NCBI RefSeq assembly: GCF_003002815.1
Contig: NZ_PVTF01000007.1
Span: forward strand, 124,001 to 188,000
Direction: 5' to 3'
From: Umezawaea tangerina
GTDB lineage: Bacteria > Actinomycetota > Actinomycetes > Mycobacteriales > Pseudonocardiaceae
DNA length: 64,000 nt
The translations under genes and the position numbers were made by a program. The stretch's first letter is position 1. Each line of letters begins with the position of its first letter. Shown piece after piece: positions 1 through 64,000 of the stretch. Below the pieces are notes generated by a model. The model did no database searches, was not told the origin of the DNA, and saw only the letters and a list, made by a program, of their open reading frames with translations.

Positions 1-999
1 CCGGCGGACCTGCTCGAACATCGTGTCGTGGGTCAGGGCGAAGGACAGGTAGTCCTGCTCGCCCCGCGAGTGCCGGTCGGGCTCGGGCAGGTCGCGCAGC
101 AGGTGCCGGTCGCCGGTCGTGCCGTCCCCGAACCGGGCCACGTGCACCCGGAACTCCGGGCCGCCGGACCCGGTGGGCGGCCACACCCAGAGGAACAGCT
201 CGTCGGCCTCGCGCCGATCCATCAGCTCGCGCAGCACCGCGAAGGCGTCGCCCATGCGCTCGGCCCCGAACACCAGCTCGTGGGTGTGCACGGTGTCCGG
301 CATCGCGACCACCTCCAGGCGGACCCTGGTGATGATCCCGACCTGCCCCAGACCCGCCAGCGCCGCCCGGAACAGGTCGGGCTGCCGCTCCCGCGAGCAC
401 CACACCACGTCACCGCGACCGGTCACGACCTGCATCTCGCGAACCAGTTCCACCTGCCCTCCGAACCGGTAGGCCGCGGAGATGCCGCCGACGCTGAGGG
501 TCCCGCCGACGGTGAGGCCCAGGAAGTGGGTCAGCGCGGGGAAGCGCACCCCGCGGCCCGCGGCCTCGACGACCAGGTCGTGCCACAGCAGACCCGCGTC
601 GACGTCGGCGACGCCCTCGCCGATGGTGTGGACCGCGCGCAGGGAGGTCATGTCGACGACCAGGCCGTCGGGCACGAGGCCCTGGCCGAAGACCGTGTGC
701 TTGGCACCGCGGGCGGCGACGGAGATCCCGCGCTCGGCGCAGAAGGCGACCATGGCGGCGACGTCCTCGACGCCGCGGGGACGCAGCACCGCGCCGGGGC
801 GGCCGAACACCATGTTGCCCATGTCCCCGCTGTGCTCGTCGAGCACGGTCCCGGACATCAGCAAGGACCCGGCCAGCTTCGGTGTCGGCACCACCTGGCC
901 CTCCGCCGCGTCCGCGACGAACACCCACTTGTGGCGCAGCGGGTCGAACGCGACGCCGACGACGCGGTCGACCTCGGCCGCGGTGACAGGACCAGGCAC
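1..999 (-). CDS. FAD-binding (PCMH-type) oxidoreductase, 3' end outside window
   Basis: Partial gene: 333 codons are visible and the reading frame runs off the left edge without a stop. The translation has the FAD-binding PCMH fold of the cytokinin dehydrogenase/berberine-bridge group: AARGAKHTVFGQGLVPDG for the pyrophosphate-binding loop, then a VDAGLLWHDLV segment and GLTVGGTLSVGGISAAYRFG. Such enzymes oxidise an alcohol or amine with flavin; the substrate cannot be read from sequence. The GTG start at 999 is chosen because AAGGAG sits at 1007-1012, seven bases upstream. It is divergent from the conservon, across a spacer with repeated CACGTAC elements. Confidence 0.85.
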   Translation of the reverse strand, partial: MPGPVTAAEVDRVVGVAFDPLRHKWVFVADAAEGQVVPTPKLAGSLLMSGTVLDEHSGDMGNMVFGRPGAVLRPRGVEDVAAMVAFCAERGISVAARGAKHTVFGQGLVPDGLVVDMTSLRAVHTIGEGVADVDAGLLWHDLVVEAAGRGVRFPALTHFLGLTVGGTLSVGGISAAYRFGGQVELVREMQVVTGRGDVVWCSRERQPDLFRAALAGLGQVGIITRVRLEVVAMPDTVHTHELVFGAERMGDAFAVLRELMDRREADELFLWVWPPTGSGGPEFRVHVARFGDGTTGDRHLLRDLPEPDRHSRGEQDYLSFALTHDTMFEQVRR

Positions 1000-1333
1000 G
1001 GGAGTTCTCCTTGTGGCAGTGGGGTGATCGGCTCGGGGGAGCCGTTCCACATGATCGTCCTCGGGACTGCCGGAGGTGTACGTGTTCTCCGACCGGGTGG
1101 GTCACGTGGCGTTTTCCGGTCGGCCCAGCGGGAACGGCGGGCACACGTACGTGGGCGGGTCGAGCACGTACGTGTCGGCCGGGGCGCCTGCGTGTCGCCG
1201 GGACCGGGAAACTGCGGGAAGCACGTACCCGCGCGGCCGCGGGGTCCGCAAGGATTGCGCGGTGCTCCCGAGGCGGCGGAAGTCGTTGCCCCGCGGGAGC
1301 TCCCGACGCGTCCCCGTTCCCGAAGGGCATGAC
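1000..1333. promoter_or_regulatory. Divergent spacer with phased CACGTACGTG palindromes
   Basis: Non-coding spacer of about 330 bases between the oxidoreductase and cvnA. It holds two identical 10-bp palindromes, CACGTACGTG, at 1144-1153 and 1165-1174, exactly 21 bases (two helical turns) apart. Partial copies lie outside: GTACGTG at 1078-1084 and CACGTAC at 1222-1228. Helically phased perfect palindromes are typical of a dimeric regulator binding one DNA face. The regulator is unknown. I see no convincing sigma-70 hexamers. Confidence 0.5.
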
Positions 1334-2677
1334 TTGTTGACCCGCTTCACCACGACCGATCCGTGGGTGTTGGCCGCAGGGCTGCCGCTCGTCGTCGTCC
1401 TCCTGGTGCTGCTGGTCCGCCAAAGACACGTCACGACCGTGCAGCGGCAGCGCACCCTGGCCGCCGAGCTGGGCATCTCGATGCGCGAGGAGGAGCTGGC
1501 GCACCTCGTCGACAGCCGGCTGCCCGCGGAGGTCGACCGCGCGGGCGGCGCCGACGTCGAGGTGCCCGCCGCGCGCCACCCGCAGCTGAGGGGCACCCGG
1601 TTCGGGGACCTGTGCCAGGCGCTGCTCGTGATGGCGGGCACCTACGAGACCGACGCCCACAAGCGCTCCAGCGACGAGGCCAAGGAGACGGTGCGGGGGA
1701 TGGCCGCCGCCGTGCAGAGCCTGGCCGCGGAGCAGCAGGTCGCGGTGTCCGGCATGCAGGACCAGCACAACGACCCCGCCGTGCTGGAGGGGCTGCTGCG
1801 CATCGACCACGCCAACTCCCAGCTCGGCCGTCGCGCCCAGGCGCTGGCCGTGCTGTGCGGCGCGTGGCCGGGGACGCAGCGCTCCGCCGCCGAGCTGTCC
1901 GACGTCGTGCGCGGCGCGGTCTCGCGCATCCGCGACTACCTGCGCATCGAGGTGCGGGTGGAGCTGCCGGTCGCCGTCGTGGACACCCACGTGGAGCCCG
2001 TGGTGCTGGCGGTCGCGGAGCTGCTGGACAACGCGGCGCGCTCGTCGCAGTCGGGCACGCTGGTGCGGGTCCACGCGGAGCTCGGCCACAACGGCACGTC
2101 GGTCATCATCGACGACGCGGGCGTCGGCATGACCGCCGAGCAGATCGCACGGGCGACCCGGCTGCTGTCCGGCCGCGAACCGGTGGACATCCGCAGGCTG
2201 GGCAACCCGCCGCAGACCGGGTTCGCGGTGTGCGGCGTGCTGGTCGGCAAGTACGGCTTCCAGGTCTCCGTCGACGGGAACTCGCCCTACGGCGGCGTGC
2301 GCGCCGTGCTGTTCCTGCCCAACGCGCTGCTCGTCACGGCCAAGGCGGACGCGCAGGCGCCCGCGGGCCGGACCAGGGCGACGCCCACGTCCCGACCGGA
2401 CCGCGTCGTGCCCGGCACGTCGGCCGCGGCGAACGGCACCACGCCCAACGGGCTGCCCATCCGCCGACGGCACCGCCCGGTGACCGCGAGCGCCCCGACC
2501 CCCAGGGCCCCGTCGGTCCCGTCGGCCCCGAGGCACGAGGTCCGGGACGAACCGCGGACCGCGGAGGAGACGGCGTCGGCCATCAGGTCGTGGCAGCGGG
2601 CCAGCGCGACGGGCATGACCGATCGACCACTCGCCGGGAACCTCGGCGACCAGCCAACGGAGGACCTCCGACCATGA
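1334..2677 (+). CDS. cvnA: Conservon sensor-kinase-like ATPase CvnA
   Basis: First gene of a complete conservon, the actinomycete cluster encoding a membrane complex likened to a G-protein-coupled sensor. The 447-residue product has one N-terminal membrane segment (about 11-27), a linker with a degenerate dimerisation helix (LRIDHANSQLGRR near 155-167) and a C-terminal HATPase domain with N-box ELLDNAARSS (229-238) and G-box DDAGVGM (260-266). A proline-rich tail follows. No canonical HisKA phospho-histidine motif is evident. TTG at 1334 is preferred because AAGGG (1323-1327) lies six bases upstream; TTG at 1337 is also possible, and the nearby ATG (1329) is out of frame and ends after three codons. 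The stop overlaps cvnB (ATGA). Confidence 0.88.
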   Translation: MLTRFTTTDPWVLAAGLPLVVVLLVLLVRQRHVTTVQRQRTLAAELGISMREEELAHLVDSRLPAEVDRAGGADVEVPAARHPQLRGTRFGDLCQALLVMAGTYETDAHKRSSDEAKETVRGMAAAVQSLAAEQQVAVSGMQDQHNDPAVLEGLLRIDHANSQLGRRAQALAVLCGAWPGTQRSAAELSDVVRGAVSRIRDYLRIEVRVELPVAVVDTHVEPVVLAVAELLDNAARSSQSGTLVRVHAELGHNGTSVIIDDAGVGMTAEQIARATRLLSGREPVDIRRLGNPPQTGFAVCGVLVGKYGFQVSVDGNSPYGGVRAVLFLPNALLVTAKADAQAPAGRTRATPTSRPDRVVPGTSAAANGTTPNGLPIRRRHRPVTASAPTPRAPSVPSAPRHEVRDEPRTAEETASAIRSWQRASATGMTDRPLAGNLGDQPTEDLRP

Positions 2678-3093
2678 TGCCCGCCGTGACCGACAACGCC
2701 CTCGGCTGGATGCTCGACCAGGCGCTGCAAGGGGTGCCGCACGCGCTGGACGCGATCCTCTTCTCCACCGACGGACTGCTCATCGCCCACTCCGCGGGCC
2801 TCGGCCGGGACGACGCCGAACCGCTCGCGGCCGGGCTGTCCGCCTCGGCCGCGCTCGCCAGGCAGAACAGCGGCACGCTCGCCGACGGACCGCGGGGGTG
2901 GCGGCAGAGCATCGACGAGTACGAAGGCGGCTACCGGCTGCTCATGGCTGCCGGACCGGGCGCGATGCTCGCCGCCACGGCCAGCACGCGGGTGAACCTG
3001 GGCGAGCTGACCTACCAGCTCCAGAAGCTGGTGCAGAGAGTCGGCAAGGAGCTGACCAGTCCTCCCCGGCAGGACACCGGCAGCCCGTCATGA
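2674..3093 (+). CDS. cvnB: Roadblock/LC7-domain protein CvnB
   Basis: 139-residue Roadblock/LC7 protein, the second component of the conservon. The fold is visible as the helix ALGWMLDQALQGVPHALDAI, followed by the FSTDGLLIAHSAGL strand pair typical of MglB-like partners of small GTPases. In this family the protein acts with the CvnD GTPase, probably as co-GAP or scaffold (family knowledge). Translation is coupled to cvnA by the 4-base ATGA overlap and to cvnC by another; GGAGG at 2659-2663 precedes the start. ATG at 2677 is an alternative start. Confidence 0.92.
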   Translation: MMPAVTDNALGWMLDQALQGVPHALDAILFSTDGLLIAHSAGLGRDDAEPLAAGLSASAALARQNSGTLADGPRGWRQSIDEYEGGYRLLMAAGPGAMLAATASTRVNLGELTYQLQKLVQRVGKELTSPPRQDTGSPS

Positions 3094-3443
3094 CCCCGGT
3101 CCCCGGTGGCAGGGCACTGGTGCGCTCCCACGTGGTCACCGGCGGACGCGGGACCCCCAGCCGCAACACCCTCGACCACGTCACCCTGATCACCGCGAGC
3201 AGGGAGGACGTCGAGGGCCTCGAGCCGGAGACGCGGCGCCTCGTGCGGCTGTGCCTGGGCGGCTGGCTGTCGGTCGCGGAGGCCGCCGTCCACCTGGGAC
3301 TGCCGGTCAGCGTGACCAAGGTGCTGGTCGCCGACCTCGTCGACAGCGGCCACGTCACCGCAACCGCGCCCGCCGCGCCGGCGGGTGCCCCCTCGCCGCA
3401 GCTGCTGAAGGACGTGCTCGATGGGCTCCGCGCTCTCCTCTGA
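3090..3443 (+). CDS. cvnC: DUF742 protein CvnC
   Basis: 117-residue DUF742 protein, third conservon member. The family signature is clear: RALVRSHVVTGGR at the N terminus, LDHVTLIT, then a winged-helix-like region LCLGGWLSVAEAAVHLGLPVSVTKVLVADLVDSGHV. Its helix-turn-helix-like middle suggests a protein or nucleic-acid adaptor, but no biochemical activity is established. Starts at ATG 3090 inside the cvnB stop (ATGA). Its last 23 bases overlap the start of cvnD. Confidence 0.9.
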   Translation: MTPVPGGRALVRSHVVTGGRGTPSRNTLDHVTLITASREDVEGLEPETRRLVRLCLGGWLSVAEAAVHLGLPVSVTKVLVADLVDSGHVTATAPAAPAGAPSPQLLKDVLDGLRALL

Positions 3444-4020
3444 CCCCGCCTACCTGCCGCCCACGGTGCGGCGCGCGGCGAAGATCCTGGTCACCGGGCA
3501 CTTCGCCGTGGGCAAGACGACGTTCGTGCGGACGCTGTCCGAGATCGAGCCGCTGCGGACCGAGGAGGTCATGACGCGGGCGGGCGAGCTCGTCGACGAC
3601 CTCGCGGGCGTCGAGGGCAAGACGACGACCACCGTGGCGATCGACTTCGGCCGCCGCACGCTGAGCGACACCCTGGTGCTGTACCTGTTCGGCACACCGG
3701 GCCAGGACCGGTTCGTGCACCTGTGGGAGGGCTTCGCCCACGGCGCGCTCGGTGCCCTCGTGCTGGTCGACACCCGCAGGCTCGCCGACTCGTTCGACGT
3801 GGTCGCCCGCCTGGAGGACATGGCGCTGCCCTACGCCGTGGCCGTGAACCACTTCGACGGCGCCCCGCGCTACCCCGACGACGAGCTCCGCCAAGCCCTC
3901 GACCTGCTGCCCGACACCCCGTTGGTGACCTGCGACGCGCGTGACCGCCCCTCGTCGGTGCGCGCGGTGATCGGGCTGGTCGACCACCTCCTCCTCCACC
4001 TCCCGCAGGAGCACCCGTGA
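3421..4020 (+). CDS. cvnD: Conservon small GTPase CvnD
   Basis: 199-residue ATP/GTP-binding protein of the conservon, related to MglA-like small GTPases. P-loop GHFAVGKTT is at 26-34; the switch-II equivalent is GTPGQDRF, with the catalytic-type glutamine; the base-recognition motif is NHFD, a variant of NKxD. The gene starts 23 bases inside cvnC and its end overlaps the P450 start by four bases (GTGA), so the whole operon is tightly coupled. In characterised conservons this GTPase cycles with CvnA/CvnB at the membrane; the effector remains undefined. Confidence 0.93.
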   Translation: MGSALSSDPAYLPPTVRRAAKILVTGHFAVGKTTFVRTLSEIEPLRTEEVMTRAGELVDDLAGVEGKTTTTVAIDFGRRTLSDTLVLYLFGTPGQDRFVHLWEGFAHGALGALVLVDTRRLADSFDVVARLEDMALPYAVAVNHFDGAPRYPDDELRQALDLLPDTPLVTCDARDRPSSVRAVIGLVDHLLLHLPQEHP

Positions 4021-5357
4021 CCCGCCACCTCCCCGCCGACGCGCCACCGCCGGGATGCCCCGCGCACAACCGCACCGCCCTGCACGGCCCGGCGTTCGCG
4101 GCCGATCCCGCCGGGACGTACGCGGCGCTGCGCGAGCACGGCCACATCGCGCCGGTCGAGCTCGCACCGGGCGTCCCGGCGTCGCTGGTCGTCGGCTACC
4201 GGACCGCGCTGCAGGTGCTGCGCGACCCGACCACCTTCCCCAGGGACCCGCGCCGCTGGCAGGACGGCGTCCCGCCGGACAGCCCGGCGCTGGGGGTGAT
4301 GCGGTACCGGCCCAACTGCATGTTCGCCGACGGCGCGGAGCACGCCCGGCTGCGCGGCGCGATCACCACCTGCCTGGAGCGGGTCGACCGCACGGCCCTG
4401 CGCGCGGACACCGTGCGCGTCGCCGACGGGCTCATCGACGGCTTCGCCGGGACCGGGCGCGTCGACCTGCTCGCGCACTACGCCCGGCCCCTGATGTTCA
4501 TCCTGTTCACGAACCTCTTCGGGTGCCCGCCGCAGCTGAGCGAACGGCTCGCGACCAACACCAAGGCGCTGTTCGACGGGTGCGACCCCGAGGCCGCCGA
4601 CCGCGCCCTCAACGCCACCCTGCAGGAGCTGGTCGAGCTCAAGCGGCGCCGACCGGGCCACGACCTCGTGACCCGGTTGCTGGCGGCCGACCTGAGCGAC
4701 GAGGAGCTGCGCCAGACCGTGCTGGTGCTGATGGGCGGCGGGTCCGAGCCGACCGCCGACCTGATCGCCAACGCCCTGTACCGGATGCTGTCCGACGACG
4801 GCCTCGGCGGCGGGCTGTCCAGCGGTGTCGTGCGCGTCGACGACGCGGTCGACGAGGTCCTGTGGGTCGACCCGCCGATGGCGAACTACAGCACCTTCTA
4901 CCCGCGCGAGGCGGTGGCGCTGGCGGGTGTCCTGCTGCCCGCCGACCAACCGGTGGTGATCAGCATGGCCGCCGCCAACACCGACCCGTCGCTGAACCCC
5001 GCGCACCGCACGGGGAACCGGTCCCACCTGGCGTTCAGCGCGGGCCCGCACGCCTGTCCCGCCCCGGACCTGGCGCGGCTGCTGGGGGCGACCGCGGTGG
5101 AGCGGGTCCTGGACAGGCTGCCCGGACTCGGCCTGGACGGCGGCGCGGGACCGGTCCGGTGGCGGGAGAGCCCGTTCAGCCGCGGCCTGCTCGCGCTGCC
5201 CGCGCGCTTCACACCGGTGCGGGTGCCGGTGCCGGATCCGGTGGCACCTGAGGTGGTGCCGCCCGCCGCGCCGGTTCCGCCGAGCCCGGTCACCGGGGAG
5301 GTCGGCGTGCGGTCCCGCTCGCGCAACCCGGTCGTGCGGTGGTGGCACGGGCGGTGA
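4017..5357 (+). CDS. cvnE: CYP157-like cytochrome P450 CvnE without ExxR
   Basis: 446-residue cytochrome P450, last conservon gene. The heme-binding loop FSAGPHACPAPDLAR is intact, with axial Cys347. The I-helix reads LMGGGSEPTADLIA. The K-helix has E280-V-L-W283 where ordinary P450s have the invariant ExxR. Loss of this arginine is the published hallmark of the CYP157 family, whose members occur in Streptomyces conservons. An unusual proline-rich, basic tail of about 45 residues follows the P450 fold. CYP157 genes are often paired with a CYP154 gene; none follows here. Substrate and redox partner are unknown. GTG start at 4017 overlaps cvnD. Confidence 0.9.
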   Translation: MTRHLPADAPPPGCPAHNRTALHGPAFAADPAGTYAALREHGHIAPVELAPGVPASLVVGYRTALQVLRDPTTFPRDPRRWQDGVPPDSPALGVMRYRPNCMFADGAEHARLRGAITTCLERVDRTALRADTVRVADGLIDGFAGTGRVDLLAHYARPLMFILFTNLFGCPPQLSERLATNTKALFDGCDPEAADRALNATLQELVELKRRRPGHDLVTRLLAADLSDEELRQTVLVLMGGGSEPTADLIANALYRMLSDDGLGGGLSSGVVRVDDAVDEVLWVDPPMANYSTFYPREAVALAGVLLPADQPVVISMAAANTDPSLNPAHRTGNRSHLAFSAGPHACPAPDLARLLGATAVERVLDRLPGLGLDGGAGPVRWRESPFSRGLLALPARFTPVRVPVPDPVAPEVVPPAAPVPPSPVTGEVGVRSRSRNPVVRWWHGR

Positions 5358-5409
5358 GGCGGGTGCCCGCTGTTGGCGCGCAGGCGTTCCGCGGTGCGCG
5401 GGCCGTCGG

Positions 5410-6282
5410 TCAGGACGCCCTCGGGAAGTGCGGGCGGAGGTTCGCGGCCAGGATGCGGTCCAGCGCGCGGTCGGGCGCGAACCGCGCCACGCGGGTGAGG
5501 AACGCGGCGTCGCGGCCGATGGTGTAGCGGGAACGGGGCCGCTTGGCCGTGGTGGCCTCGGCGATGACCAGGGCGGCCTTCGCCGCGGGCAGGCCGGACG
5601 CGGTGAAGGCGTTGGCCTGGTTGATGATCGCGCGCAGCAGACCGCCGTAGCGGGCGGCGTTCACCGGGCTCATCGAGGCGAGCACCTTCTCGGCGCGTTC
5701 GACGCCGCGCCCGGTCATCTCCGTCCGCACACCGCCGGGCTCGACGACCACGACCTGCACGCCGTGGGGCTCCAGCTCGCGCCGGAGGGCGTCGCTCATC
5801 GCCTCCATGGCGAACTTCGCCCCGGCGTAGGCGCCGTAGGTCGGCATGGCGACCCGGCCGCCGATCGAGCTGATGTTGACCACCCGCCCACCGCTGGCGT
5901 GCAGTGCGGGCAGGACCGCCTTGGTGACGGCGACGTGGCCGAAGAAGTTGACGTCGAACTGCCGACGCCACTCCGGCATCGACAGGACCTCGACGGGCGC
6001 GTTGATCGCGATGCCCGCGTTGTTGACCACGGCCCGCAGCGGTCGGCCCGCCGGGTCGTTCGCGATGCGCGCGGCGACCGCGTCGATCTGCTCCGCGTCG
6101 GTGATGTCGAGGACGACCGGCTCCAGGTTCCCCGTCCGCAGGGCGGCCCCGTCCTCCTCGCGCCGCACGCCCGCGAGCACGTGGTAGCCGCGGCCCGCGA
6201 GCTCGCGGGCCGCGGCAGCGCCCATCCCGGTGGACGCGCCGCTGATCAGGACGAGCTCTTTTAGTTCATGTGACGTTGTCAT
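5410..6282 (-). CDS. Short-chain dehydrogenase/reductase
   Basis: 290-residue classical SDR. Rossmann motif SGASTGMG at 14-21, NNAG in the middle, catalytic Ser in NISSIGG, and Tyr152/Lys156 in YAGAK. The C-terminal extension and PTYGAYAGAKFAMEA are typical of broad-specificity NADP-dependent oxidoreductases. The ATG at 6282 has no upstream Shine-Dalgarno. A promoter with -35 TTGACG (6316-6311) and -10 TACGGT (6294-6289) would start RNA at about the ATG itself, so the message is probably leaderless. It is divergent from a TetR gene 47 bases away, with operator-like palindromes between them, which suggests TetR control. Confidence 0.9.
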   Translation of the reverse strand: MTTSHELKELVLISGASTGMGAAAARELAGRGYHVLAGVRREEDGAALRTGNLEPVVLDITDAEQIDAVAARIANDPAGRPLRAVVNNAGIAINAPVEVLSMPEWRRQFDVNFFGHVAVTKAVLPALHASGGRVVNISSIGGRVAMPTYGAYAGAKFAMEAMSDALRRELEPHGVQVVVVEPGGVRTEMTGRGVERAEKVLASMSPVNAARYGGLLRAIINQANAFTASGLPAAKAALVIAEATTAKRPRSRYTIGRDAAFLTRVARFAPDRALDRILAANLRPHFPRAS

Positions 6283-6323
6283 ATGAAGACCGTAGCAGTT
6301 CGTGTGACAGCGTCAAGTAGACT
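6265..6323. promoter_or_regulatory. Twin TGAC-N3-GTCA operators in a divergent leaderless promoter
   Basis: Two sites with the same core occur between the SDR and TetR genes. Site 1 (6265-6287) has ten-base arms TTCATgTGAC / GTCAtATGAA around GTT, one mismatch, and covers the SDR start codon. Site 2 has core TGACAGCGTCA (6305-6315) and overlaps the SDR -35 box (6311-6316). Centres are 34 bases apart. A -10-like TAGACT (6318-6323) lies six bases before the TetR GTG. TetR dimer binding here would block both promoters. Confidence 0.65.
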
Positions 6324-6329
6324 GCGGCG

Positions 6330-6926
6330 GTGGTCAGCAGAACGGAGAGCGCCGCGGCCACCCGCCGCGAACTCGTCGCCGCCGCGGCCGAACTGCTCGA
6401 CGAGAGCGGCCCCGAGGGGGTGACCTTGAGGGCGGTCGGTGCACGGGCGGGCGTCTCGCGCGGCGCTCCGTACGGGCACTTCCCCGACAAGGAGCACCTG
6501 CTCGCCGCCGTCGCGGAGCAGTGCTGGACCGGCATCGGCGACGAGCTGGACCGGCTGCTCGCCGACCACGACCTGCCTCCCGCGGAGCGCCTGGAGCGCG
6601 CACTGGCCGGACTGCTGGACATCGGCCGCCGCCGCCCGCACGCCTACGCCCTGATGTTCGGCCCGGCCTCGAACGCGTCGGCGGGCGCGGCTGCCGCGGT
6701 GTCGCGGACGCACGACCAGTTCCTCTCGATCGTGTCCGGCGTCATCGGCGACCCCGCCCGCGCCCGGCAGTCCGGCGCGCTGCTCATGACCAGCGTCCAC
6801 GGGGTGGTCAGCATGGAGAACGCGGGCCACCTCGGCGTCGAGAAGTGGCACGCGACCGGCGACCAGCTCCTGCGGCGGCTCATCGGCCTGCTGGCCGCCG
6901 ACCGGTCGACCGGGGACGACGCCTGA
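6330..6926 (+). CDS. TetR-family regulator of the SDR gene
   Basis: 198-residue TetR/AcrR regulator. The N-terminal helix-turn-helix is clear: TRRELVAAAAELLDESG, VTLRAVGARAGVSRGAPYGHFPDKEHLLAAVAE. The C-terminal half is a WHG-type ligand domain (LERALAGLLDIGRRRPHAYALMFG). Start GTG 6330 lacks a ribosome-binding site and sits right behind a -10-like TAGACT, which suggests a leaderless transcript. Probable autorepressor and repressor of the divergent SDR through the two palindromes; the ligand is unknown. Confidence 0.9.
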   Translation: MVSRTESAAATRRELVAAAAELLDESGPEGVTLRAVGARAGVSRGAPYGHFPDKEHLLAAVAEQCWTGIGDELDRLLADHDLPPAERLERALAGLLDIGRRRPHAYALMFGPASNASAGAAAAVSRTHDQFLSIVSGVIGDPARARQSGALLMTSVHGVVSMENAGHLGVEKWHATGDQLLRRLIGLLAADRSTGDDA

Positions 6927-6987
6927 CCCTCTCCGTCCACAATGGACCTGTGGATGATCCTCCAGTGCCGCAACGCTTTCCGGGTGC

Positions 6988-7026
6988 GACCCGCACCGCG
7001 GCCCGAACGGGTTCGCGGTGCGGGTC
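6988..7026. terminator. Bidirectional intrinsic terminator hairpin
   Basis: Perfect 13-bp stem, GACCCGCACCGCG (6988-7000) with CGCGGTGCGGGTC (7014-7026). The 13-base loop itself holds CCCG-AA-CGGG. It lies between the convergent TetR and aldo-keto reductase genes. There is no U-tract, as is usual in very GC-rich actinobacteria. Confidence 0.75.
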
Positions 7027-7034
7027 GGGCGGGG

Positions 7035-8099
7035 TCAGCGGCGGGGCTCGAACGTCATGTCGCCGCGCATGACCGCGCGGATGTGGTCGCCGGCGAGCGC
7101 GTCGTGCGGGGTGCCGAGGGCGATCGCGCTGACGGCGTCGAGGCGGGCGAGCTGATCGGCGGTGAGCTCGACGTCCAGGGCGCCCAGGTTGTCCTCCAGC
7201 TGCGCGGGGGTGCGGGCGCCGAGGACCGGTGCCGTCACGCCGGGGTTGTGCAGGAGCCAGGCGAGCCCGACCTGGGCCGGGAGGCGGCCCAGCTCGTCGG
7301 CGACCTCCCGCACCACGTCGGCGATGGCGAGGGTGCGTTCGGTGACCAGGCCGAGACCGGTGTTGAAGCTCTTCCGGTTGCTCCCCTCCGCGTCGGCGCC
7401 CGACCCGGTGAGGTCCGCGCGGCTGTACTTGCCGGTGAGCAGGCCGCCCGCCAGCGGCGAGTACGGGGTCACGCCCAGGCCCATCTCCCGCGCCATGGGG
7501 ATGAGGTCGCGCTCCCCGGTCCGGTCGACGAGGTTGTACTCGATCTGCAGCGCCACCAGCGGCGTCCACCCGCGCAGGTCGGCGATCGCCTGCATGCGCG
7601 AGACCTCCCAGGCGGGCACGTTGGACATCGCCACGTGCAGCACCTTGCCCTGCCGGACCAGGTCGTCCAGGCCGCGCAGGATCTCCTCGACCGGCGTCGT
7701 GAAGTCCCACACGTGCAGGTAGAGCAGGTCGACGTAGTCGGTGCCCAGCCGCCGCAGGCTGCCCTCCACCGACGCGAACAGGCTCTTGCGGCCGCTGCCC
7801 GTGGAGTTGGGGTCGCCCGGCCTGCGCAGCGTCGTGTACTTCGTCGCCAGCACCAGGCTTTCGCGGTCGTCGCGGGCGAACTCGCCCAGCAGCCGCTCGG
7901 AGCTGCCGCCGGTGTAGGTGTTGGCGGTGTCCAGGAAGTTGCCGCCGCGCCCGACGTAGGTGTCGAACAGCTTGCGCGCCTCGGCCTTCTCGGCGCCCCA
8001 GCCCCACTCGGTGCCGAAGGTCGCCGTGCCCAGCGCCAGCGGTGAGACCCGCAGCCCCGAGCGGCCCAGCAGCCGGTAGCTGTCGAGGGTGAGAGGCAT
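7035..8099 (-). CDS. Aldo/keto reductase
   Basis: 354-residue aldo/keto reductase of the YghZ/voltage-gated-channel-beta-like group. Catalytic tetrad residues are visible: Asp57 and Tyr62 in FLDTANTYTGGSSERLLG, Lys87 in LATKY, His129 in LYLHVWD. The NADPH-binding end reads APVLGARTPAQLEDNLGALD. It reduces aldehydes or ketones with NADPH; the physiological substrate is not inferable. ATG 8099 is preferred over upstream in-frame codons because GGAG lies six bases before it. Divergent from an XRE/MmyB-type regulator, a common pairing in actinobacteria. Confidence 0.93.
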   Translation of the reverse strand: MPLTLDSYRLLGRSGLRVSPLALGTATFGTEWGWGAEKAEARKLFDTYVGRGGNFLDTANTYTGGSSERLLGEFARDDRESLVLATKYTTLRRPGDPNSTGSGRKSLFASVEGSLRRLGTDYVDLLYLHVWDFTTPVEEILRGLDDLVRQGKVLHVAMSNVPAWEVSRMQAIADLRGWTPLVALQIEYNLVDRTGERDLIPMAREMGLGVTPYSPLAGGLLTGKYSRADLTGSGADAEGSNRKSFNTGLGLVTERTLAIADVVREVADELGRLPAQVGLAWLLHNPGVTAPVLGARTPAQLEDNLGALDVELTADQLARLDAVSAIALGTPHDALAGDHIRAVMRGDMTFEPRR

Positions 8100-8111
8100 C
8101 GTGTTCTCCAG

Positions 8112-8134
8112 TGCTCGTGATCCGTTGTCGAGCA
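8112..8134. promoter_or_regulatory. Inverted repeat between AKR and XRE genes
   Basis: TGCTCG (8112-8117) and CGAGCA (8129-8134) form a 6-bp inverted repeat with an 11-base spacer, just upstream of the aldo-keto reductase ribosome-binding site. It is a candidate operator for the divergent XRE regulator; the evidence is symmetry and position only. Confidence 0.35.
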
Positions 8135-8220
8135 TCAAGTCTGCGAGCGCCACCGGTCGGGGATAAGGGAAAGGACTTCCTGGGAAGGCCGGTCCCACCC
8201 TGCCGGTAGCATCGGAGGCG

Positions 8221-9051
8221 ATGACCCGCACCGTGGACACGACCCAGGAGCTGGCCGCGTTCCTGCGGGCCCGGCGCGAAGGCCTGGACCCGGACGACTT
8301 CGGTCTCCCGGTCCGCAGGCGGTCGAGGCGGACGCCGGGACTGCGCCGCGAAGAGGTCGCCGAGCTGGCCGGGGTGAGCGTCGACTACGTCGTGCGGTTG
8401 GAGCAGGCCCGCGGCCTGCGGCCCTCGGCCGACGTGGTGGAGGCGCTGGCCGACGCCCTGCGCCTGACCCCCGACGAGCGCACCTACCTGTTCAACCTGG
8501 CCCAGCAGCGGCAGCCCGCCACCGACAAGCCCGCCACGGCCGCGGCACCGCCGCTGGCCCGGCTGGTCGCCGACCTGGCGCCGCTGCCCGCCATGCTGAT
8601 GAACCACCGCTCCGACATCCTGGCCTGGAACGACGAGATGGCGGAGCTGGTGCTGGACTTCGGCGAGCTGCCGCCCGCGCAGCGCAACTCGATCCGGATC
8701 TGCCTGCTGCACCCGCGGACCCGCGACCTCTACGTCGACCGCGACCAGGTGGTCCGGGAGAGCGTCGCCCACCTGCGCGCCGCGTGGGCCGCGCACCCGG
8801 AGGACCGGGAGCTGACCGACCTCATCGCCGAGCTCAGCGCCGAGGTCGAGGACTTCGCGCGGCAGTGGACGCGGCAGCCCGTCAAGGTGGGCGGCCGGGG
8901 GCGCAAGCTCATGCGGCACCCGGTCGCAGGCCTGGTCTCGGTGGACTTCGAGGTGCTGACGCCGTTGCAGGACCCGGACCAGCTGCTGGCGATCCACCGC
9001 CCGTCCGACGAGCGGAGCCGGGTCGCGCTGCAACGGCTCTGGGCCCGCTGA
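8221..9051 (+). CDS. XRE-family regulator with MmyB-like ligand domain
   Basis: 276-residue regulator. The N-terminal XRE helix-turn-helix (about 8-80) is recognised by RRTPGLRREEVAELAGVSVDYVVRLEQ, the signature of the actinobacterial MmyB group. The C-terminal half (about 105-275) is the PAS-like MmyB ligand-binding domain (MLMNHRSDILAWNDEMAELV). It probably controls the adjacent aldo/keto reductase and itself. ATG 8221 is the only reasonable start; the GGAGG just before it is closer than usual (two bases). Confidence 0.92.
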   Translation: MTRTVDTTQELAAFLRARREGLDPDDFGLPVRRRSRRTPGLRREEVAELAGVSVDYVVRLEQARGLRPSADVVEALADALRLTPDERTYLFNLAQQRQPATDKPATAAAPPLARLVADLAPLPAMLMNHRSDILAWNDEMAELVLDFGELPPAQRNSIRICLLHPRTRDLYVDRDQVVRESVAHLRAAWAAHPEDRELTDLIAELSAEVEDFARQWTRQPVKVGGRGRKLMRHPVAGLVSVDFEVLTPLQDPDQLLAIHRPSDERSRVALQRLWAR

Positions 9052-9201
9052 CCGACCGGCTTCCCCGCCGCCGAAGCGGACGACGGGTGTGCCGAGCCGC
9101 CCACGCGGTCACCGGCGGGCTTCACCGCGGCCGGACCACTCGACCGGTCGCGGTGTCCGGACGGTCCGAGGTCGCCGCGGCGGCCGACCGCACCGCCGGC
9201 G

Positions 9202-9324
9202 TCAGCCCGTCTTGGAGCGCGTCGTCGGCCTGGTCGTCGAGCGGGCGAGGTCGCGCAGCATCCAGACCGTCGCGCTCATCGCGAGCACGATCAGCGGCAG
9301 GTACTGCCAAAGCGTGTCCCACAT
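9202..9324 (-). CDS. Small single-span membrane protein (40 aa)
   Basis: Short gene on the reverse strand in the 445-base gap before the ABC transporter. It encodes 40 residues: a hydrophobic helix (YLPLIVLAMSATVWML, about 8-23) followed by a basic tail rich in Arg, Thr and Ser. GGAG lies seven bases upstream of ATG 9324, a good ribosome-binding site. Function unknown. The in-out topology with a basic cytoplasmic tail resembles small envelope or transporter-modulating peptides, but that is only a comparison. The rest of the gap (9052-9201, 9325-9464) shows nothing I can identify. Confidence 0.55.
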   Translation of the reverse strand: MWDTLWQYLPLIVLAMSATVWMLRDLARSTTRPTTRSKTG

Positions 9325-9464
9325 CGGCCCACTCCACCATCGTCGGAACGAATGTCGCGCACACCAGATCGGCTCGGGAGCGGCCGTTCAAACCTGTCGT
9401 GACGACTTTGTTCCCGGCGGTTCGCGAGGGGCCGATATTCGATCGCTGCGACGAGGACTTCTGC

Positions 9465-9482
9465 GGCACCATGAAAGGTGCC
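9465..9482 (+). promoter_or_regulatory. Hairpin in the ABC transporter leader
   Basis: GGCACC (9465-9470) pairs with GGTGCC (9477-9482) around ATGAAA, ending four bases before the AAGGGAG ribosome-binding site. It could be an operator or an RNA hairpin that tunes initiation; nothing else supports either role. Confidence 0.35.
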
Positions 9483-9496
9483 CCGAAGGGAGTCGG

Positions 9497-11323
9497 ATGG
9501 TCGCGCCGGGTTCGGAGAAACCTGCCCGCAAGAACGCTGTACTACTGGCCCTGCGCCTGTACGGGAAGGAGCTGCGCCGCCACGGGCTCGTCACCGTCGG
9601 AGCCCTGGTGTCGCCCGCGCTGGGCGTCACGTGCCAACTCTACCTCGCGCCGTTGGCGGTGGGCGCGCTCGTGGGGAAGCTCGCGGCCGGCGGCGACACC
9701 AGCACGGGTGTCGTGCTGCCGTACGTGCTGGCCTTCGGTGGCCTCATGCTCCTCTCGGAGCTGTTGTGGCGCATCGGAATCCACTGCCTCAACCGCACCG
9801 ACGGGCACGGGATCGAGCACCTGTCCGCGCTCGCCATGGACGAGCTGCTGGGCAAGGACGCGGCGTTCTTCCACGACAACTTCGCCGGGTCGCTCACCAA
9901 ACGGGTGCTGAGCTTCGCGTTCCGCTTCGAGGACTTCGTGGACGCGCTGTCGTTCAAGATCGTCGCGAACGTCGTCCCGCTGGGCTTCGCGTGCGTCGTG
10001 CTGTGGGGCTACAACCCGCTGCTGGTGCTGGTGCTGCTCGGCCTGATCCTGTTCACCGGCTTCGTGGTGGCGCCGCTCATCCGCCGCCGCCAGCGGCTGG
10101 TGGACCGGCGCGAGGCCGCCATCGCCAAGGTGTCCGGCCACGTCTCCGACACGCTCATGAACATGGAGACGGTGCGCGCGTTCGCCGCCGAGCCGCGGGA
10201 GAGCGCGGAGCACCGGACCCGCGCCGCCGAGCAGCGGACGCTGATGCTGCGTTCGTGGGACTACGGCAACCTGCGCATCGACACCGTGATCGCGCCGCTG
10301 TCCGTGCTCACCAACGCCCTCGGCCTCGCGGTCGCGGTCGGGGTCAGCGGCGGCCTCGGCGTGGAGGCGATCGTCGTGACGTTCGCCTACTTCGGCAACG
10401 CGACGCGGATCATGTTCGAGTTCAACCAGATCTACCGGCGGGTGGAGAGCACGCTCACCGAGGCGGCCCAGTTCACCGCGCTGCTGCTCGACCCGCCGAC
10501 CGTGATCGACCCGGAGCACCCGGAACGGCTGCGCGCCACCGACTCCGCCGTCCGGTTCGACAACGTCGTGTTCGCGCACGGCGGCGGCGAGCCGCTGTTC
10601 GACGGGCTCGACCTGGACATCCCGGCGGGCACGCGGATCGGGCTGGTCGGCCGTTCCGGCGGCGGCAAGACCACGCTCACCCGGTTGCTGCTGCGGCTGA
10701 TGGACGTCGACCGGGGCCGGATCCTGGTCGGTGGCCAGGACATCGCCACCCTGCGGCAGGCCGACCTGCGCGGCCTGATCGCGTACGTGCCGCAGGAACC
10801 GGCGATGTTCCACCGGACCCTGCGGGAGAACATCGCGTTCGCCCGGCCGGGCGCGACCGACGCGGAGGTCCACCGCGCCGCGCGCGCCGCCCACGTGACG
10901 GAGTTCGCGGACGCGCTGCCCGAGGGGTTCGACACCATGGTCGGCGAACGCGGCGTGAAGCTGTCCGGCGGGCAGCGGCAGCGGGTGGCGCTGGCCCGCG
11001 CGATCCTGCGGGACGCGCCGATCCTGCTGCTGGACGAGGCGACCAGCGCGCTCGACTCGGAGAGCGAGGTGCTGGTGCAGGAGGCGCTGTGGCGGCTCAT
11101 GGAGGGCCGCACGGCGATCGTGGTGGCGCACCGGCTGAGCACCGTGGTGCAGATGGACCGGCTGATCGTGCTGGACCGGGGCCGGATCGTCGAGCAGGGC
11201 ACCCACGCGGAGCTGCTGACCACCGACGGGATGTACGCGAAGCTGTGGCGCCACCAGTCCGGCGGCTTCCTCGACGAGGCGGTGTTCGACGAGTCGCTGT
11301 CCGGGGTGCGGATCGCGGAGTGA
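9497..11323 (+). CDS. ABC exporter half-transporter (TMD-NBD fusion)
   Basis: 608-residue ABC exporter with an N-terminal six-helix transmembrane domain (about 20-320) fused to a nucleotide-binding domain. Walker A GRSGGGKTT starts at 385, Q-loop is in YVPQEPAMF, signature LSGGQ is at 489-493 and Walker B ILLLDEATS is at 509-517, with catalytic Glu514. The H-loop is in VAHRLST. Half-transporters like this work as homodimers or with a partner; no second subunit lies nearby, so a homodimer is likely. The exported substrate is unknown. ATG 9497 follows AAGGGAG (9486-9492); upstream in-frame codons have atypical sequence. Confidence 0.93.
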   Translation: MVAPGSEKPARKNAVLLALRLYGKELRRHGLVTVGALVSPALGVTCQLYLAPLAVGALVGKLAAGGDTSTGVVLPYVLAFGGLMLLSELLWRIGIHCLNRTDGHGIEHLSALAMDELLGKDAAFFHDNFAGSLTKRVLSFAFRFEDFVDALSFKIVANVVPLGFACVVLWGYNPLLVLVLLGLILFTGFVVAPLIRRRQRLVDRREAAIAKVSGHVSDTLMNMETVRAFAAEPRESAEHRTRAAEQRTLMLRSWDYGNLRIDTVIAPLSVLTNALGLAVAVGVSGGLGVEAIVVTFAYFGNATRIMFEFNQIYRRVESTLTEAAQFTALLLDPPTVIDPEHPERLRATDSAVRFDNVVFAHGGGEPLFDGLDLDIPAGTRIGLVGRSGGGKTTLTRLLLRLMDVDRGRILVGGQDIATLRQADLRGLIAYVPQEPAMFHRTLRENIAFARPGATDAEVHRAARAAHVTEFADALPEGFDTMVGERGVKLSGGQRQRVALARAILRDAPILLLDEATSALDSESEVLVQEALWRLMEGRTAIVVAHRLSTVVQMDRLIVLDRGRIVEQGTHAELLTTDGMYAKLWRHQSGGFLDEAVFDESLSGVRIAE

Positions 11324-11350
11324 CCCGCGCGGTGTCCGCCGCGCGGGTCA
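11321..11350. terminator. Bidirectional terminator built from two stop codons
   Basis: Perfect 12-bp stem TGACCCGCGCGG (11321-11332) / CCGCGCGGGTCA (11339-11350) with a 6-base loop. The TGA of the ABC exporter is the left end and the TGA of the convergent CPBP protease is the right end, so one hairpin ends both genes with no extra DNA. Confidence 0.8.
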
Positions 11351-12106
11351 GGGGGCGTCGGAAGGCTCGGTCGGGTCGACCGGGAGGCCGTCGCGGCGGA
11401 ACAGCGGCGGCAGGAACCGCAGCATGAGCACCGACCAGGTCAGGTGGGTGATGAGGGGGGCCTGGATGCCGCCGGTCGCCCGGCGCTGGAGGCCGAACAG
11501 CGCCCCCATCACCCCCGACGCCAGCACCAGCGACGGGTTGCGGGTCGCGGTGGTCGCCAGCGCGTACACCGCCGTGGAGGCGAGCACGGGGTGCCGCCTG
11601 CCGGTCGCCGCGTACAGCGCGCCGCGGAAGAAGACCTCCTCGGCCGCGCCGTTGAGCAGGGTCGTGGCCAGGACCGGCGCCGTCGAGCCGCGGTCGGCGT
11701 AGCGCAGGACCCGCGAGATGGCCCGGTCCAGGAACGGGACGTGCCTGCACACCAGGGCGCACCCGTAGAACACGCCGAACGCGCCCACGCCCACCAGCAC
11801 CGGCGTCACGACCGGGCGGCGCAGCGCGTCGCGGTAGCGGGTCCGGCCCAGGTGCAGCGGCCCGGACGCCAGACCGCCGACCACCCACGTGGCCGCGGTG
11901 GCCGCGGTCAGGCCGTAGAACCGGGTCGAGTCCGGTGTGGACCGCAGGGACGCCCCGAGCAGCCCGGCACCCGCCAGCGACGTCGCGGCGACCACCCGGC
12001 GGCGCCGGTGGAACGCCTCGTCGGACTCGGTGTGCTCGCGCGGGACCTTCTCGACGAGCCAGGCGGGCATCCGCGCCACGACGCGCTCGCGCAGCGTCCG
12101 CGTCAT
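11348..12106 (-). CDS. CPBP-family intramembrane glutamic protease
   Basis: 252-residue membrane protein of the CPBP (Rce1/CAAX-like) family with about six hydrophobic segments. The catalytic motif EEVFFR is at 156-161, followed by LASGVMGALFGL and the histidine of ITHLTWS. Bacterial members cleave or process membrane peptides such as bacteriocins, or act in immunity; no bacteriocin gene is visible here. The ATG (12106) overlaps the stop of the upstream NAD(P)-binding gene (ATGA), so the two form an operon. Confidence 0.9.
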   Translation of the reverse strand: MTRTLRERVVARMPAWLVEKVPREHTESDEAFHRRRRVVAATSLAGAGLLGASLRSTPDSTRFYGLTAATAATWVVGGLASGPLHLGRTRYRDALRRPVVTPVLVGVGAFGVFYGCALVCRHVPFLDRAISRVLRYADRGSTAPVLATTLLNGAAEEVFFRGALYAATGRRHPVLASTAVYALATTATRNPSLVLASGVMGALFGLQRRATGGIQAPLITHLTWSVLMLRFLPPLFRRDGLPVDPTEPSDAP

Positions 12107-13008
12107 CCGCGGTCACCACCGCGCCGGGCCTTCGCCCGTTCGCCCAGTGCGGTGAGCACGGCGGTGTCGAAGTCCACCGGTGTGAACGGGACCAGCGAGC
12201 GGATCGAGTCGTCGCGCACGACGACCTCGTTGGCCATGGAGTCGATCAGCGACCGCCCTGTCTGCACGTCCACGTCGGTGACCAGGGCCAACCACCGCGA
12301 GGACAGTCCCGGCGTGAGCAGCGGCACGGGCACGACCGGCACGCGGCGGCCCTCGATCGCGGCGACCCGGCGCATCATCTCTACGTACTCGAGGACCTCC
12401 GAGCCGCCGATGTCGAACGGGCGCCCCTCGGTCTCCGGCACGTCCAGCACCCCGACGAGGTAGCGCACGACGTCGGCGACGGCGATCGGCTGGCAGCGGG
12501 TGCGCACCCAGCGCGGCGCGATCATCGCGGGCAGGTGCTCGACGAGCTGGCGGGTCATCTCCCACGAGATCCCGCCGTGCCCGACGACGATCCCGGCGCG
12601 CAGCGTCGTGACCGGCACACCGGACCCGCCCAGCAGCGACTCGACCTCGCGGCGGCTGCGCAGGTGCTCGGACAGGTCGTCGGAGTCGTTGCCCAGGCCG
12701 CCCAGGTAGACGATGCGGCGCGTGCCCGCGTCCGCGGCGGCCTTGGCGAAGGTCCGCGCGGCCTCGGCGTCGCGGTCGGCGAAGCGCGGGTCGTCCAGCG
12801 AGTGCACCAGGTAGTAGGCGACCTCGACGCCCTCCAGGGCGTCGGCCAGGGAGTCCGGGTCGTGCACGTCGCCGCGCACCGCCGTCCCCTCGCCCCGGTA
12901 CTCCTCGGGGTGGCGCGTCATGGCGCGCACGTCGTGCCCCTCCTCCACGAGGACGGGGCACAGCCTGCCGCCGATGAATCCGGACGCTCCGGTCACGAGT
13001 ACGCGCAC
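12103..13008 (-). CDS. NAD(P)H-binding atypical SDR (NmrA/NDUFA9-like)
   Basis: 301-residue atypical SDR starting directly with the Rossmann motif VLVTGASGFIGG. Further marks are YYLVHSLDD, GGLGND and TLRAGIVVGHGGISWEMTRQLVEHLPAMIAPRWVRT, typical of the NDUFA9-like NAD(P)-binding group. The C-terminal half carries a DUF2867-like segment. These proteins are usually redox sensors or lipid/quinone-related oxidoreductases; the role here is unknown. GTG 13008 is chosen because the fold begins at once; GTG 13014 is also possible and the ribosome-binding site is weak. Confidence 0.8.
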   Translation of the reverse strand: MRVLVTGASGFIGGRLCPVLVEEGHDVRAMTRHPEEYRGEGTAVRGDVHDPDSLADALEGVEVAYYLVHSLDDPRFADRDAEAARTFAKAAADAGTRRIVYLGGLGNDSDDLSEHLRSRREVESLLGGSGVPVTTLRAGIVVGHGGISWEMTRQLVEHLPAMIAPRWVRTRCQPIAVADVVRYLVGVLDVPETEGRPFDIGGSEVLEYVEMMRRVAAIEGRRVPVVPVPLLTPGLSSRWLALVTDVDVQTGRSLIDSMANEVVVRDDSIRSLVPFTPVDFDTAVLTALGERAKARRGGDRG

Positions 13009-13057
13009 GACCACCAGCCTGGTGCACCGGACCGGGTTCCGCTGGTTGGCCGACCGG

Positions 13058-13087
13058 CCGGGGAGCCGCGCCGCCGCGGCTCCCCGG
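13058..13087 (-). terminator. Terminator after the VanX-like gene
   Basis: Stem of 12 bp, 13058-13069 with 13076-13087 (core GGGGAGCCGC / GCGGCTCCCC), and a 6-base loop. It lies seven bases beyond the stop of the dipeptidase gene on the reverse strand and before the next gene on that strand. Confidence 0.7.
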
Positions 13088-13093
13088 TGGCGG

Positions 13094-13873
13094 TCACCCC
13101 ACGGACGACCGGGCGACGGGGAAGTCGAAGTAGGTATCCGGGAACGGCTCGCCGCGCAGGGTGAAGTGCCACCACTCCTCGGCCAGGTTGGTGAAGCCCG
13201 CCGCGTCCATCGCGTCCACCAGCAGGTCGCGGTTCCGTCGCGCGACACCGGTGATCCGCGGGTCGGCGGTGTGCGACAGCGGGTCGAAGCAGTCGTACCC
13301 GGTGCCCATGTCGACCATGTTGTCCGGGAAGCGCACCCCGACCGGCGCGTAGCAGGGCGTCAGGGGCTCGCCGGGCACGTACGGCCGCTGCGGCGCCGGG
13401 GGCAGCCGCACCAGCGTGACGTCCAGCGTGCTGCCCCGGCTGTGCCCGGAGCGCGCGGCGATGTAGCCGTCGAGGAAGAGCCTGGTCTTGTCGACCTGCG
13501 GGTAGAACTCGGCCTTCATCGTGGTGTCGGCCAGGTCCTCCGCCCAGCGGACGAAGTGGTCCACGGCCCGCTGCGGGCGGTAGCAGTCGTAGACCTTCAG
13601 GGTCAGGCCGAGCGGGCGCACCCGCTGCTGCACGGTCCGCAGCGCCTGCGCCGCCTGCCTGGTGAGCAGGCAGGTCGGTTCGAGGTAGCCGTCGATCGGG
13701 ACGCCGACGAAGTTGTGGCGGGTGTGGTAGCGGATCTCCTGCACGATCGTCGGGTCCACCGACCGGAGGGCGACGAACCCCGGTTGCGCGGTCCGCGCGG
13801 AGGCCGGGACGGGGACGAGGACGAGGGCCAGCGCGGCCAGCAGGGCGCACAGTGCTCTGGAACGGCTTCGCAT
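13094..13873 (-). CDS. Secreted VanX-like D-Ala-D-Ala dipeptidase (M15D)
   Basis: 259-residue zinc dipeptidase of peptidase family M15D. The motif SGHSRGSTLD supplies zinc ligands His144 and Asp151; EEWWHF supplies catalytic Glu233 and ligand His236. A cleavable Sec signal peptide is evident (ALCALLAALALVLVPVPASA). The enzyme should therefore act outside the membrane on D-Ala-D-Ala dipeptide or peptidoglycan-derived material. The vancomycin-resistance VanX is cytoplasmic and travels with vanH and vanA, neither of which is present, so a recycling or wall-turnover role is more likely. ATG 13873 or GTG 13876 may start it. Confidence 0.9.
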   Translation of the reverse strand: MRSRSRALCALLAALALVLVPVPASARTAQPGFVALRSVDPTIVQEIRYHTRHNFVGVPIDGYLEPTCLLTRQAAQALRTVQQRVRPLGLTLKVYDCYRPQRAVDHFVRWAEDLADTTMKAEFYPQVDKTRLFLDGYIAARSGHSRGSTLDVTLVRLPPAPQRPYVPGEPLTPCYAPVGVRFPDNMVDMGTGYDCFDPLSHTADPRITGVARRNRDLLVDAMDAAGFTNLAEEWWHFTLRGEPFPDTYFDFPVARSSVG

Positions 13874-13912
13874 CACGCGAGTGGTTCTACCGCGTGCGCC
13901 CCGCGGGCGGTG

Positions 13913-14575
13913 CTAATGAGACGGTGGGCTTTCGGGGGCTTCGGGTGTCCGCCCGACGGGCGCGGTGCCGTCGGGCAGCGGCCCGCGGTGGTCGGGGCGC
14001 AGGCCGTCGAGGGAGATGTGCAGCAGGCGGGTCCACATCCGGGGGCGGCAGTCGTCGGTGATCCGGACGGCGTGGCCCAGCGACACCAGCAGGAGCAGCA
14101 GGTCGTCGGTGGTCACGCCGGGGCGCAACAGGCCCGCGGCACCCGCGCGGGCGCACAGCTCGTCGATCACCAGGCGGAGCTGCCGGATGCCGTCCAGGTC
14201 GGGTTCCGCCCAGGTCAGCTCGAAGTTCTCCATGATCGCGCGGTGGCGCGCGTACCCGGCGAGGGCCTGCTCGTAGAAGTCGGTCAGCGCCGCCCAGGGG
14301 TCCTCGGCGTCGGCGGCCGCCCGGCGCGCGGAGTCCGCCCACCTCGTGAAGTCCTGGTGCAGGACCGTGCGGACGAGGTCCTCCTTCTTCGGGAAGTGCC
14401 GGTAGAGGGTCCCCATGCCCACCCCGCCGCGGCGGGCGATCTCGCGCACGTCCACCGCCGTGCCCTGCTCGGCCAGCACCTCGGCGGCGGCCTCGACGAT
14501 CGCCTCCCGGTTGCGGATCGCGTCCACGCGCGGCGCGCGCCGCCGTGCGGTGTCCTGCGGGTCGGCCAGTGCCAT
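13913..14575 (-). CDS. TetR-family regulator
   Basis: 220-residue TetR regulator with DNA-binding domain REAIVEAAAEVLAEQG, VDVREIARRGGVGMGTLYRHFPKKEDLV and the C-terminal SbtR-like domain (LVRTVLHQDFTRWADSARRAAADAEDPWAALTDFYEQ). Divergent from a deazaflavin-type oxidoreductase, with two identical palindromic sites in the 87-base spacer, which strongly suggests it represses both itself and that gene. Confidence 0.92.
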   Translation of the reverse strand: MALADPQDTARRRAPRVDAIRNREAIVEAAAEVLAEQGTAVDVREIARRGGVGMGTLYRHFPKKEDLVRTVLHQDFTRWADSARRAAADAEDPWAALTDFYEQALAGYARHRAIMENFELTWAEPDLDGIRQLRLVIDELCARAGAAGLLRPGVTTDDLLLLLVSLGHAVRITDDCRPRMWTRLLHISLDGLRPDHRGPLPDGTAPVGRTPEAPESPPSH

Positions 14576-14599
14576 GCGGCCGAGTCTACCTCCTTATCC

Positions 14600-14643
14600 G
14601 GAGCATGTGCTCCCCTCTGCTACCTTGGCGGAGCAACTGCTCC
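14600..14643. promoter_or_regulatory. Paired GGAGCA-N2-TGCTCC operators
   Basis: Two perfect palindromes of the same 14-base pattern, GGAGCATGTGCTCC (14600-14613) and GGAGCAACTGCTCC (14630-14643), sit 30 bases centre to centre in the divergent spacer. They are flanked by outward-facing TATCC (14595-14599) and GGATA (14644-14648), so the whole array is itself symmetric. Its position between a TetR gene and its presumed target makes this a very likely TetR operator. The downstream site ends seven bases before the GGGGAGG ribosome-binding site of the oxidoreductase. Confidence 0.8.
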
Positions 14644-14662
14644 GGATAGTGGGGAGGACGTA

Positions 14663-15184
14663 GTGTCCGACGAGACCGAGGTACAGGGCACCACCGGCTG
14701 GAACGACCGGATCATCGCCGAGTTCCGGGCGAACGGCGGGTACGTGTCGTGGAGCAGCGACGAGGACTTCGCCGCGGGGCGTCCGCTCCCGCCCCGGATC
14801 CCCGGCTTCGCCGACCGGGGCGTGCCGCTGGTCCTGGTGCACCACACGGGCGCCAAGACCGGGCGCGAGCGGATCAGCCCGCTGTTCTTCCAGCCGGTCG
14901 ACGACGGCTGGGCCGTCTTCGCGACCCACGGCGGCAGTCCGCGGAACCCGGTCTGGTACCACAACCTGATGGCCCACCCGCGGGCCGCGGTCGAGACCGG
15001 GACGGAGACGGTGCCGGTGGTGGCCCGGCTCGCCGAGGGCGCCGAGCGCGAGCGGCTCTGGGCGGCCGAGGTGGCGCTCGTCCCGAGGTTCGCCGAGTTC
15101 GAGGAGGCCTCCGGCAGGCAGATCCCCGTCGTCGTGCTGGACCGCGTCCCCGCCTCCGACGGGGACGACCCCGCGGCCCGGTGA
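14663..15184 (+). CDS. Nitroreductase-family F420-dependent oxidoreductase (DDN-like)
   Basis: 173-residue protein of the deazaflavin (F420)-dependent nitroreductase family. Signature segments are VLVHHTGAKTGRERISPLFFQPV and VFATHGGSPRNPVWYHNLMAHPRAAVETG, matching the split-barrel DDN fold that binds F420. Members reduce quinones, nitro compounds or xenobiotics with F420H2. GTG 14663 is supported by GGGGAGG five bases upstream. Likely repressed by the divergent TetR protein, as expected for a detoxification gene induced by its substrate. Confidence 0.92.
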   Translation: MSDETEVQGTTGWNDRIIAEFRANGGYVSWSSDEDFAAGRPLPPRIPGFADRGVPLVLVHHTGAKTGRERISPLFFQPVDDGWAVFATHGGSPRNPVWYHNLMAHPRAAVETGTETVPVVARLAEGAERERLWAAEVALVPRFAEFEEASGRQIPVVVLDRVPASDGDDPAAR

Positions 15185-15208
15185 ACCCGCCGATGTCCGA
15201 GCGCGCTC

Positions 15209-15240
15209 GCCGGGAGACCGGGACGACCCGGTCTCCCGGC
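15209..15240. terminator. Bidirectional terminator hairpin
   Basis: Perfect 14-bp stem GCCGGGAGACCGGG (15209-15222) / CCCGGTCTCCCGGC (15227-15240) closed by an ACGA tetraloop, between the convergent oxidoreductase and lipoprotein genes. Confidence 0.8.
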
Positions 15241-15253
15241 GGTGGCACGGGCG

Positions 15254-15751
15254 TCAGTCAGGGCAGGTGGACTTGACGACCTCCTCCTGCCCGGCGGCCT
15301 TGATCACGATGACGGCGGGTATCCCCAGAGCCTGGTGGGCGGGGATGAGGAACGCGCCGACCGTGCAGGCGATCTGCAGGGACGCGACCGGGTCCAGGTC
15401 GTCGAGGGTGGCCCCGTCGACCCGCACGGTGGCGTGGTCCGCGGTGGGCACTCCGACGTCCTCCGGGGACAGCCGGACGCCCGGCCGCAGCGAGGTCTCC
15501 AGCCCGGCCGCCCGTTCGGTGTCCGTCGGTCCCGCGGCCAGCAGGTCGAGCCGGTCCTGCAGGGGCAGGTCGGCCGCACCGGGCCGCAGGACCGGGTGCG
15601 TGGCGTGGCGCAGGACGAAGTGCAGCTGCACCCCGCCGCCCTCGTCGTCGCCCTTGAGGGGCTCGCCGTAGGTGAACGGTTCGGTGCCGGAGATGCCGCA
15701 CCCGGCCAGCAGCAGGCCGAGCAGGGCGACGGCGGGCCGACGGCGGGTCAT
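15254..15751 (-). CDS. GerMN-like secreted lipoprotein of a two-component operon
   Basis: 165-residue lipoprotein. The signal peptide ends in lipobox LLAGC, so the mature protein is lipid-anchored at Cys18. The body has the GerMN-like pattern known from LpqB-type lipoproteins: VQLHFVLRHATHPVLRPG, LDLLAAGPTDTERAAGLETSLRPG. It is the third gene of the response regulator-histidine kinase-lipoprotein operon, its ATG overlapping the kinase stop (ATGA). LpqB modulates the MtrB kinase; a similar accessory role for the kinase upstream is an inference from operon order. Confidence 0.8.
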   Translation of the reverse strand: MTRRRPAVALLGLLLAGCGISGTEPFTYGEPLKGDDEGGGVQLHFVLRHATHPVLRPGAADLPLQDRLDLLAAGPTDTERAAGLETSLRPGVRLSPEDVGVPTADHATVRVDGATLDDLDPVASLQIACTVGAFLIPAHQALGIPAVIVIKAAGQEEVVKSTCPD

Positions 15752-17124
15752 GAGCGGCCTCGGGGGAGTCGGACGGTGAACCGGGCGCCGCCGCCGGGGG
15801 AGTTGTCGGCCGCCAGCGACCCGCCGTGCAGGTGCGCGTTCTCCCAGGCGATGGCCAGCCCGAGCCCGCTGCCCTCGGACCGGGCACGCGCGGAGTCGGC
15901 TTTGTAGAAGCGCTCGAACACGTGCGGCAGCACCTCCTCCGGCAGTCCGGTACCGGCGTCGGTGACCGTGATGACCACCTCGGGGCCCACGGCGACCAGG
16001 TCGACGGTCACCGGCGCGTCGCCGTGCCGCAGCGCGTTGCCGACGAGGTTGGCCACGACCACGTCCAGCCTGCGCCGGTCCACCGGGGCCACGACCTCGG
16101 CGGGCAGGGTGGTCTCGACGCGGCCGGTCCAGCCGCGGGCGTGCAGCGTCGAGGCGATCATCTCGCCGATGTCGGCCGACTCCGGTCGCAGCGAGGCGAC
16201 CCCGGCGTCGAACCGCGAGATCTCCACCAGGTCCTCCACCAGCCGCCGCAGCCTGCGCGTCTCGCCGCTGACCATCCCGGCGGCGGTCGCGGCGTCCCCG
16301 GTCAGCTCCAGCGCCTCGTCGTCGAGGACCTCGGCGACGGCGGTCATCGCGGTCAGCGGGGTGCGCAGCTCGTGGGAGACGTCGGCGACGAACCGGCGCG
16401 CGTTCTCCTCCATCCGGCGCAGCTCGGCCACGGTGCGCTCCAGCTCGGCCGTCATGGTGTTGAACGACCGCGCCAGGTCGGTGAGCTCGTCGGAGCCGCG
16501 CACGACAGACCGGGTGTCGAGGTGGCCGCCGGTGACCCGCAGGGCGGCCGCCCGCAGGTCCCGGACCGGGCGCAGCACACCCCGCGCGGCGATGAGCGCC
16601 AGCAGGACCGCGGGCAGCAGCGCCAGCAGGATCACCATCCGCGCCAACGCCGGCAGCTCGTTGATGGTGCCCTGCTGCACCGTCAGGCCCTGGGCCCGGT
16701 ACAGCTCGATGCCGGTGCTGCGGCCCGTCGAGGCGCGCAGCGCGGTCCCGACGAAGGCGTAGGGGAGACCGGCCAGCTCGGCGCGCTGGACCACCACCGA
16801 CCTCCCGGCGTGGACGGTGCCGCGCAGGTGGTCGGGGACGTCCTCGAGCCGGATGCCGTTCCCGTTGGCGTGCAGGTTCCCGAACACCACCACCGCGTTG
16901 TACCGCAACGCCAACGTGTCCAGCTCGGCGCGGGTCGGCGGGTGGGCGGGCGTGGTCTGCCGGGACACGTCGGCCCGCAGCTGCTCCACCATCGCGTCCT
17001 GCGCGCTCTGCAGCACGAGGTCGCGCACCATCAGGTAGCTCACCGCGGCCACGCCCAGTCCGGTCAGGACGGACACCACGGCGAACGCGACGACGAGCCG
17101 CGAACGGAGCCCCAGCGCCCTCAC
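15748..17124 (-). CDS. Membrane sensor histidine kinase
   Basis: 458-residue sensor kinase. Two membrane segments (about 10-30 and 160-182) bracket an extracytoplasmic domain of about 130 residues; HAMP follows (RGVLRPVRDLRAAALRVTGGHL), then HisKA with His251 in VSHELRTPLTAM, then a HATPase with N-box NLVGNALRHGD, DAGTGLP and GSGLGLAI. It phosphorylates the upstream response regulator, whose stop overlaps its GTG start (GTGA). The overall order resembles MtrAB-LpqB with its lipoprotein, but the sensor domain gives no ligand. Confidence 0.95.
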   Translation of the reverse strand: MRALGLRSRLVVAFAVVSVLTGLGVAAVSYLMVRDLVLQSAQDAMVEQLRADVSRQTTPAHPPTRAELDTLALRYNAVVVFGNLHANGNGIRLEDVPDHLRGTVHAGRSVVVQRAELAGLPYAFVGTALRASTGRSTGIELYRAQGLTVQQGTINELPALARMVILLALLPAVLLALIAARGVLRPVRDLRAAALRVTGGHLDTRSVVRGSDELTDLARSFNTMTAELERTVAELRRMEENARRFVADVSHELRTPLTAMTAVAEVLDDEALELTGDAATAAGMVSGETRRLRRLVEDLVEISRFDAGVASLRPESADIGEMIASTLHARGWTGRVETTLPAEVVAPVDRRRLDVVVANLVGNALRHGDAPVTVDLVAVGPEVVITVTDAGTGLPEEVLPHVFERFYKADSARARSEGSGLGLAIAWENAHLHGGSLAADNSPGGGARFTVRLPRGRS

Positions 17125-17798
17125 ACCGGACCGAACCGGTAGCCGAAGCCGCGCACGGTCCGCACGAACACCGGCGCGGACGGGACGTCCTCGACCTTGA
17201 GCCGCAGCCGCTGGACGCAGGCGTCGACCAGCCGCGAGTCGCCGAGGTAGTCGTGCTCCCACACCGACCGCAGCAGCTGCTCGCGCGACAGCACCTGCCC
17301 CGGCGACCCGGACAGCTCCAGCAGCAGCCGGAGCTCGGTGGGCGTCAGACCGACCTGGGTGCCGCCCTTGTGGACGGTCAGCGCGGCCCGGTCGATCACC
17401 AGGTCGCCGAACGCCGCCACGGTCCTGGTCGTGTCGCGTTCGCTGCGCCGGAGCACGGCGCGCAGCCGCGCGTCCAGGACCCTCGGCTCGACCGGCTTGA
17501 CCACGTAGTCGTCCGCGCCCGCCTCCAGTCCGCCGACCACGTCGAGGTCGTCGCCGCGGGCGGTGAGCATGACGACCGGGACGTCCCCCATGGCGCGCAC
17601 CCGTCTGCACACCTCGAAGCCGTCCATCCCCGGCAGCATCAGGTCGAGGACCACGATGTCCGGTGGCGCGTCGCGCAGCAGTGCCAGTCCGGCCTCGCCG
17701 CTGGCCGCCGACGCCATCACGTGTCCCTGGCGGCGCAAGGCGAACTCCAGGCTGTCCCGGACGGCGCGGTCGTCTTCGATCAGCAGAACTTTGGCCAC
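17121..17798 (-). CDS. OmpR-family response regulator
   Basis: 225-residue response regulator: receiver domain (1-115) with phospho-acceptor Asp52 in IVVLDLMLPGMDG and switch lysine in VVKPVE, then an OmpR/PhoB winged helix (about 130-225; LTPTELRLLLELSGSPGQVLSREQLLRSVW, VRTVRGFGYRF). Partner of the kinase encoded immediately downstream. Starts at GTG 17798 without a strong ribosome-binding site. It is divergent from an acyltransferase gene about 100 bases away, a plausible target. Confidence 0.95.
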   Translation of the reverse strand: MAKVLLIEDDRAVRDSLEFALRRQGHVMASAASGEAGLALLRDAPPDIVVLDLMLPGMDGFEVCRRVRAMGDVPVVMLTARGDDLDVVGGLEAGADDYVVKPVEPRVLDARLRAVLRRSERDTTRTVAAFGDLVIDRAALTVHKGGTQVGLTPTELRLLLELSGSPGQVLSREQLLRSVWEHDYLGDSRLVDACVQRLRLKVEDVPSAPVFVRTVRGFGYRFGPV

Positions 17799-17900
17799 GG
17801 TGGCGAGTATGGAGGGGGCGCCCCGCACCCGACGCGCGGGTGATCGGGTCTGTAGCGAAACCATGACACGACCCTGACGAGACCCGGACGTGCGCTGCCG

Positions 17901-19007
17901 ATGGTGGGCGCCATGCAGACGCTCACCCACGACGAGTTCCTTGCCGCACGGCGCTTTCCCGGTCTGGACGGCCTGCGCGCGGTGGCCGCGACGATGGTCG
18001 TGCTGTTCCACTTCGGCGGCCCGGAGGTCCTGCAGGGGTGGATCGGCGTGCACCTGTTCTTCGTGCTCTCCGGTTTCCTGATCACCACGTTGCTGCTGCG
18101 CGAGCACCAGCGCGCCGGGCGGGTGTCGCTGCCGGAGTTCTACCTGCGCCGCGCCTTCCGGATCCTGCCGGTGTACCTGGTGGTGCTCGTGCTGACGGTG
18201 ACCGGCTGCCTGCTGGCGGGCACGTTCGGCAGCAGCGGGATGGCGGCCTCGCTGCCGTTGCAGCTGACGTTCCTCAACGAGTTCACCCAGAACAACCCGT
18301 TCGGCCACTCCTGGACCCTGGGCACCGAGGAGAAGTTCTACCTGTGCTGGCCGCTGCTCGCGTTCGTGGGCGCGGTCTCGACGGCGCGCCGCCTGCTGGT
18401 CGCCGTCGCCGGTCTCGTCCTCGCGCTGGCGCTGCTGCCGGTCACCCTGCCGCAGTCGACTCCCAACTGGACGCTCGGCTACTTCTCCATCCTGGCCGGC
18501 TGCCTGCTGGCGGTCGTGATGCACCACCCGCGCGGCTTCGCGCTCGTGCGCCCGTTGACGCATCCCCTGGTGGCGCTGGGGATCGGCGTCGCCTTCGTCG
18601 GCGCGCACCTGTCGGTGGCCGCGTGCGCCGGGCTCCTCGGCGGGTGGCTGCACATGCCCGGCCACATCGCGGTGACCCCGGTGTACGCGGTGGCGGCGGC
18701 GTTCCTGCTGCCCGCGGTGCTCGCACGGGGACCGGTCCGGTGGGTGCTGTCCACCCGGCCGATGGCCTTCGTGGGCGCCCGGTCGTACTCGGTCTACCTG
18801 GTGCAGAACTTCGCCGGGCTGGCCGTCGCGCTGCTCCCGGTGGCCGGCGCGGCGCGGACCGCGCTGGTGTGCGCGGTCGCGCTGGCCATGGCGCACCTGG
18901 CGCACCGGCTGGTGGAGCAGCCGATGATCGCCGTCGGCCGCGGTCTCGTGGAGCGCAGGCGACTCCGGCTCGCGGGCACCCCGCGGGACGAACTGGTCGG
19001 CGCCTGA
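17901..19007 (+). CDS. Acyltransferase-3 family membrane protein (OafA/YrhL-like)
   Basis: 368-residue integral membrane acyltransferase with about ten hydrophobic segments. The family start FPGLDGLRAVAATMVVLFHF contains the conserved His; FFVLSGFLIT, FYLRRAFRILPVY and HSWTLGTEEKFYLCWPLL are the other signature blocks. It transfers acyl groups to cell-surface glycans, lipids or natural products. It sits opposite the two-component operon above. Start may be ATG 17901 or ATG 17913. Confidence 0.93.
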   Translation: MVGAMQTLTHDEFLAARRFPGLDGLRAVAATMVVLFHFGGPEVLQGWIGVHLFFVLSGFLITTLLLREHQRAGRVSLPEFYLRRAFRILPVYLVVLVLTVTGCLLAGTFGSSGMAASLPLQLTFLNEFTQNNPFGHSWTLGTEEKFYLCWPLLAFVGAVSTARRLLVAVAGLVLALALLPVTLPQSTPNWTLGYFSILAGCLLAVVMHHPRGFALVRPLTHPLVALGIGVAFVGAHLSVAACAGLLGGWLHMPGHIAVTPVYAVAAAFLLPAVLARGPVRWVLSTRPMAFVGARSYSVYLVQNFAGLAVALLPVAGAARTALVCAVALAMAHLAHRLVEQPMIAVGRGLVERRRLRLAGTPRDELVGA

Positions 19008-19020
19008 GCCGGGTACCGCG

Positions 19021-19050
19021 GCCGACCGCGTCGGCAGGCTCGGGCGAGCC
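19021..19050. terminator. Tandem small hairpins between convergent genes
   Basis: GCCGAC-CGC-GTCGGC (19021-19035) is followed directly by GGCTC-GGGC-GAGCC (19037-19050). Both are short, but they fill the 48-base gap between the convergent acyltransferase and SARP genes and may act as a terminator. Confidence 0.45.
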
Positions 19051-19055
19051 GGCCG

Positions 19056-22000
19056 TCACCCCTCGGTGGTGCCGTACCCCGCCGAGGTCGGGTCGACCGC
19101 GGTCACGGCCGACCTCGCGTCCAGCTCCCAGCCCTTCGCGTACGCCGCGGCGAACTCCTGCTCGCCCAGCGCGGCCCGGCCGCGGCGGCTGAGGTCGCGG
19201 ACCTGTCCGTCGGTGCGGTCGTGGGTGCCGCGCAGCCGGGAGGCGGCGCCGAGCAGGACGGCTGCTTCGTGGTGCCTGCCGGACGCCTCGGCGAGCGCGG
19301 CCGCCGTGACCGCCACCGGGGCCAGGACCGGCAGCTCACGGGTCGCCAGCGCGGCCGTGTACGCCTCCCGCAGGGCCCTGTCCGCGCCGGCCAGGTCGCC
19401 CAGCGCCAAGCGGAGCGCGGCCCGCGTGCCGCAGACCAGTGACCGGGTGTGGACCCCGGTGTCGCCGTGCGGGCCCCGTTCGGCGGCGTCGAGCAGTTCG
19501 CCCGCCCTCGCCAGGTCGCCGAGCCGCACCCGCAGGTCGGCCTCCCGCGCGTCGACGACGACCAGCATCTCCGCCGAGGACGCCCGCCGCCTGGCCGCGT
19601 CGACCAGCGCCAGCGCCAGGTCGGTGTCGCCGCGCCGCACGTGCACGTCGACCCAGCGCAGGTCGCTGTAGAGCTGGTCGCCGAGGCTGAGCGAGCCGAA
19701 CTCGCCCGCCAGTGCCCTGGCCTCGCGCAGGTCGGCCAACGCGCCGTCGAGGTCGTCGTAGCGCCGCAGCTGGGCCCGCATCGGCAGCACGGCCGACTGG
19801 CCCCAGCGGTCGCCGACCCGCCGGAAGCAGGCCAGTGCCGCCGTCACGTGGACGCGCGTCCGGTCGAGGTCGCCGGAGCCCTCGGCGATCTCGGCCAGGA
19901 ACAGGTGCGCCAGGCCTGCCAGCCACTCGTCGTCGCCGTCGGCCAGGCGCCGGAAGGTCGCGAGCGCGGCGTCCGGGTCCAGCAGGAAGAGCAGGATCGG
20001 GCCGAACACCCGGTAGTGGCCGGGCAGGTCCCGGTGCGCGAGCAGCCGGTCGGCCAGCCCGCGCATCTCCGCCCGGTCGTCGCCGGTGTCCCCCGGAGTG
20101 GTCCCGGTGGTGGTCCCGGACAGGGCGTCGGCGCGGTTGAGCAGGTGGACGGCTCGGGCGCAGTCGCGTTCCGGGCTCGGCGCGCCGCCGGGTACCGCCA
20201 GCGCCTCGCCCAGCCAGAAGGCGCCGTCGGAGTGGCGGCCGAACATCTGCCAGTACCAGGTCAGCGACAACGCCAGCGCCGTCGCGCCCGCGGCGTCGTG
20301 GGTGGCGCACAGGTGGCGCAGGGCGGCGAGCGTGTTGTCGTACTCGGCGCCGATGACCCGCATGGCCGCCAGCTGGTCCGGTCCGCGCAACCGCGGGTCG
20401 TGGTGGGCCATCAGCGCGGCGGCGTGCGCGGCGGCCAGGTCGCGGGTCGGGCCGAGGTCGCCCGCCTCGGCGAGGCGTTCGGTGCCGTACTCGCGGATGG
20501 TCTCCAGCATCCGGTGGCGGCCGGGCGCGAGCTGCACCAGCGACCGGTCGACGAGGGCGGCGAGCAGGTCGGGGATCGCGGCGGCGGGCACGGCGGTGCC
20601 CGCGCAGACCGCGGCGGCCGAGGCGGTCGTGACGCCGCCGGGCAGGATCGAGATCCGTTGCGCCACCGTGCGTTCGTGCTCGTCGAGCAGCTCCCAGCTC
20701 CAGGCGATGACGGCGCGCAGGGTGCGGTGGCGGGGGAGCGCGGTGCGGCTTCCGGTGGTGAGCAGGCGGAAGCGGTCGGACAGTCCGTCGGCCAGTTCGG
20801 GCAGGGACAGGGTGCGCAGGCGGGCGGCGGCGAGTTCGAGGGCCAGGGGCATCCCGTCCAGGCCGCGCACCACGCGCAGGACGTCGGGCAGGGTCGTGGC
20901 GTCCACGGTGAAACCGGGGCGCACGGCGGCGGCCCGTTCGGTGAACAGGCGCACCGACGCCGCCTTGCGCGCCTGTTCGACGTCGTCGTCCGGGTCGGGC
21001 AGGGCGAGCGGGCCCAGCGGCACGAGGGCTTCGCCGTCCACGGCCAGGGGTTCACGGCTGGTGGCGAGCACGCGCAACGAGGGGCAGCGGGTGAGCAGCC
21101 CGGTGAGCAGGTGGGCCACGGCGTCGACCAGGTGCTCGCAGTTGTCCACCAGCAGCAGGCTTTCCCGGCCGCCGAGCTCGCCGACGAGGACGTCGAGCCC
21201 GTCACCCCCGTGGTGCCCGCGGGCGTCGAGCATCGCGCCGCCGCGCAGCCCGATCCCGGCGAGCACGGCCGTGGCGATCTTCGACGGCTCGGTGACGGAC
21301 GCGAGGTCGACCATCCAGGCGCCGTCGCGGTACTCGTGGTGGTGCCGCCGCGCGGCCTCCAGGGCGAGGCGGGTCTTCCCGGCCCCGCCTGGGCCGAGCA
21401 CGGTGACCAGGCGCCCGGAGCCGAGCAGCGCGGTGATCCTGGCCAGGTCGTCGTCACGGCCGATGAAACTGGTCAGTGGCGCGGGCAGCGCGCTCGGCCC
21501 GCCGGGGCCGGTGTCCGGTGCCGGGACACGTCCTCCGGGGCGCAGCAGGCGCAGGTGGCGTTCCCGCAGGGCCGTGCCGGGGTCGACGCCGAGGACGTCG
21601 GCCAGGTTCCCGCGGACCCGCTCGTAGACGGCCAGGGCCTCTGCTTGGCGGCCCTGCGCGGCGAGCGCGTCCATCAGCAGCGCGGCCGCCCGCTCGTGGA
21701 CCTGCTGCTCGGCGGGCAGCGCGCCGAGCCGGGCGGCGGCCAGGTCGGCCCGCCCCGACGACAGCTCGGCGTCGGCGAGGTCGACGACCGCCTCGACCGA
21801 CACCCGCGCCAACCGGGTCGCGGCCGCCGGGGCCGCCGCGGCGACCACCGCGGGCTCGACGCCGGGGTGGTCACCCCACAACGCCACGGCCTCGGCGAGC
21901 GCGGCGCCCGCGGCGGCCGGGTCACCCGCCCGCAGGGCGTCCCGACCGGCGGCGGTGAGCCGTTCGAAGCGCAGCGCGTCCACGTCGGCGGCGTCCACGG

Positions 22001-22295
22001 CCAGCCGGTACCCGCCCGCGGTCCTCGCGACGACGTCGGAGGCCGGGTCGGTCGGAGCCAGGGCGCGGCGCAGCCGGGAGACGAGGGTCTGCAGGGCGGC
22101 CGCGGTGCCGGCGGGCGGCTCCTCGGCCCAGACCGCGTCCACCAGCACGTCCTGCTCGACCGCGCGGCCACCGGCCAGCGCCAGCCGCACGAGCAGGCCC
22201 CGCAACCGCGCGCCGGGGACGGGCAGGTCGACGTCACCGCGCGACACCCGGAAGGCGCCGAGCAGCGTGACGCGAAGTCGTGCGCCCTCGTCCAT
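19056..22295 (-). CDS. SARP/AfsR-family transcriptional regulator with NB-ARC ATPase
   Basis: 1079-residue regulator of the large SARP class. An OmpR-like winged helix (about 1-90; LRVTLLGAFRVSRGDVDLPVPGARLRGLLVRL) is followed by a bacterial transcriptional activation domain (about 95-245), an NB-ARC/AAA ATPase with Walker A GPGGAGKTR at 301-309 and Walker B LLLVDNCEH, and a long C-terminal helical repeat region resembling TPRs. SARPs usually activate secondary-metabolite genes, but no biosynthetic cluster lies in this window; the divergent SGNH hydrolase/DUF998 genes are the nearest candidate targets. ATG 22295 is chosen because the winged helix follows at once; the ribosome-binding site is poor. 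Confidence 0.9.
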   Translation of the reverse strand: MDEGARLRVTLLGAFRVSRGDVDLPVPGARLRGLLVRLALAGGRAVEQDVLVDAVWAEEPPAGTAAALQTLVSRLRRALAPTDPASDVVARTAGGYRLAVDAADVDALRFERLTAAGRDALRAGDPAAAGAALAEAVALWGDHPGVEPAVVAAAAPAAATRLARVSVEAVVDLADAELSSGRADLAAARLGALPAEQQVHERAAALLMDALAAQGRQAEALAVYERVRGNLADVLGVDPGTALRERHLRLLRPGGRVPAPDTGPGGPSALPAPLTSFIGRDDDLARITALLGSGRLVTVLGPGGAGKTRLALEAARRHHHEYRDGAWMVDLASVTEPSKIATAVLAGIGLRGGAMLDARGHHGGDGLDVLVGELGGRESLLLVDNCEHLVDAVAHLLTGLLTRCPSLRVLATSREPLAVDGEALVPLGPLALPDPDDDVEQARKAASVRLFTERAAAVRPGFTVDATTLPDVLRVVRGLDGMPLALELAAARLRTLSLPELADGLSDRFRLLTTGSRTALPRHRTLRAVIAWSWELLDEHERTVAQRISILPGGVTTASAAAVCAGTAVPAAAIPDLLAALVDRSLVQLAPGRHRMLETIREYGTERLAEAGDLGPTRDLAAAHAAALMAHHDPRLRGPDQLAAMRVIGAEYDNTLAALRHLCATHDAAGATALALSLTWYWQMFGRHSDGAFWLGEALAVPGGAPSPERDCARAVHLLNRADALSGTTTGTTPGDTGDDRAEMRGLADRLLAHRDLPGHYRVFGPILLFLLDPDAALATFRRLADGDDEWLAGLAHLFLAEIAEGSGDLDRTRVHVTAALACFRRVGDRWGQSAVLPMRAQLRRYDDLDGALADLREARALAGEFGSLSLGDQLYSDLRWVDVHVRRGDTDLALALVDAARRRASSAEMLVVVDAREADLRVRLGDLARAGELLDAAERGPHGDTGVHTRSLVCGTRAALRLALGDLAGADRALREAYTAALATRELPVLAPVAVTAAALAEASGRHHEAAVLLGAASRLRGTHDRTDGQVRDLSRRGRAALGEQEFAAAYAKGWELDARSAVTAVDPTSAGYGTTEG

Positions 22296-22423
22296 CCCCA
22301 GATCTTCGCGCTCCGGCCCGCGAGACCCCGGACCAGGTCGTGTCAGCGCGGTGTCCGTCCCGTGTGAGCGACCCGCCGCAGTCTTCGCCCGTCGCACCGA
22401 CACCACGGACAACGGAGGCACGG

Positions 22424-23614
22424 ATGACCACGAAGAACACGGCGGGCTGGGTCCGCAGCTGGGGCGCCTCGCCCCAGTCGGCGCACGACGGCATCGGCTC
22501 CCTCGAGGGCTACCCGCCGCTCGCCGACGTGACCCTGCGCCAGGTGGTGCGCCTGAGCGGCGGTGGGAGCCGGGTGCGCGTCCGGCTCACCAACGAGTTC
22601 GGGACCGCGCCCCTCACCGTCGGCGCGGCGCGGGTCGGCCTCGCGCTGCCCGGCGGCGGGGTGCGGCCGGGCAGCGAGCGCGTGCTGACCTTCGCGGGGG
22701 CGCCGGGCGCCACCGTCCCGGTCGGCGCGCCGCTGCTGAGCGACCCGGTCGACCTGCCCGTTCCCGCGCTGGCCAAGCTGTCGGTCAGCCTGCACGTGCC
22801 GGGGCGGGTGGAGACCTGCACCTGCCACGACCCGGCGCTGGAGACCGGCTGGACGATCCCCGGCGACGCGGTCGCCGCCCCCGCCCTGCCGGAGGGCGCC
22901 CTGGTCCTGCCGGTGCGGGCGCTGATCTCCGCCGTCGACGTGCTCCCCGACGTCCCGGCCGGTGCCGTCGTCGTGGTCGGCGACTCCCGCACCGACGGCG
23001 CCGGGTCAACCCCGGACACCAACCACAGCTGGCCCGAGCTGCTGGCCGCGCGCCTGGTCGAGCGGGGGATGGCCAACAGCTACGTGTCCAACCAGGGCAT
23101 CAGCGGCAACCGGATGCTCCACGACGGCATCGGGGTCGGCGCGCTGGCCCGCTTCGACCGCGACGTGCTCGCCACACCCGGCCTCGGCCGCGTGGTGCTC
23201 TCGGTGGGCGGCAACGACCTCCTCATCTCCGCCGTCCCGCACGACGGCCCCCTCGCCGACTTCCTGAAGATGTTCCCCGGCGACCCGGTCACGACCGACG
23301 ACGTCATCGCGGGCCACCTCCAGCTGGTCGCCAGGGCGCGCGACCGCGGCGTCCTGGTCTACGCCACCACGATCGCGCCCTTCGAGGGTGCGGACCTCTA
23401 CACGCCGGAGGGCGAGGACGCCCGTCGGACCGTCAACGAGTGGATCCGCACCAGCGGCGCCTTCGACGCGGTCCTGGACTTCGACGCCGTCTGGCGCGAC
23501 CCGGCCCACCCCGGCCGGATCAGGGACGACCTCCACGCGGGCGACCACCTGCACGGCAACGACGCGGGCTACCGGGCCCTCGCCGACTCCGTCGACCTGT
23601 CGCTGTTCGCCTGA
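22424..23614 (+). CDS. SGNH/GDSL-type esterase or lipase
   Basis: 396-residue SGNH hydrolase. Block I is GDSRTDG with nucleophile Ser188, block II SGNRM, block III GGND, and block V D374-H-L-H377. An N-terminal beta-rich domain of about 170 residues (GWVRSWGASPQSA, VRVRLTNEFGTAPLTVGAARVGLA) matches the actinobacterial two-domain SGNH esterases. There is no signal peptide, so it may be cytoplasmic or exported atypically. It hydrolyses an ester of unknown identity. ATG 22424 has GGAGG five bases upstream. The next gene begins 35 bases downstream on the same strand. Confidence 0.92.
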   Translation: MTTKNTAGWVRSWGASPQSAHDGIGSLEGYPPLADVTLRQVVRLSGGGSRVRVRLTNEFGTAPLTVGAARVGLALPGGGVRPGSERVLTFAGAPGATVPVGAPLLSDPVDLPVPALAKLSVSLHVPGRVETCTCHDPALETGWTIPGDAVAAPALPEGALVLPVRALISAVDVLPDVPAGAVVVVGDSRTDGAGSTPDTNHSWPELLAARLVERGMANSYVSNQGISGNRMLHDGIGVGALARFDRDVLATPGLGRVVLSVGGNDLLISAVPHDGPLADFLKMFPGDPVTTDDVIAGHLQLVARARDRGVLVYATTIAPFEGADLYTPEGEDARRTVNEWIRTSGAFDAVLDFDAVWRDPAHPGRIRDDLHAGDHLHGNDAGYRALADSVDLSLFA

Positions 23615-23649
23615 GCCACCCGTGGACCACTGACCCCGAAGGGGAGACC

Positions 23650-24333
23650 GTGCACGACACCACGTCCGAGACAGCCGTCCACCGACCGGCCACGACCCCG
23701 CGCAACCGCAAGGCGGGGGCGGCGCTCATGGCCAGCGGCGTCGTCTACCTGACCGCCGAGTTCATCGCCGCGGCGGCCTGGTCGGACCCGCCCTACAGCT
23801 ACACCCACCACTTCATCAGCAACCTAGGGGTCCGCGGTCCGACGACCGCGTTCGGCCAGTTCATGCGCTCGCCGCTGTTCTGGGTGATGAACTCCGGCTT
23901 CGTCCTGTTCGGACTCGTCGCGCTGACCGCGGTCCTGCTGCTGCGGGGACTTCCCGGTCGACGTCGCGGCGTCGTGCTCGCACTGGGCGTGCTGCTGGCG
24001 ACCGGTGCCGTCGTGCTCGGCTTCTTCCCCGGATCCGGGGACACGGCCGAGAACGGCTCGACCGACTTCCACAGCCTGGGCGCCCTCCTGGCGTTCGTCA
24101 GCGGCAACGTGCTCGCCATCGTCCTGGGCAGGGCGCACCGGACCCTCGGGCTCTCCCGCGGGCTGGGCAGGGGCCTGGTGGTGGCTGGCATCTACGGCCT
24201 GGTGTCCATCCCGGCCTACCTGTCCGTCGCCTCCTCAGAGGCCGGGATCCTCATCGGCCTCGTCGAACGCGGCATCGTCTACCCGTTCCTGATCGGCTTC
24301 ATCGTCCTGGGAGCGGCGCTGCGCAAGGGCTGA
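23650..24333 (+). CDS. DUF998 membrane protein
   Basis: 227-residue integral membrane protein of the DUF998 family with six to seven hydrophobic helices. Family features are visible: YTHHFISNLGVRGPTTAFGQFMRSPLFWVMNSGFVLFG and FFPGSGDTAENGSTDFHSLGALLAF. Function of the family is unknown. Starts at GTG 23650 behind GGGGAG; close spacing suggests cotranscription with the SGNH hydrolase. Confidence 0.85.
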   Translation: MHDTTSETAVHRPATTPRNRKAGAALMASGVVYLTAEFIAAAAWSDPPYSYTHHFISNLGVRGPTTAFGQFMRSPLFWVMNSGFVLFGLVALTAVLLLRGLPGRRRGVVLALGVLLATGAVVLGFFPGSGDTAENGSTDFHSLGALLAFVSGNVLAIVLGRAHRTLGLSRGLGRGLVVAGIYGLVSIPAYLSVASSEAGILIGLVERGIVYPFLIGFIVLGAALRKG

Positions 24334-24337
24334 GCCG

Positions 24338-25288
24338 TCACGAGGCCGACCCCTCCCCGCTCGGACAGGTCCGGCCGCCGACGGGGTCGGTCTCGGCGAG
24401 GGTGGTGAGGGCGTCGCGCAGCCAGCGGTGGCCCGCGTCGGACTCGGTGCGCGGTGTCCACACCATGATCTCGGTGATCGGGTGCAGGTCGGGGATCGGC
24501 GGGTCGAGCAGGCGGATGCCCGCGGCGTCGGCGATCAGCCTGGCGAGCCGTTCGTGGACCAGCGCGATGAGGCGGGTGTCGCGGATCAGGAACGGGGCGA
24601 CCCCCAGCCCCGTGGTGATCCCGACGTTGCGGGGGATGCCGAGGAAGTCCAGCTGCTTGTCGGCGAGCGAGCGCCGGCGGCCGGAGGAGGCGGCCAGGTA
24701 CGGGAGCGTGCTGAACTGCTCCAGCGTGATCCGGTCGCCGATCTCCGGGTGGTTGCGGTCGGCCGCGACCACGTACCGGTCGTGGAAGAGCGTGCGGTGC
24801 GGGAACGAGGCGTGCTCCTGGAGCTCCTCGCGCGGGATGACCAGGAGGTCGGCCTGGTGGCGGCGCAGCCGGTCCACGGCGTCGTCGCCCATCGGCTGGA
24901 CGGTCAGGTGGATGCCCGGCGCCGCGGTGGCCAGGCCCGCGATGAACGGCTGGAGGAACGTCATCGTGAGGTAGTCGTTCGCGATCACGGAGAAGGAGCG
25001 CACGGCCGTGGCCGGGTCGAACGAGTCCTGGGGCTCCAGCACGGCCTCGACGCTGGTCAGCAGGTCGTGGACGGGGGTCGCCAGCGACTCGGCGAGCGGG
25101 GTGGGCACCGAGCCCCGCCCGTCGCGCACCAGGATCGGGTCGTCGAACAGCTTGCGCAGCCTGGCGAGCGTCGCGCTCATCGAGGACTGCCCGATGGAGA
25201 GCCGCCGCGCCGCACGGGTCACGCTCCGCTCCGTCATCAGCATGTCGAACGCGACGAGCAGGTTGAGGTCCACGCGCCTGAGGTCCAC
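24338..25288 (-). CDS. LysR-family regulator (NodD-like)
   Basis: 316-residue LysR-type regulator. The DNA-binding domain (about 5-65) reads VDLNLLVAFDMLMTERSVTRAARRLSIGQSSMSATLARLRKLFDDPILVR, the variant typical of the NodD/PadR-like branch. A two-lobed PBP2 effector domain follows (about 95-300). It lies divergent from the aldehyde oxidoreductase operon, with an ATCGAT inverted repeat just upstream of its start, so it probably regulates paoABC in response to an aromatic or aldehyde ligand (inference from arrangement). GTG 25288 is used; GTG 25273 is an alternative. Confidence 0.9.
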   Translation of the reverse strand: MDLRRVDLNLLVAFDMLMTERSVTRAARRLSIGQSSMSATLARLRKLFDDPILVRDGRGSVPTPLAESLATPVHDLLTSVEAVLEPQDSFDPATAVRSFSVIANDYLTMTFLQPFIAGLATAAPGIHLTVQPMGDDAVDRLRRHQADLLVIPREELQEHASFPHRTLFHDRYVVAADRNHPEIGDRITLEQFSTLPYLAASSGRRRSLADKQLDFLGIPRNVGITTGLGVAPFLIRDTRLIALVHERLARLIADAAGIRLLDPPIPDLHPITEIMVWTPRTESDAGHRWLRDALTTLAETDPVGGRTCPSGEGSAS

Positions 25289-25296
25289 CCGCCCAG

Positions 25297-25317
25297 GGTA
25301 TCGATCCCATCGATGCC
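25297..25317. promoter_or_regulatory. Candidate LysR box
   Basis: The interrupted palindrome GG-N-ATCGAT-CCC-ATCGAT-N-CC (25297-25317) lies nine bases upstream of the LysR start and about 20 bases upstream of the paoA -35 box. Position and symmetry fit a LysR autoregulatory and activator site. Confidence 0.55.
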
Positions 25318-25336
25318 GGTCATCGTCAGAGATCGT

Positions 25337-25365
25337 TTGTGCCGGGTGGTCGCCGTTCCTACAGT
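25337..25365 (+). promoter_or_regulatory. Putative sigma-70-type promoter of paoABC
   Basis: TTGTGC (25337-25342) and TACAGT (25360-25365) are separated by 17 bases, a good match to the housekeeping promoter pattern. About 70 bases of leader would precede paoA. Confidence 0.55.
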
Positions 25366-25438
25366 CGGTGGCGAACCAGGTCGAGCCCTTCCCTCCCAGG
25401 GGTTTCCGGGGGCCGACCAGTCGAAGAGAGCTGTGACG

Positions 25439-25945
25439 ATGATCGAAGTTGTCCCGTCCGAGGGCGGTGTGGTGCCCGCCGCGGTCGAGGTGGGGCTGGT
25501 CGTGAACGGGGAGGCCCGGCGGCTCGTCGTCGAGCCCCGCGTGACCCTGCTGGACGCGCTGCGCGAGCGCCTCGGGCTGACCGGCGCGAAGAAGGGCTGC
25601 GACCACGGCGAGTGCGGCGCGTGCACGGTGCTGGTGGACGACCGCCGGATCTACTCCTGCACGACCTTGGCGGTCATGCAGGAGGGGCGGCGGGTGACCA
25701 CCGTCGAAGGGCTCGGCACGCCCGAGTCGCCGCACCCCGTGCAGGCGGCGTTCGTCGAGCACGACGGCATGCAGTGCGGCATGTGCACGCCGGGGCAGGT
25801 CGTGTCGGCCGTCGCCCTGATCGCTGAGGGCCACGCCGGGTCGGAGGACGAGATCCGGGAGTGGATGAGCGGCAACCTCTGCCGGTGCGCCGCGTACCCG
25901 GGGATCGTCGCCGCGGTGCGCGCCGCCGCGGGCGGTGCGTCGTGA
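25439..25945 (+). CDS. paoA: Aldehyde oxidoreductase [2Fe-2S] subunit, PaoA-like
   Basis: 168-residue iron-sulfur subunit of a molybdenum hydroxylase. The plant-type [2Fe-2S] cluster ligands are Cys54, Cys59, Cys62 and Cys74 (GCDHGECGACTVLVDD); the second, alpha-helical cluster uses Cys113, Cys116, Cys148 and Cys150 (MQCGMCTPG, GNLCRCAAY). It passes electrons from the molybdenum subunit to FAD. The E. coli PaoA subunit has a Tat signal; this protein has none, so the complex should be cytoplasmic. ATG 25439 is preferred; GTG 25433 is in frame. Overlaps the next gene by four bases. Confidence 0.94.
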   Translation: MIEVVPSEGGVVPAAVEVGLVVNGEARRLVVEPRVTLLDALRERLGLTGAKKGCDHGECGACTVLVDDRRIYSCTTLAVMQEGRRVTTVEGLGTPESPHPVQAAFVEHDGMQCGMCTPGQVVSAVALIAEGHAGSEDEIREWMSGNLCRCAAYPGIVAAVRAAAGGAS

Positions 25946-26925
25946 GGCCGTTCGGCTACGTCCGCGCCGAGAGCCCGGAGGCCGCCGCGGCGCTGGTCGC
26001 GGGCGACCTGTCGGCGGCGTTCGTGGGAGGCGGGACGGAGATCCTCAACTGGCTCAAGGACGGCTTGGCCGACCCGGCGCTGCTCGTCGACGTCGGCCGC
26101 CTCGGCCTCGACGCGGTCGAGGTGTCCGACGGCGGTCTGCGGCTCGGGTCCGGTGCCAGGATGAGCGACGTCGCCCGCGACCGGCACGTCCGCGCGGAGT
26201 TCCCGGTCCTCGCGCGGGCACTGGAGGCGGGGGCCTCGCCGCAGCTGCGGAACATGGCGACGCTCGGCGGCAACCTGCTCCAGCGGACGCGCTGCGCGTA
26301 CTTCCGGGAGCCGTCCTTCCCCTGCAACAAGAGGGTTCCCGGCACCGGGTGCCCGGCCCGCGACGGAGACCACGCCATGCACGCCATCCTGGGCGCGAGC
26401 GACGCGTGCGTCGCGGTGCACCCCTCCGACCTGGCCGTGGCGCTGCTGGCGCTGGACGCGCGGGTCGAGGTCCTCGGCGTCCACGGCCGCCGCGAGGTCG
26501 CGATCGAGGACTTCTACCCCCACGCGGGCGACGACCCGAGGCGCGAGACCGCCCTGCGGCACGGGGAGCTGGTCGTCGGGATCGGGGTGCCCTCCGGGCC
26601 GAGGGCCCGCACGTCGGGGTACCTGAAGGTCCGCGAGCGCGGGTCGTTCGCGTTCGCCCTGGTGTCGGTCGCCGCGGCGGTCGAGGTCGTCGAGGGCGTC
26701 GTCCGGTCGGCGCGGATCGCGCTGGGCGGCGTCGCCCACCGGCCGTGGCGGGTGCGGGCCGCGGAGGACGCGCTGCTCGGTCGGCCGCTCGCCGACGGCA
26801 GCGTCGCGGACGCCGCGGAGGCCGCCGTGCGGGACGCGGACCCGTTGCCCGGCAACAGGTACAAGGTCGCGATCGCCAGGGGCGCCGTGCGCCGCGTGCT
26901 CGAAGAGATCGGGGAACGGGGATGA
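25942..26925 (+). CDS. paoB: Aldehyde oxidoreductase FAD subunit, PaoB-like with [4Fe-4S] insertion
   Basis: 327-residue FAD-binding subunit of the CoxM/XdhB fold. FAD loops are FVGGGTEILNWLK and MATLGGNLLQRTR. Right after the latter is a cysteine-rich insertion with Cys118, Cys128, Cys137 and then Cys156 (CAYFREPSFPCNKRVPGTGC). This matches the extra [4Fe-4S] segment that marks PaoB/YagS and the 4-hydroxybenzoyl-CoA reductase group and separates them from ordinary xanthine dehydrogenases. GTG 25942 lies in the paoA stop (GTGA) and the stop overlaps paoC (ATGA). Confidence 0.93.
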   Translation: MRPFGYVRAESPEAAAALVAGDLSAAFVGGGTEILNWLKDGLADPALLVDVGRLGLDAVEVSDGGLRLGSGARMSDVARDRHVRAEFPVLARALEAGASPQLRNMATLGGNLLQRTRCAYFREPSFPCNKRVPGTGCPARDGDHAMHAILGASDACVAVHPSDLAVALLALDARVEVLGVHGRREVAIEDFYPHAGDDPRRETALRHGELVVGIGVPSGPRARTSGYLKVRERGSFAFALVSVAAAVEVVEGVVRSARIALGGVAHRPWRVRAAEDALLGRPLADGSVADAAEAAVRDADPLPGNRYKVAIARGAVRRVLEEIGERG

Positions 26926-29213
26926 CCAGCGTCGGGACACCGGTGCCGCGCGTCGACGGTCTGCTCAAGGCGACCGGCACCGCTCGGTACACCGCGGACA
27001 TCCCCTTCGAGGACCTGACCCACGCCGTCCTGCTCCAGGCCACGATCGCCCGTGGCCGGATCGCCTCGATCGACGCCTCCGCCGCCGAGGCCGCGCCGGG
27101 GGTGCTGCTGGTGCTCACCCACCTCAACGCGCCGAGGCTCCCGCGGATGAGGGCGTTCGCCAAGGGCGGCAGCGCCCAGCAGACCGTCCCGGCCCTGCAG
27201 GACGACCGCGTGCGCTTCGCGGGCGAGACCGTCGCGTTCGTCGTGGCCGAGAGCCAGGAGCAGGCCCGGTACGCCGCCATGCTCATCAGCGTGGAGTACG
27301 ACGAGGAGCCGCCCGCCGTCGGGCTGCACGGCGACGCGTACCCACCGGCCAAGGTGAACGGTCAGCCGCCGGACTACCGCCGGGGCGACGCCGAGCGCGC
27401 GCTGGCGGACGCGGCCGTCACCGTCGAGCGGACCTACCGGACCCCCGTCCACCACCACAACCCGATCGAGCCCCCGGTGACGATCGCGAGCTGGGACGAC
27501 GACGGCGGCCTCACCGTGCACGAGGCGGCCCAGGGCGGCGTCCACATGATGCGGCTCGGGTTCGCGGAGGCGCTGGGCATCCCGCGCCGCAAGGCCGGGT
27601 CGATCCGCGTGGTCTCGAAGTTCCTCGGCGGCGGCTTCGGCGGCAAGGGGTTCATGTGGCCCCGCAACATCCTGCCCGCCGTCGCCGCCCGCCTGCTCGG
27701 CCGACCGGTGAAGCTGGAGCTGACCCGCGCGCAGATGTACACCTCCGGCGGCTACCGGTCCGAGACGGTGCAACGGCTCCGGCTCGGCGCCGACCGGGAC
27801 GGCAGGCTCGGCTCGATCGTGCACGAGAGCACCTCCACCGGGTCGGACATGGGGGAGTTCCCCGAGCCCTGCGCGCAGATCACCCAGATGCTCTACGCCT
27901 GCCCGAACGTCACCGGCACGCACCGCCTGGTGCGCCAGAACGTCGGGGTGCCGACCTTCACCCGCGCGCCCGGCGAGGGACCGGGGTCGTTCGCGTTGGA
28001 GTCCGCCCTCGACGAGCTGGCGGGCGAGCTGTCCCTCGACCCGCTGGAGCTGCGGCTGCGCAACTACGCGGAGACCGACCCCGAGCACGACCGGCCGTGG
28101 TCGAGCAAAGGCCTGCGCGAGTGCTACTCCGAGGGAGCGGAACGCTTCGGCTGGAGCGCGCGGAACCCCGAGCCGGGCTCGATGCGGGACGGTCGCTGGC
28201 TCGTCGGGTACGGCATGGCGACCGCCGCGTACTCCAGCCACACGTGGCCCACGTTCGCGCGGGTCCGGATCAGGGCCGACGGGACCGCGGTGGTGCGGTG
28301 CGCCACCACCGACATCGGGACCGGCACGTACACGGTGATGGCCCAGGTGGCGGCGGACGCGCTCGGCGTGCGGCCGGGCGACGTCACGTTCGAGGCGGGC
28401 GACACGCGCTACCCGTTCGCCTTCCCGCCGGTCAGCTCGTCGGGCGCGCGCAGCATCGGCCCCGCGGTCCGCGCGGCCGCACTGGCGGTGCGCACCAGGG
28501 TCGCCAGGCTCGCCGTCAAGGACCGCGAGTCGCCGCTGTTCGGCGCGGACGCGGCCACCGTGCGGGCGATCGGCGGGGGCAGGCTCGCCAGGGCCGACGA
28601 CCCGGAGCGGTACGACACCTTCGTCGACGTGCTGGAGCGCGCGGGCCTGGGGCACGTGGAGGAGCGCAAGGGCTACGGCGTCATGCCCTTCCTGCACTCC
28701 ACCGCGTCCGGCATCGCGCCGTGGCCGGTCGGGCCGCTGCTGCGCGTCGCCACGAGACCGTTCGCGGGCAGGTACTCCACCTACGACTTCGGGGCGCAGT
28801 TCGTCGAGGTCCGCGTCGACCCCGACCTCGGCGTGGTCCGGGTCTCCCGCGTCGTCGGGGTGTACGACATCGGCCGCGTGCTGAACCCGAGGACCGCGCG
28901 GAACCAGGCCGTGGGCGGCATCACCTGGGGGATCGGGATGGCGCTCATGGAGCGGACAACGACCCACCCGCGGCTGGGCAAGTACACCTCCCCGAACCTG
29001 TCCGGATACCTGCTGCCCACCAACGCCGACGTCCCGGACATCGACGTGCACTTCCTCGACCGGCCCGACCCGCTGGTCAACCCGCTGGGTGTCAAGGGGG
29101 TCGGCGAGCTGCCCGTGGTGGGGGTGGCGGCGGCCATCGCCAACGCCGTGCACCACGCCACCGGCAAGCGCGTGCGGAGCCTGCCGATCGGACCGGCCGA
29201 GCTGCTGGGCTGA
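26922..29213 (+). CDS. paoC: Aldehyde oxidoreductase molybdenum-cofactor subunit, PaoC-like
   Basis: 763-residue catalytic subunit of a xanthine-oxidase-family enzyme. The N-terminal a/b hammerhead (KATGTARYTADI) and molybdopterin-binding regions are intact: FLGGGFGGKG, FTRAPGEGPGSFALESALDELA, TTDIGTGTYTVMAQ. Catalytic base Glu729 is in GVKGVGELPVVG. The active-site arginine of FTRAPGE, as in PaoC, supports aldehyde rather than purine oxidation. With paoAB it should oxidise (probably aromatic) aldehydes to acids. No PaoD/XdhC-type cofactor-insertion chaperone is encoded in the window, so one must act from elsewhere. Confidence 0.94.
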   Translation: MTSVGTPVPRVDGLLKATGTARYTADIPFEDLTHAVLLQATIARGRIASIDASAAEAAPGVLLVLTHLNAPRLPRMRAFAKGGSAQQTVPALQDDRVRFAGETVAFVVAESQEQARYAAMLISVEYDEEPPAVGLHGDAYPPAKVNGQPPDYRRGDAERALADAAVTVERTYRTPVHHHNPIEPPVTIASWDDDGGLTVHEAAQGGVHMMRLGFAEALGIPRRKAGSIRVVSKFLGGGFGGKGFMWPRNILPAVAARLLGRPVKLELTRAQMYTSGGYRSETVQRLRLGADRDGRLGSIVHESTSTGSDMGEFPEPCAQITQMLYACPNVTGTHRLVRQNVGVPTFTRAPGEGPGSFALESALDELAGELSLDPLELRLRNYAETDPEHDRPWSSKGLRECYSEGAERFGWSARNPEPGSMRDGRWLVGYGMATAAYSSHTWPTFARVRIRADGTAVVRCATTDIGTGTYTVMAQVAADALGVRPGDVTFEAGDTRYPFAFPPVSSSGARSIGPAVRAAALAVRTRVARLAVKDRESPLFGADAATVRAIGGGRLARADDPERYDTFVDVLERAGLGHVEERKGYGVMPFLHSTASGIAPWPVGPLLRVATRPFAGRYSTYDFGAQFVEVRVDPDLGVVRVSRVVGVYDIGRVLNPRTARNQAVGGITWGIGMALMERTTTHPRLGKYTSPNLSGYLLPTNADVPDIDVHFLDRPDPLVNPLGVKGVGELPVVGVAAAIANAVHHATGKRVRSLPIGPAELLG

Positions 29214-29242
29214 CCGGGGCGTGGGCAGGCCACGCAGTCGGT

Positions 29243-29285
29243 TCGGGCGCGCGGTGACCACGGCTTCCGGTCACCGCGCGCCCGA
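29243..29285. terminator. Strong bidirectional terminator
   Basis: Perfect 17-bp stem: 29243-29259 (core GGGCGCGCGGTGACC) with 29269-29285, closed by a 9-base loop ACGGCTTCC. It lies 30 bases past paoC, before the convergent SnoaL-like gene. Confidence 0.85.
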
Positions 29286-29328
29286 GTGGACAGTCGGCGA
29301 AAGGCCTGTCGGGCAAGGAGGTCACGCC

Positions 29329-29341
29329 GTCCGTTGTGGAC
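29329..29341. repeat. Recurring GTCC-N5-GGAC element, copy b
   Basis: GTCCGTTGTGGAC. An identical copy lies at 30326-30338, and a near-identical copy in reverse orientation at 6935-6947 (GTCCACAATGGAC). All three are intergenic. Function unknown. Confidence 0.5.
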
Positions 29342-29365
29342 TTCCGCTGTGGCCGGTGGTCCCCG

Positions 29366-29746
29366 CTACCGCACGTCGAGCAGCGCGGGCGCGATGTCCA
29401 TGTGCACCCGGTAGTCGACGATCTTCCCGTCCTCCATCCCGATCACGGTGACGCAGGGGAGGTCCAGCACCTCGCCGTCGGGCCTGCTGGCCTGGATGGT
29501 GAAGCGGCAGAACAGCTGCGAGCCGACCTGGGCCACCTGGTCGACGCGGTGCCGGATCGGGAGGGTGGCGGAGACCGTGGCGGCGGTGGCCGCGGCGATG
29601 GCGGCCCGGCCGGTCAGCGGTTCGGCGTTGGCGAAGCGGAAGTACGCCGTGTCGCTGAAGAACGACGCGAACGTCTCGGCGTCGTCGGCGTCGGCCGCGG
29701 CGCACATCGTGTGCACCATGCGCTCGGCGTCGGTCATCGTGTCCAC
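29366..29746 (-). CDS. SnoaL-like/NTF2-fold protein
   Basis: 126-residue protein with the NTF2-like alpha+beta cone of the SnoaL group: helical N terminus with RMVHTMCAAADADDAETFASFFSDTAYFRFANAEPLTGRAAI, then beta strands ending in GKIVDYRVHMDIAPAL. Such proteins are small isomerases, cyclases or ligand binders; the catalytic residues cannot be assigned. It begins only a few bases after the cupin gene stop, so the two are cotranscribed. GTG 29746 or ATG 29737 may be the start. Confidence 0.8.
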   Translation of the reverse strand: MDTMTDAERMVHTMCAAADADDAETFASFFSDTAYFRFANAEPLTGRAAIAAATAATVSATLPIRHRVDQVAQVGSQLFCRFTIQASRPDGEVLDLPCVTVIGMEDGKIVDYRVHMDIAPALLDVR

Positions 29747-29749
29747 GGC

Positions 29750-30211
29750 TCAGGCCTCGTCCCGCGGAGCCAGCGACAGGCCGTGCTCCCTCATGACGGC
29801 CGCGACCTTGGTCATGTCGCGGGGACCGGGAGGCAGTTGGCTCAGGTCGCGGTAGTAGTTCTCCAGCCCCGGCGGCGAGACGACGGCGACGACCCTGGTC
29901 TCCTCGTCGAACGGGTTGTAGAACATGTGCGGCACCCCGCGCGGCATGAGGAGCACCGATCCCGGCTCCAGCACGTGCTTCACGCCCGCGAGCTCCACGA
30001 CGACCTTGCCCGCCACGCAGGTGAACAGCTCGTCCTCGCGGCTGTGGACGTGCGTGGGCGGACCGCCGAGACCCGGTGGGACGACGTACTCGAACAGCGA
30101 GTACGCGCCGTTGGTGTCGGCTCCGGTCAGCTTCACCAGGATGCCCAGCCCGATCGCGCCGACGTCCTCCCCGTCGCCCGGCCGCAGCACGTCGTCGTGC
30201 GCCTCGCCCAC
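29750..30211 (-). CDS. Cupin-domain protein
   Basis: 153-residue single-domain cupin. Motif 1 GGPPTHVHSREDELFTCVAG provides two His and a Glu metal-ligand pattern; motif 2 is PRGVPHMFYNP. The C-terminal helix LENYYRDLSQLPPGPRDMTKVAAVMREHGL is common in quercetinase-like cupins. Metal-dependent dioxygenase or isomerase activity is possible, not proven. GTG 30211 is preceded by a strong GGAGGT, which decides the start against longer frames. Confidence 0.85.
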   Translation of the reverse strand: MGEAHDDVLRPGDGEDVGAIGLGILVKLTGADTNGAYSLFEYVVPPGLGGPPTHVHSREDELFTCVAGKVVVELAGVKHVLEPGSVLLMPRGVPHMFYNPFDEETRVVAVVSPPGLENYYRDLSQLPPGPRDMTKVAAVMREHGLSLAPRDEA

Positions 30212-30325
30212 GTCTACCTCCTGGAAGTCCGGCACCCGGTGCCGCGCCGATGATCTTCCAAGTATGGGCTCGCCCGCGCCGATCGCCACGCGGCGGTCCC
30301 GCTGGCCGGGACAAGTCGACCGGCG

Positions 30326-30338
30326 GTCCGTTGTGGAC
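30326..30338. repeat. Recurring GTCC-N5-GGAC element, copy c
   Basis: GTCCGTTGTGGAC, identical to 29329-29341 about 1 kb away, in the spacer between the cupin gene and the CsbD terminator. Confidence 0.5.
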
Positions 30339-30363
30339 GGAGGGGAAAGCCCCCCGAACACGT

Positions 30364-30396
30364 CGTGGCCGGGCGACGCGACGCCGCCCGGCCACG
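30364..30396 (-). terminator. Terminator of the CsbD-like gene
   Basis: CGTGGCCGGGCG (30364-30375) pairs with CGCCCGGCCACG (30385-30396), a 12-bp perfect stem with a 9-base loop, 15 bases beyond the CsbD stop on the reverse strand. Confidence 0.75.
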
Positions 30397-30410
30397 GAAG
30401 TGCTGGTGGA

Positions 30411-30584
30411 TCAGTTCTTGAAGACGTCCTTGACCTTCTCGGCCGCCTCCTTGAGGTGGCCCTTCGCCTGGTCGCCCTTGCCCTCGGCCTCCAGGCCCTG
30501 GTCGTCCGTCGCGCTGCCGACGCCTTCCTTGGCCTTGCCCTTGAGCTGGTCGGTCTTGGCGTCGAACTTGCCGTCGAGCCCCAT
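30411..30584 (-). CDS. CsbD-family stress protein
   Basis: 57-residue, highly charged protein of the CsbD family: GKFDAKTDQLKGKAKEGVGSATDDQGLEAEGKGDQAKG followed by an amphipathic helix. CsbD-like proteins are abundant general-stress proteins of unknown biochemical role; in Bacillus csbD belongs to the SigB regulon. ATG 30584 has GAGGAG six bases upstream. A SigB/SigF-like promoter pattern lies 43-68 bases upstream, consistent with stress induction. Confidence 0.93.
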   Translation of the reverse strand: MGLDGKFDAKTDQLKGKAKEGVGSATDDQGLEAEGKGDQAKGHLKEAAEKVKDVFKN

Positions 30585-30626
30585 GGTCTGCTCCTCGTCC
30601 GTCGCGGTGGCGGTTCCGAGGTCCGG

Positions 30627-30652
30627 ATGCCCCGCGTCGGGCACGGGCAAAC
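30627..30652 (-). promoter_or_regulatory. SigB/SigF-like promoter of csbD-type gene
   Basis: On the reverse strand GTTT (30652-30649), 16 bases, then GGGCAT (30632-30627). The actinobacterial general-stress pattern is GTTT-N14-16-GGGTA(T/C); there is one mismatch in the -10. It lies 43 bases upstream of the CsbD start. Confidence 0.55.
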
Positions 30653-30689
30653 CGAACACCTCCGACACGAACGGGTCTGACGCGAACGG

Positions 30690-30714
30690 GTTCGATCGGA
30701 GGTGGCGGGGGTAC
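30690..30714 (+). promoter_or_regulatory. SigB/SigF-like promoter facing the desaturase remnant
   Basis: GTTC (30690-30693), 15 bases, then GGGTAC (30709-30714), close to the stress-sigma consensus and divergent from the CsbD promoter. Transcription from it would begin inside the remnant and could run into the GAF-ANTAR genes. Confidence 0.45.
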
Positions 30715-30956
30715 CCGATGACGGCGGGGGTCGGCCTTCCGACCCTCGCCCGGTTGCCCCGGACCTGCTGGCGGACAAGGACATCCACCGCGTGGACCGG
30801 CTCTTCCCGCTGCTGACCGCGGTCACCCTGCTCGCCCCCGCGGTGGCCGGCGGACTGCTGGGCTGGAGCTGGTGGGGCGCTCTGACGGCGTTCCTCTGGG
30901 CGAGCAAGGTCCGCTGGCCCAAGCCCGAGCGCTTCGCCCGGCTGCTCAAGCCCTGA
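30702..30956 (+). pseudogene. Internally deleted acyl-CoA (delta-9) desaturase remnant
   Basis: An 84-codon frame whose middle, APDLLADKDIHRVDRLFPLL and the hydrophobic LLGWSWWGALTAFLWA, looks like the central part of actinobacterial delta-9 fatty-acid desaturases. In intact enzymes this is followed by the HHxTW and HNNHH metal boxes. Here the frame jumps after FLWA to SKVRWPKPERFARLLKP, which resembles the extreme C terminus of the same enzymes. The N-terminal HxxxxH region is also missing. No histidine box survives, so it cannot be a desaturase. It could persist as a small membrane peptide, perhaps from GTG 30792. Identification is from memory of the family pattern. Confidence 0.6.
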
Positions 30957-31063
30957 CCTGGACCGCCCGGTCACGGGGCCCCGGCCGGGTCGGACCACGG
31001 GACCGCCGGCAGACCACTAGGGTTCGTCAGGTCGTGAGGGCGTCCAGCGCGGAGGGTGGCGCA

Positions 31064-31792
31064 GTGCACAACCGCCGTGCCCGCCTGCGGGAGCTGCTGG
31101 TCGCCGACCGCGCCGCCGGTGGTGCCGTCTCCACCGTCGCGCTGGTCTGCGCGCGGTGCGTGGTGGAGCTGTCGGTCACCGGTGCCGGTGCCACCGTGCT
31201 CAGCGAGCACCATGTCGACGGCGACCGCGCCGCGCCGGCGAACCGGGGCCTAGTGCACGCCACGGACCCGGTCAGCGCCGGACTGGAGGACCTGCAGCTC
31301 ACCGTGGGCGAGGGGCCCTGCCTGGACAGCTTCGAGTCGGGCGGTCCGGTGCTGGTCGCGGACCTGGCCGCGGACGGCGCGCGGTGGCCTGCGTTCACGC
31401 CCGGCGCCTTGGCGCTGGGGGCCGCGGCCGTGTTCTCGTTCCCGCTCCAGTTCGGCGTGGTGCGGCTGGGGTCGCTGGACCTCTACCGCGACGTGCCCGG
31501 CCCGCTGACCCGGACCGAGGTGACCGACGCGCTGATCCTCTCCGACATGGCCACGCAGGGCGTCGTCGAGGACCTCGACGGGCATGCCACCGCGGACCTG
31601 AGCTGGCTGCTGGACCCGCACGTCGAGGTGCACCAGGCGGCGGGCATGGTGCAGGCGCAGCTCGGCGTGAGCACCGACGTGGCGCTGATGAGGTTGCGGG
31701 GCCACGCGTTCACCCACGACCTGCCGCTGGCCGAGGTCGCCCGCCGGGTCGTCGCCCGCACGCTGCGCTTCGCACGGGACGAGGGCCGATAA
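31064..31792 (+). CDS. GAF-ANTAR regulator 1
   Basis: 242-residue protein with a GAF domain (about 10-165; LTVGEGPCLDSFESGGPVLVADLAADGARWPAF) and a C-terminal ANTAR domain (about 180-235). ANTAR domains bind paired RNA hairpins and cause transcription antitermination. This ANTAR is atypical: HQAAGMVQAQLG replaces the usual EQAKG core lysine by alanine. The GAF domain gives no ligand. GTG 31064 is supported by GGAGG eight bases upstream. First of three consecutive GAF-ANTAR genes. Confidence 0.88.
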   Translation: MHNRRARLRELLVADRAAGGAVSTVALVCARCVVELSVTGAGATVLSEHHVDGDRAAPANRGLVHATDPVSAGLEDLQLTVGEGPCLDSFESGGPVLVADLAADGARWPAFTPGALALGAAAVFSFPLQFGVVRLGSLDLYRDVPGPLTRTEVTDALILSDMATQGVVEDLDGHATADLSWLLDPHVEVHQAAGMVQAQLGVSTDVALMRLRGHAFTHDLPLAEVARRVVARTLRFARDEGR

Positions 31793-31820
31793 TGATGTGT
31801 CTTGAGGAGAGGGCGTCTTG

Positions 31821-32576
31821 ATGAGCACTGGACGGGACCAGCGGCTGGCCGACACGTTCGTGTCGCTGGCCGACACCCTGGTCGCCGACTTCGACGTGCT
31901 CGACTTCCTCGGCCTGCTGACCGAACGGGCGGTGGAGCTGCTGGAGGTCGACGCCGCCGGGGTGATCCTGTCCGACCAGCGCGGCGGCTGGCGGCCCGCC
32001 GCCGGGTCCTCCGAGCACGCCGAGCTGGTCGAGGTCCTCGCCGCCCAGACCAGGGAGGGTCCCTGCCTGGACTGCGTGCGCACCGGCGAGGTGGTCGCCA
32101 GCGCGGACCTGGTCGCCGAGCAGGACCGGTGGCCGCTGTTCGCGCCCGCCGCGGTGGAGGCCGGGTTCCGCGCGGCGTGCGCGCTGCCGATGAGGCTGCG
32201 CGACGACATCATCGGGGCGCTGACGCTGCTGCACGTCGAGCCGATCACCATCGACGACTCGACCGTCGCGCTGGGGCGGGCGCTGGCCGACATCGCCACC
32301 ATCGGGATCCTGCAGCAGCGGGCCGTGCGCCGCGAGGAGGTCGTCTCCGAGCAGCTGCAGGCGGCGCTGCACCACCGCACCGTCGTCGAGCAGGCCAAGG
32401 GGGTGCTGGCCGAGGTCGGCGGGCTCGACATGAACCAGTCCTACGTGCTGCTGCGCGACTACGCCCGCGCCCACCAGCTGAGGCTGTCCGACCTCGCCCG
32501 CGACGTCGCGACCGGCGCCGTGGACGCGGCGGACATGGTCGCGTGGGACGCCGACGCCCGGACGGCCGGGTCGTGA
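31821..32576 (+). CDS. GAF-ANTAR regulator 2
   Basis: 251 residues. The GAF domain begins with the helix LADTFVSLADTLVADFDVLDFLGLLTERAVELLEVDAAGVIL; the conserved EGPCLDCVRTGE loop follows. The ANTAR domain (about 185-245) has the canonical EQAKGVLAEVGGLDMNQSYVLLRDYARAH. ATG 31821 is behind GAGGAGAGGG. Its GAF domain is very close to that of the next gene (the string LADTLVADFD is identical in both), so the pair arose by duplication. Confidence 0.93.
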   Translation: MSTGRDQRLADTFVSLADTLVADFDVLDFLGLLTERAVELLEVDAAGVILSDQRGGWRPAAGSSEHAELVEVLAAQTREGPCLDCVRTGEVVASADLVAEQDRWPLFAPAAVEAGFRAACALPMRLRDDIIGALTLLHVEPITIDDSTVALGRALADIATIGILQQRAVRREEVVSEQLQAALHHRTVVEQAKGVLAEVGGLDMNQSYVLLRDYARAHQLRLSDLARDVATGAVDAADMVAWDADARTAGS

Positions 32577-33358
32577 CGGCGGACCGGGGACGGGCGACGC
32601 GCACCGGGTCCTCCGACCCGACGTCGGGCGGCCGGGAGCAGCTGGTCTCGCGCACGTTCGTCGCGCTGGCCGACACGCTGGTGGCCGACTTCGACATCGC
32701 GGACTTCCTCGACATCCTCACCCGGCGCTGCGTCGACCTGCTGGACGTGTCCGCGGCGGGCGTCATCCTGTCGGAGCGCGGCGGCGGCCTGCGGGTCGTG
32801 GCCACCTCGACGCAGCGCGCCGAGCTGCTGGAGCTGTTCGCGGTGCAGACCGAGAACGGGCCGTGCATCGAGTGCGTCCACACCGGTCGCCCGGCCTCCT
32901 GCGACGACCTGGCCACCGACGGGCAGCGGTGGCCCAGGTTCGCCGCCGCCGCGAGCGAATGCGGCTTCCGGGCCGTGCAGGCGCTCCCGATGCGGTTGCG
33001 CGACCAGGCGGTCGGCGCCCTCAGCCTGCTCAACACCGAACCGGGACCGCTGGGCGACGACCACGTCCAGCTCGGCCAGGCCCTGGCCGACGTCGCCACC
33101 ATCGGGATCCTGCAGCACCGCACCATCGAACGCGGGGACCAGGTCGCCGAGCAGCTGCAGACCGCGCTCACCAGCCGCGTGGTGATCGAACAGGCCCGCG
33201 GGATGATCGCCGAGCGCGGCGGGCTGTCGATGGCCGAGGCGTTCACCCTGCTGCGCGGCCACGCGCGCGCCAACAACCGACCGCTCACCCCGCTCGCGCT
33301 CGCCGTCGTCGAGGGCGCCGTGGACCCCGACGTGATCCTCGGGCGCCGCAAGGCCTAG
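32573..33358 (+). CDS. GAF-ANTAR regulator 3
   Basis: 261 residues, overlapping the previous gene by four bases (GTGA). GAF domain with NGPCIECVHTGRPASCDDLATDGQRWPRF; ANTAR domain EQARGMIAERGGLSMAEAFTLLRGHARANNRPL near the C terminus. Same architecture as regulator 2, with a distinct N-terminal extension of about 20 residues. Being translated together, 2 and 3 could form heterodimers. Confidence 0.93.
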   Translation: MTADRGRATRTGSSDPTSGGREQLVSRTFVALADTLVADFDIADFLDILTRRCVDLLDVSAAGVILSERGGGLRVVATSTQRAELLELFAVQTENGPCIECVHTGRPASCDDLATDGQRWPRFAAAASECGFRAVQALPMRLRDQAVGALSLLNTEPGPLGDDHVQLGQALADVATIGILQHRTIERGDQVAEQLQTALTSRVVIEQARGMIAERGGLSMAEAFTLLRGHARANNRPLTPLALAVVEGAVDPDVILGRRKA

Positions 33359-33685
33359 GTGTACCGCACTTGCCGTCCGCGTCGGTGTCGGAACAGCCCG
33401 CGGACGGTCCGTCAGGTCCGTGGACAACAGCGAAGCCCCGCCAAGGGAAGCTGACCCGTGCTCGTCATCGGATGCCTTGGGAACACGACCTGGTACCGCG
33501 GCCGTTTGTCACCGGAATGGGTGATGCCGACGCGGGGCGAACGGGTAGGCGGGGTAGTACGATCATCGGGTCCCCGCCGGGAGCGCCTTGACCTCGCCCT
33601 CACGACGTGCCGTTCGTACCGTGAGCAGTCGACCGTCCCCTTGCCTCCGCCGTGCGCCGGGGGAGCGGTCGACCAGGAGTTCGCC
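33359..33685. other. 327-base gap between GAF-ANTAR and STAS genes
   Basis: No gene is convincing here. A frame open from 33458 continues into the STAS gene but lacks the composition of real coding sequence. The stretch contains CGTGGACAACAGCG (33420-33433), shared with 49029-49070, and a GTTT...GGGTGA pair (near 33505) whose 11-base spacing is too short for a stress-sigma promoter. The promoter of the STAS-VOC operon must lie here, but I cannot place it. Confidence 0.4.
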
Positions 33686-34162
33686 GTGACCTCTCCTGGA
33701 CATGACCCCGTCGGGCGGGTCCACCCGCGTTCCGACCTCCACCGGCAGACCACCTCGTCCGCGACCGTGCCCATTCCGCGCAGGGTGCTGCACGTCGTCC
33801 CGGACGGCCACCCGCCGCCCCTGTCCGTCGTCGTGCGGGAGAGCACCCAGGCCGTGCTGCTCACCGTGGCGGGGAGCATCGACCGGGAGACCGCGCCACA
33901 CCTGCACCGGGCCCTCAGGTCGGTGCTGACGACCTGTCCCAGGCTGCTGGTGGTCGACCTGACGGCGGTGCGCCTGCTGGCCTGCGCCGGGTTGTCGGCG
34001 CTGGTCGCCGCGCACCGGCTGGCCGAGGACCGCACCCGCGTGCGGGTGGTGGCCGGTACGCGGGTGACGCGCCGCCCGCTGGCGCTGACTGGCCTGGACG
34101 GCTACCTGTCCGTCTACGGGACGTGCGCCGGGGCCCTGGCCGACCCGGTCCACCGGTCATGA
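33686..34162 (+). CDS. STAS-domain anti-sigma-factor antagonist without the usual serine
   Basis: 158 residues: a disordered N terminus of about 45 residues, then a STAS domain (about 50-150; VLLTVAGSIDRETAPHLHRALRSVL, LLVVDLTAVRLLACAGLSALVAAHRLAE). In SpoIIAA-type antagonists the loop reads D-S-S-G with the first Ser phosphorylated; here it is A-C-A-G, so ordinary kinase control by phosphorylation should be lost. GTG 33686 has CAGGAG six bases upstream. The stop overlaps the VOC gene. Confidence 0.85.
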   Translation: MTSPGHDPVGRVHPRSDLHRQTTSSATVPIPRRVLHVVPDGHPPPLSVVVRESTQAVLLTVAGSIDRETAPHLHRALRSVLTTCPRLLVVDLTAVRLLACAGLSALVAAHRLAEDRTRVRVVAGTRVTRRPLALTGLDGYLSVYGTCAGALADPVHRS

Positions 34163-34590
34163 CCCGCTCCGGAGCGAACCGGGGGTTCTCGCGCGGCGCG
34201 GTGGACCAGGGCGAGCCGCGGCTCGGGGTGCGCAGCATCCCGGCGGCCGTGGACTTCTACCTCGCGGTGGGCTGCGAGGTCTGCCTGGTCGACGACGGGT
34301 GGGTGCGGCTGCGCCAGGGCGACGCGCGGTTCGTGCTCGTCAAGGTCCAGGGTGCTCGTCGTGAGCCGCCTTCGGCCATGGACCTGACCAGTCCCGACCC
34401 GGACCTGTTGTGCCGCAGGCTGCGCGCGCTCGGGATCGACACCGGCGCCGGTGCCGCGCGGGGCAGGCTGGAGGTGCGCGACCCCGACGGGAACCTGGTG
34501 GTGATCAGCCGGACGGCGGGCGCGCCGCGGGCGCGCCGACCGACCTTTCGGGACGACGGCGCGACCGCTCGGCGGAAAGGTGGGGCATGA
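34159..34590 (+). CDS. VOC-superfamily (glyoxalase/bleomycin-resistance) protein
   Basis: 143-residue protein with a vicinal-oxygen-chelate fold: LGVRSIPAAVDFYLAVGCEVCLVDDGWVRLRQGDARFVLVKV and the closing strand GRLEVRDPDGNLVVIS. The Glu near that strand can be a metal ligand. It may be an isomerase, a dioxygenase or a binding protein. Translationally coupled to the STAS gene (ATGA) and to the next gene (ATGA), an odd partnership. The N-terminal 20 and C-terminal 25 residues are basic and probably disordered. Confidence 0.8.
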   Translation: MTRSGANRGFSRGAVDQGEPRLGVRSIPAAVDFYLAVGCEVCLVDDGWVRLRQGDARFVLVKVQGARREPPSAMDLTSPDPDLLCRRLRALGIDTGAGAARGRLEVRDPDGNLVVISRTAGAPRARRPTFRDDGATARRKGGA

Positions 34591-34919
34591 CCAGACGTCC
34601 GGACGACGACGACCGGATCCGCCAGCAGAACGAGATCGACGACGAGGTGGCCGCGTCGGCACCGGGCGCCGACGCGGACGCGCGGAACCGCCACCTCGAC
34701 ATCCGCGAGGTCGCCTCGGACGAGCAGGAGCGCAGGCTCGACGTCCGGGAGCGGCAGCTCGACGACCGCCAGGCCGCCCAAGGCGCGCGCGACGCGGTGA
34801 CCCGTCACCGCGAGCAGGAAGCCGACCGGCGTGAGGAGAGGGCGGACCGGCGCGAGGAGAGGGCTGACCAGCGCGAGGTCGACGCCGAGACCGCGTCGCC
34901 CGGCCGGTGCCGTGGATGA
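34587..34919 (+). CDS. Highly charged coiled-coil protein with heptad repeats
   Basis: 110 residues, with Asp, Glu and Arg making up about half of the residues. From residue 45 on it is helical with seven-residue periodicity, seen best in two tandem ADRREER units followed by a third degenerate one. No cysteine and almost no hydrophobic core, so a single alpha helix or charged coiled coil is more likely than a globular fold. Function unknown. It is the last gene of the STAS-VOC operon (overlap ATGA). Confidence 0.65.
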   Translation: MTRRPDDDDRIRQQNEIDDEVAASAPGADADARNRHLDIREVASDEQERRLDVRERQLDDRQAAQGARDAVTRHREQEADRREERADRREERADQREVDAETASPGRCRG

Positions 34920-34956
34920 CGGGTCGTCGACGGCTCCGGGCGTGGTCACCGACGAT

Positions 34957-34987
34957 CCCGCGGGACCGGCCCGAAGCGGTCCGCGGG
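34957..34987. terminator. Terminator hairpin with one bulge
   Basis: CCCGCGGGACCG (34957-34968) pairs with CGGTCCGCGGG (34977-34987), 11 bp with one bulged G and an 8-base loop, between convergent genes. Confidence 0.6.
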
Positions 34988-35038
34988 TGAGGACCTGATC
35001 GCCGACCGACCGCGGGGGTCGTCCTCGCCGGGGTCGCC

Positions 35039-35734
35039 CTACAGGTCCAGCAGCAGGTCGCGGACCACCTCGGGCCGGGACAGGAACGGGTGGTGGCCCG
35101 CGTCGACCTCGACGACGCGGCCCGCGGCACGGGCGAGCTCGCGCTGCTTCGCGACGGGCGTGCCCCGGTCCCGCGTGCACACGAGGTACGTCGAGGGGAT
35201 GTCGTGCCAGGCGGCGGCACCGACCGGCTGCCCGGTGACCCGCACGCTCTGCCGGGCGAGGTGGTCGGGGGCCTGCGCCCGGACGTCGGCGTCGCAGTCG
35301 TGCAGGAACGTGTCCACCAGCAGCTCGGGCCGCACCCCGAACGTCCCGGCGTCGGGGTCGACGTCGAGGAACGGGGCCGGGGTGCCGTCGCCGAAGTCGG
35401 CGAGGCACTGCCCCACCTCGGGCAGGTAGCTGGAGACCAGCAGCAGGTGGCGCACCGAGGCCACGCCCGCGGCCGCCTCCGCCGCCACGATGCCGCCGTA
35501 GCTGTTGGCGACCACGACGGTCGGCTCGTCGCCCTCCAGCAGCACCTCGCGGACCGCGCCGACGTCCTCGGGCAGCCCCGGACCAGTGGCGCCTCCGGGC
35601 ACACCGGCCTCGCCGCAGCTCGGCAGCGCCGGGGTCGCGCTCGACACCCCGTGCGCCAGCAGGAGCCCGGTCATGCGGTGCCACCACCACGACCCGTCCC
35701 GCACGCACGCCCCGTGCACGAACACGACCCTCAT
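35039..35734 (-). CDS. Alpha/beta hydrolase
   Basis: 231-residue alpha/beta hydrolase starting directly with the first strand and oxyanion loop VVFVHGACVRDGSWWWHRM. Nucleophile elbow VANSYGG has Ser78; the catalytic His is in AGHHPF (214 or 215). It resembles the EstC/salicylate-esterase-like group. Substrate unknown. ATG 35734 is chosen over an upstream in-frame codon because GGAGGTGGCG precedes it at ideal spacing. Confidence 0.9.
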   Translation of the reverse strand: MRVVFVHGACVRDGSWWWHRMTGLLLAHGVSSATPALPSCGEAGVPGGATGPGLPEDVGAVREVLLEGDEPTVVVANSYGGIVAAEAAAGVASVRHLLLVSSYLPEVGQCLADFGDGTPAPFLDVDPDAGTFGVRPELLVDTFLHDCDADVRAQAPDHLARQSVRVTGQPVGAAAWHDIPSTYLVCTRDRGTPVAKQRELARAAGRVVEVDAGHHPFLSRPEVVRDLLLDL

Positions 35735-35824
35735 CGCCACCTCCACGTCGACATCCGCCGTCCGCACCGGCGGTGGATGGAGGCGAAGTTACGCGGAAGT
35801 CGGGGCGACGACCGCGGCCGGGCC

Positions 35825-37306
35825 TCAGCGGGCCCGGCCGGAGCGTCGCCCCCGTGCGGGCAGCCCGCCGTCGGCGGCGTCCTCGACGAGCGCGTCCACG
35901 GTCTCCTCAGCGCACGTCCGGTTGGCGCCGATCCCGCCGGTGGACCCGCGCTTGGCCCACCCGACGACGTAGGTCCCCGGCCGGTCCCGGACGCGTCCCG
36001 CGGTGTGCGGGACGGTGCCGGTGTCCTCGTCGAACGGGAGTCCGGGCAACGGGGTGCCGCGGTGGCCGACCGCCCGGACGACCTGGCCCGCGGCGATCTC
36101 CACGTCCCCGACGGGGCCGGTCACGCGGAGCCCGCGCACCCGCGTGTCGCCGAGCACGGCGACGGGCGCGGAGTGGAAGCGGAGCACGACGCGACGCCGG
36201 TCGGCCGGGGGAGGCGCCGACCAGTCGACGACCTCCCGCGCGACCCGGTGCAGCACAAGGACTTTGCCGTCCCGTGCCGAGGTGTCGACGGCGTGCGCGG
36301 TGCGGGGGTCCTGCGCGTCGACCACCAGGTCGACGCCGTCGCGTTCGACGAGGGCCAGCAGCTCCGACGCGCTGCACGCGGCGGCGGCCGGGCCGCGGCG
36401 GCCGAGCACGACGACCTCGCGCACACGGCTGGTCCGCAACCGCGCCAACGCCCGCGGCGCGATCGGCGTCCCCGCAAGGGTTTCCGGGTCGGCGGTCAGG
36501 ATCCGCGCCACGTCCAGCGCGACGTTGCCGTTGCCCACCAGCACGACGCGGTCGCACGACAGGTCGACGGCGTCGTCCGGCACGTCGGGATGGCCGTTGT
36601 ACCAGGACACCGCGGTCGTGGCGGCGATGCTGCCCGGAAGGTCCTCGCCGGGGACCCCGAGGGGCTTGGCCGACGCGGCGCCGACGGCGTAGACCACCGC
36701 GTCGTGCCGGGCCGCCAGCTCGTCCGCGGTGACGTGCACCCCGACCTCGACGCCCAGCCGAAGCCGGAGCCGGGGGTGGTCGTGCAGGCGCGCGAAGGAC
36801 TCGCCGATCCTCCTGGTGGACGGGTGGTCGGGTGCGACGCCGTAGCGGACCAGACCGCCCGCGACCGGAAGGCGGTCGAACAGGGTGACGCGGGCGCTCG
36901 TGCGCAGCAGGAGGTGCTGGACGGTGTACATGCCCGCGGGACCGGTGCCCACGACCGCCACGTCCAGCGGTCGCAGGTCGCTCGGGGTGGGTCGGGCGAA
37001 CACCGGCGGCCCCCACGCGTGGAGGTTCGGCGCGGACGCCCCGGCGGGCGGGTGGTCGGCGTAGTAGTCGGCGTTGATCCGCGCGTACGGCTTGAGCGGG
37101 CCGGCGAGGGCGTCGACGGGGAAGATCGCGTCGACGGGGCACGCGTCGGCGCAGGCCCCGCAGTCGATGCACGCCCGCGGGTCGACGTGCAGGACGTCGG
37201 TGGTGCCGAAGTCCGGCTCGTCCGGCGTCGGGTGGATGCAGTTGACCGGGCACACGGCCACGCACGAGGCGTCGTTGCAGCAGGTCTGGGTGATCGCGTA
37301 GGCCAT
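35825..37306 (-). CDS. fprB: Ferredoxin--NADP+ reductase with fused ferredoxin, FprB-like
   Basis: 493 residues. The N-terminal 7Fe/8Fe ferredoxin domain (1-75) has QTCCNDASCVAVCPVNCIHP and CIDCGACADACPVDAI. An adrenodoxin-reductase-type flavoprotein follows, with FAD motif VAVVGTGPAGMYTVQHLL, NADP motif VVLVGNGNVALDVARIL and GWAKRGSTGGIGANR near the end. It transfers electrons between NADPH and iron-sulfur centres. Closely resembles M. tuberculosis FprB in length and N terminus (from memory). Directly follows the diiron oxygenase gene (three bases between them), so it is probably its electron donor. Confidence 0.94.
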   Translation of the reverse strand: MAYAITQTCCNDASCVAVCPVNCIHPTPDEPDFGTTDVLHVDPRACIDCGACADACPVDAIFPVDALAGPLKPYARINADYYADHPPAGASAPNLHAWGPPVFARPTPSDLRPLDVAVVGTGPAGMYTVQHLLLRTSARVTLFDRLPVAGGLVRYGVAPDHPSTRRIGESFARLHDHPRLRLRLGVEVGVHVTADELAARHDAVVYAVGAASAKPLGVPGEDLPGSIAATTAVSWYNGHPDVPDDAVDLSCDRVVLVGNGNVALDVARILTADPETLAGTPIAPRALARLRTSRVREVVVLGRRGPAAAACSASELLALVERDGVDLVVDAQDPRTAHAVDTSARDGKVLVLHRVAREVVDWSAPPPADRRRVVLRFHSAPVAVLGDTRVRGLRVTGPVGDVEIAAGQVVRAVGHRGTPLPGLPFDEDTGTVPHTAGRVRDRPGTYVVGWAKRGSTGGIGANRTCAEETVDALVEDAADGGLPARGRRSGRAR

Positions 37307-37309
37307 GGG

Positions 37310-38209
37310 TCAGATCAGGTTCGCGCGTCGGTAGAACCAGGTGGCGGCCTTCGTGAGCAGGCCGGCGGAGTGCAGGAACCCCATCAGCCCCGAGCAGCTG
37401 GAGCGCAGCATCGCCCGGTGGTGCTCGTTGGCCCCCGCCTCGCGCAGGGCCCGCTCGGTGTCGAGCCCGGCGTTGGCGTACACCCGCGCGCTGACCATGC
37501 TGGTGACGATGCAGTACGCGGCGACCGCCACGACGAGTGCGTTGACCTGCCTGCGCAGCCGGCCCGCCCCCCTGAGGCGGTCCCTGGTCTCGACGCGGGC
37601 GAACTCCATGTGGCGCGACTCCTCGACCACGTGGATGTTGTTGATGGTGCGGACGAAGGGCGCCACGCGCTCGTCGCGCATCCAGTCCCGCTGCATGACG
37701 TCGAGGACCTCCTCGGCGACCAGGATCGCCGCGTAGGCGGCCTCGCCGGCGGCGACGGTCTTGAACACCCGGCCCAGCTCGACCACCAGTCGGCGCGGCC
37801 GGTACGCGGGCGCGCCCAGCTTCGCGGCACCCCGCGCGAACATGACGGAGTGGCGGCACTCGTCGGCGATCTCGGTCAGCGCCCACTGGAACGCGGGGTC
37901 GGTCGGGTCCTTCGCGTAGAAGTCCCGGAGGACCATCTGCTGCAGGATCATCTCGAACCAGATCCCGGTGCTCGCGACCGAGGCGGCCTCCTGGCGGGTG
38001 AGCTCGCGCTGCTGCGCCGCCGACATCTCCTCCCAGTAGGAGGTCCCGTACAGCGTGCTCCACTCCGGGCTCGCGCCGTGGAAACCCTTGTCCAGCGGCG
38101 TCTCCCAGTCGACCTCCTCGACGGGGTCGTAGGACAGCGCGCGTGACGACTCCAACAACCTGCGTGCGACGGCTCGGCGGTCTCGGTCCTGGGTATCTGC
38201 GCTGGTCAC
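37310..38209 (-). CDS. AurF-like diiron oxygenase
   Basis: 299-residue diiron oxygenase of the AurF/p-aminobenzoate N-oxygenase family. Iron-ligand helices are visible as EIADECRHSVMFARG, AEEVLDVMQRDW and VEESRHMEFAR, supplying the Glu and His pairs of a four-helix bundle. Enzymes of this group oxidise amines or act on fatty acyl chains; the reaction here is unknown. GTG 38209 has AGGGAG five bases upstream. It is the promoter-proximal gene of the pair with fprB, an arrangement I recall for Rv0885-Rv0886 of M. tuberculosis. Confidence 0.88.
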   Translation of the reverse strand: MTSADTQDRDRRAVARRLLESSRALSYDPVEEVDWETPLDKGFHGASPEWSTLYGTSYWEEMSAAQQRELTRQEAASVASTGIWFEMILQQMVLRDFYAKDPTDPAFQWALTEIADECRHSVMFARGAAKLGAPAYRPRRLVVELGRVFKTVAAGEAAYAAILVAEEVLDVMQRDWMRDERVAPFVRTINNIHVVEESRHMEFARVETRDRLRGAGRLRRQVNALVVAVAAYCIVTSMVSARVYANAGLDTERALREAGANEHHRAMLRSSCSGLMGFLHSAGLLTKAATWFYRRANLI

Positions 38210-38235
38210 GAGGACTCCCTGATGACGAGGTTGGT

Positions 38236-38266
38236 GTTACCCGAAGTTGCAGTTACTCAAGGTAAC
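38236..38266 (-). promoter_or_regulatory. Operator-like inverted repeats before the diiron oxygenase
   Basis: GTTAC-TCAAG-GTAAC (38252-38266) is a perfect 5-bp-arm palindrome, and a further GTTACC at 38236-38241 mirrors GGTAAC at 38261-38266. The array is 27-57 bases upstream of the oxygenase start and overlaps TTGAGT, a possible -35 on the reverse strand. A TetR-type repressor site is the likeliest reading; no such regulator gene is adjacent. Confidence 0.55.
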
Positions 38267-38414
38267 ATGAACCGCGCGTTCCTCTCGAGCCCTGAGCTGG
38301 GACCGTCCGGGCGATTCGGCGTCCCGGTGCTGGTCGCGGCACCGCGGCGACCAGCCGCGGGCGTGCCGAACGGCTAGGTTTGCGGTGGGCGGAACAGAGG
38401 TGTCAGGAGGCCGG

Positions 38415-38798
38415 GTGTCGATCGGTGATGGTCGTCAGGACGGGCACGTCGACCCGTTGCGGGTCGAGCGCGAGGTGCGGGGCGACGCCGTCGTCGTGAG
38501 CGCCGCCGGGCAGGTGGACTCGCACACCGCGGCGGGTCTGGGTGAGCAGCTGGCCGCGGCGTACGGCGACGCGGCGGGTGCCGCGGGTCCGGTGGTGGTC
38601 GACCTGACCGGGGTCGACTTCCTCGCCTCGGTCGGGCTGTCGCTGCTGGTGGAGTACCACCTGCTCGGCGTCCGCCGGAGCAGGCCGCTGCGGGTGGTCG
38701 CACCGGCCCGCAACCCGTTGCGCGCGTTGCGGGCCACCATGCTCGACCAGACGCTGGAGCTGTACCGGACCGTGCCCGAGGCGCTGTCCGGTACCTAG
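38415..38798 (+). CDS. STAS-domain protein
   Basis: 127-residue anti-sigma-factor-antagonist-like protein: short tail, then a STAS domain (about 12-115) with DAVVVSAAGQVDSHTAAGLGEQL and VVVDLTGVDFLASVGLSLLVEYHLL. The phosphorylation loop reads A-S-V-G, keeping the serine of the D-S-S-G site but losing the aspartate. GTG 38415 is chosen because AGGAGG ends four bases upstream; GTG 38385 is also in frame. Convergent with another STAS gene 19 bases away. Confidence 0.85.
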   Translation: MSIGDGRQDGHVDPLRVEREVRGDAVVVSAAGQVDSHTAAGLGEQLAAAYGDAAGAAGPVVVDLTGVDFLASVGLSLLVEYHLLGVRRSRPLRVVAPARNPLRALRATMLDQTLELYRTVPEALSGT

Positions 38799-38817
38799 CG
38801 CGGCGCGGGGCGGGACC

Positions 38818-39174
38818 TCACGACCGCAGGGAGTCGACGGCTTCCTCGACCGTGCGGTGGAACGGGAGGACCTTGTCCAGCCCGACGATCTGGAACACGC
38901 GCGTCAGCTCCTGGTTGAGCCCGGCGAGGCCGAACGGGCTGTCGGCCGCCTGGGAACGCTGGTAGGCCAGGACGAGCACGCTGATCCCGGTGGAGTCGCA
39001 GTAGGCGAGACCGGTCAGGTCGATGACCAGACCGCCGCCGGGACCGACCGGGACGGTGTCGAGCAGCTCGGTCAGCCTGGGTGCGGTGTGGTGGTCCAGC
39101 TCGCCCTCGACCCGGAGCACGGTGGAGCCCGCCGGGTGCTGGTCGAGGGTGACTGTGAACGTCTCGTCGGTCAC
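38818..39174 (-). CDS. STAS-domain anti-sigma-factor antagonist
   Basis: 118-residue STAS protein with a canonical phosphorylation loop (VIDLTGLAYCDSTGISVLVLAYQ): the D-S-T-G motif keeps the phospho-acceptor serine. GTG 39174 has AGGAG five bases upstream. It is divergent from the large hybrid phosphatase/kinase 207 bases away and would be a natural substrate of that enzyme's SpoIIE phosphatase domain. C-terminal region FQIVGLDKVLPFHRTVEEAVDSL is typical of SpoIIAA/RsbV relatives. Confidence 0.93.
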   Translation of the reverse strand: MTDETFTVTLDQHPAGSTVLRVEGELDHHTAPRLTELLDTVPVGPGGGLVIDLTGLAYCDSTGISVLVLAYQRSQAADSPFGLAGLNQELTRVFQIVGLDKVLPFHRTVEEAVDSLRS

Positions 39175-39380
39175 CGGTGCTCCTGTGTCGCGGTTCGGGC
39201 TGGATCGTGGACGGATGGCGATGTCCCGTGCTCCGGGGGTCTGCCACGATCACGCGCACCCTGGACGGCTGACCTATCCTACGGATCGCCCCACCGGCGC
39301 GCGGTGGTGGCGGGAGCTGGGCGGCCACCAGTGCCAGGGCATCGGCTCCGGTGTGGTCGGCGTGGACGAAGGGGTTTGCG

Positions 39381-42300
39381 GTGACGCGTTCCGACGACGC
39401 CGGGCACGAGTCGACGGCGGCGGTGGCCGAGGTGTTCGCCGCCGACGACGAGGTCGGGCCCGACCTCGCGGCGGTCGACTGGACGAGGACGCCGCTGGGG
39501 CCGCCCGCCGACTGGCCGCAGAGCCTGCGCACGGCGGTGAGCATCCTGCTGTCCTCCCGGTTCCCGATGTGGATGGCCTGGGGCCCGCAGCTCACGTTCT
39601 TCTGCAACGCCGCCTACCGGCGCGACACGCTGGGCCGCAAGTACCCCTGGGCGCTCGGGCGGCCCGCCGACGAGGTGTGGGCCGAGATCTGGGGCGACAT
39701 CGGCCCCCGCATCGACAACGTGCTCACCACCGGGAAGGCAACCTGGGACCAGGCTCTGCTGCTGTTCCTGGAGCGGTCGGGCTACCCCGAGGAGAGCTAC
39801 CACACGTTCTCCTACAGCCCGCTGCGCGACGACCTCGACGTCGTGGTGGGCATGCTGTGCGTGGTCAGCGAGGACACCGACCGGGTCATCGCCGAACGGC
39901 GGATGGCGACCCTGCGGGACCTGGGGTCGGACCCCAGCGTGGTGCGCACCGAGCAGGAGACCCTGGCCTTCGCCCGCGACCAGCTCGCCCGCAACCCGCG
40001 CGACCTGCCGTTCACGGCCACCTACCTGTTCGGCGAGGACGGCTCCGCGCGGCTGGCGGGCGCCACCGGCGTCACCGCCGGGCACACGGGCGCTCCCGAA
40101 GTGCTGCCCGCCGGCGTCCCCGACGCGCTGTGGCCCGCGGCGGAGCTGGCGCGCGGCGAGTCCGCGCTGGTGGAGCTCGACGGGCCCGCGTTCGACGGGC
40201 TGCCCGCCGGGGGCTGGCCGCTGCCACCGGTGCAGGCGCTGGTGGTGCCGCTGCAGCAGCAGGGCGGCATGCCGTACGGCTTCCTGGTGGCCGGGCTCAA
40301 CCGCTACCGGCAGCTGGACGAGGGCTACCGCGGGTTCGTCGACCTGGTCGCCGGGCACGTCGCCGCGGGCATCGCCTCCGCCCGCAGCTACCAGGCGCAG
40401 CAGCGCCGGGCGGAGGAGCTGGCCGAGCTGGACCGGGCCAAGACGGCGTTCTTCTCCAACATCAGCCACGAGTTCCGCACCCCGCTGACCCTGATCATGG
40501 GGCCGGTGGCGGAGCTGCGCGACCGGCTGGCCGAGTCGGACCCGCGCACCAGCGGCGAGCTGGAGATCGTGCACCGCAACGGGTTGCGGCTCGGCAAGCT
40601 GGTCAACACCCTGCTGGACTTCTCCCGCATCGAGGCGGGCCGGACGCAGGCGCGCTACGAACCGGTCGACCTGGCCGCCGTCACCGCCGAGCTCGCCAGC
40701 GTGTTCCGCTCGGCGGTGGACAAGGCGGGGCTGGACTTCGACGTCGACTGCCCGCCGCTGCCCGAGCCGGTGCACCTGGACCAGGGCATGTGGGAGAAGG
40801 TCGTCCTCAACCTGCTCAGCAACGCGCTGAAGTTCACCTTCGAGGGCTCGATCCGGGTCGCCGTGCGCGCGGACGGCCGCGAGGCGGTGGTCACGGTCGC
40901 CGACACCGGCGTCGGCGTGCCGCCCGAGGAGATGCCCCGGCTGTTCGAGCGCTTCCACCGCATCGAGAACTCCCGCTCGCGCTCCAACGAGGGCAGCGGC
41001 ATCGGGCTCGCCCTGGTGCAGGAGCTGGTGGGCCTGCACGGCGGCAGCATCACCGCCGACAGCGCGGAGGGGAGCGGCACCCGCTTCACCATCCGGGTGC
41101 CGTTCGGCACCGCCCACCTGCCCGCCGAGGCGCTGTCCGACGTCGCGGGCTCCACCGCCGTGTCCACCACGGCCGCCCCGTACGTGCAGGAGGCCCTGCG
41201 CTGGCTGCCCACCGGGCACGGCGACGCGGCACTCGCGGACGTCAAGGCGCCGGACGACGCGGCGACCGCGTCGGGCCCCGCGGTGCCCGCGACGGTGCTC
41301 GTCGCCGACGACAACGCCGACATGCGCGAGTACCTCTCCCGGCTGCTGTCCGACGCCGGCTACGGCGTCCGGGCCGTGACCGACGGCGTGGAGGCGCTGG
41401 AGGCGGTCCGCGCCCAGCTGCCCGACCTGGTCGTCAGCGACGTGATGATGCCCCGCCTCGACGGGCTGTCCCTGGTCGCGGCGCTGCGGGTCGACCCGAG
41501 GACGGCGGCGGTGCCGGTGCTGCTGCTGTCCGCGCGCGCCGGGCAGGAGGCGTCCATCGAGGGCCTCCAGGCCGGTGCCGACGACTACCTCGTCAAGCCG
41601 TTCGCCGCGGCCGAGCTGCTGGCCAGGGTGCGGGCGAACGTGGAGCTGTCCCGCCTGCGCCACCACCACGCCCGCTGGCACACCGCGCTGATCGACTCGT
41701 TGCAGGAGGCGTTCTTCGTCTGCGACGAGGAGGGCGCGGTCGTCGAGATCAACACCGCGTTCACCGACATCCTCGGCTACGGGCCCGAGAACCTGCCCTA
41801 CACGCCGGCCCACCCGTGGTGGCCCGACGCCGAGGCCCACCCCGACGGCCACCGGCGGTTCGCCGACGCCTTCTCCGACCTGCTCGGCCGCAACCGGGGC
41901 AGCCACACCATCCCGGCGACCCACCGGGACGGCCACCTGCTGTGGATCAGCGTCATGTTCAACCCGGCCCAGGACCCCGACACCGGGCGCACCGTGGTCG
42001 TGGGCACCTTCCGCGACGTCACCGCCGAGCACTACGCGATCCAGCGGGACACCGCGCTGGCGGCCCTGGGCATACGCCTGTCCGAGGCGACCAGCCTGCC
42101 GCAGGCCCTGTCGGGGGCCCTGGAGGAGCTCGAGGGGCTGTGGCAGGCGCGCGGGGTGCTCGCTGTCGTCTTCGGCGACCGCGACACGCCGACGGTCACG
42201 GGCACCGACCCCGACCTGTCCTGGGGCGACCTGGACGTCGAGGCGCGCGCCCGGCTCGGCGCGTTGCGCGAGCGCCCGGTGCTGAGCCCCGTGGTCCACG

Positions 42301-43544
42301 GTGGCAGCGGCGCCGGGATCACCCTGGAGCACCCCGAGGGCCTGATGGCGCTCTGGCTGGACCTGGACGGCCGCCGCCCCTTCACCGACCAGGACGAGGT
42401 CCTGCTGTCGCTGCTGGCCGGACACCTCGCGCACGGCCTGGGACGGGCCCACCAGATCGACCAGCAGCGGGAGACGGCGCTGGCGCTGCAACGCGCCATC
42501 CTCGGCCCCTCGCAGCTGCCCAACGGCTTCGCCGTCCGCTACGAGCCCGCGGCCCAGCCGCTGGAGATCGGCGGCGACTGGTACGACACCGTGCCGCTGC
42601 CCGACGGCCGCATCGGCATCGTCGTCGGCGACTGCGTGGGCCGCGGTCTCAAGGCCGCGGCCGTGATGGGGCAGCTGCGCAGCGCCTGCCGCGCCCTGCT
42701 CCTGCAGCAGACGGGCCCCGCCAGCACCCTGATGGCACTGGACCACTTCGCCGCGGGCCTGCCGGGCGCGCTGTGCACCACCGTGTTCTGCGGGATCCTC
42801 GACCCGGAGACCGGTCGCCTGACCTACTCCAGCGCCGGGCACCCGCCCGCCATCCTCGCGAGCCCCGACGGCACGACCCGGCTGCTCGACGAGGCGGGCT
42901 CGACCCCGCTCGCCGTGCGGCCCGGTGCCCAGCGCCCGGAGGCGGAGTGCCACCTGCCCGCCCGCGCCACCCTGCTGATGTACACCGACGGACTGGTCGA
43001 ACGCCGCCGCCGTCCGCTGACCGCGGGCATCGACGAGGCGGGGGAGGCCGTCCAGGCGGGCCGGGACACCGCGCTCGACGACCTCGCCACCGAGGTGATG
43101 GACCGGCTCGCCCCCACCGGCGGCTACGACGACGACGTCGCCCTGCTGCTCTACCGCCACCCGGCCCCGCTGGACCTGACCTTCCCCGCCGAGTCCTCCC
43201 GGCTCGCGCCGGTCCGCAAGACCCTGCGCGGATGGCTCGCCCAGTGCGGGCTGCCCCCTCGGGCCGTGCAGAGCGTCCTGGTCGCGGCGGGCGAGGCGTG
43301 CGCCAACGCCGTCGAGCACGGGTACCGCGGCACGACCCCCGACGAGGTCAGGTTGCGGGCGGAGGCACTGGTCAGCGACCTGCACCTGACGGTCGCGGAC
43401 ACCGGCCGCTGGCAGGCGCCCGAGCCCGAGGCCAACGCGCACCGCGGGCGCGGTGTCGCCCTGATGCACGCGATGATGGAGCAGGTCACCATCACCCCCG
43501 GCCCGAACGGCACCACCGTCGACATGCACCTGAGGATCCCCTGA
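39381..43544 (+). CDS. Hybrid sensor kinase / receiver / SpoIIE phosphatase / anti-sigma-like ATPase
   Basis: 1387-residue cytoplasmic signalling protein. Order: PAS-like domain (about 30-150; WTRTPLGPPADWPQSLRTAV), GAF-like (180-335), HisKA with His363 (ISHEFRTPLTLI), HATPase (N-box from 477, DTGVGVP, GSGIGLAL), receiver with Asp687 (VSDVMMPRLDG), PAS (766-880), GAF (890-1020), PP2C/SpoIIE phosphatase (about 1033-1255) with Asp1066 and Asp1069 in GGDWYD, and a C-terminal RsbW/SpoIIAB-like HATPase (about 1270-1385; N-box EACANAVEHGY, Glu1305, Asn1309). One polypeptide thus holds phosphorelay, antagonist-dephosphorylating and antagonist-phosphorylating or sigma-binding modules. No membrane segments. 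GTG 39381 follows AAGGGG. The stop overlaps the next STAS gene (TGATG). Confidence 0.93.
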   Translation: MTRSDDAGHESTAAVAEVFAADDEVGPDLAAVDWTRTPLGPPADWPQSLRTAVSILLSSRFPMWMAWGPQLTFFCNAAYRRDTLGRKYPWALGRPADEVWAEIWGDIGPRIDNVLTTGKATWDQALLLFLERSGYPEESYHTFSYSPLRDDLDVVVGMLCVVSEDTDRVIAERRMATLRDLGSDPSVVRTEQETLAFARDQLARNPRDLPFTATYLFGEDGSARLAGATGVTAGHTGAPEVLPAGVPDALWPAAELARGESALVELDGPAFDGLPAGGWPLPPVQALVVPLQQQGGMPYGFLVAGLNRYRQLDEGYRGFVDLVAGHVAAGIASARSYQAQQRRAEELAELDRAKTAFFSNISHEFRTPLTLIMGPVAELRDRLAESDPRTSGELEIVHRNGLRLGKLVNTLLDFSRIEAGRTQARYEPVDLAAVTAELASVFRSAVDKAGLDFDVDCPPLPEPVHLDQGMWEKVVLNLLSNALKFTFEGSIRVAVRADGREAVVTVADTGVGVPPEEMPRLFERFHRIENSRSRSNEGSGIGLALVQELVGLHGGSITADSAEGSGTRFTIRVPFGTAHLPAEALSDVAGSTAVSTTAAPYVQEALRWLPTGHGDAALADVKAPDDAATASGPAVPATVLVADDNADMREYLSRLLSDAGYGVRAVTDGVEALEAVRAQLPDLVVSDVMMPRLDGLSLVAALRVDPRTAAVPVLLLSARAGQEASIEGLQAGADDYLVKPFAAAELLARVRANVELSRLRHHHARWHTALIDSLQEAFFVCDEEGAVVEINTAFTDILGYGPENLPYTPAHPWWPDAEAHPDGHRRFADAFSDLLGRNRGSHTIPATHRDGHLLWISVMFNPAQDPDTGRTVVVGTFRDVTAEHYAIQRDTALAALGIRLSEATSLPQALSGALEELEGLWQARGVLAVVFGDRDTPTVTGTDPDLSWGDLDVEARARLGALRERPVLSPVVHGGSGAGITLEHPEGLMALWLDLDGRRPFTDQDEVLLSLLAGHLAHGLGRAHQIDQQRETALALQRAILGPSQLPNGFAVRYEPAAQPLEIGGDWYDTVPLPDGRIGIVVGDCVGRGLKAAAVMGQLRSACRALLLQQTGPASTLMALDHFAAGLPGALCTTVFCGILDPETGRLTYSSAGHPPAILASPDGTTRLLDEAGSTPLAVRPGAQRPEAECHLPARATLLMYTDGLVERRRRPLTAGIDEAGEAVQAGRDTALDDLATEVMDRLAPTGGYDDDVALLLYRHPAPLDLTFPAESSRLAPVRKTLRGWLAQCGLPPRAVQSVLVAAGEACANAVEHGYRGTTPDEVRLRAEALVSDLHLTVADTGRWQAPEPEANAHRGRGVALMHAMMEQVTITPGPNGTTVDMHLRIP

Positions 43545-43831
43545 TGACCACTCCACTCACCCTCACGCCCGGTCGTGCCCCGGACGGGGCCGCGGTCCTG
43601 AAGGTCGTCGGTGAGATCGACATGAGCAACACCGACGCCTTCGACGCCGCCCTCGACGGCATCGAGGGACGGCTCGTGGTCGACCTCTCCGAGTGCGAGT
43701 ACCTCGACAGCGCGGGGCTGAGCGTCCTGTTCGCCCACGCCTCCCGCATCGAGGTCGTCGCCTCACCGGTGCTGGTGCCCGTCCTGACCTTCTCCGGACT
43801 GGCCACCATGGTCACCGTCCGCGGCTCGTAG
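43544..43831 (+). CDS. Anti-sigma-factor antagonist (STAS), partner of the hybrid protein
   Basis: 95-residue minimal STAS protein: AAVLKVVGEIDMSNTDAFDAALD and LVVDLSECEYLDSAGLSVLFAHA. The phosphorylation loop D-S-A-G keeps the acceptor serine. Its ATG shares one base with the stop of the hybrid gene, so the two are translated together. It is the most likely direct substrate of the hybrid's C-terminal phosphatase and ATPase domains. Confidence 0.94.
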   Translation: MTTPLTLTPGRAPDGAAVLKVVGEIDMSNTDAFDAALDGIEGRLVVDLSECEYLDSAGLSVLFAHASRIEVVASPVLVPVLTFSGLATMVTVRGS

Positions 43832-43859
43832 GCGGGTACCCGAAGCGTTACCGGCCTCG

Positions 43860-43879
43860 CTGTCCGTTCCCCCGGACAG
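43860..43879 (+). terminator. Short hairpin after the STAS gene
   Basis: CTGTCCG (43860-43866) pairs with CGGACAG (43873-43879) around a 6-base loop, 29 bases past the STAS stop. It may be a weak terminator or part of the leader of the next phosphatase gene. Confidence 0.4.
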
Positions 43880-43950
43880 GTGCGCACCGCACCGCCCCGT
43901 GCTCGTAGTGTTCTCCGGAGGCGCACGGTCGGGTGGGACGAGGTTGGTGG

Positions 43951-45162
43951 ATGGGCGTTCGGAGTTCACGGCTGCGGCAGCGCGTGCTGGAGGCGGTGAC
44001 GGACAGCTCGCTGCGGGAGCTCGACCTGGAGAAGCTCCTGGAGGTCCTGCTCCGGCGGGTGCAGGAGCTGCTGTCCATCGACACCGCCACGATCCTGCTG
44101 ACCGACCCCAGCGGCCAGCAGCTGGTGGCCAAGGCGACCATCGGCCTGGAGGAGGAGATCTTCCAGGGCGTCCGGATCCCGGTCGGGACCGGCTTCGCGG
44201 GGCGGGTGGCCCACGGGCGGGAGCCGGTGCGGCTGGAGCACGTCGACCGGTCCACGGTGGTCAACCCCCTGCTCTGGGAACGGGGTCTGCGGTCGATGGT
44301 GGGCGTGCCGATGGTCGCCCAGGGCGACCTCACCGGGGTCCTGCACGTCGGCAGCACCGCGGCCCGCCGGTTCACCGACGAGGAGGTCGACCTGCTGCAG
44401 ATCGTCGCCGACCGGCTCGCCACCGCCGCGCACGCGCACCGGTCGCGCTCCGCGCGGGCCGCGGCCGCCATGCTCCAGGACAGCCTCCTGCCGGGACGGC
44501 TGCCCGCCACCGACCGCTGGGACATGGCGGCCCGCTACGTCCCCGGCACCGACAGCGGGGTGGGCGGCGACTGGTACGACGTGTTCCACCTGCCCGGTGA
44601 CCGCATCGGACTGGTGATCGGCGACGTGGTCGGCAACGGGCTGTCCGCCGCGATCGTCATGGGGCGGCTGCGCAGCGCGCTGCGCGCCTACGCCCTGGAG
44701 TTCACCGACCCCGCCGAGGTGCTCGGCAAGCTCGACCGCAAGGCCAGCCACTTCGAGGACAACACCATGGCGACGGTCGCCTACGCGGTCATCGACACGG
44801 CGGCCCGCCGCATGGACCTCGCCCTGGCGGGCCACCCGCCGCCGGTCCTCGCCGTGCCGGGCCGCCCCGCGGAGTTCGTCGACGCCCCGGTCGGCCCGCC
44901 CGTCGGCTACGACCTCGCCGTCACCGGCCGTCGGAGCGGGAGCGTCGACGTGCCTCGCGGCGCGCTCGTGGTCCTCTACACCGACGGGCTCGTGGAGCGC
45001 CGCGAGCAGGACCTGGACAGCGGGCTGGAGATGCTCCGGCTGGCCGTCATGCCCGAGCCCGCGGAGACCGCCTGCATCCAGGTGATGGCCGCCCTCGTGG
45101 GCGACCGGCCCGCGCCCGACGACATCGCGCTGCTGGCGGTCCGGCACAGCCCGCTGCCCTGA
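43951..45162 (+). CDS. GAF-SpoIIE (PP2C) serine phosphatase, RsbU-like
   Basis: 403-residue phosphatase. GAF domain (about 20-165; LLSIDTATILLTDPSGQQLVAKATIGLEEEI) and SpoIIE-type PP2C domain (about 175-400) with GVGGDWYDVFHLPGDRIGLVIGDVVGNGLSAA (metal ligand Asp207), LALAGHPPPVL and LYTDGLVERR. It should dephosphorylate STAS antagonists and so release a sigma factor. ATG 43951 is taken because GAGG lies seven bases upstream; GTG 43933 is in frame. Probably works on the STAS proteins encoded just upstream. Confidence 0.93.
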   Translation: MGVRSSRLRQRVLEAVTDSSLRELDLEKLLEVLLRRVQELLSIDTATILLTDPSGQQLVAKATIGLEEEIFQGVRIPVGTGFAGRVAHGREPVRLEHVDRSTVVNPLLWERGLRSMVGVPMVAQGDLTGVLHVGSTAARRFTDEEVDLLQIVADRLATAAHAHRSRSARAAAAMLQDSLLPGRLPATDRWDMAARYVPGTDSGVGGDWYDVFHLPGDRIGLVIGDVVGNGLSAAIVMGRLRSALRAYALEFTDPAEVLGKLDRKASHFEDNTMATVAYAVIDTAARRMDLALAGHPPPVLAVPGRPAEFVDAPVGPPVGYDLAVTGRRSGSVDVPRGALVVLYTDGLVERREQDLDSGLEMLRLAVMPEPAETACIQVMAALVGDRPAPDDIALLAVRHSPLP

Positions 45163-45171
45163 GTCGGCGGG

Positions 45172-45846
45172 TCAGTCCTCGACGGGCAGGTTGTCGAGCA
45201 GCCAGTCCACGCTGCGCTGGACGTGCCGGTCGAGCAGCGCGCGGGCCTCGTCGGTCTTGCGGGTGGTCGCGAGCACCATGAGCTCGCGGTCCTCGGCCAG
45301 CGCGTGCTCGGCCATGTCGACGTCCGGGGTGCCCGCCAGCTGCTGGTAGAGCTCGGAGCTGTGCAGCAGCGTCCGCAGGTAGTCCAGCAGCCGAGGGCTG
45401 CCGCAGGCCTCGCCGAGGGCGTTGTGGAAGTCCGCGTGCGCCCGCACCCACTCGTCCGTCGGGCTGCCGTCCTGGTGGAGCTGGGCCGTGTGCTCGAGCA
45501 CGTGGTGGGCGGAGACCACCCGCGCCTCCCACCGCAGGTCGCCCAGGCGCATCGACTTCTCCAGGGCGAGCCCGGCCAGCAGCTGCAGCAGCTCGCCCAG
45601 CTCCAGCAGGTCGGCCCGCGACACCTCGACCACCCGGAACCCGCGGTTGGGCGTGAGCACGGCGAGGCGGTGCTCGACGAGCCTGGTCAGAGCCTCGCGC
45701 AGCACGGACATGCTGACCTGGTACCGGTCGGCGGCGACCTGCAGCCGCAACGGGCTGCCGGGCCGCAGCACACCGCTGAGGATGTCGGCGCGCAGGCCGT
45801 CGTAGACCATCTGCGTCCGGCTGGCCGTGCGGGTGGTCGCGGTCAT
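45172..45846 (-). CDS. GntR-family (FadR/FCD) regulator
   Basis: 224-residue GntR regulator: winged helix (about 8-75; VYDGLRADILSGVLRPGSPLRLQVAADRYQVSMSVLREALTRL) and a helical FCD effector domain (about 90-215). Divergent from an amidohydrolase gene across 267 bases containing an AT-rich perfect palindrome. FCD regulators usually sense a small organic acid or the product of the neighbouring enzyme, so control of the amidohydrolase is a reasonable inference. Confidence 0.92.
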   Translation of the reverse strand: MTATTRTASRTQMVYDGLRADILSGVLRPGSPLRLQVAADRYQVSMSVLREALTRLVEHRLAVLTPNRGFRVVEVSRADLLELGELLQLLAGLALEKSMRLGDLRWEARVVSAHHVLEHTAQLHQDGSPTDEWVRAHADFHNALGEACGSPRLLDYLRTLLHSSELYQQLAGTPDVDMAEHALAEDRELMVLATTRKTDEARALLDRHVQRSVDWLLDNLPVED

Positions 45847-45971
45847 CTCGCCTCTTCGGGTCGTCGGAGCGGTGACAGGGTAGAGCAGGTTCCGACAATC
45901 CTGGCGGACCCCTCAACGCATCCCGTGTTGTGATCGGTACCGCCGTGGCGAAGATTAGTCACTAAAAGCAA

Positions 45972-45985
45972 GAATATCGATATTC
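45972..45985. promoter_or_regulatory. AT-rich perfect palindrome, candidate GntR operator
   Basis: GAATATCGATATTC (45972-45985) is a 14-base perfect palindrome in an otherwise GC-rich genome, inside an AT-rich island (about 45954-45990) of the divergent GntR/amidohydrolase spacer. A TTGACG (45993-45998) that could be the amidohydrolase -35 follows at once. The remainder of the spacer shows nothing I can assign. Confidence 0.55.
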
Positions 45986-46113
45986 CCTTGCCTTGACGAC
46001 AGGTTCGCGATGTCATGGACCGGCGTTCGACAGAGGTGGGACGGCGGTGGGCGAGCCCGGTGCGCGGGCGGCCGCGACGCCGCCGGCCCGCACACGACAC
46101 CGGAAGAGGAACG

Positions 46114-47475
46114 ATGAACCTCGCTGACAGCTCGGTCCCGGAGCGGTGGAGCACGGGGCGGACGGTGGTGCTCGGCAACGTCCACGTGATCAGCATGGAC
46201 AGCCGGGTCGGTGACTTCGTCGGGGACGTCGTCATCGAGGGCGACACCATCCGCGACCTCGGGCCCGGCGCGGGCGCCGACCGACCCGACGACGCGCTGG
46301 TGGTCGACGCCGGTGGCGCGATCGCGATCCCCGGCCTGGTCGACAGCCACGTGCACGCCTGGGAGGGGGCGCTGCGCGGGGTGTCGCCCGACAGCGACTT
46401 CATGTCCTACATGGCGCTCACCCACTCGACGCTGGGCCCGCTGATGAGTCCCGAGGACGTCGCCGTCGGGCAGGCCCTCACCGCCGCGCGGGCCCTCGAC
46501 CAGGGCGTGACCACGATCGTCGACAACAACCACAACGTCCGCTCGCGGGAGCACGCGCACGCCGCCCTCACGGCGCTGCGCGACGCGGGCGTCCGCACGG
46601 TCTTCGCCGCCGGGGTCGGGATGGGCCAGCCCGACGGGCACCTCCTCCCGCTGCTGCTGGAGCTGCGCTCCGCTCACGACGACGACATGACCCGGATCCG
46701 GCTGATGCAGGCCTTCCCCACGCTGGACGGCTGGAAGTTCGCGGTCGAGCACGGCTTCGGCGCGGTCGCGGAGTTCGGCACCTGGCTGGACGACCTCGAC
46801 GGCTACCTCACCAGCGGCCTGCTCGGCCCGTCGTTCACGCTCGACCACTGCGCCGGGCTGTCGGCCGAGCAGTGGTCCCGCGTCGCCGACTCCGGCGCGG
46901 CGGTCGCGCTCGCGCCGCGCTCGGACCCGCACTACGGGTTCGCCGCGGCGGCACCGGTCCTGCAGGCCGACCGGGTGGGCGTCCAGGTCGGGCTGAGCAG
47001 CGACAACGAGTTCGAGTACGGCTCGCACCTGTTCGAGGAGATGCGCCAGCTGATGAGCGCGCAGCGCGGCGCGGCCGCCGCGGCGACGCAGGCGGGCGAG
47101 CAGGACGTGCCGCGGCCCTGGGGAGTGCGCGACGCGCTGCGCGCGGCCACCGTCGGGGGAGCGCTCGCGGCCGGGCTGCCGGGCCGCGTCGGCGTGCTCG
47201 CGCCCGGCGCGAAGGCGGACCTGGTGCTGCTGGGCACCGACCGCCTGCGCCCCATCACCTCCGAGCTGGGCGCGGCGGTGAGCTACGCGACCGTCCGGGA
47301 CGTCACCGCGGTGGTGGTCGACGGCCGCCCGCGCAAGTGGGCGGGGGAGCTCGTGGGCGTCGACTGGGCCGACCTGGTGCGGCGGGGCGAGGACAGCCGC
47401 GACCGGCTGCTGGCGAGGATCGGCCACTCGGTCGAGGACCTGCGGTTCGCGGGCGAGCTGGTGCTCGGCGGCTGA
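46114..47475 (+). CDS. Amidohydrolase (TrzA/AtzA-like)
   Basis: 453-residue metal-dependent amidohydrolase with a composite beta-sandwich and TIM barrel. HxH metal motif is H79-V-H81 in DSHVHAWEG; further barrel residues are in LDHCAGLS and GLSSDNEFEYG. The ending GALAAGLPGRVGVLAPGAKADLVLLG is typical of the cytosine deaminase/chlorohydrolase branch. It hydrolyses a C-N or C-Cl bond in a ring-type substrate. GAGG precedes ATG 46114. Likely controlled by the divergent GntR protein. Confidence 0.92.
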   Translation: MNLADSSVPERWSTGRTVVLGNVHVISMDSRVGDFVGDVVIEGDTIRDLGPGAGADRPDDALVVDAGGAIAIPGLVDSHVHAWEGALRGVSPDSDFMSYMALTHSTLGPLMSPEDVAVGQALTAARALDQGVTTIVDNNHNVRSREHAHAALTALRDAGVRTVFAAGVGMGQPDGHLLPLLLELRSAHDDDMTRIRLMQAFPTLDGWKFAVEHGFGAVAEFGTWLDDLDGYLTSGLLGPSFTLDHCAGLSAEQWSRVADSGAAVALAPRSDPHYGFAAAAPVLQADRVGVQVGLSSDNEFEYGSHLFEEMRQLMSAQRGAAAAATQAGEQDVPRPWGVRDALRAATVGGALAAGLPGRVGVLAPGAKADLVLLGTDRLRPITSELGAAVSYATVRDVTAVVVDGRPRKWAGELVGVDWADLVRRGEDSRDRLLARIGHSVEDLRFAGELVLGG

Positions 47476-47494
47476 GGGGTCCGCCGGTCACCGC

Positions 47495-47523
47495 GACCAC
47501 GACGGCCGCCGGTCGTCGTGGTC
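47495..47523. terminator. Bidirectional terminator
   Basis: GACCACGACG (47495-47504) pairs with CGTCGTGGTC (47514-47523), a 10-bp stem with a 9-base loop. It sits between the convergent amidohydrolase and small membrane protein genes and reaches into the latter's stop codon. Confidence 0.7.
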
Positions 47524-47755
47524 ACGGCCCGGCGAACCGGAGCAGGCCCAGTCCGACGGCCGCGGTCGCCGCGGAGACTGCGAGCAGCCACGGCGCCGCC
47601 CGGCGCCAGGCCGCGATCCGGCGGGCGTCGCGGGGGCGCAGCGGGCCGCCCTCGGCGAGGCGGCACGCCAGGAGGAAGACGAGCAGGCCCGCGACGGCCG
47701 CCAGTCCGGACCACGTGAGCGCCGAGCCCACCTGCGTCGGGGTCGTGCCGTCCAC
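47522..47755 (-). CDS. 77-residue two-span membrane protein downstream of a B12 riboswitch
   Basis: 77 residues with two hydrophobic helices, about 12-32 (ALTWSGLAAVAGLLVFLLACRL) and 53-72 (WLLAVSAATAAVGLGLL), joined by a basic loop (RPRDARRIAAWRRA). I do not recognise a family. It is not the histidine-tailed CbtB or any known B12 transporter subunit. GTG 47755 has GAGGAG five bases upstream. It is the first gene after the cobalamin riboswitch on the same strand (about 104 bases), so it is expected to be repressed by B12. That context suggests a role in cobalt or corrinoid uptake, or in a B12-independent bypass; this is inference only. Confidence 0.75.
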   Translation of the reverse strand: MDGTTPTQVGSALTWSGLAAVAGLLVFLLACRLAEGGPLRPRDARRIAAWRRAAPWLLAVSAATAAVGLGLLRFAGP

Positions 47756-47859
47756 CGCTGCTCCTCGTCCGCGGTCACCGGAGACCGAGGACGGCAGCGC
47801 ACCAGTGCGCGGCAGCCCACCCGAGAGGCTCCGGACCAGCGCACGCCGAACGACGTGCG

Positions 47860-48048
47860 CACCGGTGGCAGGTCTTCGGACTCGCGGGCGTCGTGCTCGT
47901 GCCTACTGGCCGTCGCTTCCCGGACTCGCGTCCAGTGCTCGTTGACGGCGGTCGTTCCCGCTCACCGCTGCGGGGCAGTCCCGGAGTCGCACCGGGTTCC
48001 CTCTTGCCTCACCCGCCCCGAGGGGCGGGTGAACCACCAGCACCGGTG
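47860..48048 (-). promoter_or_regulatory. Cobalamin (B12) riboswitch
   Basis: Reverse-strand RNA element with the conserved cobalamin core. Reading 5' to 3': CACCGGTG (P1 strand, about 48048-48041), the GC-rich hairpin CACCCGCCCC/GGGGCGGGTG, then AGAGGGAACCCGGTGCGACT, CCGGGACTGCCCCGCAGCGG, a variable region, and AGTCCGAAGACCTGCCACCGG closing P1 (about 47882-47861). The order and the invariant GGGAA, GGTG, CTGCCCCGCA and GAAGACCTGCC pieces match the family closely. The regulated gene is the small membrane protein at 47755-47522. A GCGCA/TGCGC hairpin between them could be part of the expression platform. Confidence 0.9.
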
Positions 48049-48070
48049 ATCGTAGTCGTACGGCCGGGCG

Positions 48071-49003
48071 CTACCCGTTGGCGGCGGCCGCCCGCTCCCG
48101 GACGACCGCCAGCCCCGCGGCGTGCCCGACGACGGGCGCGTACCCGAGCTCGGACACGGCCTTGTCCGTCCGCAGGGTGCAGTCCTGCCCGAGGAACCAC
48201 CTCGCGGGCACGGGGATCTCGCGGTCGGCGGTGCCCGCGTCCAGGTCGGGGATCGGCGTGTCGACGCCGTGGATCCCGAACAGGGTCTCCAGGAACTCGC
48301 GGAGCACGACGCGGTGCCGGTCGGTGACGAAGTAGGCCTGGCCGGGTCGGCCCCGCCGCCACCCGAGCACCAGGCCCTCGACGGCGTTGTCGACGAACGT
48401 GACGTCGGTGGTGTGCCGACCGCCCTCGATCCAGGCGAACCGCCCGGCCTTGGCCGCGGCCACCAGCCCGTCGACGAGAATGCTCTCCGGACCCCAGACG
48501 AACCTCGGGCGGATCGACACGGTGGTGAACCCCGGCGCGTTCGCGTCGAGCACGATCCGCTCGGCCGCGGCCTTCGTCGCGGAGTACGCGGCCGCCGAGT
48601 CCGGCCGCAGCGGCGCGGTCTCGTCGACCTCCAGCAGCGGGTCACCCGCCAGGAGCGCGGCCTCGCTTCCGCAGTGGACGAACCGGGGTACCCCGGCCTG
48701 CCTGGCCGCGTCCACGGCGGCCCTGGTGCCGCCGACCGTCACGAGCTCGTGCCGCGCGCGGTCGGCGTCGATGTCGGTCTCGGCGGCGAGGTGGAAGACC
48801 ACGTCGTGCCCCGTGACCGCGTGGCGCCACGTGGCCGGGTCGGTCAGCTCCCCGCGCACGGGGTCCGCGCCGAGTGCCGCCACCTTCTCCGCCGCCGCGT
48901 CCCCGCGCACCAGGACGCGGACCTGGTGCCCTTCGGCCAGCAGCCTGCGGACCAGCGCCCGGCCGATGAACCCCGAACCACCTGTGACGAACGCCCGTGC
49001 CAT
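48071..49003 (-). CDS. NAD-dependent epimerase/dehydratase (3-beta-HSD-like)
   Basis: 310-residue extended SDR. Rossmann motif AFVTGGSGFIGRALVRRLL, DVVFHLAAETDID, and catalytic YSATK (YxxxK) in AAYSATKAAAERIVLDAN. The C-terminal half (TTDVTFVDNAVEGLVLGWRRG) fits the 3-beta-hydroxysteroid dehydrogenase/epimerase branch. Substrate may be a sugar nucleotide, sterol or polyketide; not determinable. Starts at ATG 49003. Its stop is 23 bases before the riboswitch on the same strand, but the riboswitch acts only on RNA downstream of itself. Confidence 0.9.
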   Translation of the reverse strand: MARAFVTGGSGFIGRALVRRLLAEGHQVRVLVRGDAAAEKVAALGADPVRGELTDPATWRHAVTGHDVVFHLAAETDIDADRARHELVTVGGTRAAVDAARQAGVPRFVHCGSEAALLAGDPLLEVDETAPLRPDSAAAYSATKAAAERIVLDANAPGFTTVSIRPRFVWGPESILVDGLVAAAKAGRFAWIEGGRHTTDVTFVDNAVEGLVLGWRRGRPGQAYFVTDRHRVVLREFLETLFGIHGVDTPIPDLDAGTADREIPVPARWFLGQDCTLRTDKAVSELGYAPVVGHAAGLAVVRERAAAANG

Positions 49004-49121
49004 CCGACTCTCCTTAGCGATGTGCCGTCCTTCGTGGACAACAGCGCCGCGGGCCTCCCGTGGCTTCCCGTCGCGGGCGTCGGAGAACGAAGGGCCGCCA
49101 CAGGTTTCGCGACGGTGTGAG

Positions 49122-50045
49122 TCAGCGCGCGGGCGGGTCGTCCTCGGTGAGCTGCCGCCGCACCCCGCCGGGCACGTGCACCCCGCGGGCGCGCAAGGTG
49201 TCGATGAACCGCGCGGCGAGCGGGTCCGGCGCGGCGGGCGTCACCGCCACGAGCCCGCGGACCCAGCGCGGCGAGAACGACCGGACCGCGCCGGGGAAGC
49301 CCGCGCTGACCGCGCTCACCGGGCACACGGCCACCCCGAGGCCCGCCGCGGCGAGCTGCGGCGCCGCGGTCGTCACCGCCGTCCTCATCACGGGCTCCGC
49401 GCGGACCCCGGCCTTGGCGAGCGCCCGGTCGAGCCAGCCGCTGAGGCCGTTCTCCGGTGCGTAGTGGACGAGCGGCGCGCCCTCGAGGTCGGCGACCCGC
49501 ACCGCGGGCAGGCCCGCCAGCGGGTGGTCGGCGGGCGCCGCCAGCACGATCTCCTCCTCGGCGACGGCCGTGGTCGTGAAGCGGTCGGGGACCGGCGCGG
49601 GCACCAGCGCCACGTCGACCTCGTCGGACTCGACGAGCCCGAGCAGCTCCTCCATCGACGTGGACTCGCGCAGCGCGATCGTCACCTCCGGGTGGCGGCG
49701 GCGCCACTCGCGGATCCCCGGTGCCAGCACCGGCACGCTCAGGCTCTGCGCGCAGGCCAGCCGCAGCACACCGCCGACCGCCTCACCGGCCGCCCGCGCC
49801 GACCTCACCGCGGCCGCCGACGCCTCGATCGCCCGCCTCGCGTCCGCCACCGCGGCCCGCCCGGCCGGGGTCAGCGTCACACCCCGCGCCTCGCGGCGGA
49901 GCAGCGGTGTCCTCGTCTCGCGCTCCAGCGCCGCGAGCTGGTGGGACACCGCGGGCTGCGACAGGTGCAGCAACCGGGCGGCCTGCGTGATCGACCCGGT
50001 GTCGGCGACCGCCACCAGGCACTCCAGCGCGCGGAGGGTAGCCAT
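49122..50045 (-). CDS. LysR-family regulator
   Basis: 307-residue LysR-type regulator with a canonical N terminus (LRALECLVAVADTGSITQAARLLHLSQPAVSHQLAALERETRTPLLRR) and a PBP2 effector domain (about 90-300). It lies 118 bases upstream of the epimerase on the same strand, so it could regulate that gene or belong to the same transcript. The 134-base spacer ahead of it contains GGGTATCGACCC, which is only partly symmetric. Confidence 0.92.
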   Translation of the reverse strand: MATLRALECLVAVADTGSITQAARLLHLSQPAVSHQLAALERETRTPLLRREARGVTLTPAGRAAVADARRAIEASAAAVRSARAAGEAVGGVLRLACAQSLSVPVLAPGIREWRRRHPEVTIALRESTSMEELLGLVESDEVDVALVPAPVPDRFTTTAVAEEEIVLAAPADHPLAGLPAVRVADLEGAPLVHYAPENGLSGWLDRALAKAGVRAEPVMRTAVTTAAPQLAAAGLGVAVCPVSAVSAGFPGAVRSFSPRWVRGLVAVTPAAPDPLAARFIDTLRARGVHVPGGVRRQLTEDDPPAR

Positions 50046-50179
50046 TCGGGCAGTTTATCGGTCCGGCCTGGGGTATCGACCCTGTCGAGGGGTCGTGTGG
50101 GCGTTCCGCGGGGGGTGAAGGAACGACCGGCGCGGTACGGGGGAACCGGCTCCCGGCCACGACGCGGGACACCAGGCGG

Positions 50180-50638
50180 TCAGGCCTCGCGCAGTCCTTC
50201 GGCGACCTTGGCCAGGCCGTCCCGGATCAGCCGCCCGTAGTCGTCGTCGCCGAGCGCCCCGATCGTGGCCTCCGCGTGCCGCAGGTGCTCGCGGGCGCTG
50301 TCGAGCTCGCCGAGCTTGCGGTAGCACTCGCTCAGGTTCAGGTGCAACGAGGGGAGCAGCCCGGCGACGCTCAGCGGCACCCCGGCCCGCGCCACCCGTT
50401 CGTCGGTCAGCCCGTCGACCGCCGCCAACGCCCGCTGGTCCCAGACCAGCTCCTGCCGCGCGTCGTCCTGCACGTCGGCCATCCCGTGCGCGAGCGTGCA
50501 GACGTGCAGCGGATCCCCTTGCCCACCACCGATCTCGTCCCAGATCTGGGTGAACAGCACCCTGGCCGCCGCCCGCTCGCCGCTGTGCCCGAGCTGCACC
50601 GCCTCGCCGATCCGCAGCAGCACCGGTTCCGTGATCAT
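50180..50638 (-). CDS. TPR-like helical repeat protein
   Basis: 152-residue all-helical protein with tetratricopeptide-like pairs: LLRIGEAVQLGHSGERAAARVLFTQIWDEIG and LPSLHLNLSECYRKLGELDSAREHLRHAEATI. Probably a protein-protein adaptor; homologous short proteins are common and uncharacterised in actinobacteria. ATG 50638 is selected because AAAGGGGACTGCCG precedes it; a longer frame upstream has atypical composition. Confidence 0.75.
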   Translation of the reverse strand: MITEPVLLRIGEAVQLGHSGERAAARVLFTQIWDEIGGGQGDPLHVCTLAHGMADVQDDARQELVWDQRALAAVDGLTDERVARAGVPLSVAGLLPSLHLNLSECYRKLGELDSAREHLRHAEATIGALGDDDYGRLIRDGLAKVAEGLREA

Positions 50639-50706
50639 CGGCAGTCCCCTTTCGCGACGGGGACCGTATCGCTTGTCCGACAAGGGGCACAACGGTCCCG
50701 GACGAC

Positions 50707-50744
50707 GAGCGCCCCTCGGGTCGTGATCGGTCCGAGGGGCGCTC
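50707..50744 (-). terminator. Terminator of the MpaB/Lcp-like gene
   Basis: GAGCGCCCCTCGG (50707-50719) pairs perfectly with CCGAGGGGCGCTC (50732-50744) around a 12-base loop, nine bases past the stop of the oxygenase gene on the reverse strand. Confidence 0.78.
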
Positions 50745-50752
50745 CGTCGGCG

Positions 50753-51949
50753 TCAGGCGCCCGCGCGGTTCCCGGTGGGGATCGTGATGGGTGTGGTGGT
50801 GGGGGAGGTGCCCTTGTTCAGGAACAGCATCGCCAGCGCGCGGACGAACTGGTCGAACAGGTAGAAGCCGACCGGCGCGATCGGGATCAGGCCTTCGCGG
50901 AAGGCGATGTAGGCGGGCCAGCCGGTGCGGATGGTGGCGGCGGCGACGTGGTCACGGCGCAGGTCCAGCCAGTCGCCGATCTCGTCGCTGAGCACGTAGC
51001 GCACGAACTCGTTGAGGAACCCGCGGGTGACGCCGAGGTCGATCTGGGCGGTCAGCCCGAGCAGGTCCTCGGCCAGCTCCCTGCCCTCCACCGAGGGGGT
51101 GAGGATCGGCGTGAGGACGCGGGCGGCCTGGGCGTCGGCGGCGGCCCAGGTCTGGGGGATGAAGTCGTCGCGGACGCCGAGCAGGTGGATGGCGACCTGC
51201 CACATGTGCAGGAACGCGTCCTCCTCCGCGGCGGTCATCGGGACGCGCCACTCGACGAGCTTGCGGTGCACGAAGGTGCCGAGGCTGTGGAAGGTGACCA
51301 GGATGTCGCCGTTGCTGATCGGGACCTGCTCCTCGGCGACCGCCTTCCAGTGCGGCGACTGGGGCAGCAGGTGGCGCACGGCGGCGTGCACCACGCGGGT
51401 CTTGTTGGCGGTGACCACGAACTGGCCCGAGGGCTCGAACGCGGTGGCCTCGCTGAGGTCGTAGCCGAAGGTGAACGTCTTGGCGGCGCGGTCCTGCATG
51501 TCGGCGCCGCCCGCGGACCAGTAGACGGACTTGGCCTCGCGCGGGATCACCGTGCTCATGATCCCGCTGCCCAGGCCGTACAGCATGAACAGGTAGGTGT
51601 CCTTGCGCCGGTTGAAGTCCGCGGCCAGGCGCAGCTTGGCGCGGTCGGCCCAGGACGGCAGCCTGGTGGCCTGTTGGAGGTGGGCGGCGAGGTCGGCCGG
51701 TAACCCGCTGGGCAGCGGGTGGTCGTTGTCGACCCACGGCCGCATCGCCGTGTTGACCGCCGGGATCCGGCCGGTGTCCAGGAGTCCTGCCACCACGCGG
51801 TCCAGGTCGTCGTCCCAGACCCACCACGGGTCGGTGCCCGCGGCCGCCGGGCCCAGCGGGGCCGCGGAGGCGGCGTTGGCGCCCGCCACGCTCACCAGAC
51901 CGAGTGCCACACCGAGCGAGAGAAGGTTCCGTCGACTGAGATTGCCCAT
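50753..51949 (-). CDS. Tat-exported MpaB/Lcp-family oxygenase (DUF2236)
   Basis: 398-residue protein with a twin-arginine signal (LSRRNLLSLGVALGLVSVAGANAASA) and the DUF2236 fold of latex-clearing protein and MpaB-type oxygenases. The heme-pocket segment TANKTRVVHAAVRHLLP matches the K-T...H-A-A-V-R-H core of Lcp, in which a histidine ligates heme b. Lcp cleaves cis-polyisoprene outside the cell; MpaB cleaves a farnesyl chain. Which prenyl or lipid substrate applies here is unknown. Start ATG 51949 has AGGT six bases upstream. Confidence 0.82.
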   Translation of the reverse strand: MGNLSRRNLLSLGVALGLVSVAGANAASAAPLGPAAAGTDPWWVWDDDLDRVVAGLLDTGRIPAVNTAMRPWVDNDHPLPSGLPADLAAHLQQATRLPSWADRAKLRLAADFNRRKDTYLFMLYGLGSGIMSTVIPREAKSVYWSAGGADMQDRAAKTFTFGYDLSEATAFEPSGQFVVTANKTRVVHAAVRHLLPQSPHWKAVAEEQVPISNGDILVTFHSLGTFVHRKLVEWRVPMTAAEEDAFLHMWQVAIHLLGVRDDFIPQTWAAADAQAARVLTPILTPSVEGRELAEDLLGLTAQIDLGVTRGFLNEFVRYVLSDEIGDWLDLRRDHVAAATIRTGWPAYIAFREGLIPIAPVGFYLFDQFVRALAMLFLNKGTSPTTTPITIPTGNRAGA

Positions 51950-52127
51950 TTACTTACCTAGCTTCCCTGGTAGGCATAGGCGCAGCGCAAGTCATGTATC
52001 ACTGGAACGAACCGGCCGCGACGCCGCTTGATCCAACGCGAGATTGCTGGTTAACATATCGAAGTGGGTCGCCCGGCGGCAAGGGCATCGTCGCCCTGAA
52101 TCGGTCCGCTACTCCGGAGGAGTCCGC

Positions 52128-53753
52128 ATGACCAGTGAGCAGGGCAGGATCCCGGCGTCCCCGACCACCGCGGTGGTGGTCGCCCGTCCCGGCTGGGTGA
52201 CCGACGAGGTGGTCGCGGGGTGGTGCGAGCGGGTGCGCCGCGACGTGACGCGGCACGGGGGCTCCGCGCCGGAGCCGACGACCGCCGTCGCGCCCTACGA
52301 CCTGTCGCCGACCGCGACCGTCCCCGCGTGCGCCCCGGAGGACGTCGCGGCCGCGGTCGTGAGCGCCCGACGGGCCCAGCACGCCTGGGCGGGGACACCG
52401 GTCGCGCGCCGCGGCGCGGTCGTGCTCGCCTTCCACGACCTGCTGCTGCGACGCCAGGAGGAGGTGCTCGACCTGGTCCAGTGGGAGACGGGCAAGGCGC
52501 GCTACCACGCCTGGCAGGAGGTCGCCCAGGTCGCGACCATCGCGCGGTACTACGCCCGCCGCGCCCGGCACCACCTCGCACCCCGGCGGGTGCGCGGGAT
52601 GGTGCCCGGTCTGACGAAGGTCAGGGAGGTGCGGGTGCCCAGGGGTGTAGTCGGTGTCATCTCCCCCTGGAACTACCCGCTCTACCTCGGCGTCGGCGAC
52701 GTGCTGCCCGCGCTGCTCGCGGGCAACGCCGTCGTCTCGCGGGCGGACTCCCAGACCCCGCTGACCATGCTGTGGACCCGCGCCCTGATGGCCGAGGCCG
52801 GTCTGCCGGACGACCTGTGGCAGGTCGTGACCGGTCCGGGGCCGGTGGTGGGCACGGCCGTGGTCGACACCGTCGACTTCGTCTGCTTCACCGGCTCGAC
52901 CGCCACCGGTCGCGCGGTGGCCGAGCGCGCCGCGCGGCGGCTCGTCGGGGCGTCGCTGGAGCTCGGCGGCAAGAACCCGCTCATCGTGCGCGAGGACGCC
53001 GACGTCGCCGCCGCGGCGGCGGGCACGGCGGTGGCGGCCTTCGCCAACACCGGGCAGATGTGCGTGCACGTCGAACGCGTCTACGTGCACGAGCGGGTCC
53101 ACGACGCGTTCCGCGACGAGCTCGTGCGGGTGACGCGGGCGCTGCGGCTGGGGCGGTCCTACGACTACTCCTGCGACATCGGGTCGCTGGTCTCGCCCGC
53201 GCGGCTGGCGGCCGTCGAGGCGCACGTGGAGGACGCGGTGGGCCACGGGGCGACGGTGCTCGTGGGCGGTCGCGCCCGGCCCGACGTCGGCCCGCTGCAC
53301 TACGAGCCCACCGTCCTGGAGGGCGTCACGCCCGCCATGGCCGTGTTCGGCGAGGAGACCTTCGGCCCGGTGGTCTCGCTGCACCCCTACGCCGAGGGCA
53401 GCGACCCGGTCGCGCTGGCGAACCAGGGGAGCTACGGCCTGTCGGCGTCGATCTGGTCCAAGGACGGCCGCGAGGCCCAGCGGATGGCCCGGCGCATCCG
53501 GTCGGGGTCGGTCAACATCAACGACGGCGCCGCGGCCGCGGCGGGCAGCGTCGAGGCCGGGATGGGCGGCATGGGCGACAGCGGCCTCGGCAGGCGGCAC
53601 GGCGCCGAGGGGATCCTCAAGTTCACCGAGAGCCAGACGATCGCCGCCCAGCGCCTCCTGCCGCTGGGCCCCTCGCCGAAGTCGTCCGCGGGCGCCTTCG
53701 TCCGCCGCACCAACCGCCGGCTGACCCTGCTGCGCAGGCTGGGCGTCCGATGA
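52128..53753 (+). CDS. gabD2: Succinate-semialdehyde-type aldehyde dehydrogenase, GabD2-like
   Basis: 541-residue NAD(P)-dependent aldehyde dehydrogenase. Catalytic Cys312 lies in NTGQMCVHVERVY and general base Glu278 in LELGGKNP. The segments VVGVISPWNYPLYL, GNAVVSRADSQTPLTMLWT and FTESQTIAAQR resemble the actinobacterial GabD2 group (from memory of Rv1731). It oxidises an aldehyde to its acid; succinic semialdehyde is the nominal substrate. The N-terminal 40 residues are an extension. GGAGGAG five bases upstream supports ATG 52128. It overlaps a 32-codon frame by four bases and precedes an acyl-CoA dehydrogenase gene. Confidence 0.9.
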   Translation: MTSEQGRIPASPTTAVVVARPGWVTDEVVAGWCERVRRDVTRHGGSAPEPTTAVAPYDLSPTATVPACAPEDVAAAVVSARRAQHAWAGTPVARRGAVVLAFHDLLLRRQEEVLDLVQWETGKARYHAWQEVAQVATIARYYARRARHHLAPRRVRGMVPGLTKVREVRVPRGVVGVISPWNYPLYLGVGDVLPALLAGNAVVSRADSQTPLTMLWTRALMAEAGLPDDLWQVVTGPGPVVGTAVVDTVDFVCFTGSTATGRAVAERAARRLVGASLELGGKNPLIVREDADVAAAAAGTAVAAFANTGQMCVHVERVYVHERVHDAFRDELVRVTRALRLGRSYDYSCDIGSLVSPARLAAVEAHVEDAVGHGATVLVGGRARPDVGPLHYEPTVLEGVTPAMAVFGEETFGPVVSLHPYAEGSDPVALANQGSYGLSASIWSKDGREAQRMARRIRSGSVNINDGAAAAAGSVEAGMGGMGDSGLGRRHGAEGILKFTESQTIAAQRLLPLGPSPKSSAGAFVRRTNRRLTLLRRLGVR

Positions 53754-53848
53754 GGCCGCCGGCGGCGGTCCCGGTCGACGCGGACCTGCTCGACACCCCG
53801 TGGGCCGGCCTCGCCATCGCCGACGCCGGGCTGGTGCCGTCATGCTGA
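53750..53848 (+). CDS. Possible 32-residue protein between ALDH and ACAD genes
   Basis: A short frame starting in the stop of the aldehyde dehydrogenase gene (ATGA) and ending 53 bases before the acyl-CoA dehydrogenase. The product is proline- and alanine-rich at the N terminus and ends PSC. Coupled overlaps are the rule in this genome, which is the only support; it may be chance. Confidence 0.3.
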   Translation: MRPPAAVPVDADLLDTPWAGLAIADAGLVPSC

Positions 53849-53900
53849 CGGAGTCGTCCCCCCAGTGCGCCACCGAGACAGCCCAAGATCGGAGCCCCGG

Positions 53901-55067
53901 ATGAGCAGCAGCGCGATCCCCGCAGGACGGTCGCTCTACGACGACGACCACGAGCTGTTGCGGGACACGGTCCGCGCCTTCGTGGACAAGCACGCCGCAC
54001 CCCACGCCGAGCGGTGGCGGGCGGAGGGCAAGGTCGACCGCGTGCTGTTCGAGGAGGCGGCCAAGGCGGGCATCCTCGGGTTCGGCATCCCCGAGGAGTA
54101 CGGCGGTGGCGGCATCACCGACTACCGCTTCAACGCCGTGATCGGCGAGGAGTTCTCCCGCGACCCGGTGTCCGACGGGCTCGCCGGGGTCGCGCTGTCC
54201 AACGACATCGTCATCCCCTACTTCACCGACCTGACCGACGACGCGCAGAAGGCCCGCTGGCTGCCCGGCATCGCCGCCGGGAAGCTGGTCGTCGCGGTCG
54301 CCATGACCGAACCGGGGACCGGGAGCGACCTGGCGGGCATCGCGACCACCGCCGTGCGCGACGGCGACGACTACGTGGTCAACGGCAGCAAGGTCTTCAT
54401 CTCCAACGGCCAGAACGCCGACCTCGTGGTGACCGCCGTGCGGACCGGCCCCGACCGCCACCGGGGGATCAGCCTGCTCGTCGTCGAGGCCGACCGCGAG
54501 GGCTTCTCCCGCGGCCGCAACCTGGAGAAGGTCGGCCTGCACGCCCAGGACACCAGCGAGCTGTTCTTCCAGGACGTCCGGGTCCCCGCGGCCAACCTGC
54601 TCGGCGAGGAGGGGTCGGGCTTCGCCGGTCTGATGCGGAACCTGCCCCAGGAGCGGATCTCGATCGCGTCCAACGCGGTGGCCTCCTCCGAGGGCGTGCT
54701 GGAGCGCACCCTGGACTACGTCAAGCAGCGCAAGGCGTTCGGGCAGCCGATCGGGTCCTTCCAGAACACCCGCTTCGAGCTGGCCGACATGGTCACCGCG
54801 GTCCGGGTGAGCCGCAGCTACGTCGACGACCTGCTCGCCCGGCACTCCCGCGGCGAGCTCACCGCCGTGGACGCGGCGGCGGCGAAGTTCTGGACCACGG
54901 AGCAGTACGTCTCCGTGGTCGGGCGGTGCCTGCAGCTGCACGGCGGCTACGGCTACATGCTGGAGTACCGCATCGCCCACGACTACCTGGACTCCCGCGT
55001 CTCCACCATCTACGGCGGCACCACGGAGATCATGAAGGAGATCGTCGGCCGCGACCTCGGCCTGTAG
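53901..55067 (+). CDS. Acyl-CoA dehydrogenase
   Basis: 388-residue FAD-dependent acyl-CoA dehydrogenase. Helical N-terminal domain (LYDDDHELLRDTVRAFVDKHAAPH), the FAD/substrate strand VAVAMTEPGTGSDLAGI, VNGSKVFISNGQNADLVV, then RKAFGQPIGSFQNTRFELADM, and the C-terminal LQLHGGYGYMLEYRI, IYGGTTEIMKEIVGRDL. In the IYGGT variant the catalytic Glu of IYEGT is absent; such enzymes use a Glu elsewhere. Chain-length preference is not readable. ATG 53901 follows GGAG by six bases. Likely in one unit with the aldehyde dehydrogenase upstream, and followed by a TetR gene. Confidence 0.93.
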   Translation: MSSSAIPAGRSLYDDDHELLRDTVRAFVDKHAAPHAERWRAEGKVDRVLFEEAAKAGILGFGIPEEYGGGGITDYRFNAVIGEEFSRDPVSDGLAGVALSNDIVIPYFTDLTDDAQKARWLPGIAAGKLVVAVAMTEPGTGSDLAGIATTAVRDGDDYVVNGSKVFISNGQNADLVVTAVRTGPDRHRGISLLVVEADREGFSRGRNLEKVGLHAQDTSELFFQDVRVPAANLLGEEGSGFAGLMRNLPQERISIASNAVASSEGVLERTLDYVKQRKAFGQPIGSFQNTRFELADMVTAVRVSRSYVDDLLARHSRGELTAVDAAAAKFWTTEQYVSVVGRCLQLHGGYGYMLEYRIAHDYLDSRVSTIYGGTTEIMKEIVGRDLGL

Positions 55068-55094
55068 CCGCGTCGTCGCACGACCGGTCGAGGC

Positions 55095-55142
55095 GCGCCA
55101 TGTCAACCGCGAGTCACGCGGGGACACGTGGTTGACTGGCGC
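55095..55142. promoter_or_regulatory. Long inverted repeat before the double TetR gene
   Basis: GTCAACC (55102-55108) and GGTTGAC (55130-55136) are perfect arms; including flanks the arms are GCGCCA-t-GTCAACC and GGTTGAC-TGGCGC with one extra base on the left. The spacer is 21 bases. It lies about 45 bases upstream of the TetR GTG and contains a -35-like TTGACT. It is probably an autoregulatory operator. Confidence 0.6.
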
Positions 55143-55182
55143 CCGTGGCCCTGTTCCCGCGTGCGTCCGCCGGGGTGCCGCG

Positions 55183-56346
55183 GTGACCGCCGAGTCGACC
55201 GCGGCCGTCCGACCGCGCAACCGCAAGCAGCTCATCGTCGAGGCGGCGGGGCGGGTCTTCAGCGAGCGCGGCTACCACGCGGCGTCCATGGACGGGATCG
55301 CCGCCGCGGTCGGCATCACCGCCGCCGCCCTGTACCGGCACTTCCCGAACAAGTACGCGCTGTTCGCCGAGTGCGCCGACGTCATGGCGGACCGGCTCGT
55401 CGCCGCGCTCGTCGAGGTGCCCGCCGAGGCACCGCCCGCCGACGTGCTCGCCCCGGTCACCCGCGTCACCGTCGCCCACCGCGCCTCGGGCGGCCTGTAC
55501 CGGTGGGAGGCCCGCTACCTCGACCGCGCCGACCGCCACGCGCTCGCGGCGAAGTTCGCCCACGTCGTCGACCGGGTGGCCGACGCGGTGCGCCGCGAGC
55601 ACCCGCTGCCCGACGAGCACCTGCGCGCCACCGCGGCCCTCGGCGCGATCGGGTCCATCACGATGCACCACGCCTCGATCGCGCAGCGCCGGGTCGAGGA
55701 GCTGCTGCTGGCGTCCGCCCTGCGCGTGGTCGCGACCGACCCCACGACGGCACCCCGCGGCGCCCGCCTGGTCGACCTGCCCACTCCGCCCGTGCCGCGC
55801 ACCCGGCGTTCGGAGATCCTCGCGGCCGCCGTCCCGCTGTTCGAGCGGGACGGGTTCGCCAACGTCACCAACGGCATGATCGCCGAGGCCGTGGGCGTGG
55901 TGTCGTCGGCGATCTACCGCTACTTCCCCGGCAAGGCCGACATCCTGGCCGCCGCCTGCCTCCAGGCCGCCGGGCTGCTGGCGCAGGCGGTGGAGCAGAA
56001 CCTGCGCGGGGTGGTCGACCCGCACGAGGCCGTGGTCGCGCTGACGGCGACCTACGTGGCCTACAGCTTCGAGCACACCGCGCTCACCAGCGTCGCCGAC
56101 GCCGAGGTCATCGGCCTGCCCGCCGCGTTGCAGCGCACCCTGGTCGTCGCGCAGCGCGAGCACATCGCCGTGTGGGAGCAGCAGCTGCGGCTGGTGCGCC
56201 CGGAGCTCGACTCGCGCCAGGCCCGCGTGCTGGTGCACGCCGGGTTCGGCGTCGTCGTCGAGGCCGGGCGCAGGCTCCGCTGGCAGGACACCCCCGCCCA
56301 CCGCGACGCCGTCGCCGCCTTCGTCCTGGCCTCCCTGGGACTGTGA
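55183..56346 (+). CDS. Regulator with two TetR domains in tandem
   Basis: 387 residues made of two complete TetR units. The first DNA-binding domain (about 10-60) reads KQLIVEAAGRVFSERGYHAASMDGIAAAVGITAAALYRHFPNKYAL; the second (about 205-260) reads RSEILAAAVPLFERDGFANVTNGMIAEAVGVVSSAIYRYFPGKADIL. Each is followed by its own ligand-type domain. Such fusions act as pseudo-dimers in one chain and occur in mycobacteria and relatives, often near acyl-CoA metabolism genes. Probably controls the acyl-CoA dehydrogenase/aldehyde dehydrogenase unit. GTG 55183 is preferred because the upstream TTG (55132) lies in the operator-like repeat. Confidence 0.88.
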   Translation: MTAESTAAVRPRNRKQLIVEAAGRVFSERGYHAASMDGIAAAVGITAAALYRHFPNKYALFAECADVMADRLVAALVEVPAEAPPADVLAPVTRVTVAHRASGGLYRWEARYLDRADRHALAAKFAHVVDRVADAVRREHPLPDEHLRATAALGAIGSITMHHASIAQRRVEELLLASALRVVATDPTTAPRGARLVDLPTPPVPRTRRSEILAAAVPLFERDGFANVTNGMIAEAVGVVSSAIYRYFPGKADILAAACLQAAGLLAQAVEQNLRGVVDPHEAVVALTATYVAYSFEHTALTSVADAEVIGLPAALQRTLVVAQREHIAVWEQQLRLVRPELDSRQARVLVHAGFGVVVEAGRRLRWQDTPAHRDAVAAFVLASLGL

Positions 56347-56355
56347 CCCGCCGCC

Positions 56356-59352
56356 TCACCCGATGACCAGGCAGTCCAGGTTCCCGCCACTGGCACCGGT
56401 GGCGGTGACGCGGATCCGCACCCCGCTCCCGGCGGGCAGCGCCGCGGTCAGCCGGGCGGTGCCCCACGCCGTCCACGACCCGGTGGGCGGGAAGGCGAGC
56501 GTGCCGATCGCCGTGCCGTCGACCGAGACCGCCAACGGCCGGTCGGCCGTGCCGCCGTTGGCGTAGCGGAAGCCGAGCGTCCGGGACCCGGCCGTGCGCA
56601 CGCCGACCGTCCACTCGACGAAGTCGCCGGTGGCGCCCGCGAAGTCGACGTAGCCGTTGCCGGTGTACCCGGCGTGCCGCGAGCCGATCACCGCACCGCC
56701 GACGGCGGCGTCCTCGGCGGCGTGGACGGTCCGGTCCACCGGGGTGGGGAACGCGGTCCCGCTCGGTTCGACGGTCACCGCGGTGCCGCCGCCGGTCACC
56801 ACGGCGACCACGGGCGTGACCACGGAGAGGACCTTGCGGGTGGCGTCCCAGACCTGGCCACCGCCGTCGAGCACGGCGGCGGACTCGCCGGTGAACGCGG
56901 GCAGCGGGGCACCGCCGCCGACGCGCATCCCCACGGGCGCGGCGAGACCGTGGACGCGCACGACGTAGCGGCGTCCGGTCGGCGCGCCCCGGTAGGTGCC
57001 GACGGGGTGGCCGACCACGACCCGCGTGGCCGAGTCGGTGTAGGTGACGGTGGTGGTGCTGGAGGCGGAGCCGACGCGGAACTCCTCGGTGACGCCGTCG
57101 TCCTCGTAGACGGTGAACGACCCGTCCTTGCCCGCGTAGACGTCGACCTCCAGCTGCGTCCGGTCCAGGAACGCGGTGCTCTGCGCGTACTTGTACCGGG
57201 GCAGGACGCTCCCGGCCCGGACGTACATGATGATCTCGCCGGTGTGCGTGGTGTACGCCTTGTCGGCGGTGTCCGAGCCGACGTTCCTCGCGTCGGACCA
57301 GAAGTTGTACCAGGTGTCGCCCGCGGGCAGCCACACGTTCTGGACGGCGCCGTCCACGTCGGTGGTGACCGGCATGACGATGATCGACGGCCCCCACATG
57401 TACTGCAGGTCGTGGGAGTAGGCGTTGGGGTTGTGCTGGTGGTCGACCACCATCGCCCTGGCCATCGGCATCCCGATCGCGTGGGCGGCGTGGGCGATCG
57501 TGTAGATGTAGGGCAGCAGCGTGTAGCGGACCCTGCTGTAGCGCAGGAAGTCCGCCTGCTCCGCGGCGCCCTGGTCGATGGGCCAGCGGGACGCGGCGGT
57601 GCCCAGCGCCGCGGTGTCGCCCGTCGAGTGCGGCCGCCAGATCGGGGAGACGCTCGCCTAGGCCGCGACCCAGTTGCGGTAGAAGGCGTCGGGGAGCACC
57701 CCGCCGAGGAAGCCGCCCGCGTCGACGTTGGAGTAGGGGAAGCCGCCGAGGCCGGAGTTCTGCATGCCCCGGATCTGCTCCCGCATCTCCTGGTAGGTCG
57801 AGTCGATGTCGCCGGTCCACAGGTGCCCGTAGCGCTGCTGGCCCGCGGTGGCGCCGCGGGTGAACGTCCACGGCCGCTTGGCGGTGCCGATGGCCGTGTC
57901 CCAGCCCTCCTGGCCGATTCCCTTCTGGCAGAAGAGGAAGAACGCGTTGCGCAGCTCCGACCAGCGCTGGCCGTTCGCGGCGAGCGCGTCGTGGGGGATG
58001 GGGCCCATCTCGTCCGGCTCGTCGATCCACAGCGCGTCGCCGGGGAACCCCAGCGCGGGGTCGAGCGCCTTGGTCCAGAAGACGCGCCACAGCCACGCGC
58101 GGGTGGCCGGGTTGCTCCAGTCCGGGACCGCGTCGTTGTCGCTGACGCCGGTCAGCGCGGACGCGGCGAAGCTGTACCCCGGTGGGGGACCGGGGACCCA
58201 CCCCGCCATCTCGTTGGAGTTGTTGCGGTTGTAGTCCAGCGTGGTGAGCACGCCGTTCTCCCGCGCCCAGTCCTTGAAGCCCGCGGGGTCGGGCCACCGC
58301 ACCGGGCTGAACTCGAACCAGGACCCGCTCCAGCTCCCGGAGCCCGCGCGCCACCGGTTGTCGTGCACCTGCACGTCGAACGGGTAACCCGCGTTCCGCA
58401 ACGCGGTGATCCTGGTGGTCCACCAGTTCTGGTCGCTGGCGGTCGGGTAGTTCTTGTCCGAGAGCTGGAGGCCGAAGACGCCGATCTGCGGGAAGCGCGG
58501 CCGACCGGTCAGGCGGGTGTAGCGGTCGAGGAGCTTCGCGAACTCCGGGCCCTCGATGACGAAGTAGTCGAGCTGCGGCTGGGGGCCGGGGGCGTTGTGG
58601 CCGTCCGCCCAGAACGCGTACGCGCCACCGCCGCCGAAGGAGAACGTGGTGTCGAACGTGGTGTTGAAGAAGACCGCGTACCCCTTGGACGACAGGTAGA
58701 GCGGCACGATCGCCGGCGCCTGGTCCGCGTGGTCGCTGCGCGAGCCGTAGTTGTGCGACACGACCTCCGAGGTCCGGTCGATCCGCGGGGCGCGCCCGTA
58801 GAGGCCGTGGCCGCCCTTGACGAACCGCTCGTCGCCCGCGGCGGGCGTGAACGCCTGCGTGACCACGCCGGTGCCGCTCCAGCTCATGCTGCGGGTGGCG
58901 TCCTCCCCGGCCAGCAGGGAGTCGTCGCCCTTGCGGCGGTACTCCAGGCGCAGGGGGTTCTTCCGCAGGACGACCCGGACGCCGTCGTCGGCCGCGGTCG
59001 TGATCGTGAGGCGGTCGCCGTCGTCGGTCACGCGCAGCGTGCCGGTCATCCCGGCGTGGTTCGCGGGGTCGACCATCTCGTAGCGGTCGTCGGCGAAGAA
59101 CGTCTCGCCCGCGCGGACGGCCCGCACCCTCACGACGTGGTCGCCGTAGGCGGTGATCGTGAGGTGCTGCCCCGTGGTGCTGGTGACGGCCACCCGACGG
59201 CCGTCGGCGGTGTGGCTGCCGTAGTCCGCCAGCGTCTCGGCCGCCTGCGCCACCGCGTTCGCGGGCACCGCCTGGGCCACGCCCGCGGCCGCGCCGAACG
59301 TGATGCCCGCCGCCTTGAGGAAGTCGCGACGGGTTGGCTTCCGTGGTGACAT
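56356..59352 (-). pseudogene. GH31 alpha-glucosidase/alpha-xylosidase with in-frame amber stop
   Basis: Exported glycoside hydrolase family 31 gene split by one TAG at 57660-57658; both parts are in the same frame with no indel. The first 564 codons hold a Tat signal (RRDFLKAAGITFGAAAG), the GH31 N-terminal domain, nucleophile Asp444 (ALWIDEPDEMG) and acid/base Asp515 (WTGDIDSTYQE). The stop at 565 falls in YRNWVAA-stop-ASVSPIWRPH, a barrel strand carrying a conserved Arg and His. A further 433 codons encode the end of the barrel, beta domains and a C-terminal CBM35/6-like domain (DFVEWTVGVRTAGSRTLGFRYANGG). A TGG-to-TAG change would explain it. ATG 59352 is the start: AAGGAG lies six bases upstream, whereas it abuts ATG 59358. 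Confidence 0.85.
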
Positions 59353-59602
59353 CCGCATCTCCTTGTCGTCCGGACTGGATGTCGGGAGGCGGCGGCCTAC
59401 CCCTCCACGCCTACGGCAGCGGTCCGGCAGTGTCAACGGAAAGCAACAAAACTGGACATTTCGCGACAGGCAAGGGCGTGGTGGGCGGCGTCGGGCAACT
59501 TGACGGTGGCTTGAGGAACGGTGGAGGGAGGGTGGAGGGTCCGATCCCAGGCTTGTCCCATCGCACCGCGGCAGGCGGTGCAGGACCGGACAAGGACACG
59601 CC

Positions 59603-60265
59603 ATGGCGAACCACTCCCTCCCCGTCACCCGCCGTCGTCGTTCCGCCTGGCGTCCGATCGCCTTCGCGGCGGTCGCGCTGTCGGTGGTGGCGGCGATCGG
59701 CGGCGGGGTCTGGGCGACCCTGAGCGCCACCACGGCCAACGGGACGCCCGAGCAGGTGACCACCGGCACGCTGAAGCTGACCATGGCGGCCAACGGGGCG
59801 GGCTTCGACCAGGCCGTGGCGAACATGGCCCCCGGCGACGTCGTGAACCGCTACGTCGACCTCACCAGCGGCGGCACCCTGGACGCGCAGGCGCTGACGA
59901 TGCAGGTGGCGGCGACCGGCTCGGCCAACCTGGTGACCGACGGGGCCACGACGAAGGCGCTGCGGGTGACCGTGCGGCTGTGCGCGAGCGGGACGTGGAA
60001 CGCGGCCACCGGCGTGTGCGGCGGGACCGCGTCGACCCTGCTGGCGGCGACCCCGCTGAGCACGCTGTCCGGCGCGCAGTCGCTGGTCCCCGGCGCGATG
60101 GCGGCGGGCGCGGTGCAGCACCTCCAGGTGTCGGTGCAGCTGCCCGACCAGAACGAGACCACGGTCAACGGGGTGCTGCCCGCCGCGACCGTGCAGGGGC
60201 TGACGGCGAACCTGACCTACACCTTCGCCGAGGCGCAGCGCACCGCCACCACGTCCAACTCCTGA
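59603..60265 (+). CDS. SipW-dependent-type secreted protein (TasA/CalY-like)
   Basis: 220 residues with the long signal sequence typical of SipW substrates: basic RRRRSAWRP, a hydrophobic stretch AFAAVALSVVAAIGGGVWATLSA, and a beta-rich mature domain beginning with LKLTMAANGAG and PGDVVNRYVDL, like camelysin/TasA. A cysteine pair, Cys127 and Cys139, brackets a GTW-containing loop. In Bacillus such proteins form extracellular fibres; here assembly is unknown. The gene for the dedicated peptidase follows in the same operon. ATG 59603; the 250-base spacer to the GH31 gene has no other feature I can name. Confidence 0.85.
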   Translation: MANHSLPVTRRRRSAWRPIAFAAVALSVVAAIGGGVWATLSATTANGTPEQVTTGTLKLTMAANGAGFDQAVANMAPGDVVNRYVDLTSGGTLDAQALTMQVAATGSANLVTDGATTKALRVTVRLCASGTWNAATGVCGGTASTLLAATPLSTLSGAQSLVPGAMAAGAVQHLQVSVQLPDQNETTVNGVLPAATVQGLTANLTYTFAEAQRTATTSNS

Positions 60266-60289
60266 CCCGCGCCTGACGAGGGGTGGCCG

Positions 60290-60835
60290 ATGTCGAAACG
60301 GGTCGCGGTGGTGCTCGGGGTGGCGGTCGCGCTGGTGGCCGCCCTCCCCGGCGCGGCGCTCGGGAGCACGCGCGGCGCGGCCGCCGGGTCCCCGGTCGGC
60401 ACGGCCACCCTCTCCTGGTCCGCGGTGCTGGTCGACGGCGCCGGGGCCGTCCAGACCGGGAAGCCCCTCTCGGTGTCGTGGGGGATCGGTGACCGCACAC
60501 CGCGCTTCGGCGGCGTCCGCAACTCCGGTACGGCGGCGCTGACCGGGCAGACCTACACCGCGGCGGTCAGCGGGCTGCTGCCCTCCCCGGTCTGGGTGGA
60601 CGCGTGCGTCGGCGGGACGTGGAACACGACCGCGAACACCTGCTCCGGGACGGTGACCCAGCTGGTCACCTCCTCCGCCGGGTCCGCGCCGGCGGCCACG
60701 GCCGTCCCGGTGGGCGGCCAGCTCGACCTCCGGGTCAGCCTCACCGCCGCCCTCAGCGGGTCCACCACCGCCTCGATCGGCGTCTCCGTCACCAACGGCG
60801 CGAACACCCGCGCCGCCACCACCACGAACTCGTAG
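60290..60835 (+). CDS. Secreted paralogue of the SipW-type substrate
   Basis: 181 residues with a signal peptide (RVAVVLGVAVALVAALPGAALG) and a beta-rich, Thr/Ser/Gly-rich body. It shares with the preceding protein the loop C-x2-GTW-x6-C (Cys106, Cys118, same 12-residue spacing) and a nearly identical C-terminal TTTNS/TTSNS end, so the two are diverged paralogues, possibly major and minor subunits of one surface structure. The signal sequence looks more like an ordinary Sec signal. It begins 25 bases after the first substrate gene and ends 10 bases before sipW. Confidence 0.8.
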   Translation: MSKRVAVVLGVAVALVAALPGAALGSTRGAAAGSPVGTATLSWSAVLVDGAGAVQTGKPLSVSWGIGDRTPRFGGVRNSGTAALTGQTYTAAVSGLLPSPVWVDACVGGTWNTTANTCSGTVTQLVTSSAGSAPAATAVPVGGQLDLRVSLTAALSGSTTASIGVSVTNGANTRAATTTNS

Positions 60836-60844
60836 GGAACCGCC

Positions 60845-61360
60845 ATGACCGCCGCCCACGCCGCGACCGGGCGCAAGCCCCGCCGCCTCCCCGGTGCCGT
60901 CCTCGCCGTGCTCGCCCTCGCCGCCGTGGCGGGTGCCGTGCTCGTGGTCGGGTTCCGGGTCGGCTTCGCCCCGGTGCTCTCGCCGAGCATGTCGCCCGCG
61001 TTCGACCCCGGAGCCCTGCTCGTCACCCGACCGGTGGACGCTCGATCGGTTGAAGTCGGCGACGTCGTCGTGCTGCCCCGCCCGGACGCGCCGGGCGAGC
61101 GGTACGCGCACCGGGTGGTCGAGGTCGACCGGGCTCAGGTCGAACCGCTCGTGCGCACCAAGGGCGACAACAACACCGCCGCGGACCCCCAGCGACTGCG
61201 CCTCACCTCGGACACCGTGCCCGTCGTGGTCGGGCACGTGCCGTGGATCGGGCGGGTCGCGCTGCTCGGCCAGTACGCGTGGCTCAAGGCGGCGCTGGTC
61301 GTGTTCGCCGGTCTGTGCGTGCTCGTGGGCGCCAAGCGCGCGCTCTGGGACCGGCGGTGA
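60845..61360 (+). CDS. sipW: Signal peptidase I, SipW/S26B type
   Basis: 171 residues: N-terminal membrane helix (about 18-37), catalytic Ser48 in SPSMSPAFDPG, His89 in RYAHRVVEV (the ER-type dyad, Ser-His, rather than the bacterial Ser-Lys), and Asp108 in TKGDNN. A second hydrophobic helix is near the C terminus. This is the S26B architecture of SipW, the peptidase dedicated to TasA-like substrates, and it is encoded directly after two such substrates. Its stop overlaps an in-frame GTG of the next response regulator (GTGA). Confidence 0.93.
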   Translation: MTAAHAATGRKPRRLPGAVLAVLALAAVAGAVLVVGFRVGFAPVLSPSMSPAFDPGALLVTRPVDARSVEVGDVVVLPRPDAPGERYAHRVVEVDRAQVEPLVRTKGDNNTAADPQRLRLTSDTVPVVVGHVPWIGRVALLGQYAWLKAALVVFAGLCVLVGAKRALWDRR

Positions 61361-61410
61361 CCGTCGTCGCGGCGCTGCCGCGGACGCCGGAGCCGGTCAC
61401 ACTCCAAGCC

Positions 61411-62109
61411 ATGTCGAGGGTTCTGGTCGTGGAGGACACCGAGAGCATCCGCGAGGTCGTCGAGATGGCGCTGGACGAGGCCTGCTTCGACGTGCGCACC
61501 GCGGGCGACGGGGACCGCGCGCTGCTGGAGATGCGCGCGTGGCGGCCCGACGTCGTGGTGCTGGACCTCAACATCCCCGGCCCGAACGGGCTGGAGGTGT
61601 GCAGGCGGATGCGCGACTTCTCCAACGCCTACGTGCTGATGCTGACCGCCAGGGCGGACGAGGTCGACAAGCTGGTCGGGCTCTCCGCGGGCGCCGACGA
61701 CTACCTGACCAAGCCGTTCTCGCCGCGCGAGCTGGTCGCCCGGATCCAGGCCATGCTGCGCAGGCCGAAGGAGCTGGGCGTCGCCGTGCCCGAGCAGGTC
61801 TCGGCGGAACGGGTCGTGGGGCCGCTGCGGATCGACGTGGAGGCGCACGAGGTCACCGTCGACGGCACGCACCTGGTGCTCACCCGGCTGGAGTTCGCGC
61901 TGCTGGACGCGCTGACCGAGAACGTGCGCCTGGTGAGCTCCCGCGACCGGCTCCGGCGGGCCGCGTGGGGCGAGGCGTGGCTCGCCGACGACCACGCGGT
62001 GGACGTGCACCTGTCGAACCTGCGGCGCAAGCTCGCGGGCGCGGGCGTCGACGGCTTCATCGCCACCGTGCGCGGGGTGGGCTACCGGGTGGACCGGAGG
62101 GTGTTGTGA
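61411..62109 (+). CDS. OmpR-family response regulator
   Basis: 232 residues: receiver domain with Asp52 (VVVLDLNIPGPNG) and lysine in LTKPFSP, then a winged helix (LTRLEFALLDALTENVRLVSSRDRLRRAAWG, ATVRGVGYRVD). An upstream GTG at 61357 is in frame and overlaps the sipW stop (GTGA); it would add 18 residues and couple translation to sipW. ATG 61411 fits the family start but lacks a clear ribosome-binding site. It overlaps the single-domain receiver gene by four bases. Confidence 0.92.
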   Translation: MSRVLVVEDTESIREVVEMALDEACFDVRTAGDGDRALLEMRAWRPDVVVLDLNIPGPNGLEVCRRMRDFSNAYVLMLTARADEVDKLVGLSAGADDYLTKPFSPRELVARIQAMLRRPKELGVAVPEQVSAERVVGPLRIDVEAHEVTVDGTHLVLTRLEFALLDALTENVRLVSSRDRLRRAAWGEAWLADDHAVDVHLSNLRRKLAGAGVDGFIATVRGVGYRVDRRVL

Positions 62110-62474
62110 GGACGCTGCTGGTCGTGGACGACGACCCGGACGTGCTGGAGGTGCTCAGCCTGTCGCTGGGCTTCCGGGACGGCTGGGTCGTCGAGACGGT
62201 GACCGGCGGGGCGGAGGCGGTGAGCCGCTGCCTCGCGGGCGGGATCGACGCGGTGCTGCTGGACGTGGAGATGCCCGGCCTGGACGGCCGCCGCACGCTG
62301 CGCGCGCTGCGCGAGGCGGGCAGGCTGGACGCGCTGCCGGTCGTGTTCATCACCGCCGCGCCCGACCTGGGGCCCGACCTGCGGGAGCTGGGCGCGCTGG
62401 CGGTGCTGGCCAAGCCGTTCGACCCGCTGCGGATCGCCGACGAGCTGGCGGACGTGCTGGACTGGGCGGCCTGA
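62106..62474 (+). CDS. Single-domain response regulator (receiver only)
   Basis: 122 residues, a stand-alone receiver: acidic pair in LLVVDDDPDVLE, phospho-acceptor Asp53 in VLLDVEMPGLDG, Thr in VVFITAAP and Lys in LAKPFDP. With no output domain it likely acts as a phosphorelay shuttle, or as a competitor for the kinase phosphate. It is GTGA-coupled to the response regulator before it and convergent with the GAF kinase gene four bases away, giving a compact possible three-protein relay. Confidence 0.93.
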   Translation: MRTLLVVDDDPDVLEVLSLSLGFRDGWVVETVTGGAEAVSRCLAGGIDAVLLDVEMPGLDGRRTLRALREAGRLDALPVVFITAAPDLGPDLRELGALAVLAKPFDPLRIADELADVLDWAA

Positions 62475-62478
62475 GCCG

Positions 62479-63681
62479 TCACCACCACGGCCGGTCGGTG
62501 TCCGGGCCCGCCACCGGCAGCACGACGGTGAACGTGCTGCCCTCGCCCACCGCGGAGCACACCCGCACGCTGCCGCCGTGCGCGCGGGCGATGCCGCGGG
62601 TGATCGACAGGCCCAGCCCGATCCCGCCCGCGCTGGGGCCTCCGAGCTGCACGAACGGCTCGAAGATGCGGTCGACGTCCTGCTGCGGCACCCCCGGTCC
62701 CCGGTCGCGCACGGCCACCTCCACCCGGTCGCCCGACCGGGTGTGGCGCACCGAGACGGTGCTGCCCGCGGGGGCGGCCTTCACCGCGTTGGCGAGCAGG
62801 TTCGTGAACACCTGCACCAGCCGGTCCAGGTCGCCCCGGACCGGGCACGAGGGGCACTGGGCGTCCAGCGCCACCCCGACCCGGTCGGCCACCCCCTCCA
62901 CCGCGTGCACGGCGTTCTCGACGGCGTCGGCCACGTCCACATCGGACAGCGCGAGCCGCAGTCCGCTCTGCAGCCGGGTCAGGTCCAGCACGTCGTCGGA
63001 CAGCCGGATGAGCCGGTCGGTGTTCTTCGCCGCGATCCCCACCAGCCGTTCGGCGCGCTGGTCGAGCTCGCCGAACCGCCCGGACCCCACCAGCTCCAGC
63101 GACCCGTGGATCGAGGTCAGCGGGGTGCGCAGCTCGTGGCTGATCATCGAGATGAACTCGGCGCGCACGTCCCGCGCCCGCGCGCTGTCCTGGTGCGCCT
63201 GCGCCACCGCGTACTCGACCTCGACCCAGCCGGCCAGGTCGCGCAGCCGCTGCCGGTCCTCGACGCCGAGCGCGCGGGGCCGCCGGTCGACCAGGCACAG
63301 CGTGCCGACCCGGTGCCCGGACGGGCCGTGCACGGGCTGCCCGGCGTAGAACCGGACGTGCGGCGGACCCAGCACCGACGGGTTGTCGGCGAACCGCGGG
63401 TCCAGGGTGGCGTCGGGGACCTCCATCAGGTCGCCGCTCTCGATCGCCTTCGAGCAGAACGACTCGCTGCGCGGGCCCTCCCGGACGTCCAGCCCGATCC
63501 GCGACTTGAACCACTGCCGGTCGAGGTCCACCAGCGACACCAGCACGATCGGCACGTCGAACACGTGCTGCGCGAGCCGGGTGATCCGGTCGAACCGCTC
63601 CTCCTCGGGCGTGTCGAGCAGCTCCAGCGACCGCACCGCGGCCGTGCGCTCCAGCTCGACGTCCCACCTGGTCCTGCCCAC
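62479..63681 (-). CDS. GAF-domain soluble histidine kinase
   Basis: 400 residues, no membrane segment. The GAF domain (about 20-150; RFDRITRLAQHVFDVPIVLVSLVDLDRQWFKSRIGLDVREGPRSESFCSKAIE) is of the phytochrome/redox-sensing bacterial class. HisKA has His182 in MISHELRTPLTSI, and the HATPase has NLLANAVKAAPAG, DRGPGVP and GIGLGLSITRG. Probable kinase for the two receivers encoded opposite. GTG 63681 is chosen because GAGGAGG lies eight bases upstream; GTG 63690 is too close to it. Confidence 0.93.
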   Translation of the reverse strand: MGRTRWDVELERTAAVRSLELLDTPEEERFDRITRLAQHVFDVPIVLVSLVDLDRQWFKSRIGLDVREGPRSESFCSKAIESGDLMEVPDATLDPRFADNPSVLGPPHVRFYAGQPVHGPSGHRVGTLCLVDRRPRALGVEDRQRLRDLAGWVEVEYAVAQAHQDSARARDVRAEFISMISHELRTPLTSIHGSLELVGSGRFGELDQRAERLVGIAAKNTDRLIRLSDDVLDLTRLQSGLRLALSDVDVADAVENAVHAVEGVADRVGVALDAQCPSCPVRGDLDRLVQVFTNLLANAVKAAPAGSTVSVRHTRSGDRVEVAVRDRGPGVPQQDVDRIFEPFVQLGGPSAGGIGLGLSITRGIARAHGGSVRVCSAVGEGSTFTVVLPVAGPDTDRPWW

Positions 63682-63820
63682 GCCGCACACCTCCTCGTGA
63701 CGTCGCCGAACGCCGTGTCGATGATGGCGGACCGGCCACCCGCGGGCACCTGGGCAGGACGCGTCCGGAACGCGAACCGGCAGCTCAGCACCGCGTCGGC
63801 TGATCGTCCACCGGTCAAAC

Positions 63821-63834
63821 CACACCTTGGTGTG
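63821..63834. promoter_or_regulatory. CACACC-TT-GGTGTG palindrome
   Basis: Perfect 6-bp-arm palindrome (63821-63834) in the 219-base spacer upstream of the GAF kinase gene and before the frame opening at 63901. It is a candidate operator. The rest of the spacer shows nothing recognisable. Confidence 0.4.
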
Positions 63835-63900
63835 ACACCCGGTCGAATGGCCGGGTCCACAGAGGACCGGGCTCCACCCCGCCGACGAGGGGAGGTGCCC

Positions 63901-64000
63901 ATGGCCGCCGTGGTGACCCTCCGACCGGTGGGCCGGGTGGGTTCTGTTGATTGGTGGTTGTTTCTGATTTGTTCCGTTTGTCAATGTCTCGTGTTACGTT
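63901..64000 (+). CDS. Open frame running off the right edge
   Basis: ATG 63901 is preceded by GAGGGGAGG at good spacing and the frame is open to the end (33 codons). The first 15 codons have the GC-rich bias of this genome, but from about 63945 the sequence is AT-rich, with Cys, Trp and Phe codons unlike the neighbours. It may be a short leader peptide, a gene with a foreign body, or chance. Confidence 0.3.
   Translation, partial: MAAVVTLRPVGRVGSVDWWLFLICSVCQCLVLR

Follow-up and report, generated by a model that had tools for sequence, protein, structure and literature searches.

In Umezawaea tangerina a cobalamin riboswitch of metE/nrdA type lies directly ahead of a gene for a 77-residue membrane protein, and the probable explanation is that a promoter-riboswitch module was joined by rearrangement to this unrelated two-span gene. 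The module should bind cobalamin and lower expression of the gene, whose product would be no dedicated B12 or cobalt protein. The analysis started from a stretch of 64,000 nucleotides, here called the window, and the features concerned are as follows.

46015-47475, forward strand: amidohydrolase gene that converges with the small gene from its far side (Pfam Amidohydro_1)
47522-47755, reverse strand: gene of the 77-residue two-span membrane protein, GTG start, uncharacterised small family (from the ORF and its homologues)
47761-47766, reverse strand: ribosome-binding site GAGGAG, five bases ahead of the GTG (from the sequence)
47815-47829, reverse strand: post-aptamer hairpin with stem GCC/GGC (from leader alignments, pairing judged by eye)
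47850-48053, reverse strand: cobalamin riboswitch aptamer, metE/nrdA-leader type (cmscan RF00174; the nearest sequences are Pseudonocardiaceae metE and nrdA leaders)
48049-48054, reverse strand: -10-like box TACGAT, spaced as in the relatives' leaders (from the TAnnnT comparison)
48071-49003, reverse strand: NAD-dependent epimerase/3-beta-HSD-like gene, directly upstream (Pfam)

A cmscan of the whole 64-kb window gave one Rfam match at the gathering threshold, RF00174 (Cobalamin) at 48053-47850 on the reverse strand, which scored 95.7 bits (cut-off 31.5, E 1.4e-22) and covered the model at full length (1-189 of 189). The sequence-only reading had claimed a complete cobalamin riboswitch on this strand, and the covariance-model check confirms it; the distance to the small gene, given there as about 104 bases, is 94 bases if measured between the aptamer match and the GTG. 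The aptamer sits close to the consensus of its group on a short branch (0.067) and shares 78.3-87.6% identity with the aligned metE and nrdA leaders, the nearest of them being L123 ahead of nrdA (87.6%) and L137 ahead of metE (86.7%). Its position among these leaders in the aptamer tree was poorly supported, the adjoining nodes having values of 12 and 22. The source genome (G000, 10.7 Mb) holds nine matches to the cobalamin model, six of them over the cut-off, and its three strong riboswitches are the window copy, the cbtB-cbtA leader on contig C9 and the nrdA leader on C16. The three strong riboswitches of the congener G001 are found ahead of cbtBA, nrdA and metE, the latter two genes being confirmed by Pfam.

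A MetE search of three genomes of the genus showed an intact protein in G001, only residues 85-188 (79% identity, contig C14) in G000 and no match in G002. The C14 fragment is a metE relic (G000:C14:122208-122640, L119) with a broken cobalamin aptamer directly ahead of it, in a place syntenic with the intact metE of G001. The only other MetE-domain match in G000 was weak, 58.6 bits in a distinct MetE-like protein, while the intact G001 MetE scored 487 bits with the same model. The MetH domain of G000 is intact on C22 (324 bits), and a further, incomplete MetH-domain match, interrupted by one stop, is located near the riboswitch-cbtBA locus (G000:C9:431702-432346, L240). Judged by its sequence, the riboswitch of the window represents the metE/nrdA type in intact form, at a place other than that of the native metE. 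The idea that the native metE leader simply moved is weakened, the native relic being still on C14 and the window aptamer being 78.3% identical to the congeneric (G001) metE leader, which is below the leaders of other genera (up to 87.6%). On these identities, the window leader would not be just the displaced native one.

The leader outside the aptamer was compared by means of a 532-base DNA query comprising leader and gene, in which the gene starts at query 299. At E 1e-10 this query matched 266 of 390 family genomes. Among the matches listed, the foreign ones stop at query 187-262 (window 47867-47792) with two exceptions at 153 and 278, many at or just beyond the hairpin (query 229-262, window 47825-47792) and others at the aptamer end, and none reaches into the small gene. 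According to BLAST of the first ORFs, the best 29 foreign leader loci belong to metE (21), nrdA (7) or neither (1); in this last locus, L150, the gene behind the riboswitch is NicO, a nickel/cobalt transporter by Pfam. Of 35 anchored sequences, 30 have a TAnnnT box at similar distance ahead of the aptamer, and the window is one of them; among the five misses, L131, L137, L140 and L151 look like wrong anchors or short sequences and one is cbtB. A scan of the leader for the sigma-70 consensus found no promoter and no -35 to go with TACGAT. The post-aptamer hairpin is common to metE and nrdA leaders, and its stem covaries by eye in relatives (GCC/GGC, GTC/GAC, ACC/GGT). Among anchored leaders (95 of the 124 stretches; 29 were dropped), a CTCGCGAGG-like box at the ribosome site occurs in 38 of 40 for metE, 21 of 32 for nrdA, 3 of 20 for others and 0 of 2 for cbtB. 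The window leader thus has the TAnnnT box and the hairpin of Pseudonocardiaceae metE/nrdA-type leaders but lacks their start-codon box.

Between hairpin and ribosome site the metE and nrdA leaders differ among themselves in length and sequence, and because of this variable linker the end of similarity after the hairpin is a hint of a junction and no proof. The missing CTCGCGAGG-like box and the unrelated gene are stronger signs of a junction. A search of 47450-48150 for terminator-like sites gave none, and the linker does not fold significantly (z -1.39). A hairpin at the ribosome site was considered and dropped, as none of the three short pieces folded was significant (z -1.35, -0.43 and -0.63). 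Termination was likewise set aside as the mechanism: the S. coelicolor metE switch is described as transcriptional, but the same region holds no terminator-like site.

With metE lost from G000, the start-codon box missing and no -35 or terminator seen, the riboswitch could also be an orphaned relic, deprived of a former metE or nrdA partner and placed ahead of the small gene with no control over it. This we consider rather unlikely, since the leader retains its -10-like box and its hairpin, and since the near-consensus aptamer shares 78.3-87.6% identity with the aligned metE and nrdA leaders, whereas the C14 relic of this genome is at 67.3%. Under the preferred reading, a module joined to the small gene, direct B12 control of this gene is plausible because aptamer, -10-like box and hairpin are intact. 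The missing start-codon box counts against such direct control, and with neither a terminator-like site nor a significant linker fold, a working control of the gene is putative.

The targets of related riboswitches were surveyed in a census of 124 stretches from the family and the order, which is no random sample because selection favoured strong riboswitches and those with the greatest similarity to that of the window. For labelling, the first three ORFs were compared by BLAST with one metE, one nrdA and one cbtB reference, each confirmed by Pfam, and the best match was taken; the labels were metE for 40, nrdA for 36 and cbtB for 4 (80 of 124). Among the 44 unlabelled stretches, the window alone has a first ORF of less than 120 codons, bar three cbtBA loci with a hidden cbtB in an overlapping frame (L001, L047 and L048, the last by eye) and one stretch without an ORF (L199). 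Ten labelled stretches have a first ORF this short, namely three cbtB genes (62-68 codons), the short cbtB match L221 and six ORFs that precede metE or nrdA or cover their beginning. Five pairs in the census were identical over the probed 120 bases; L040 and L147 represent one place, and the other four pairs come from different places.

The census also contained other targets. In three family genomes a B12 riboswitch precedes a protein of 279-313 residues with a weak match to DUF364, 'putative heavy-metal chelation' (L062:521-1357 and L067:509-1357, both reverse strand, and L195:366-1304, forward strand). The gene of a PALP-fold, cysteine-synthase-like enzyme is next in L195, with a similar arrangement by eye in L062, and these loci possibly represent a cobalt-chelator pathway. 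Further B12 riboswitches were found ahead of a thioesterase-superfamily gene (L218:1597-2193, reverse strand) and an aldehyde dehydrogenase gene (L200:564-2066, reverse strand), which are to our knowledge unusual targets.

Two Kyte-Doolittle segments, with window peaks of 2.13 and 1.58 and thus a weaker second span, are consistent with the two-span membrane protein that had been predicted for the 77-codon ORF. As had also been stated, the protein matches no known B12 or cobalt gene: nothing in Pfam or NCBIfam was over the cut-off (best E 0.18 and 8.8, respectively). No match was obtained against solved structures or by tblastn against plasmids, and a close-relative scan of named genomes with this protein alone confirmed no locus. 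A first protein search at E 0.1 hit 80 of 150 genomes, for the most part weakly and, as we take it, by chance, and the eight of its loci that were scanned for Rfam families contained none. A three-row profile seeded with small ORFs in G110 and G083 gave, at E 1e-3, 25 rows from 20 of the 390 family genomes, the source genome included. Clear homologues are present in the genus Saccharothrix (g22) and in G333 of genus g8; none was found in the congeners G001 and G002. The alignment A3 comprises 12 rows with hand-chosen starts, the window protein and 11 foreign ones (ten from Saccharothrix and that of G333), and has 8 invariant columns and the core FxxACRxS...ARRIAxWxRxxPW, which the window protein shares. 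Its first row, a Saccharothrix algeriensis member, is 54% identical to the window protein. Over 72 residues the G193 member (g22) does not differ from an S. algeriensis protein, and a scan of named genomes confirmed two homologue loci, both in Saccharothrix. Thirteen rows were kept outside A3: L152, L154, L161, L164, L165 and L176 are remoter with a weak or absent core motif, L162 has a good core and an unclear start, and L166-L171 look by eye like pieces of larger or unrelated proteins. At the DNA level, the window gene starts to resemble the G210 member 8 bases ahead of the GTG, and other members from a point within the gene. On the basis of the homologues, the two predicted spans and the strong ribosome site, the 77-codon ORF is a real coding gene, and since the convergent amidohydrolase gene comes next, no other gene is evident directly behind the riboswitch.

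One Saccharothrix group of homologues starts at the end of a BTAD regulator gene beside a manganese catalase gene (Pfam, one example), and another adjoins an MHYT-domain gene in some members (Pfam on one example). A cobalamin riboswitch was present at none of 18 candidate loci with flanks of about 1.5 kb or less (L152, L154, L161, L162, L164, L165 and L176 included, L166-L171 left out) and at none of three further loci, L177, L178 and L011 (flanks of 6 kb for the first two). The question raised from the sequence, whether homologues also follow B12 riboswitches, is thus answered in the negative for the loci scanned. An Ms_IGR-5 sRNA (RF02471) was observed near the small-protein candidate in G030 (L164:995-1212, reverse strand). 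In G110 a remote small two-span protein (L011:1474-1722, reverse strand; E 3.9e-5 to the 77-residue protein) is encoded directly behind an Nramp metal transporter gene (1729-3054, reverse strand).

This neighbour of the G110 protein, and the fact that 80 of the 124 surveyed riboswitch stretches lead metE, nrdA or cbtB, speak for the proposal of the sequence-only reading that the small protein is a new uptake component, a transporter modulator or a cobalt factor. The proposal was not borne out by the homologues, with riboswitches at 0 of 18 and 0 of 3 loci and with BTAD/Mn-catalase or MHYT genes as the Saccharothrix neighbours. Inspection of A3 by eye moreover gave no metal-binding His/Cys pattern except the single conserved Cys of the ACR motif, and a dedicated B12 function appears improbable.

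The epimerase gene ends 17 bases ahead of the aptamer match on the same strand. At E 1e-60 it is absent from both congeners, G001 and G002, and present in 16 other genomes among the 390 searched. In ten of these 16, no riboswitch was found around it in flanks of 3.3-5.8 kb per side, or 1.3 kb for one flank in G257. When window 47468-50171 was compared with G001 and G002, only the riboswitch matched and, in G002, 111 bases of the LysR gene, and the flanking pieces match several separate places in the congeners; the region around the riboswitch looks like a mosaic. Since the examined relatives of the small gene have no sensor nearby, it was most likely a rearrangement that brought sensor and gene together. 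No intermediate was found, and the rearrangement is for this reason an event that we infer.

On the other side of the small gene its stop (47522) faces that of the amidohydrolase gene (47475), and with no terminator-like site in 47450-48150 a longer antisense transcript under the riboswitch might run into the amidohydrolase gene or on to a GntR gene (45172-45846, reverse strand). We regard this as very improbable, for the suggestion comes from the layout, no conserved supporting element was found and the small gene has its own strong ribosome site.

In the favoured explanation, the rearrangement would have joined a module of -10-like box, full cobalamin aptamer and conserved hairpin to the small membrane-protein gene. 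The module would bind a cobalamin and so lower expression of the downstream gene, by analogy with B12 riboswitches ahead of metE in other actinomycetes, and switching would act on the small gene via the ribosome site or transcription. B12 repression of metE is described in published accounts for Streptomyces coelicolor, there as a transcriptional switch (PMC4365011), and for Mycobacterium tuberculosis (PMC4428469). Such metE leaders with RF00174 have the same aptamer, -10-like box and post-aptamer hairpin as the window leader, whereas the window gene is not metE and its leader is without the start-codon box. The nearest single leader (L123, 87.6%) precedes nrdA, but no ribonucleotide reductase gene is directly behind the window copy, and the nrdA of G000 has its own riboswitch on C16. 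The cbtB-cbtA loci resemble the window in that the first gene encodes a small membrane protein; however, CbtB has 66 residues and is followed by CbtA (G000:C9), while the 77-residue protein does not match CbtB, and its gene is not followed by one for CbtA. Another B12 riboswitch ahead of a protein of unclear role is that of mycobacterial PPE2 (Rv0256c), which, in the M. tuberculosis account, was once proposed as a cobalt transporter and is retained as a riboswitch-regulated gene in other mycobacteria (PMC4428469), whereas the window pairing was seen in one genome. A literature search at title level found no title on the pairing of a riboswitch with this small protein.

An unlikely extension is that, after the loss of metE, the strain recruited a small membrane protein of the family linked to BTAD and Mn-catalase genes into its B12 regulon by capturing a complete promoter-riboswitch module, so that the protein would be made only when cobalamin is scarce. 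If true, this would amount to a riboswitch transplanted by nature onto an unrelated gene. Inferring function from the gene behind a riboswitch can mislead, as an intact B12 riboswitch here precedes a gene whose family, at the loci examined, has no detectable tie to B12. A leader that still functions would be a natural example of the transfer of a ligand-sensing module from one gene to another, and its segment from hairpin to start codon would show which leader parts travel.
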